Shown here: positions 1-29,977 of the stretch, piece by piece
Layout of the letters: each line of letters begins with the position of its first letter
Numbering within the stretch: the stretch's first letter is position 1
Assembly (NCBI GenBank): GCA_010094025.1
Contig: ML991901.1
Location: forward strand, 1 to 29,977
Length of the DNA: 29,977 nt
Direction: 5' to 3'
Source: Viridothelium virens
Taxonomy: Eukaryota; Ascomycota; Dothideomycetes; Trypetheliales; Trypetheliaceae
Notes under the pieces: generated by a model
The model's input: the letters and a program-made list of their open reading frames with translations, nothing else
Database searches by the model: none
What the model was told of the DNA's origin: nothing
Translations under genes and position numbers: made by a program

Positions 1-140
1 TGATCATGGTTGCTCGGTACTGATCATGGTTGCTCGGTACTGATCATGGTTGCTCGGTACTGATCATGGTTGCTCGGTACTGATCATGGTTGCTCAGTAC
101 TGATCATTTTAGGCTTCCACTGATCATTCGGTTAAACTTC
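1..140. repeat. 20-bp minisatellite, right-hand end
   Basis: Five tandem copies of TGATCATGGTTGCTCGGTAC fill 1-100; the fifth has one G to A change (CAGTAC). Two further 20-bp steps (101-120, 121-140) keep only the leading TGATCAT and then diverge. The array starts at base 1, so its true length is unknown. The unit contains the palindromes TGATCA and GTAC. It borders AT-rich decayed DNA and could be subterminal repeats of a transposon or a subtelomeric/centromeric satellite. Confidence 0.95.
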
Positions 141-1813
141 GGTTTTAAGACCCTGTGTCCGCTTATGACGTTCATGTACTGTTGACTCTGTTATGTCTCA
201 CGGTGACCGTGTTCATAACAATAACCAACTGTGTTATAAGTTATATTTTGTGTAAATTTTATTTTTAAAACTGTCTGCTGTTATTTAAAGTTATACAGAC
301 TTTTATATTCATCCAAGTTAATCCAGCGTGTAATTATAATAAATTATACCGGTATTTCTTCGGGATTTGTAAATGTTTTATACTTTATTAATAGGCGAAT
401 ATTATTTCTTTACACCTTTATTAAAAATATAAAATATATTAATAATATTAAGCTTTGTATATAAATAATGTGTTTTATTATACTTAAACTAAAAAGGGAT
501 AAGTTGGTTTTTTAATTATTTTAAAAGGATTAAAATGGTAAAAAGTGCTTTATAATTTTTATATAATATAACAAAGACTGTAAAAATAAAAAGTTGGTAT
601 AAAGAGTTAAATCTTTAACTAATTGTCTAATTTATAAAAAATGAAAAAAAAGCAGTAATAAAAATAAAATTATTAAAACATACTTATTTTAATTATATAA
701 TTATTAAAAAAGAAAGAATAATAAGATTAAGAAAGATTAAATAAGATAAAAGGTGCATACTTTTACCTTATAAGAATAAAAGTCAACCTAAATAAGAATC
801 GTTTTCCTAAAAGGGTAGAATCCGTCGCCGATTTACTAAAACACAGATTACTGTGCTGAACATATCGGATGCGATTGGCGGCTGATGATGCGAAACGACA
901 CCTAAGTCGCGGCATCTACGTTACATCGTGGCTTCAATGACTCTGCAAGTGTCATCATCCCAGATTTTTTGGCCAGTATCTTTCGGTGAAGAATTGCGGT
1001 GTTTCCACATAAAATCCGGTCCAGAGATTAAGTTCTATTTTAATTAAGCTGTTACACGAGTTACAGCCAATTCTTGTGATAAGGCAGTTCTAAATAATAA
1101 AATTTATAACGTAATGGAGGTCTTTTAGGTTTCACCTAACTTTGTGTGGAGTGGGAACAAATTCTTTTATTATTGAGAAATCTGTGATCTTGGTTACTAT
1201 CTTATTACATCAGGTCTGTTTATTCCTATCCCTAGAAGCACTGTTGAGCTTTTATCTTATCATCCACACTCTCATTCCATCATTTCATCCAAAATATTTC
1301 AATTCGCTTGATTTCTTGAGTGTCCAGTGAAGTGTTGGATCAATGATATCAAGGATGAGATAAAATGGATACTTTTATTCAATGATAGAAATTGTCGCAA
1401 ATTTGTACCTACACGCAAGTCTAGATCTAAGTATTTATAATTTTATGGTCGCTAAAGCTATTTAGGAAGAGATGAAAGCATTATTATATTATTGATAAGA
1501 GGTAGAGTTTTCACTCCAAACATCACTCACTAAGCTCCTTCAGAGAAGGATCGATGGTCGATATTATCATGCATGAAACTATCATGAGCGGTGGAAGTAT
1601 CACTACGGTAACATCTCCGTAGCGCACCCATCATTGGGTGCTGGTATCTAGCACCGCCCACCTGCAGCAGTGCAGAATGCAGGCCGACCTTCAGCCTCGC
1701 GACGCGTTCCAAAGTCTTTCGAATAAATATTTACTCAATCCCTTCTTCCATCTCGCACACAACTGTCACACCTGAGTCTAACCCCGTCTTTAGTATAATG
1801 ATCAATTCGTTGG
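141..1813. other. AT-rich decayed DNA and gene-free spacer
   Basis: From about 240 to 800 the sequence is dominated by A/T runs with almost no G/C, as expected of repeats heavily altered by RIP. No protein family can be read in it. From about 800 composition returns to normal, but I see no credible gene up to the TATA box at 1814. A small perfect hairpin (GCACCC-ATCATT-GGGTGC, about 1624-1641) is the only local structure noticed. Confidence 0.7.
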
Positions 1814-1822
1814 TATAAAATA
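1814..1822 (+). promoter_or_regulatory. TATA box of the decayed NLR gene
   Basis: TATAAAATA lies 20 bp before the ATG at 1843. It fits a relic core promoter and supports that ATG as the original start, though the distance is short for a normal leader. Confidence 0.45.
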
Positions 1823-1842
1823 AGCGGCGCAACATATTCGTT

Positions 1843-4800
1843 ATGGGGGACAGGCTTGCACGCTTGGTTAAGCGTAGGCCAAAGTCAGAGGATCCACAGC
1901 CCGATCGGCTTCAACAGTCTCCCGCTCCACCAATTCTTTCTCGGACTCCTTCGCGGATTCTGTCACCCTCCAATGCCTCCATTGACGATGAACAGAGTCT
2001 GCGGCTTGGCGATGCTCGGTCGCCTGCTTCCGACAGTCCAAGACCCGGCGGCAACTCTAACAGCAATAATAGCACACCGAGGCCGACAGTGCAAGAGGCC
2101 GACGACATGTGGGCAAAGGCGGATAAGAAGTTACGTGAAGACCCAGAGAAGCGCAAGAAGCTGGAAAAGTACGACCGTATCCTAATGTCGCACCTCGGGT
2201 GTTTAGTTGGTAGCCGCAGCACTACTGACACGGGGCGCGTTCTCGCGTTTTTAGAGGCTGAAATTGAGGGCCTCCAGAAGGACGCAGACACCGGACTACA
2301 GGGCTGTACTCAGAAGGCCAAGCACTACTTCCAATCACTTCTTAGATGCGGGAGTGATGGTGCTGTCACGGGTAAGGCGCTCACTGGTGCGGCCTGTTAA
2401 CGTATTAAGTATTCACAGCTTTGTCTCGACGCCATTGACCAGCGACACATCCTCTTCGAAGGCTTAGCAACCGTCGCTGGCGCAATCCGTCGTCTTGCTG
2501 AGTACGAGCAGCTGCTTTGGAAGCAGGGCCGCCCCCGCCTTGAAGAAGTTGAAGGGTCCATGATTGCTGCCTGTACTTATATTATTGAATTTTAATCAAC
2601 AACAATAACTTATCCCACCCATCAATTTTAATAACATTGCGGATGGCGCTCTCTAGCGGATTGCGTTGTAGGTATAGAGCTGTTTAGGATTAAAGAAGCA
2701 GAGGTCAGTGTCTGAGAGTGCGCGGAGAGAAAAGGACTTTGTGAGGTGGAGGCGATTTTTGACATTATATAAGATATCCCTCACTATATTTATAAGGGCT
2801 TTACTGGGCAAGAAAGGGCGCAAGCGTCGCTAAAACGAGGTAAGCAAGTAGATTTGTTTCTTTAGCTACTCCTCTAAAGAGGTTGCGTCTCCGAAATGAT
2901 TAAGAATAAGAACCGACAACGGATTTGGGGTACCTGCAACTGGTTTACCAACCATAAGCTTTTTAAGGCATGGAACCTTCCCACTGCAGACATTGCGCCT
3001 GGATTGCTTTACGTAATAGCAGACCCTGGTTATGGCAAATCAGTCTTGTTAAGGTAGGTACCTCATTGATGAGATTTTACCGGACGAAAGACGGCTAATA
3101 TGCTACTTCTTTTTTAAAGATAACTTTGTGGAACAGAAGAGCGCTTGCAGTGCGCTTTGCATGTTGTTGCACCAGACTTTTGTTGCAGATCCGTCTCTAT
3201 TAATAGATGACATACTCACACATTATCAAGCTCACGGCACGCCCTTTGTTAAATCACTTAACCTTTTATGGAATACGTTCTTAATTGCTACTGCTGGCCA
3301 AAAAGTTACTGTTATTTTTGATGCTTTAAATAAATGCAGTGAGGAAGACAGACAGCAACTTATCTCCAGAATTACTGGACTCTACCAATATGGGTGGACC
3401 AAAGCAGCGCCAAGCTCTGGTCTGAACTTCTTATTTACAAGTTGACCCTACGCATATATATCGCGCAGGTTCGCTGCATTATCCGACCCTCAGCTGCCGT
3501 CGATCCATCTCCAAGGTGACAAGGGTGAGGCATCAGATGAGATCGCAAAGGAGATTAAGAAGGTCGTGGATATTAGAATTGCCGAAATGGCGAAGGCCTT
3601 CCATCTCACGGACGCGGAGCAGAATCTTATGATTGAATAACTGCATGCTGTATTAAACCGGACATATTTGTGGATTACCCTTTTGTTTAATGGTCTAATA
3701 AACTCCAAATCTGTTCTTAAGAAGCAAGACATCCTTTGCCTGACCAAAAAGCCTCCTCAAGGGGCTGATAAGGCGTACAAAGCGATTTTGGCCAAAAGCA
3801 TGGATAAACATATAACTAGAAGGCTTCTTCAGATTGTGCTGGCAGCTAAGGAACCCTTAATTACTTCGCAGATGGCTGTGGCTTTAGCGTTTAAAGGTTT
3901 CAACTAGTCCCGCGAAGATGTGATTGACAACATCATCCCGGATGACAGGATTTAAGAAATAATTAAAGACTATTGCGGCTTATTTATTATATTCATCAAT
4001 AATAAGGTGTACCTTCTTCACCAGACTGTGAGAGAATTCTTATTGCGCCCTAAACCAGAATGCAATGTATTAATAGCAGCGCAGCTTTAGTTTTACCTAT
4101 CCTGCCTTTTAACCTTTTTGCTCCAGCTTCTGTTCGCACCGACATGGAAACATATTACAACAATAACAGCTGCGAACATAGTCCTTACCAAGATCTGCAT
4201 CTCCTACCTCTATCTTGATCTTATGGAGGAACATGACTTACTTCTTAAATACTCCGCTCTAAATTGGGCGGATCACTACCGCCGCTCATATATGCGCTGC
4301 CAGAAAACAGCGGCACCAACAGCCTGGGATCTCTGCGAGTTGTCCGGAGCGGATAAGTTCTGGATTTCTATTCTAGCAGGGACAACGCGCGTCCCTAAGA
4401 AGGGGCCAGCGCTCTGTCTTGCGGCTGCTCTAGGGCTTGAAGGAGCTATCGGGTATACTCTCAAGAATAATTGGGCAGCAGTGAACGGTAATATTAGAGA
4501 CGTTGATTAGAAGGACGTTATCGAAGGCCGGATGCCGCTGTCGTGGGCTATATTGAAGGGGCATGAGGCGGTGGTAAGGGTGCTGCTCGAGACGGGTAAG
4601 GCCGATATCAAGTTAAAGGATAATTACGGCCAGACATCGCTGTCACGGGCTGCACAGATGGGGCATAAGGCTGTGGTAAGGCTGCTGCTTGAGACAGGTA
4701 AGGCTGATATTGGGTCAAAGGATAATTATGGCAAAACACCGCTATCATGGGCTGCAGAAAGCGGTCGTGAGGCGGTGCTAAAGCTACTGCTTGAGATAGG

Positions 4801-4912
4801 CAAGGCTGATATCGAGTCAAAGGATAGAACCGGCCAAACACCGCTATCACGGGCTGCAGAAAGAGGGCATGAGGCGGCGGTGAGCCTACTACAACAATAT
4901 AAAATAAGTTAA
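1843..4912 (+). pseudogene. Decayed NLR-like protein (NACHT NTPase with ankyrin repeats)
   Basis: The intact ancestor would be a fungal STAND signal protein used in non-self recognition or programmed cell death. The N-terminal part (1843-2397) has a Ser/Pro-rich leader followed by WAKADKKLREDPEKRKKLEKY, like the N-terminal domain of NWD/NACHT proteins, and the frame continues past a TAA at 2398. The NTPase follows: GTCNWF linker, Walker A ADPGYGKSVL (just before 3054), YFFFKDN, and a Walker B-like FDALNKC. Four ankyrin units end the reading (4532-4912). Lesions seen: stops at 2398, 3443, 3638, 3905, 3953, 4088 and 4508, and a GGTA duplication at 3053-3060 that shifts the frame. Several stops fall where the family has Gln or Arg (for example TS-R-PY at 3443), matching CAA/CAG/CGA changed by C to T. 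The 2594-2895 linker is poorly readable. The gene is dead unless rearranged by unusual splicing, which I do not see. Confidence 0.85.
4532..4912 (+). repeat. Ankyrin repeats, 102-bp coding period
   Basis: Units start at 4532, 4634, 4736 and 4838 (the last one partial). Each is 34 residues with the pattern TPLSxAAexGHEAVVxLLLEtGKADIxsKDnyGq. Units 1 and 2 share 23 of 34 residues. No stop interrupts 4511-4912 although the NTPase half carries many. Such near-identical units are typical of fungal NLR sensor regions that change by repeat reshuffling. Confidence 0.9.
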
Positions 4913-5338
4913 GGCACAGATTAAAATACACGACCCGTTCCATCACCCACCACATTGAAATCTAAGACTTATATCTTGGATTGATGTATCTCGCACTTCC
5001 GGTCTATTACAGATACGCTAAGCTATTGATCATGGCTTGATACATGGAAGCAGTCAAGGGGTTGCAAATAGAGTACGTAAGAAATGGGAGGAGTTGGAGT
5101 GAAGCTAGTATTTTTCTTTTTCATCTCGTCTTATTACTTTCATCTTAGGTCAATCCTGTTCTGTTATATTCTAAATTCAGCAGCTAAATGCGACCACGTA
5201 AAGCAGCGGCCAAGTAGGCCGAAACTGGTAGCCGATTCACCGGAACACTGAGTTATTGGAGTAAAATTCACTTTCTGGGCCCCTTCATGGCCGTTTTCGA
5301 CTCGTGTGGGGAGTGAAGATCTTCGAGAAGGATGAAAT
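4913..5338. other. Spacer without a recognisable gene
   Basis: No coding stretch with family-like features was found on either strand between the ankyrin relic and the short coding-like stretch at 5339. Confidence 0.5.
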
Positions 5339-5518
5339 GAGCTGGAGAAAGACACTGTGCACAGGTCGGCAGTGGACTGGGCTGAGTATGTGGATCGCGC
5401 TGTAAGAGACAAGTTGCTCGACGATGCTGGCGACCGCTTCTTCTTCTTACGGAGTCTCTTACTTCAATACCTTCAAGATAACTCAGATGCCAAGCAGGTC
5501 TACTCCTATATTAATTAG
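5339..5518 (+). pseudogene. Short coding-like fragment, family unknown
   Basis: A 59-codon open stretch ending in TAG at 5516 reads like real protein: amphipathic, with DWAEYVDRAVRDKLLDDAGD and then FFFLRSLLLQYLQD. It is closed upstream by an in-frame TGA and has no ATG, so it could be the last exon or a remnant of a larger gene. I do not recognise the family. It abuts the zinc-finger gene tail-to-tail. Confidence 0.3.
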
Positions 5519-5593
5519 GCACAATACTGAACAGAGATACATTCGTCCGGTTCCAGCAATATTAGCCAACTACCAATTCGTATACACAGAGCT

Positions 5594-6168
5594 CTAACCG
5601 CGGTCAGTGTGCTTATACCACACATGGTCCTCAATGTCACCGTCCGGCCATCCACGTTCTTTAGCGTACTTTTCATCGCAGCCAGGGACAAAACAGTACG
5701 AGTGACTTGTCGACTGCGCATGTCTGTAATTATCTTCGTCCGGAAAGCACACTTGATGCTCTTTGCACCCAGATATATTGGCTCTGCGGTGCCCAGCCAA
5801 ACGATCTTCGTTGTCAAACCATTTGTTGCACCAGTTGCAGGAAACCCTTGTGTGCCTATTGCTATCACTTGATCCGTAACTGCTTGCCGGTGAACTTTGC
5901 CGCCCATACCTGCGACAGTGGTATCATGGTACGGGACCAAGGCGTTGCTTTCGTGCGCCGCCATCACGTCATCATCATCTTCGTTCTCGTCCTCGTCTTC
6001 GTCCTCGTCTAGGTCCAGTGAACAGCTACATTCGTCTGAGTCATCTCCACAAGAAATGCAGTATCGAGCTGAAGTGTATCCGCGTTTACGGCAGCTCTTG
6101 CAGAAATCACCAGTTCCTGACCATCCATGTACACGTTTTCTGCAGCATGATGCGCAGTATTTCGTCAT
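5594..6168 (-). pseudogene. Cys-rich / C2H2 zinc-finger protein, frame-disrupted
   Basis: From ATG at 6168 the protein starts with three CxxC-type knuckles (YCASCC, FCKSC, YCISCG), then CSC and an acidic Asp/Glu run coded by GAC/GAG/GAT repeats (about 5960-6015). In this frame the text then becomes meaningless. A second frame, from about 5850 down to the stop near 5594, holds clear zinc-finger text: CNWCNKWF...LAGH, then SYCFVPGC...DHVWYKH (C-x4-C and H-x4-H). I tested the GT and AG dinucleotides in the overlap: all nearby AG sites are in one phase, and no nearby GT donor gives the needed shift, so a small indel is likelier than an intron. The role could be nucleic-acid or protein binding. 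A sequencing error is the main alternative. Confidence 0.55.
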
Positions 6169-7710
6169 TCTTGCGACCTCACTGATCGCAAGTCCCTAAC
6201 ACTAAAGCAGCAAGAACTGTATCGCCAATAGCATTACCAGATTCGAGGGCCGAGGATTGAACTACCTCCGCCTCGTCCGAAAGGTATAGATGAGGACAAA
6301 AAGATGGTGGGCTCGGAGAGAATGCACTAATTTAATCTGTTCTGATGCTTGGTGAATCCGTAGCGAAGATGAGTAGATGACCGAGTTACCTTCTCCAAGA
6401 AGACGAAAGAGCGAAAAGAAGAAGGACGAAACGGGTGAGAGATAAGTAGTAGAAATCCGACTGATATGCGACTCTCCTACTCGATCAAAAGCCTCGGTGC
6501 CACCCAAATGCAGTCTTCCAAATTCGGGTTGTTCGATCAGCGCCTGTGCCCAAAACTGCTTCAGTCCCAGAGGAGCTTTGCAACAGGAGTAACAGTAAAG
6601 ATCGCTTGAGCAAGGCTTAATGGAGCCCCGTAATTACCTTCGACCATGGCAAAAAGCTTTAGCGGTCCTAGAAAGGACTCATCATGAAGATAGGTCAATG
6701 TTAAGACAAGTCAAGATCGCCACTAGGGGCAGTGATAGACTGGCCCACCTACCCATCCTCATTGCTACCTGTCTTGCTGCAACTTTGATTGACCTGGGCG
6801 GATTGTAGACTTACTTGGGCTAGACTACTCGCCCATATCCCGTCCTAAGTGCCTCCTGATTGGTCTTGAGGGGTTGCATTCTCGCTAGCCTTGGGTAAAT
6901 GTAATAATATCAACCTTAGGTGGGTTGCAATCGGGCTGGGACTAGACGGCTCCTTTGTTTTCTTCTAACGTAGGGCATGTGCAATTCGCTCTACTGTAAC
7001 CCCACGTTTCCATCTTTGATGGAACTCTTACCTCGTTCAGCAGCAATCAGTGCATGCGCTGTCCCTAGATATTCAAACAGCATTATCAGCTCACTCATAA
7101 GTGTTCTATCTATCCCTCCAAATTTGTTCAAGCTTGATAGGCGCACTAGCCCGCTTCGCTGTCAGCTGATAAAAGTAATCGAAGCCCGCAACATCAATCT
7201 ACAAGATTTTTTTACTAGCAAGCTATGAGACACGTTCGCGTTGCTCCTCCGTAAGACGTACGCTCTGGCGCTGCCTTCCCAGATTTTAGCCTCACACAAA
7301 ATAGCACCTGGATGCAAGTCAGCTCCGATCCATCAATGATAGTCTCATTTCTTAGCTTCCCTAGACGCTCATCCATACCAGGCGATAATTTCATAGAGGA
7401 CAACCCAGCGCACCGAGTCCCTCACAGGAAGTTACCGCTCAATAAAACCCTAGCTGAACTTTTTGGAACTTTGTTCCTCAAAGCAAGATATCACTGCAGT
7501 GGTACGCGTCTTTGTAAGGCTGCTGCTAGCTCCAATGGTTATACCACTTGAGCGACATCATGATTTGTCGATTCCTCAAAAATGACCATCAGCAGGCAAA
7601 GCATTTGACCCTCGCCTATTTTGCTAAATTTAGTTCATATAGCCTCCAAAATTCAGAAAAGGCTCTCATCTCTTAATGCTCCAACTTTCATAACCCTGAA
7701 CGCAATACTC
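6169..7710. other. Gene-poor spacer
   Basis: Open frames here are short, lack family motifs and look like chance. Around 6620-6960 there is GC-richer text with GGGCGG/CGCCCA inverted words that could be an old transposon end. On the minus strand between about 7560 and 7000 a stop-ridden frame contains some protein-like words, but I cannot assign it. Confidence 0.45.
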
Positions 7711-8962
7711 TTAAACACCTGCCAATGCCCCCTGCCCAACCAGATTATCCCCCTTGCCAAAACGCTTCATCTCGTTAAAATCCCGCATACCAAACATTAT
7801 CTTCCCGCCTATTTCACCATATCTAAGTACGTCGCCCGCCCACACCCTCATCACATCCTCATACTTCCCCACACTCTCTACACTCACGTCATCCTCCACC
7901 AAGCACGTAGTAACCCGCATCTCGTAGCGCAGTGGACGCTCCCATGCCGGCCGTTGGACTCACGACATACGCCGCGTCCCCAGCTATCGTCACACGGCTC
8001 GGCGTCCAATTCGGCAAGTCCGGCAGCATACTTCCGGTTCTGAGTAAACTCGTCTGGCTCTCATCCTGGAGCACGAACAGCACACGAAAACTCGGATGCC
8101 AGTGGCTCACCAACCTCTTTGAAAGTGACGCGCACTCTGCTGGACTCGGCTTCGCGCCGATAGCTGGTGTTTCCAGTTTGTCCGCACGTACGCCCAAGAC
8201 CCAGTAGAGATAGTCCTCCGGCAGACTGACGCCAGCCTCCCTCTCTAAAGTGCGGTCAAACATCATCGGCTCTGTCAGCACCGTCATGGGCACCGACTGA
8301 CCAAGGTCGCTCACTAGTATCAACCCTTTGAGCATATCTGGGTGGAGTTCGGCTTTCAGCTGGGGTGTCAGAAGCGTCTTGCCGTATAGCCATCGTGCTT
8401 CTGTGTCGACGGGAACGAAGTTTGGCAGATACTGTTGCCGTACGCGGCTCCAGGCGCCGTCGGCTCCTACGAGGGGCGAGCCCGTTGCTTGTACGCTGTT
8501 TTTGAAGGAGATTGTGACTGACTTTCTGTCAGGTAAGAGGCTGTAGCTGACAAGCTCGTGGTTGAACTGAATATCTTCCTCCAGCCCGCGCGCTAGTACG
8601 GAGCGGAACACTTTTCTATCCGCCGCGAGCGGTTTCACGTTATCAGGATACGGTACAGGTCGCGGACTGTCGGGTGTAGGAGCCTGTGTCACAGCGTTGA
8701 GGATTTTGACTTCATCGATTTTGAGGTGGGCGCTGCAGGATCGTTCGAGTAAGTTGAAGTGCTCAGCGGTAAGGCTTTGCTGCAGAGCAAGTACGCCATG
8801 GCCACTCAGTCCGAAGCGGTAGCCGGTAGAGCGGACGTTCAGCGCAGGATCCCGCTCGAAAAGACGGAAGGGGATCCCGGCTTTTTTGAGAGCCTGTGCT
8901 AGAAGAAGGCCGCTCGGGCCGGTGCCAACTATGAGAATTGGTATGGGGGTGGAGGTAGACAT
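7711..8962 (-). pseudogene. FAD-dependent monooxygenase, C-terminal frameshift
   Basis: A class A flavin monooxygenase (PHBH-like, FAD_binding_3) that would use NAD(P)H and O2 to hydroxylate an aromatic or polyketide-type substrate. Seen: the dinucleotide fold ILIVGTGPSGLLLAQALKKA just after the start, the DGAWSRVR (DG) motif, and the FAD/ribityl motif VTIAGDAAYVVSPTAGMGAS followed by TALRDAG. The frame then ends at 7889 after a meaningless tail. The next frame, from about 7920 to the stop at 7711, carries the expected C-terminus (CLVEDDVSVESVGKYEDVMR, then GGKIMFGMRDFNEMKR). One surplus base in the GGG near 7911-7918 would explain this. I chose the ATG at 8962 because MSTSTPIPILIVG places the fold at the N-terminus; 9046 and 8992 are in-frame alternatives. 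It is divergent from the methyltransferase at 9790. The enzyme might keep some function with a truncated tail, since the catalytic core is open. Confidence 0.8.
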
Positions 8963-9789
8963 TTTGAGTGATTGGGAATTCTGAGCGCTCATAGAGCATA
9001 AATTGAGTTTGATATGCAAGCTATGACACGTTACGGTAATTACCATTTGTGTCTCCGCTTAAAACTGACGTTTGGTGAAGTATATCGTAATGTGAACCCC
9101 GGAATACCGAACGCATGGGAATGCCGAACAGAGCATCTAACTAGCCTATAATTGCGCGAAAAGGGTTGCGGCTCCAGCATACGAGCTGTTCCCGGATTTT
9201 TCGGTCAAATGCAGTGATTGTGCAGTAATGTATTGAGCGAGATCGGCGATCAAGAACCCTGGAGGTGCAGATGTGGTAATAGAAGTCCAAGAACTGAATA
9301 CGACCTTTCAAGAATCTACCGAGACAAGTGAAATGGGACCTTCACTCCGGGCAGGTGTCACGCGTCCTGACCGGTCGCACAGATGCGTTGTTGGGAGCAG
9401 TTGAAATAGACAAGCAACCTGCTCAAAAAAACGATAGAAAGGAAATAGAGAGAGTCTAGACGGTGGCTACACCTATAAGCCAGAGTGTAAGAAGAACTCC
9501 CACCTGCAACGTCATGGAACCTATCCTGAAAACAAAAGAGACGCCTCTCATGGGCAAACTGCGGTTCTTGTATTCCTAGTCGCAAACCTGTCGAGGCCTA
9601 TTCGAAACCAAAGCTTGCAACGCAGACATAAAGTGACGTGCGCTAGCGGCCAGTTAAGGAACATAGCGCTTAGGACCAGTTTCGGTGAACAAAGACCGGT
9701 AAGGCAACGTCTCCCACAATCTTTTCTTTTGTCAAACCCGAAGTTTAGATGTTAGCAAGCGCACTCGCTAAACACTGGAAAAGCACTCA
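8963..9789. promoter_or_regulatory. Shared intergenic region of two divergent genes
   Basis: About 830 bp separate the monooxygenase (minus) and methyltransferase (plus) starts. This head-to-head arrangement often means shared control in fungal clusters. I see no clear TATA box or named factor site, and no other gene. Confidence 0.35.
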
Positions 9790-10708
9790 ATGGCTTTGTC
9801 AAATACCAAGTACGACGGCTACACCATGGGCTTTACTAAGTCCACCACCGCCAGGCATGCATCCCGCACAACGCAATCCGACGCGGCTTTCCTCCTCCCC
9901 TACATCCAGCCGCATCACCACATACTCGACATTGGCTGCGGCCCTGGAACTATCACAGCTGGTTTCCTGGAGCTGGTCCCTCACGGCAGTGTGACAGGCA
10001 TCGATTTAAGCAGCACGGTGCTACAGCAGGCGCAGGAGACTACGCAGGCACTCATCGCGCGCAGCCCTGAGACGCAAAGGGGCAAGATCACCTACCAAGA
10101 GGGTGATGTTGTAGTAGGGCCGTCACTCCAAGACGACGCGTTCGACGTGGTCTTTGCGTCACAGGTTCTCGTGCATCTTCCGGGACAGAACACGGCAGTG
10201 CGAGCACTTAAGGAAATAAGGCGGGTAGTCAAGGCGGGAGGGATTGTGGCCACGAGGGATTCTGCGAAGATGTTATTCTAGCCAGAGTACAATCTTGAAG
10301 AATTATGGGGGCAGAATGCTCTTAAGGGAATCGGTATTGATGAGTGGCCAGGGCCAAAGATGAAAGGTCATTATCGACAAGCTGGATTCGATGTGGATGG
10401 TCTTAGAGAATGGGGAAAAGCGGGTCATTGTCGGAGTCGGAAGCAATGTGTACGCGGGGACCATAGACGAGAGAAAGACATTTGCTAGGTATAGTGATAA
10501 TACGTACGAAAAATGGTGTGGAATGTTAATTGCTCTTAGATCATATACCGGCAGATTCAACCCCGGAGAGCAATGTAGAGAAAGCTGGATCAAAGCTGGC
10601 GTCTCTGACGAGGAAATTAGAGACCCCGTTCAAACTTTAGAAAAGTGGGCCGACACTCAGGATGCGTGGGCTACCCACATCCAAAGTGAGCTTCTAGCCT
10701 GGAAATAG
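9790..10708 (+). pseudogene. SAM-dependent methyltransferase (UbiE-like), one stop and one frameshift
   Basis: A class I methyltransferase that would move a methyl group from S-adenosylmethionine to a small molecule. Seen: motif I ILDIGCGPGTITAGF (residues 45-59), acidic motif GSVTGIDLS, the post-motif VFASQVLVHLPG, and RVVKAGGIVATRDSA. The reading hits TAG at 10279, but the same frame goes on with family-like text (PEYNLEELWGQNALKGIGID, then EWPGPKMKGHYRQAGFDVD). The last third (VGVGSNVYAGTIDERKTFAR ... ESWIKAGVSDEEI ... IQSELLAWK, stop at 10708) is one frame over, so a second lesion lies between about 10390 and 10440. An intron ending at the TAG would remove the conserved GGIVATRD segment, so I reject splicing. 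The TAG sits where relatives seem to have an aromatic residue, so it need not be a RIP change. Confidence 0.8.
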
Positions 10709-11485
10709 CGAAGAAAAGATTTGCTAAAATCCATTCCCCCTCGACTCATATACTAATATGTGGAGACGTTTAAAAATCTGTTCCCTGATAGTCATATAGG
10801 CGCGTAGAAATAAAGGCCAGCCTCTGGAGACCCTCTGCTGCGCTTGTGATGCCTTTCGATGGTCGTTCTCGTCGTCTCGTGCCGTCGTCGTCGTGGTTGT
10901 GTCCGCTTTCATTATGCCGTGTCATGTCTTGTGGGGGTTTTTTTTGCCGCTGCCACCAACGTCATGCCCGCCACCATTGTGCGTACCTTCGTTTTGTCTT
11001 CTTCATGCCTCGCAGTCGTTATGTCGGTCGTCGTTGTGTCGGATGTCATTGTGCCTCGCCATGAGTGCAGTGCCAACTGTATGACCCTGCTCTGCTATGT
11101 TCACGCAGAAAATGACCTCTCCATACGGAGTACACCGAACCTAGAGCCTAGGTAGGTTAGTGGTATTAGCCCGCTGACTCAGAAATTTACGGCCGGCTCA
11201 ACCTCGGCTCAACTCCGCTCACGCTTGCACTGCCACGGCTCATGCTCTTCTCAGTCGGCTTAGGATTTACTTAGCGTACCGCGAGTTAGCTTGTGCTATA
11301 TATAGCAGGAATCTATCAATCTTTAAAAGACTATAATGAGTCACCATATATTTCGATTCTTCATAGTGATATATATCATCTTTGCAATACGGTTCTAGAT
11401 GCTGAGTTTTCTTGCCCACAGCGGTAGGGACTACGGTGAAGGATTGCCCTTCTTCTTCACTCTATCAACCAGAGAGAAGCGCTAG
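10709..11485. other. Spacer before the aminotransferase
   Basis: Contains a GTCGT-rich low-complexity stretch (about 10860-11050) and a cluster of GGCTCA/CGGCTCA direct words (about 11190-11275) that may be an old element end. No gene seen. Confidence 0.5.
11297..11304 (+). promoter_or_regulatory. TATA box, aminotransferase
   Basis: TATATATA lies about 180 bp before the ATG at 11486, with a CT-rich stretch (about 11443-11467) just before the start, as in many fungal leaders. Placement is plausible but not proven. Confidence 0.4.
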
Positions 11486-12733
11486 ATGGCCCGGCGACGT
11501 ACTACCAGAGTGCAGTCGCTGACTGGGATTGGTGTTGATCGCATGGGCACACTGGCGGCTCAGAAGGAAGCGTCGTCGGACACAACGTTAAAGGTAAGAG
11601 AGCAGAACGACAGGCCGCTCAGGATGGAAAACCTTGACACCGACGTTCCTCCCCATCCTATCGCCCTCGAAGTTACGGCCACGGCTATATCAAGTAAAGA
11701 AGACAATAGTTATCTGCCATTTATTGGCCAGCTTGGCCTTCGTAAAGCTGCGGCAGCTCATGTGTCTCGAATGACTGGAGACGTTACGCAGTACTCTGGC
11801 GAGAAAAATTGCGTCATCACAGCTGGTGGACTCTCTGGAGTTCTTAATACGCTATTTGCCACTGTCGAGCCTGGAGAAGGTGTTCTTATGACTGATCCGA
11901 CTTATGTTGGACTCATCAATCGTGTGAAACTCGTCGGAGCTATTCCCGTCCTCCTACCATTGGAATTCCGCGCTGGCAACTTCTGGAGGTTTCCACGCGA
12001 GAAGCTGCTGCAATTCATCGAGTCCTCGCGGAACAGAGATGGCATACGGATCACAGCCTTTCTGTTAAGCTCACCTGCGCTGCCATCTGGGGCGTACTTG
12101 GATGAAGAGGACTGGCAAGCTGTGGCGGATGTCTGCATCTCCCGTGATCTCCTACTTATCTATGATGCTGCATTCGAACGACTCCTCTTCGAAAATCGGT
12201 CAGTCGTCCATCCTGCTTCAATTCCTGGAATGGAACAAAGGACTATTACCATCGGAAGCGCATCGAAGGAGCTACGTCTGATCGGATGGCGCGTAGGCTG
12301 GGTCGTTGGACCAATGTGGGCGATGTCCGATATTCAGCTAGTGGGAATGGCAAACGTTGTTGTTCCTGTTGGAATCGCTCAAAAAGCAGCACAAGCAGCC
12401 CTAGAAGACTCTGACAAGGATTGCCTCGAGTTCACCAAGGAGCTCCAAGCCAGACGAGATCTCTTGATGGAGGAGCTAACGGGTCTCCCAGTGGGCATTC
12501 CAGCTGGGGGTTGGTCTTTTGTCCTTCGGGTTGAAAACGGAAAGGAAGCATCAAGTGCATTGATGGAAGAAGGGGTATATGTCACTCCGATGACTGGTTG
12601 GGGAGAAGTTCACGGAGAACATTTTATTAGATTCGTATTCTCCAACGAGCCGTGTCATCGACTGAAGGGTATTGGTATGAAGGTGCGAGCTGCGCTAAAA
12701 TACTCTCAAGTCGAACCAAAAACTGCCCTATGA
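11486..12733 (+). CDS. PLP-dependent aminotransferase, class I/II
   Basis: A 415-residue fold-type I enzyme of the aspartate-aminotransferase superfamily, expected to move an amino group between an amino acid and a 2-oxo acid, or to act as a related C-S lyase or ACC synthase-like enzyme. Seen: start MARRRTTRVQSLTGIGVDRM, LENLDTD-like N-terminus, YLPFIGQLGLRKAAAAH, TAGGLSGVLNTL, DPTYVGL, the PLP Asp in LIYDAAFER (D227), the Schiff-base Lys in GSASKELRLIGWRVGW (K261), and the carboxylate-binding Arg in HFIRFVFSNEP. The usual Asn of NPxNPTG is replaced (SSPALPSG). Length and all motifs fit a complete enzyme with no intron. It is on the same strand as the broken methyltransferase, about 780 bp downstream, and is the only undamaged member of the trio. 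The substrate is unknown. Confidence 0.9.
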   Translation: MARRRTTRVQSLTGIGVDRMGTLAAQKEASSDTTLKVREQNDRPLRMENLDTDVPPHPIALEVTATAISSKEDNSYLPFIGQLGLRKAAAAHVSRMTGDVTQYSGEKNCVITAGGLSGVLNTLFATVEPGEGVLMTDPTYVGLINRVKLVGAIPVLLPLEFRAGNFWRFPREKLLQFIESSRNRDGIRITAFLLSSPALPSGAYLDEEDWQAVADVCISRDLLLIYDAAFERLLFENRSVVHPASIPGMEQRTITIGSASKELRLIGWRVGWVVGPMWAMSDIQLVGMANVVVPVGIAQKAAQAALEDSDKDCLEFTKELQARRDLLMEELTGLPVGIPAGGWSFVLRVENGKEASSALMEEGVYVTPMTGWGEVHGEHFIRFVFSNEPCHRLKGIGMKVRAALKYSQVEPKTAL

Positions 12734-12752
12734 GGCTGCTACGGTCATCTGA

Positions 12753-13274
12753 GATCATAATGAAGTACCATCTCTAGACGTAGTTAGAGTCATATTCAAG
12801 GTCACAGATGTGAACAGACATGAGATTGGAGATCCCGACCAAAGAGAGGACGTTGCGAAAAACACTTTGGATCAGACAAACGAAGAGAATGGGCTCGCCA
12901 TCCAGACAATCCGGCTCCTCAGTCCGCCATCAGATCGCCCGACAGCGAAGCTAGTACTGATTTGCTTGACGTAGGAGGAGAAAGAGCGCCTCCTACGCAA
13001 AGGCTAGATTACGATCCAAGGGGTATTAACCTACACAGTAGAGTTCTTTAAGTCACAGGCTTCGCAATATGGGAAATGCAGCGAATTCAACTATATGGCG
13101 CGGAATTATAAGAACTCGGAATAATGCCTGAATCACAGCGAGCTGGGTTATAATGCCGTAAGCTGTGTTAACACTCCAAGATGCTGCAATTGCTTGGGGA
13201 ACCACCATAGCCGAGCTCGATCGTGTCCAATCCGTCAGAAACAAACTCCGAACAGAATACTAAATGGAAGGTAA
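12753..13274 (+). pseudogene. LINE ORF1 (gag-like) relic with CCHC zinc knuckles
   Basis: One reading frame runs from about 12753 to TAA at 13272, broken by TAG at 12972, TAG at 13005 and TAA at 13122. It reads AIQTIRLLSPPSDRPTAKLV, then TVEFFKSQASQYGKCSEFNY and a zinc-knuckle segment CCNCLGNHHSRARSCPIRQK (C-x2-C-x4-H-x4-C). This is the end of the nucleic-acid-binding ORF1 of a Tad/I-like non-LTR retrotransposon. Each inner stop can come from a CAG or CAA Gln codon by one C to T change, consistent with RIP. The relic starts just 20 bp after the aminotransferase stop. Confidence 0.7.
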
Positions 13275-13450
13275 GCCTTCGAAGATACTTCAGGCTAATC
13301 TCCAGCACCAGCACAGAACACAATACGCCCTGCTTAACGATGAAACACTATAGGATTTCGCCATTTTACTGATCTAAGGGCCGGCTGGCTCGAGGACGGA
13401 TGAGGACGGATTCATAGCCACACCACAAAGCCATCAACACTCTCAGCCAA
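13264..13450 (+). pseudogene. LINE ORF2 start (AP-endonuclease) relic
   Basis: ATG at 13264 overlaps the ORF1 stop by 11 nt (13264-13274), a normal ORF1/ORF2 junction for this class. The reading KILQANLQHQHRTQYALLND ... DFAILLI matches the N-terminus of an APE-type endonuclease (ANLQ at the metal-binding Asn). TAG at 13351 and TAA at 13375 again sit at likely Gln codons. GFIATPQSHQH continues the family pattern, after which similarity is lost near 13450. No reverse transcriptase remains. Confidence 0.65.
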
Positions 13451-13914
13451 GCATCACGACCGTATCGATTGATACCTTTGAGCAACCCACAGACACTATC
13501 CTCTCAAACTTTGCTTTGATTGATGCGCAGTCGTCACGTAGGCCGATGTCGAGGTCTGTCGCTGCAGCGCAGAAAGTTTCAGGGCGCAGGGAAAAGAAGC
13601 TACTAAGGAGAGCGTGGGTGCGAATAGAGCAGGAGGCGTTGGAAGTTGAGCTCTAGAAGATACCTATTCTGGATACATGGTTACCACATACTCAGAGAAA
13701 GACGGTGGGATTAAGAAAGATCAGATAATATAAACGCTACGTACTCCTACCCCGTTGGGACAAAAGTGGACCCAAATCGGGATAATTTTCTTAAAGGATA
13801 AAATTGGTAATTAATTCACCGAAACATAGATTACCCAGGTGGTGTCACAATACACAAAATGAATCAACAAAGTCACTGAAGACACATCTTAAAGTTAGAT
13901 AACTGCAACGCTAT
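13451..13914. other. Unassigned tail between the LINE relic and the STAND gene
   Basis: The ORF2 frame stays open with basic text (VSGRREKKLLRRAWVRIEQE) to TAG at about 13654, which may belong to another element. The rest, including the STAND gene 3' flank, shows no feature. Confidence 0.35.
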
Positions 13915-16900
13915 TCACGTAAGACTTGCCCCAACATTCCCGCCGTTCTCCGGATTTGCTTTTATCGAAGGCTCCCGCGAAGGCTTTTCGATGCCCCATT
14001 TCTCACGAATCGCATCCTCCCACTCAGCGACAGGCACGATCTGCCCGCCAGCGCGCTTCCCGTCCTGTAATTCACCGCCCATCCGGACGTGGCCTTTCCC
14101 TGTCATCTCAAATTCTTCTACCCAGGAAGGTACTCGAAGCCATGAGTGGTCTCGGCTACAGACAAAGCGTTTCAGCGTCCCGTTCTGCAGTTTTTGAAGA
14201 CATTGGTCGTCAAATTGGACATCGTCGCACACCTTGCAAAACCAAATGCTATCCTGGTAAGTCCAGGAGTTTTGGCAGCGTCCATCGCAGCGAAAAGGCA
14301 TGGAGTCTTTCCGTTTCTTCTTTGGGGCTGCACTTGCTGGGACAGATTCCTCTTCCTCCTCGGATTTCCCAGCTTCTGAAGATGCGTTGTCTTTATCAAG
14401 ATCTTTTTCCAAGGAGGGTTGCTCCACTTGTCCTCCTTGAACTTCTCCGGAGTTCCCTGTCCCATCAAGGATTTCCTTGTCAGACGAGCTTTGAGGCTGG
14501 GATGGAGAGCCGTCCTCTTGGTCATGATATCTTTCGTCAGGACCAAATAGGGACCATGCGCTTAGAGAGTTAAGATCGTCTCCCACATGCATCAGTATGT
14601 TCGCTATCTGGCCATACGCATAGTAGTCGTTTGTCGGATCGTCGTCACACAACAGATCAAATCCGACCTTCATATCGTTTAACAGCAAGTTCCGTGCCTG
14701 CTCCTGCTCGCCTGCCAAACTGTAAAAACTGGCAAGCGACAGACGAAGCGGCTGTGCAGCGAGAGGATTTGTTCCCGCTTTCTTGGTCAACTCTTCCAGC
14801 TCGACCATGTGGTTTCTGAACTCGTTGCTCAGGCTTGATGTGGATCGCGCATTTGAGAAGTGATAATTGAAAACATATCTAGCTGCCCAGATACCGCTGA
14901 AGATTTCCTTCCAATAGTTGGATTGGAAGCCTATCTTGCAGCAGTCCATCCACCGTGCCAAGGCCAGCTCCAAATTTTTTTCTTCGTCACTGTGACGAGC
15001 TAGAGCGACCCCATGTGAAATAAGCAGATCGACCACATGAGAATTTTTATTGCTGTTTTGTGCAAACGTGAGCGCAGCCTGTAACGTTTCTAGGACTACA
15101 AAGAACATTTCGTCATGTTTGCTGATACGAAACAATGTTTCAAAGCAGTCTTGCGGCTCGTCCCAATTCGAAAATTCTAACATCATCGATCCAAGCCGAG
15201 TGAGAGTTTTCTCAGCAGATGGCTGCGCACTCATATCTTTGAGGACAGCAATGGCCATTGATCCCTGTCCGCTTTCCATGTATAACGCAAGAAGTCGATA
15301 ATAACTTGGATAAGAAAGCGGATCTAATCCAACAGCTTCTGCCAACCTCTCTGTTGCTCCCGTTGTATTGTGGAGCTCCGTCTGCCAGTCTGCCGATTTG
15401 AGGAGATCTGCAATAAAATCCTCTCTCTCATCTTCGCTCAAATCATTTTTCGCCCTCAGGTACGCAAATGCATTTTCCATTTCTCTGACTGCTTCCTTCT
15501 TATCGTCCTGTGCATCATATGCTTGAGCAAGGCCTTCAGATACCCTCCAAGAGCACTCAGGTCGATTTTTGGCGTTCAGAAATGCTTCCTTTGCGAGCCC
15601 AGGCTCAGAAATCCGGAGATAGGTTGCCCCAAGTCTTTCATGCCACAAGGAGTTCTTTGCAACATCTTTAATCTCCTTTTCAACCCATTCAACCGCTCTT
15701 CGGACCCGTGCACTCGGAGACTTCTGTTCTATCGTTACGTTTGGCTTAGGCTCATCACCGGCTGTCATTTCTTCAGAGTCGTGCTCAGCAGGATCCTTGC
15801 TCTCCGACTCTTCGTTTTCTGCCTTATCTTGGCTAACTAGCTTCTGCTCAATAAAACCGTCAATCCATGAAAATAAGGATTCAGGGGTCCAAATCCTCTC
15901 ACACAGCCAGTGACGAGCTACCATCGTCGCAAGACCTTGTAGAGGTAGTAGTGGATGACCACAAGTGTTGCTTTCCACCCATGCTCGATCACTGCGGCTG
16001 AGCTGACCGATCGCGTCGAAGTCTCTTAGCCATTCCTGTACCGCATTTGGAGCAAAGTCATCGTTCACCCAGTGATGGCCGTGGAGAAAGCCTTCATTCA
16101 AATGTCTTTCGAAGCACTCCGCTGATCGGAGTAAGCTGACTAGATTGCGAACAATCTGTTGTTTTTCTGCCAGCGTCAAAGAGGCAAGATTCGTCTCATT
16201 TCGAAGCTCACGGAGATGAGACGGTAAATGAGACACCGCATACCGCCCGAGTACCTTATTTTCTTCTGTCACATCATCCAGCAGTATAGAAAGGCACCGA
16301 TTTGTGAGAGTCAGATGTGATTCAGCCGGGTTTGCGCTAATTACTACCTTTCGAAAATCAGTCGAGGGAGTGGCGAACGAGAATTTATCGAACATCATCT
16401 TTTCACTCAAATCCCAGAAAAACCTCTGCGCTTTCGGAAGCTCGACATTGTTGAGACGAATTGTCATAGAGACTGTCGGTTCTGCATTCTTTTCTAGTTC
16501 CTCCTCGTGTCTTCTCCATTTCGAGCTCTCGAAAAACTCGCAAAAACCCCAATCTCTGACGACAATATCATTGTCACCATCCACTTCAAGGATCTTGTTG
16601 TACTTTTGTCTAATTTTTCTTTCGAGCTTCTGATGTGGCGCTCTTTTAGTGCGCTGCAACACGGCTGCGCGCATCTCATCCACTGACATCCACCTTATAC
16701 CATAAATTGTCCACAAAAGGAGCTCATTGAGTTGTTCAATCTCCTGAGCATTGAGTGAAGTACTCAGCTCGCTGATGATTCTTCTTATTTTCTCATCTCT
16801 ATCTTCAAGATTTTCCACGCTGATGCATTCTTCAATGTCTTTTACGTCTTCTTCCGATGCGACTGCCTTTGCAACGTTGCTAATGACTTGTTTGACGTTA

Positions 16901-18585
16901 TTGAAATTCCCATTTGCGATCTTGGGAAGTTGCTCTCGAATTAGGCCTACTATTCTCAATATGGATGGCTCCTCACTATTTAGGTCCTCTTTGGAATTGA
17001 GCTCGGACTCGATGTGTCTTTGAATATCTGCGTTATTGTATTCCGAGACGCGGATCTTCGGAACCAACTTAAAGTTCTCTGAAGACTCTTCCGAGCAATC
17101 TTCTAGAGTTTTCTCTGTTGCAGTGATCACGACTCGTACCTTGGGTGATCTGATTGCAAGAACCGACGTCGTTAATTGACGTGCGTCCTCGAGTGCGAGC
17201 TGATCCAAGCCATCGAGAATCAATATGAAACCAAAATCTGCAGTATCTTCCATGTTCGGAGGAGGAAAAAGCTCATTTATAAGATCCTTGGCTACCACAT
17301 CTCTCAAAAAAGAAGGATCTTTTGGCTTCAAATAAGTGAACAATCGTTGCGCGTAGACGTTATCTCTGGTCGCTATTTGCAACGCCATTGATTTCAAAGC
17401 CATGACAGGTTGACGCGTATTCTTACTGGAGCTCTCTCGAGAAGGCTTGTCATTTTTGTCAAAGCTATAACAAGCGACTGTTACCCTCTTCGACTTCGTA
17501 TCTTGTATTTCGTAATAGTTTCTCTGACTATCGAGGATAGCAGAAGCGAGGTAAGTCTTGCCGCAGCCATTGTCACCGCTAAGCACGAGCACTGAATTTG
17601 CATCAGACTCAAGATCGACCCATTTCTGGTAAGAATCAATAGTTTCCAGCCAATCTCCAGTATCTTTGAAAACTTGTGCGCGAGTTTGCTGGAAAGCTTT
17701 TTCCGACTCAAGAGCTCGATCTCTCGTGGTATCCAGCTTTTCGCAAATCAAATCTATCTGCTCTCTGCCCTGTGCCCTTTTTCTTCGGTCATTGGTAGCA
17801 TCAAGCATCATGTCCTTTGTCACAAGCACGCCTTCGTAAATGTTATCAAGTTTCCAGGAGTTTTCTTTCATCATTTCGCTCTGTATATCCGCGCTCTGTT
17901 TCAGCATGTCTATTCCATGCTTTGATTCCAAAACATTTTCCAGCGTGACGCCGTCTATCACTCTACTTTGATTGAGAGTCAGTCGCTCGAATTCCTTTAG
18001 TGTGTCATGGATTCCCGAATCATGGTCAAAGAGGACTAATTTGCTTATATGTACGACATGTTTCCATTTTGAGGCGCCTAATATGTTAATGGAAATGGCC
18101 AAGGCATCAACGAATGTAACTAAAACTTGGTTGACGCATTCTTTGAGATCCATGTCAACTTTCGGAAACTGCTCAATCCGACGAAATATCTTGAATTGTG
18201 TAAGGAATGTCGAAATCTTTCCAAAGAGCTGCTCAAGGTCGGCGTAAAATTTGGAGATTTTAGCGGGAATATCCATCAGAAACTGCACCGCATTGAAGCA
18301 AAGAGTAGCAGGACCAAAAACCATGGAAGCACCCTGAGCAGCAATGCCACCAAGTAGTTGGATAAACTTTAGTACATTTGTAGCCAATTCCTTGATGCGT
18401 TGCTGCCTGCCGCCCGAGTCGGGGTCTTGTGCATCGAACTTCTCCCGAAGGACACCAATTGCTTCCTCGAGACTCCGGTCCCTGGAGCCCCTGAGATTCT
18501 TGCTTGTCTTCTGCTCAAATTTTTTTGCAGCCTGCTCCCACATTTCCTCAAAATTGACTTCGAGCCTTTTGTCTTGGGAAGCCAT
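13915..18585 (-). CDS. STAND / NLR-like protein: Goodbye-NTPase-helical/TPR-ZZ finger
   Basis: A 1556-residue intronless protein. In fungi such proteins act as intracellular switches for non-self recognition or cell death: ligand binding to the repeat region lets the NTPase oligomerise and triggers the N-terminal effector. Domains in order: Goodbye-like N-terminus (about 10-200; FEEMWEQAAKKFEQKT, then helices to SKFYADLEQLFGKISTFLTQ); a linker; a P-loop NTPase with Walker A SGDNGCGKTYLAS (337-344 core) and Walker B ILILDGLDQL (454-463); winged-helix-like text (LLLWTIYGIRWMSVDEMRAA); a long helical region with TPR-like pairs (about 1000-1350; for example LWHERLGATYLRISEPGLAK); an acidic/Ser tract; a basic NLS-like PKKKRK (1421-1426); and a Cys-rich ZZ-like finger (1431-1488; CDGRC, CKVC, QC, C...H). 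ATG at 18585 lies in a good context (ATGGCT). No stop or frameshift is seen, so this copy looks functional. The effector type of the Goodbye domain is not known with certainty. Confidence 0.88.
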   Translation of the reverse strand: MASQDKRLEVNFEEMWEQAAKKFEQKTSKNLRGSRDRSLEEAIGVLREKFDAQDPDSGGRQQRIKELATNVLKFIQLLGGIAAQGASMVFGPATLCFNAVQFLMDIPAKISKFYADLEQLFGKISTFLTQFKIFRRIEQFPKVDMDLKECVNQVLVTFVDALAISINILGASKWKHVVHISKLVLFDHDSGIHDTLKEFERLTLNQSRVIDGVTLENVLESKHGIDMLKQSADIQSEMMKENSWKLDNIYEGVLVTKDMMLDATNDRRKRAQGREQIDLICEKLDTTRDRALESEKAFQQTRAQVFKDTGDWLETIDSYQKWVDLESDANSVLVLSGDNGCGKTYLASAILDSQRNYYEIQDTKSKRVTVACYSFDKNDKPSRESSSKNTRQPVMALKSMALQIATRDNVYAQRLFTYLKPKDPSFLRDVVAKDLINELFPPPNMEDTADFGFILILDGLDQLALEDARQLTTSVLAIRSPKVRVVITATEKTLEDCSEESSENFKLVPKIRVSEYNNADIQRHIESELNSKEDLNSEEPSILRIVGLIREQLPKIANGNFNNVKQVISNVAKAVASEEDVKDIEECISVENLEDRDEKIRRIISELSTSLNAQEIEQLNELLLWTIYGIRWMSVDEMRAAVLQRTKRAPHQKLERKIRQKYNKILEVDGDNDIVVRDWGFCEFFESSKWRRHEEELEKNAEPTVSMTIRLNNVELPKAQRFFWDLSEKMMFDKFSFATPSTDFRKVVISANPAESHLTLTNRCLSILLDDVTEENKVLGRYAVSHLPSHLRELRNETNLASLTLAEKQQIVRNLVSLLRSAECFERHLNEGFLHGHHWVNDDFAPNAVQEWLRDFDAIGQLSRSDRAWVESNTCGHPLLPLQGLATMVARHWLCERIWTPESLFSWIDGFIEQKLVSQDKAENEESESKDPAEHDSEEMTAGDEPKPNVTIEQKSPSARVRRAVEWVEKEIKDVAKNSLWHERLGATYLRISEPGLAKEAFLNAKNRPECSWRVSEGLAQAYDAQDDKKEAVREMENAFAYLRAKNDLSEDEREDFIADLLKSADWQTELHNTTGATERLAEAVGLDPLSYPSYYRLLALYMESGQGSMAIAVLKDMSAQPSAEKTLTRLGSMMLEFSNWDEPQDCFETLFRISKHDEMFFVVLETLQAALTFAQNSNKNSHVVDLLISHGVALARHSDEEKNLELALARWMDCCKIGFQSNYWKEIFSGIWAARYVFNYHFSNARSTSSLSNEFRNHMVELEELTKKAGTNPLAAQPLRLSLASFYSLAGEQEQARNLLLNDMKVGFDLLCDDDPTNDYYAYGQIANILMHVGDDLNSLSAWSLFGPDERYHDQEDGSPSQPQSSSDKEILDGTGNSGEVQGGQVEQPSLEKDLDKDNASSEAGKSEEEEESVPASAAPKKKRKDSMPFRCDGRCQNSWTYQDSIWFCKVCDDVQFDDQCLQKLQNGTLKRFVCSRDHSWLRVPSWVEEFEMTGKGHVRMGGELQDGKRAGGQIVPVAEWEDAIREKWGIEKPSREPSIKANPENGGNVGASLT

Positions 18586-18750
18586 AATTGGACGATCTGC
18601 GGAGAAGTTCTATTTCAGAAGACACAGCGAAGATATGGAAGAGACAGTGGAGAAACCTAATCGACGTTCAGATATCCTATATCGGAGGGAGGCTTCTGAC
18701 TTCCCGACAGCGATAATGATGAAGGTACAGTGTGATATTGCATTAGATCT
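18586..18750. promoter_or_regulatory. 5' flank of the STAND gene
   Basis: Short region between the STAND start and the 70-bp repeat. No clear TATA box. The nearby repeat copy may lie within the promoter. Confidence 0.3.
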
Positions 18751-18821
18751 TTTCAGAGCGTGCAAAGCTTTTCTATAATGACAGAAAAATAGGGGCTGCC
18801 ATGTGGTACATGCTAATTACA
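18751..18821. repeat. 70-bp dispersed repeat, copy 1
   Basis: Shares the core AGAGCGTGCAAAGCTTTTCT and the later word GAAAAATAGG with the copy at 23321-23391; about 87% identical by eye over 71 bp, with mostly C/T and G/A differences. No terminal inverted repeats seen. It lies about 170 bp upstream of the STAND start. Orientation is the same in both copies. Confidence 0.8.
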
Positions 18822-19208
18822 GGATTATTGGTTGCGTCGCAGCAAGCCGGTGAAGAAGGCAGTACAGTCCAGTTAGCTGAGACCAAAGCAGGCAAACAAT
18901 AAAAAGCAAGACTTCCATTATGGTAGCGCCACTTGCAGCGCGAACCTTCCGGGGTAGCATTAACTTAACGCGATCGGCCAGGAGCTGATATGAAGCAGGA
19001 CAAGCTGGGTCCGAGGCTGAGGTTCCCCTATTGCTACGGCCCCACCGTGCCCTATCAAAGCTACAATAGGCACTGCAGGTGCAGCTACCTCAATTCCTTG
19101 TACCCAGTCAGCGCTGCAAGCCAATAATTGAATGTGATACTTATTTTATCTCAAGGCAACTGCCACTAGCGTGGCGGACGCGCTGACCACCCTCTGCTTC
19201 AGACCAAG
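18822..19208. other. Spacer, no gene seen
   Basis: Mixed-composition DNA with no coding or structural signal that I can name. Confidence 0.5.
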
Positions 19209-19436
19209 AAATGTCCGATTTTGACACGGGCCACCACACTCCAAAACCTCCTTTGCTTCCGCAGCTCCTACACCTCCTACACCTCCTGCACCTCTTATCT
19301 TGTCTATATGATAGCTATTATAGAAGGCTGTATAAATTTCGCAGAGCTAGTAGCGAAATAAGCAAATATCTAAAAACCAAATTGGTTCATATCAGAGGTT
19401 TTGGGGTGGGGTGGTCCGTGTCAAAATCGGACATTT
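19209..19436. mobile_element. MITE with 40-bp terminal inverted repeats
   Basis: The left end 19211-19250 (ATGTCCGATTTTGACACGG...) is inverted at 19395-19434 (...CCGTGTCAAAATCGGACAT) with 3 mismatches in 40; the match extends 2 bp outward (AAATG / CATTT). The element is 224-228 bp and codes for nothing. Inside is a CCTCCTACA-like 9-bp microrepeat (about 19265-19293). I could not find a clear target-site duplication, so its superfamily is open. Confidence 0.85.
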
Positions 19437-19812
19437 ATTAGTCGGACGTAGAGTGCGCCTAGTTCGAATCGGATTAGCGCGCATTGCCGCATTTACTCTC
19501 GTCCTCCCCTCCATCGCTTCCTCCATCGCTCCCTCCATCATCTTTTCTTTAGCTCCCTACTATTAGATGATACTAAGGTCAGGAAGGCTCGCCTTTTTTG
19601 CTCTTATTAAAAGCTATACAGTGCTGTTTCGGGCTTTCAAAGAGCCGCTCCAAGAATAAGTCTCGAGAAAGAAGGCTTACTCTACAGCCTCCTGCCCCGT
19701 ATCGCTGGAAAGATCTCTTCATTCTCTGTCTCCGTTTGGCTGAGAATGTATCTCAAGTATACTTGATTCGGACTCTGTTTGTTCTTCTACTGTGCTACAG
19801 GAAAAACCAGGC
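19437..19812. other. Spacer downstream of the metalloprotease
   Basis: Includes CCTCCATCG-type short repeats (about 19505-19545). No gene seen. Confidence 0.5.
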
Positions 19813-20786
19813 TCAGTCCTCATGCTCATAGGGCGGTGGGTTCTGAGTGAAAAACGACGCCCAATCATTGCCCTCCGCATCTTTCGAGCACTTGCGACTA
19901 ATCCACGCGTCCAGCGACATCCAAGCATAGCTATCGGCATTGATTTCTGTAGGAGCAGGATTGTCATCTTGCGCTGGGTCAAGCAGGCCATGTACACGTG
20001 GGGGGTCATACGCAGGCTGCAAATCTTCGTTCTTCACGTCTACAATCTGTTCCTTCAAGGACGTCTGAGGGCCAACGGAGCTGTAGTGCATCATTTCGTG
20101 TAGGGCGATGCGCGAGAAGGAGTCCATCTTCGTGCTCGGATAGGGGTCCAAGGAAGCACAGTCGACGTCGCCGGCGCTTCCACGAGTCCACGAGGGGTCG
20201 CAGAAATGGATCTTCTCGCGCTTATCGAGTTGGTCGGTGAGAGTGTAGGCTAGGGTGCCCTCCTCAGCGCAGTTGGTGCCGTCTCCATCGTTCGCGCCGA
20301 AGTCTGCCGAATGCATTAATGAAGCTTGCAGAAAAAGAATACACAATCGAAGTGGAACTCACCAAGGTTATCAACCACAAACGTTCCAACGATGCTTCCA
20401 ATTGCCCCGTCAGTATCGCTCATACCTGCAATTAGGCCCAGAACATCTTTGACATGGGTCTGGAAGTCGTCTTCTTCATCGCTCTCCGGAAAATATCGCT
20501 TATAGGGCGCAAGAACATCCTGAGCTGAGAATTGGCCATAACTGGAGATGGCCCGCATTTCGTCACCACAGATGATGTCGTGGAGTGTCCGGAGATGTGC
20601 CTCATCAGTGTCGTCGTCCGGGTTGAAATTGAGGTACTGCCACTCGTGGCCGCAGGCATCGCCTAGCGGGTATGCAGAAGGCGTGGGTGGGTTGCGGCGG
20701 AGGACACGAGATGGGTGGTTGAGGAATCGACTAGCGCGAGCCACTGCTATGAGAAGCGCAAGGGAGTGAGTTTTTGATAAATACAT
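19813..20786 (-). CDS. Secreted M35-like (aspzincin) metalloprotease, two exons
   Basis: Spliced coding parts are 20786-20363 and 20303-19813 (304 residues). Start MYLSKTHSLALLIAVARASR gives a short signal-peptide-like segment; in-frame extension to 20885 would hide it, so I prefer 20786. Exon 2 has FCDPSW, then the zinc motif in RIALHEMMHYSSVG (HExxH), and downstream NADSYAWMSLDAW, whose Asp could be the third zinc ligand of aspzincins. Paired Cys residues fit secretion. The intron has donor GTGAGT and acceptor CAG, length 59 nt; splicing joins VVDNL to DFGANDGDGTN in frame. An alternative acceptor (GCAAG at 20325) is also in frame. Fungal relatives are often secreted during growth on host or protein substrate; that role is inferred. 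Confidence 0.78.
20304..20362 (-). other. Intron of the metalloprotease gene
   Basis: GTGAGT ... CGGCAG, 59 nt, phase 1, with TTCATTAATG as a possible branch region. Using the AAG at 20325-20327 instead would give a 38-nt intron, short for this group, and add seven residues. Confidence 0.75.
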
Positions 20787-21353
20787 TTTTGGAGAAGGTA
20801 TGTAATTGAAACCTTGGTTATTGGATAGAGTCGTGGGGAGAGCGAGATTGATGCCTCTGTTGACGAGAAGGTGGCCATCGATCACTCATTAATACTGTCT
20901 CTACCTTGCAGGTCCTCTCAGCTACAAGACAGAGACTGACACCGATTTACGTGGAGGCAGTGAAAGCATGTTTCATTCTCTAGCTGTTGCCTGGTATGCT
21001 GCTTCGTATTGGGGCATCATAAGATCAACTTTTCCAGCTGCATATTCTGAGAATATAGACATGATCTGGATCGGCACAGCAAGTTGAGCCATTGCCCATT
21101 CGTCGAGGTCAAGAAAGTTACTTTAGGGGAAGTTGATGTGTTCGTCATTATCGCCTCTTTCAGCCGTGTGAATACATCTCAGTGCCGCATTCAGTCAGCA
21201 GACGTAGACTTAGATTGCGTAGATCTTTGATATGTTGGCCTTTTCGTTGGTCCCACAACAAGACAGAGGGTTTTATGGCCACTGCAAGCTAGATTGAAAG
21301 GGCAAGCTGGTGTCTAATTGATTGGCGGGGAGCTTTTACACTCCGGTGCCAGG
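20787..21353. other. Spacer, metalloprotease 5' flank
   Basis: No coding stretch of note and no strong core-promoter motif recognised. Confidence 0.5.
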
Positions 21354-21358
21354 GACAG

Positions 21359-21587
21359 TGATGTTGTTCATGAAGTAGATCCAATCAACATAGCCTCGGA
21401 GGTGGTGTTTACCACATCTCACGCGCGCTCGGATCCCTTCATGTAGATCCTTACGCCCTGTAGTTATTAGTTCATTTCCCTTCGCCCTCACCCAGATAGG
21501 GAGGTCTATATAACAGCCTGCACCTCGGGCGACCTAGATAGGTCAATTGAGTTCTTTCCTCCGATTCAGTTGTTTGTTACAACATCA
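21359..21587 (+). mobile_element. Solo LTR, 229 bp
   Basis: Starts TGATGTTGT and ends ACAACATCA, perfect 9-bp inverted ends of the TG...CA type. It is flanked on both sides by the 5-bp target duplication GACAG (21354-21358 and 21588-21592). A TATATAA (21507-21513) is a likely LTR promoter. No internal retrotransposon sequence is attached, so it arose by LTR-LTR recombination. Confidence 0.95.
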
Positions 21588-21592
21588 GACAG

Positions 21593-22076
21593 CGGATGGG
21601 GACCGAAGATATCTGTCATTCAAAGTTGCTGGGTATGACGCAAAGGAACCTGTACAGAACGAATGCAAATCCCGGATCAACAAAAATAAGTAGATGAATG
21701 TATCGATTGGCTGGATTTTCGGAGGTACTCTCTCAAGATGGTCTTCCGCATTCGGTCCTAGTAAGGCTGTGCATAGAACAGGCGGTGCGGTATGTGGTAC
21801 AAACTAAGGCTGTGTTTGCAAGATTGACGGATGTCCGCGTATATTAGATCTACAAGTTCATGCGGGTACCTACCTTAGGTACGTTTAGACGGTTAGATGA
21901 CTCACCCAGCATCAAAGCACAGCCGATAATGAGCGCCTGCCTAGCTTTTTTATTTGTTCCTCAATTCGCTGAATAGATACCTACAATTATAATCGGCCCT
22001 TCAATATTTCGACTCATTCCATACAAAAGCTGCAGAGCCTTTACCTACACCTACATCCACACCCAAGCAATACAAC
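21593..22076 (+). promoter_or_regulatory. 5' region of the 407-residue gene
   Basis: No gene. The last 40 bp before the ATG are CT/CA-rich (CCTACACCTACATCCACACC), a typical fungal leader composition. Confidence 0.4.
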
Positions 22077-23300
22077 ATGATGAACGAATTGCGAATCCAC
22101 ACACAAATCCATAGCCGCTACCTCATTTTTGATGCCTCAGGCCACCTACCTTTCCACATAGTCTTCGGATTCTGTCGTCGCTCACCAACCGATACTGACC
22201 CTCGACCGTTACTACTCAAGATTGCAGGCTCGGTACTGGACGTCCCATATGCGCTAGCACATGGGTTGCTTACACTACACGAACGAAATCCCGAAGACGC
22301 TGAGCAGTGGATTGATGTAGATCTTGGCCGACTGAACGAAGTTGCCGCGAAGGAGGCAGGGTGCCTTTCCCTGCCATCCCCAGTCAATAGGACGGAGCAC
22401 TGGAGGGACGCGTTCACGGTATATCAATATCATTTGGATGTGAATGGGGTCTTGGCAACAATTCTGGAGCCAGGAAAGAAATATACCTTAAGACTGGCGA
22501 GCAGAGATCTTGGTGTGAAACGGTGGGCATACAGTGATCAAATGCAGTTTGTCGAAAATGATGGCATACCAAACCATGATTCTGAAGCGGTAAATTTGGT
22601 TAATAGCAAATCCACTGCGAGTAACGCGACGTTTACAGTAGCGAAAAGCCTATCCTGGCCACCAAGGATCGAGACAAGGATGCGTTTTCGGACTTCTTCT
22701 CCATCCTCTGATTTTGCACTTACCAACGCCGAACTCAGCAGCGGCAGCGGCAGTAGCACTTTCCTGGAGGTCTCTGTTACTAACAACGGCTCCGACTCGG
22801 TCACGGTGCAAACGCGGGGACACCAGTGCTTCCTGATTCCCTGGGGTCCCTTCCAGCCCGAGCCTGACGCTGTTGATGATCGCGTGAGAATTATCGATGC
22901 CAGCCCCTCTAGGCCGCCGACGTCCAGTCTTCAGGTTGTCAATTCTGCAACTGGAGAAGTGGTTCGGGGGAGTGAACAGCACGGTACAGGTGCGTTGACA
23001 AGCTCTACCGCTGGTCGACGGCCAAAGGTGGAAGATTTGGTGATATTGAGCCCCGGAGCTCCGATTATTAGGGAGATTGATATCAGTTCGCTTGTGGATG
23101 GGTTGGAGGATGGGCAGTACACGATCCGAATGCGATCTAGTGGCTGCCGGTGGTGGCATGGCGAGGTTGGGAAGGAGGAAAGCGAGGAAGGAAGGGTGCC
23201 AGCGCATTTATGTCGGATCATCGTTACTCCTCTGACGCTTGAATCGCAGGATAAGTTGGAGCTACGCGTAGCAGATGGGAAGGTAGATCAGAGCATGTGA
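22077..23300 (+). CDS. Hypothetical protein, possible beta-sandwich modules
   Basis: A 407-residue uninterrupted frame with normal coding composition; two adjacent ATGs start it. I do not recognise a named family. The first 200 residues hold an aromatic-rich globular part (SRYLIFDASGHLPFHIVFGF, later WRDAFTVYQYHLDVNGVLA and YTLRLASRDLGVKRW). From about residue 225, FLEVSVTNNGSDSVTVQTRG and later DGLEDGQYTIRMRSSGCRWW look like alternating strands of Ig/CARDB-like sandwiches, loosely similar to the non-catalytic domain of some fungal metalloproteases. No signal peptide, membrane segment or catalytic motif is evident, so a cytosolic place is likely. It lies between two solo LTRs. Confidence 0.7.
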   Translation: MMNELRIHTQIHSRYLIFDASGHLPFHIVFGFCRRSPTDTDPRPLLLKIAGSVLDVPYALAHGLLTLHERNPEDAEQWIDVDLGRLNEVAAKEAGCLSLPSPVNRTEHWRDAFTVYQYHLDVNGVLATILEPGKKYTLRLASRDLGVKRWAYSDQMQFVENDGIPNHDSEAVNLVNSKSTASNATFTVAKSLSWPPRIETRMRFRTSSPSSDFALTNAELSSGSGSSTFLEVSVTNNGSDSVTVQTRGHQCFLIPWGPFQPEPDAVDDRVRIIDASPSRPPTSSLQVVNSATGEVVRGSEQHGTGALTSSTAGRRPKVEDLVILSPGAPIIREIDISSLVDGLEDGQYTIRMRSSGCRWWHGEVGKEESEEGRVPAHLCRIIVTPLTLESQDKLELRVADGKVDQSM

Positions 23301-23320
23301 GGCGCCGCTAGAGTAGAATT

Positions 23321-23391
23321 TTTTAGAGCGTGCAAAGCTTTTCTATACGAGAGAAAAATAGGAACTGCCATACGGTACATGCCAATTACAC
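23321..23391. repeat. 70-bp dispersed repeat, copy 2
   Basis: Second copy of the repeat at 18751-18821, 20 bp after the stop of the 407-residue gene, where it may supply the 3' end or terminator region. Confidence 0.8.
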
Positions 23392-23758
23392 TATGTAGAC
23401 CGTGCACTAGTACAAATGAGCCAATAGCAACCACCAAAACGACTCCAATGCTGTTGCCTTTCAGCAGGAAAGAGCCTGGCAGCCTCGCATTCTTTCATCC
23501 AGCTGTGCTTTTCGTTGCTTTTATCATGTAACACTCGCTCTTGCATCATGACCCAGAGACATTGTGTCATCCTCAAAGCTTAACATCAACTCGATATAGA
23601 TACAAAGTACAAGCTACAAGTTTGTACAGATACAATACCTTACAGCACATATACCCTGATCAACCCAGGACGCTCTCCGATGCTGTAGACTACTTTTGGG
23701 AGAGCAGCTGACTTGATCTCGAAATGGATCTCTTGAAAGCTTGATTTCACGGTCACGT
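23392..23758. other. Spacer, possibly upstream part of the exonuclease relic
   Basis: Short coding-like words occur but none can be tied to a family. Confidence 0.35.
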
Positions 23759-24294
23759 AGTATCGTCCTTGTCAATCATGATGTTAGGCGTGATCTACAT
23801 GCTCTTGGAGCTGTCGGTTCTGACTTTCTAACACGTTTTGCTGATACACATGATACCACTTGGACTGCGCACGAACCCGTCCTGCGCTGGATGTCTTGTC
23901 AATTTTCTTACAGAACTTAAATGTCCTTTTGACAAACTTCACTATGCTGGAAACGACTCACACGTTTCTTTATAGGCTTTCATACTTTTGGTAGTCAAGA
24001 ACTATAGGAGAAAGGATGATATGAAGCATTGGGAAAGAATAGATGTTCTGCAAAAGAGAGCACTTGCTTCAGTACCCTTTCAGGTGGACCCCGAAGTAGT
24101 ATTAGCAGCGAAGAAGAAGGAAAAACGGCTGGCGAAGAGTCGGAAGTACCTAATAAAGATGAGTTCCCCAATGGCTATATATATAAAACCTGCTTGGATA
24201 CGGCTATTGAGGAACTTATTGCACTAGGAAATCGACTAGAAGTCCCAGAATGGGGAATATCAAAACTCGCTGGATTCTCACCACAATACTAGGA
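23759..24294 (+). pseudogene. DEDDh exonuclease-like (Gfd2-type) fragment
   Basis: Frame 23759-23920 reads SIVLVNHDVRRDLHALGAVG then DFLTRFADTHDT, like the central 'GH..xxDL..L' and 'DT' region of RNase-H-fold DEDDh exonucleases. From about 23913 in another frame, LHYAGNDSHVSL, an in-frame TAG, then AFILLVVKNYRR matches the last 'AGNDA..L' motif with its catalytic Asp. The TAG can come from a Gln CAG. The later text (EVVLAAKKKEKRLAK; then GYIYKTCLDTAIEELIALGN in yet another frame, stop near 24292) is unassigned. The first catalytic DxE part was not found. I call it a broken remnant; a multi-intron gene is less likely because of the TAG. Confidence 0.45.
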
Positions 24295-24450
24295 CGGGAT
24301 CATATTCTCGATCCCCATCCATCCCATGTTATTGTGAACCTAATCTCAATCCCAGTCTACATCCACTTAACTTTTCTGCTGTTCGTATCCCAGATCAAAT
24401 TCGCATCACAACTGCCTCCACTTTCGCCCTTTGCAAAGCTTCCCTCCCTC

Positions 24451-24679
24451 TGATGTTTGAACAAACAACTGAATCGGAGGAAAGAACTCAATTGACCTAT
24501 CTAGGTCGCCCGAGGTGCAGGCTGCTATATAGATCTCCCTATCTAGGTGAGGGCGAAGGGAAATGAACTAATAACTACAGGGCGTAAGGATCTACATGAA
24601 GGGATCCGAGCGCGCGTGAGATGTGGTAGACACCACCTCCGAGGCTATGTTGATTGGATCTACTTCATGAACAACATCA
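24451..24679 (-). mobile_element. Solo LTR, 229 bp, inverted relative to the first
   Basis: Reverse complement of the LTR at 21359-21587, differing at about 6 of 229 positions by eye, four of them transitions. Flanked by the perfect 5-bp duplication CCCTC (24446-24450 and 24680-24684). The different duplication shows a separate insertion event. Confidence 0.95.
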
Positions 24680-24840
24680 CCCTCCCTTCGTTCTTATGTA
24701 CATTATGTTCGTCTAGCCTTCACTCTCTTCCTTAGACAGATTTCCTCTTGATCTCCTGGCGTCCACGTGGTTGGTAGTGGAAGATTTTCCGGCATAAAAT
24801 CGTGATCGGATGTCCATTATCTCATCTAACCAACTACTGT

Positions 24841-27800
24841 CTACATTAGAAGTAAACTACCCAGCAGCACAGCTGCGACCCATGGTCGAGTCCACAGCAC
24901 TGTTGATACTGCTCGATCGGCTTGAGGGATGGCACTCGAAGCAGCTAGTGACGCGGTCGGGTGTGTACCTGCAGCAGATCCCGATCCCATTTTGGACGTA
25001 GAAGTTTCCCTGCAGGTACTAGATACTCCAGCTCCGGTTTCAGTCACAGTCTCGAAAGCTACTGTGCTTGTCCCGACCACAAGTCCATCGCCCAAATCAC
25101 TAACGAGCTGTCCATTCACAGTCACGGCAGTCCCACCAGAAGATAAGGTCCAAGTCATAGAACCTGCTGGTAACACGACTTCGCTCTGGCCTCTGTGATG
25201 TGGATCACTAACTTCAGTCGCAGTGTATGTCACACCAGATATGGGTAATAAAGCGATTACCCTCTGCGAGCGTGCTCCAGGCGCTGCAGAGAGAAACGTG
25301 CTCAATGATTGAAGTGTCGTCCCTATACGGAGATCGTTTCCGTTAAAGCTGATGAATTGGCCATCCAGAGTTATCGACTGACCCTGTTCTAAGGTCAGTA
25401 TCGTTGTTCCGAGTGGTATGATGATATTCTTTCCCCCATCTTGTCCCGGGGCTAGCGTTTCGAAAGCCGTAAATATCGACCCCTTCATTGAGAACGCCGC
25501 TCCTGTCTCTGTAGCTGCTATATCTCCTGCTGGGAAATTAATTGTAGACGAACCAATTACCAGACCATGAGGCGCTGCGCTATAGAGCTGGCTGCCGTCT
25601 GTGAATATAGGCCCTCCAATGTGCAGCGTCATGGTCAATGAGGATCCTGAGACGACAATACCGCCGCTCCCTCCGAGCTCAGTGCCATCGATTGGAGATG
25701 CTGTGATGGAATCTCCATTGACTGTGAAAACAGTTGGACGGATTGCAACGGGAGTATCCGAGAAGGGAATTGACTCAGTGCCGATGTTAACTCCACTCGA
25801 GCCTAGGCTAATCTTCTGGCCATCGATCGTTGCCGCTGGTTCATTACTATTGATAGTGAGTGAGCCGATGATCAACGGACGCCCAGAAGAGGCAGTATAT
25901 GTTTGTTGACCAACAGCGAAGACAGCCAGCGGAATACCTGTTGAAGCCACCATCGCGCTCAAGTCTTCGCCTGCAAGCACAGGACTTGGATATGCGGGCA
26001 CAAGGTTGCCGGATACAGCGTCTTCGCCGACACCATCAGTTGCAGGGACTCCAGATTGCGAATGCAAATGTGAAGCCTGAGGAACAGGAGCGCCAGTTAC
26101 TGGACTGTCGTTTGGATCGCCTATAACGAGACTTCCAAGTTGCAGGTCGGAATGCTGGGATTCCGAGTTGCCTGCTGCTGGGCTGTCGTGGGTATCAGCT
26201 ACTGTTGGAACCCCTTGCCGTGTCCCCATTTTCTGAGCACCCTGGGCGCCTCCCACAAGCACTGAAGGAACGCTATCGGCAGCGTCATTCGCCGGTGAAC
26301 TGAAAGCCGCAAACCCTGCGTTCTCTTTTCCTAGAATCGATGCTATGCCGGCGCCAGCTTTGTGACCGATATTGTTATCAGAAGGGTCGCGAGATAGGCT
26401 GGTAGTAGATACAGCAGGAAGACGATACCCCGGATCGAGAGATGCAGTTTGATGCACCGCTGGGTCAAGGCTATGTGCTTGAGCAACGCCAGGACTCGGC
26501 CCGAACACACCACTGAACGGATCTCTGGGACTTTTGGCAGGATCTGCACTCGATGCCGGAAGGTCGCCATTAGCGGGAGGCTGGGATGTCGGATCTACGG
26601 AATTCGATTGACCCGTTGTAGGTAGTAATGTTGTTGTGGATGCTGGAAATGCTTGCCCGGCGTTGGGTTGTTTCGGATCTCCTCCTACGGCTTGTGACCC
26701 CACACTGACGGTGGCAATTGGCTGTGGTGCTGTCTGAGAGGGATGAACAGGTGGAGCATATGGTACTGGAGCTGCTCTCGTGGTTGAGAAAGGATCATTC
26801 TCAGAAACTGGTGCAGCGGCACGAGCAGCAGGCTGAAGAGCATAAGGCGGATCATACAAATTTCTGATATCTACCGAGCATCCTGCCCAACTCGGATCCA
26901 CAGTTTGCAGATGATCAGGCGGGACCACAAGCACAGGCTCGTACGGCCCGGTCTGCGGACAGATCGTATTAGTGAGGTTCTGGGGATCATGCATGTAGTC
27001 GTAGTAAATACTAGCAGTCCAAGACGCACATAATGGCTGACGGCTATATATGCTTTCAGGCACTGGGCTGTTGAGGTCCGTGAAGTTTAACGAGGCTGTA
27101 TGGGTCGCAAGATCTTGGCCACCTCCTGGAAAATCGACCCAAATACTGGAGAGTTCTTGTGTGTTACTCAAGGCGATGAAAGTCGCGTTATGCGTCGCGC
27201 CGATTGCTCCGCATGAATCAGACGCGTATATGCTCGCGTATGACACATATACAGTAGGCGAAATGAAGGAAGTGCCAAACGCAAAGGCTGTGAGAGGTGT
27301 GGTCCTTTGCAGCAGTATCGTGCTCTCATTCGCCGTCACAGTCGAGGTGACTGGCCAGTACAGCAAACGCACAGTTCCGCCCGTGATCGCGCACTGACCG
27401 CATCCCAGTGAACATCCAGCAGCGAGCATGGAAGTAGAGGGCCAATAACTAGTCGTAATTGTAGACCCGTTGGAAGCTTTGATAGTCGCGGCTTGATACC
27501 CTACCGAGACCATTGGGTCGTAATTGGGTTGAAATAGACTTGCTGGTTGATTAAATAGGCCCAAGGGGCCCAGCGAAGGATAAGCTCTATCCACCAACCA
27601 GTTGCTCATGTAACTAGAAGATAAGCCACTACACTTTTCGGGTGCAATAGAAGCTTGGCTGCAATGTGGAGATGGCGCGCTGTTCCCAAGATCAAAAGAC
27701 AAATGGTCGCTTTTATACGACAAGTCTTTATCTGAGCAGGAGACATCGATTAGTTCAGTACAGGACACTTTGGATGAGGTCAAAGTTGTGACTCTCTTGC

Positions 27801-28835
27801 TGACCCGATCGTCCCAGGCCTCCTGGCACTGGGGAAGACGAGATGGATCTGACGGAAGATGGCACCCGGGTGTTGGAATAGTGAGTGAGGAGGTCTCCGA
27901 AGTCTCGTCCGGATATTCAGTTTCAGTGTATGTCTCGGTGGAAGTGGAAGTTGTTGCAGATATGGTATAGAGATTAGCTTGAGGATTTGTGCCTGTATCA
28001 GCCTCTGTCTGTGTGGTATAAGTGAAGCCATCAGCACTTAGAGTATGGGTAAGTGTATTCTTCCACGTCTCTGTAGAAAACGACGTGCCGTACACTGCGC
28101 TGATACTTGTTACAGTCCAAGTGCCAGTCGTCGTACTCGTATTTCCGACAGTGACCCAACGGAAAGTGGTAGCAGAATCATATTGAGACCAATAATCTGT
28201 CCATTGCGCCCAGCATTTGCTAACGACAAAACTATCATTCTTGGAGCTGTTGGAAGGAGCGAGTGACAAATGCGGGATCGCCATCGTATTTTGAAGCCAT
28301 TCTGTTGATGCATTTGTAGGTTGTTCAACGCTGGCCTCCGATATTGTTTTACCGCTGTAGGGCTTTGTGGGGGAAGACGTAAGACTCGTTATGTTAAAAA
28401 GGTTAATGTGACGGTGGGACGCTGGAGTTTCGAGATTCTCCCCTTTGGAAAGCCTTATAGACTCTTGCATTGTAGTACCCCCATCTCTATTCAATGCCGT
28501 TGCAGTCGATTGTTTAGTCAAACTGAATCCACTAGCCACCAAGTCCCCAAGACCCACTGATTTCGTCGAACTTGGAGAGAAATCGGTCGGTTCAAGCTTT
28601 AGATTTGGGCTTGCAGGTGCGCTATTGGAGGTAGAGTGTGCAGTGAACGACGTAGATCTAGAATTAATCGGCACATGAGCTTCTGGATTTTCCTCGGAGC
28701 AATCAGTTATTATCCATTCGGAACATCGATCTTGCTCTTACCAATTGTTCTGGTCAAATTTTGGAAGGGAGATATACACTCAACAAGTAGCGTATGAAAA
28801 GGCAAAGATTGAACTAGACAGTTCAAGTGAAACAT
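24841..28835 (-). CDS. Large Ser/Thr/Pro-rich GPI-type cell-surface protein
   Basis: Spliced parts are 28835-28742 and 28682-24841 (1311 residues). The main exon has no ATG at its 5' end (the frame enters through GAA GCT CAT GTG), which forced the search for an upstream exon; GTAAGA...CCAG of 59 nt joins in phase to MFHLNCLVQSLPFHTLLVEC ... LTRTI. Sequence: Ser/Thr-rich N-terminal third with many N-x-S/T sites; a Cys-containing middle (CSLGCGQCAITGG, WVDFPGGGQDL); a Pro/Ser/Asp low-complexity stretch (SLDPAVHQTASLDPGYR); then repeated modules of the type FTVxGxxxTASxxGxxLxxG / LVIGSSTINFPAG / LVVGTSTVAFETV; and a hydrophobic end WVAAVLLGSLLLM after a Ser/Ala/Gly tract, as in GPI anchor signals. 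Expected role: cell-wall mannoprotein or adhesin. A convincing signal peptide is not seen, so the first exon may be incomplete; good acceptor TTCTGTTTCTACAG near 28868 hints at another intron upstream. Confidence 0.75.
28683..28741 (-). other. Intron of the surface-protein gene
   Basis: 59 nt, donor GTAAGA, branch-like CTGAT, acceptor CCAG, phase 1. The same length as the metalloprotease intron. Confidence 0.7.
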
Positions 28836-29657
28836 TACACCTAAGCGGACTATCTTCTTTTCCTGCGCTGTAGAAACAGAAAAGCGTGACAAGACTAATT
28901 GGAGAAGCACGAAGGAGCGTGTGAAATGAGAACGTACAGATTGGTAGTGGGTGAGGTCGGAAGCATGAGCTGGGAGTTCGTCAAGCCTTCATTTATGCTG
29001 GATGTCAGCTCATGCGAAAGATGAGTGGAAATAAACGCACTGACGCCGCCAGGACCTCCTGTATGTAGGTCGTAGGCATACAGTGTAACGTTACGCCTTG
29101 TTGGTTTCAGCTCACTATGGCTGGATACAGCCATCTCCGATCGCGCAAAGCCTTTTTACTCGAGGAGCGGGGCAATGAGGCAATAATGAAAGCACCAAGA
29201 GCCCAAACATCCATTATTGGATCATATGCTAATTGGTAGCAGGGCCGAATAATCCCATGCCATAGGGGAATCTATAAAGACAACACCACCGATCGGTAAG
29301 GACGACGCCAGCTACTTAAGCCTCTTTCGCTGTAATAAACAGCCACTTGCAGCATTGAACCCCATTATTAACCCTCTTTTTTGTACCTCCCGACAAGCAC
29401 TTGATTGACAGACGTCTATTCAGAAGAGCTTTGGGACTCGCAATTGTTCGGGAGAGGTCCCTATGCTCGTGGCCCTCCGTACTCTAGTCCTATGACCTTG
29501 GTCCGAACATCTTAGTCCTATCAAAGTGGGCGACTTGGAGCAAGAGGGGGTTTATTTATTTGTTACAGCAGAAGAAGTTTGTTGGTGTTGTCGCTACCGA
29601 TCGGCGGTGGTGTCCTTACAGATTTTTTCCTGCCGTGCTACGGTCAGACTTGGGCGT
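28836..29657. other. 5' flank of the surface-protein gene
   Basis: May contain a further 5' exon (an ATG frame from 29134 is open to 28895). A word at about 29137-29162 (GATCGCGCAAAGCCTTTTTA) is loosely like the 70-bp repeat core. No other gene is seen. Confidence 0.35.
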
Positions 29658-29740
29658 GATAGGTCCGATACCGCTATCCGATAACAGCGCTATCGGCCGA
29701 TAGTTATCGGTGCGCTATCTCGATAGCGCCGATAGTCGCA
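29658..29740. repeat. CGATAG / CTATCG palindromic cluster
   Basis: Overlapping inverted words (GCTATCGGCCGATAG, GCTATCTCGATAGC, CCGATAG, TTATCGG) fill about 80 bp and can fold on themselves. Such clusters are common as subterminal repeats of DNA transposons. It marks the switch to AT-rich DNA. Confidence 0.75.
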
Positions 29741-29977
29741 CTAGATTAGTAGCAACCTTATTCTCTTCTGTATAAATAATAACAGTAAAGAATAAATAAA
29801 TAAATCTTTATTGGTTTTGTTACTTACTTTTGTATAATTATTATAAGTAATTATTAATTTTAAGCACCACATAAAGGTAGAGTATTTTAGCTTAAGTACA
29901 AAACTGGGCATCTAAAATTTATATAAAGAGTTAAAAAATATTTTGTATAAACCTTAATTGAGGATAAAAGGATTATT
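29741..29977. other. AT-rich decayed DNA at the right edge
   Basis: Nearly all A/T with no readable frame, similar in composition to 240-800. Probably a RIP-altered repeat body that continues beyond the window. Confidence 0.7.

Follow-up and report, generated by a model that had tools for sequence, protein, structure and literature searches.

A predicted Goodbye-STAND-TPR-like protein of Viridothelium virens with a probable divergent ZZ finger at its C-terminus, shared by its paralogs

The window analysed here is a stretch of 29,977 nucleotides from contig ML991901.1 of Viridothelium virens. Its minus strand contains, at positions 13915 to 18585, one open frame of 1556 amino acids that runs from ATG to stop with zero internal stops. 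On balance, the product probably belongs to the fungal NLR (STAND) receptors with a Goodbye-NACHT-TPR architecture; a TPR-like region and a divergent ZZ finger would form its sensor or regulatory arm. The computed support consists of the domain order, the paralogs, the homology of the family's fingers to ZZ domains and the conservation of the metal ligands. The receptor itself is ordinary, and its architecture class is already known. The C-terminal ZZ finger is a constant part of this NLR family in the genome, and Pfam places only one of its nine copies above the cut-off.

The sequence-only reading had described a Goodbye domain, a P-loop NTPase, a TPR-like region, PKKKRK and a Cys-rich finger in one frame, and this order was confirmed by Pfam and by the sequence. 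The Goodbye domain (residues 16-134, positions 18184..18540, minus strand as for all features of this protein), the predicted effector or output domain, was detected by Pfam PF17109 (E 4.3e-31) and at the same place by a genome-wide Goodbye search. It is followed by an NPHP3_N or NACHT-type P-loop NTPase (residues 308-488, 17122..17664; PF24883, E 1.5e-18, with the genome-wide NPHP3_N search giving the same place), whose Walker A motif GDNGCGKT can be read at residues 337-344 (17554..17577). Both matches are far above the Pfam cut-off, which was reached neither by TPR_19 nor by Pfam ZZ. The TPR-like helical region, with limits set by us at about residues 986-1350 (14536..15630), contains a weak TPR_19 match at residues 1073-1121 (E 0.0014, 19.4 bits, below the cut-off of 25). 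The call was accepted by homology, since TPRs score above cut-off in the aligned paralogs C10:120k (TPR_14, 5.6e-11) and C57 (5e-10); they are below it in the remaining seven of the nine finger-bearing genes of the window type, the window's own included. In the paralog alignment used here, some rows show M as their first residue. A variable acidic linker (residues 1351-1428, 14302..14535) with PKKKRK at residues 1421-1426 (14308..14325) then leads to the finger and to a post-finger tail (residues 1489-1530, 13996..14121). A W pattern recurs near the end of this tail, which is alignable in eight of the nine finger sequences, the ninth, C65, having been entered without its post-finger exon.

A scan with NCBIfam gave weak TPR, P-loop and similar matches, all far under the cut-off. 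A single-sequence phmmer search of the PDB was negative at E up to 1; scanning the window for Rfam families and tRNAs gave no match either. No relative of the whole protein was found among bacterial and archaeal genome contigs and IMG/VR by six short peptide patterns, a procedure that detects close relatives only. Elsewhere in the window, a further STAND domain (NPHP3_N) is matched at positions 2929-3442 of the plus strand; the match is broken in two, with internal stops in one part, and may be either an intron-split gene or a remnant.

A second gene located elsewhere in the 30.7-Mb genome, C64, is a single open frame whose product matches residues 7-1546 of the window protein at 44% identity, so the window frame is not a product of chance. 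Over 1508 aligned codons, the two genes differ at 0.41, 0.33 and 0.66 of the first, second and third positions respectively, which is the pattern expected for constrained coding sequence. The regional identities of this one pair, the two closest paralogs, are 59.7% for the Goodbye domain, 42.0% for the NTPase, 40.2% for the TPR-like region, 33.3% (gapped) for the linker, 65.5% for the finger (62% in the nine-finger alignment) and 59.5% for the post-finger tail. The finger, its tail and the Goodbye domain are thus the most conserved parts, and the linker with PKKKRK, little conserved in the other paralogs too, is the least conserved interior part.

The finger spans residues 1433-1480 (14146..14289) from first to last metal ligand. 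Alignments, profiles and a structure model make a divergent form of the ZZ domain its most likely identity. Searched against Pfam ZZ (PF00569), it gave no match at E up to 10, and the tails of C64, C57, C10:120k and C10:429k gave none at E up to 5. Among the homologous tails, C16 scored 29.9 bits, above the cut-off of 21.4, and C18 (15.3), C65 (10.5) and C43 (8.3) were below it. In profile-profile comparison, the profile of the window clade matched the canonical pair of C16 and C43 (hhalign probability 93.4, E 2.6e-7) and the single C18 tail (probability 97.8). The profile of all nine fingers found solved ZZ domains, those of BIG (E 2.7e-5) and HERC2 (6.4e-4); from E 0.06 up, ZZ entries were mixed with FYVE-type and EB-family chains. 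After addition of four ankyrin-type tails, the best matches were BIG (2.3e-8), Nbr1 (3.7e-7) and HERC2 (4.9e-7), followed by CBP, KCMF1 and p62. The clade-only profile counts against the ZZ call, its sole find being the ZZ of BIG at E 0.48. The structure of residues 1427-1500 was predicted from 13 sequences with a mean pLDDT of 78.3 and a pTM of 0.64, and its best structural matches were KCMF1, Ada2, BIG, a SAGA HAT-module chain, p62 and CBP, with modest Z. An earlier model from six near relatives was discarded for its poor quality. The ZZ-like nature first proposed for the finger is therefore supported by the profiles, with a model that is supportive but modest.

The window finger contains C1433, C1437, C1450, C1453, C1462, C1476 and H1480, and these seven Cys/His ligands are identical in six of six aligned finger tails. 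In the nine-tail alignment, five Cys are invariant in all nine sequences and the final C-X3-H is present in all eight that were entered whole; the next exon of C65 also reads C-X3-H. The fingers of C18, C43, C16 and C65 have the middle C-X2-C-X5-C-X2-C of the ZZ pattern. Their fifth ligand is Cys, as it is in the four ankyrin-type tails, in three of which (C34, C18:113k and C10:275k) the first Cys pair lies outside the aligned stretches. In the window clade, the same position, one of the eight at which ZZ domains usually have a metal ligand, is Asp in the window protein (C131) and C10:429k, Glu in C64 and C10:120k, and Asn in C57. By analogy with ZZ topology, two zinc ions are probably bound by the finger, with C1433, C1437, D1459 and C1462 as ligands of one and C1450, C1453, C1476 and H1480 as ligands of the other. 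It resembles the ZZ domains of BIG, HERC2, p62, CBP/p300, Ada2, KCMF1 and PRT1 in sequence profile and, at modest Z, in predicted fold, but differs from them by a first pair of C-X3-C instead of C-X2-C, by Asp instead of Cys as fifth ligand, by a last pair of C-X3-H and by its additional conserved C-terminal tail, the ZZ norm for this comparison being taken in part from the text of PMC6098011.

The genome was searched with the window and C18 fingers. Both protein searches gave the same six places (the window itself, C64, C57, C10:120k, C10:429k and C18), all at the end of a Goodbye/STAND/TPR-like region; the C18 finger alone gave one additional chance-level match, C22 (E 0.217). Two further Goodbye loci, C43 and C65, also end in the finger, which in C65 is split over two frames. 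At C16, the Pfam ZZ match lies at a STAND locus with a Goodbye piece (17.3 bits) and a TPR (17.5 bits), both below cut-off. The Goodbye search of the genome gave 14 places. Nine genes were above cut-off (C131, C10:124k, C57, C64, C18, C43, C65, C10:433k and C35), eight of which carry the finger, whereas C35 has ankyrin repeats in its place. The finger is also absent at C86, a fragment, and at C3 and C46, both of which fit DUF7708 better than Goodbye by score.

The C86 fragments (C86:106624-107599, L057) are Goodbye-like and 29-47% identical to the window protein, one of them with two stops. A search for NPHP3_N gave no match on the C86 contig, and the fragments may be either a truncated copy or exons of a split gene. 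At two other loci (L055 1655-5665, minus strand, and L056 1016-2557, plus strand), DUF7708 overlaps weak Goodbye matches at the N-terminus of a STAND protein, hinting that the two domains may be related. The C65 locus (C65:34500-42000, L053) contains three copies of an element of about 180 bases, at 3738-3919, 5966-6152 and 6432-6609. The copies agree with one another at 74-83%, and every copy also resembles its own reverse complement, at 74-79%. Two of them coincide with breaks in the coding frame of the NLR, and one of these two is inside the ZZ finger; we presume from their appearance that they are introner-like elements.

Thirteen STAND loci end in a ZZ-like finger, nine of the window type and four with ankyrin repeats (C126, C34, C18:113k and C10:275k), the parts of C10:120k, C57, C10:429k, C18, C65, C16, C34, C18:113k and C10:275k having been joined as one gene by their order on one strand. 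Scored with Pfam ZZ alone (cut-off 21.4), the ankyrin-type fingers of C18:113k (22.9) and C10:275k (28.6) are above the cut-off and those of C126 (20.9) and C34 (19.1) just under it; in the genome-wide Pfam ZZ search, C34 counted as over the cut-off together with its neighbours. Like the window protein, these four loci combine a STAND NTPase, repeats (a TPR-like region in the window protein) and a C-terminal ZZ, but they differ in having ankyrin repeats, other N-termini (a PNP_UDP_1 frame precedes C126) and Cys at the fifth ligand. At L059 (984-4843, plus strand), a PNP_UDP_1 frame is followed by a STAND/ankyrin frame with a terminal ZZ finger, which by its predicted domains is another NLR type bearing the same ZZ tail.

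Zinc fingers at this position are also on record. According to the main text of PMC12258605, zinc fingers occur in 57 of 4613 Sordariales NLRs, at the C-terminus in 52 cases; the treble-clef class accounts for 23, of which 17 are ZZ, and the 16 fingers found beside canonical repeats are all treble-clef. Its authors suggest that such fingers could count as a further canonical sensor domain at the C-terminus. PMC5658179 mentions, as a personal observation, that an NLR of Podospora has a zinc finger at its C-terminus. The idea that a finger after the sensor repeats is unusual for an NLR is thus contradicted: 13 loci of this genome carry one and the census text reports C-terminal fingers, so it is a common and known tail of the family. 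The treble-clef (ZZ) NLRs in that text resemble the window protein in having NACHT and a ZZ-class finger, there beside canonical C-terminal repeats and here beside a TPR-like region. The window finger differs in scoring nothing with Pfam ZZ, and a profile-based census could for this reason miss it. A Goodbye-TPR-ZZ family is not singled out in the main text of PMC12258605. The Goodbye-domain NLRs treated in the main texts of PMC4986451, PMC9815663 and PMC12881547 share the Goodbye N-terminus and NACHT with the window protein, and have repeats where it has the TPR-like region; the word 'zinc' has no matches in these three texts. A Goodbye-TPR family with a Pfam-invisible ZZ and an acidic fifth ligand was not found in the main texts of the open-licence papers searched.

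According to the consulted texts of PMC9815663, PMC12881547 and PMC12258605, fungal NLRs sense with their C-terminal arm and act through their N-terminal domain, and for this reason the ZZ finger was placed in the sensor or regulatory arm. Goodbye, HeLo and MLKL have a common four-helix core, and the function of Goodbye is called open in the texts of PMC9815663 and PMC12881547. The Goodbye end is most likely the output of a putative NLR cell-death receptor. From what is known of NLRs, binding of a ligand or partner by the TPR/ZZ arm would release the NTPase, and the released protein would oligomerise. Clustering would bring together the Goodbye helical bundles (HeLo/MLKL superfamily) of the N-termini, which might then damage membranes or otherwise trigger cell death. 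The TPR-like region would carry variable recognition. The finger would be its constant counterpart, with a conserved cellular partner or a peptide end as its ligand, or with a role in restraining the receptor. The much smaller divergence of the finger compared with the TPR-like region, as seen in the two closest paralogs, makes us favour a constant module rather than a rapidly evolving surface for recognition. As a conserved, small and purifiable domain, it could offer a direct handle on the receptor's ligands, since Goodbye homologs are called functionally and structurally uncharted in the text of PMC9815663.

The constant finger could, more narrowly, be a sensor of peptide ends, which reads a free N-terminus (an N-degron, a histone-like tail or a protease-made end) and thereby switches the receptor on. 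By their entry titles, structures of BIG, HERC2, p62, p300 and PRT1 contain degrons, tails or N-terminal peptides. Two of the three pocket Asp of p62 (D129, D147 and D149; text of PMC6098011) are kept in the window finger as D1434 and D1455. However, the equivalent of D149 is Gln (Q1457), and the same text reports that D149R cut p62 binding nearly 30-fold. In our own reading of the alignment, moreover, the three pocket acids occur together in none of the nine window-type fingers, and we consider this role unlikely. Its fullest form is a Goodbye-STAND-TPR family with a fixed, mostly Pfam-missed ZZ tail, with an acidic ligand in one clade, as a constant reader of newly exposed N-termini that senses proteolysis while the TPR-like region tunes specificity; this is very improbable. 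If it were true, profile-based counts of finger-bearing fungal NLRs would be underestimates.

An integrated decoy, in which the finger mimics a host protein attacked by a pathogen, has precedent in the discussion of decoys for extra NLR domains in the text of PMC12258605 and in the similar idea raised in that of PMC5658179 for the C-terminal zinc finger of the Podospora NLR. A decoy would be expected to be recent and patchy, yet the finger is found in eight of nine above-cut-off Goodbye genes and has diverged to 19-39% identity with the seven paralogs other than C64. Protein searches with the window and C18 fingers found no standalone copy, and a decoy is very unlikely. There is a similarly slim chance that the finger has no role of its own and is a mere structural cap or remnant. 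The substitution of one ligand and the C-X3-C spacing, which departs from the ZZ norm, would suit this explanation, but the finger and its tail are among the most conserved parts, with seven ligands invariant in six of six tails.

The sequence-only reading had also suggested a nuclear output, in which PKKKRK would serve for nuclear import and the finger would act inside the nucleus. PKKKRK is present as described, within the variable linker, and is a textbook-like monopartite signal. A nuclear role would likewise be favoured by the nuclear location of several proteins with ZZ domains (p300/CBP and Ada2). PKKKRK holds the sole five-residue basic run of the window protein, which has one four-residue run at 267, and 205 of 5000 shuffles of the protein contained a K/R run of at least five. 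Basic runs were scanned in seven paralogs, C64 and C43 as whole genes and C10:120k, C57, C10:429k, C65 and C16 as C-terminal frames, leaving C18 aside. None shared a basic signal at the position of PKKKRK; one of the seven, C10:429k, had a run of at least four K/R elsewhere, after its finger, and looser K-K/R-x-K/R matches were scattered in five. A nuclear output is thus unsupported, given that conservation is poor in the linker around PKKKRK and that the scanned paralogs lack the run at this place, and it is most unlikely for a Goodbye NLR, which would more simply act at membranes and belongs to a class whose output is assigned, in the texts consulted, to the N-terminal domain.

Apart from the receptor gene, the minus strand of the window contains, at positions 24841-28674, a Ser/Thr-rich open frame of 1277 amino acids with no Pfam match. 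It has 47 matching places on 18 contigs (its own included), some of them in tandem runs of about 65-75 residues, and it looks like a member of a surface protein family.
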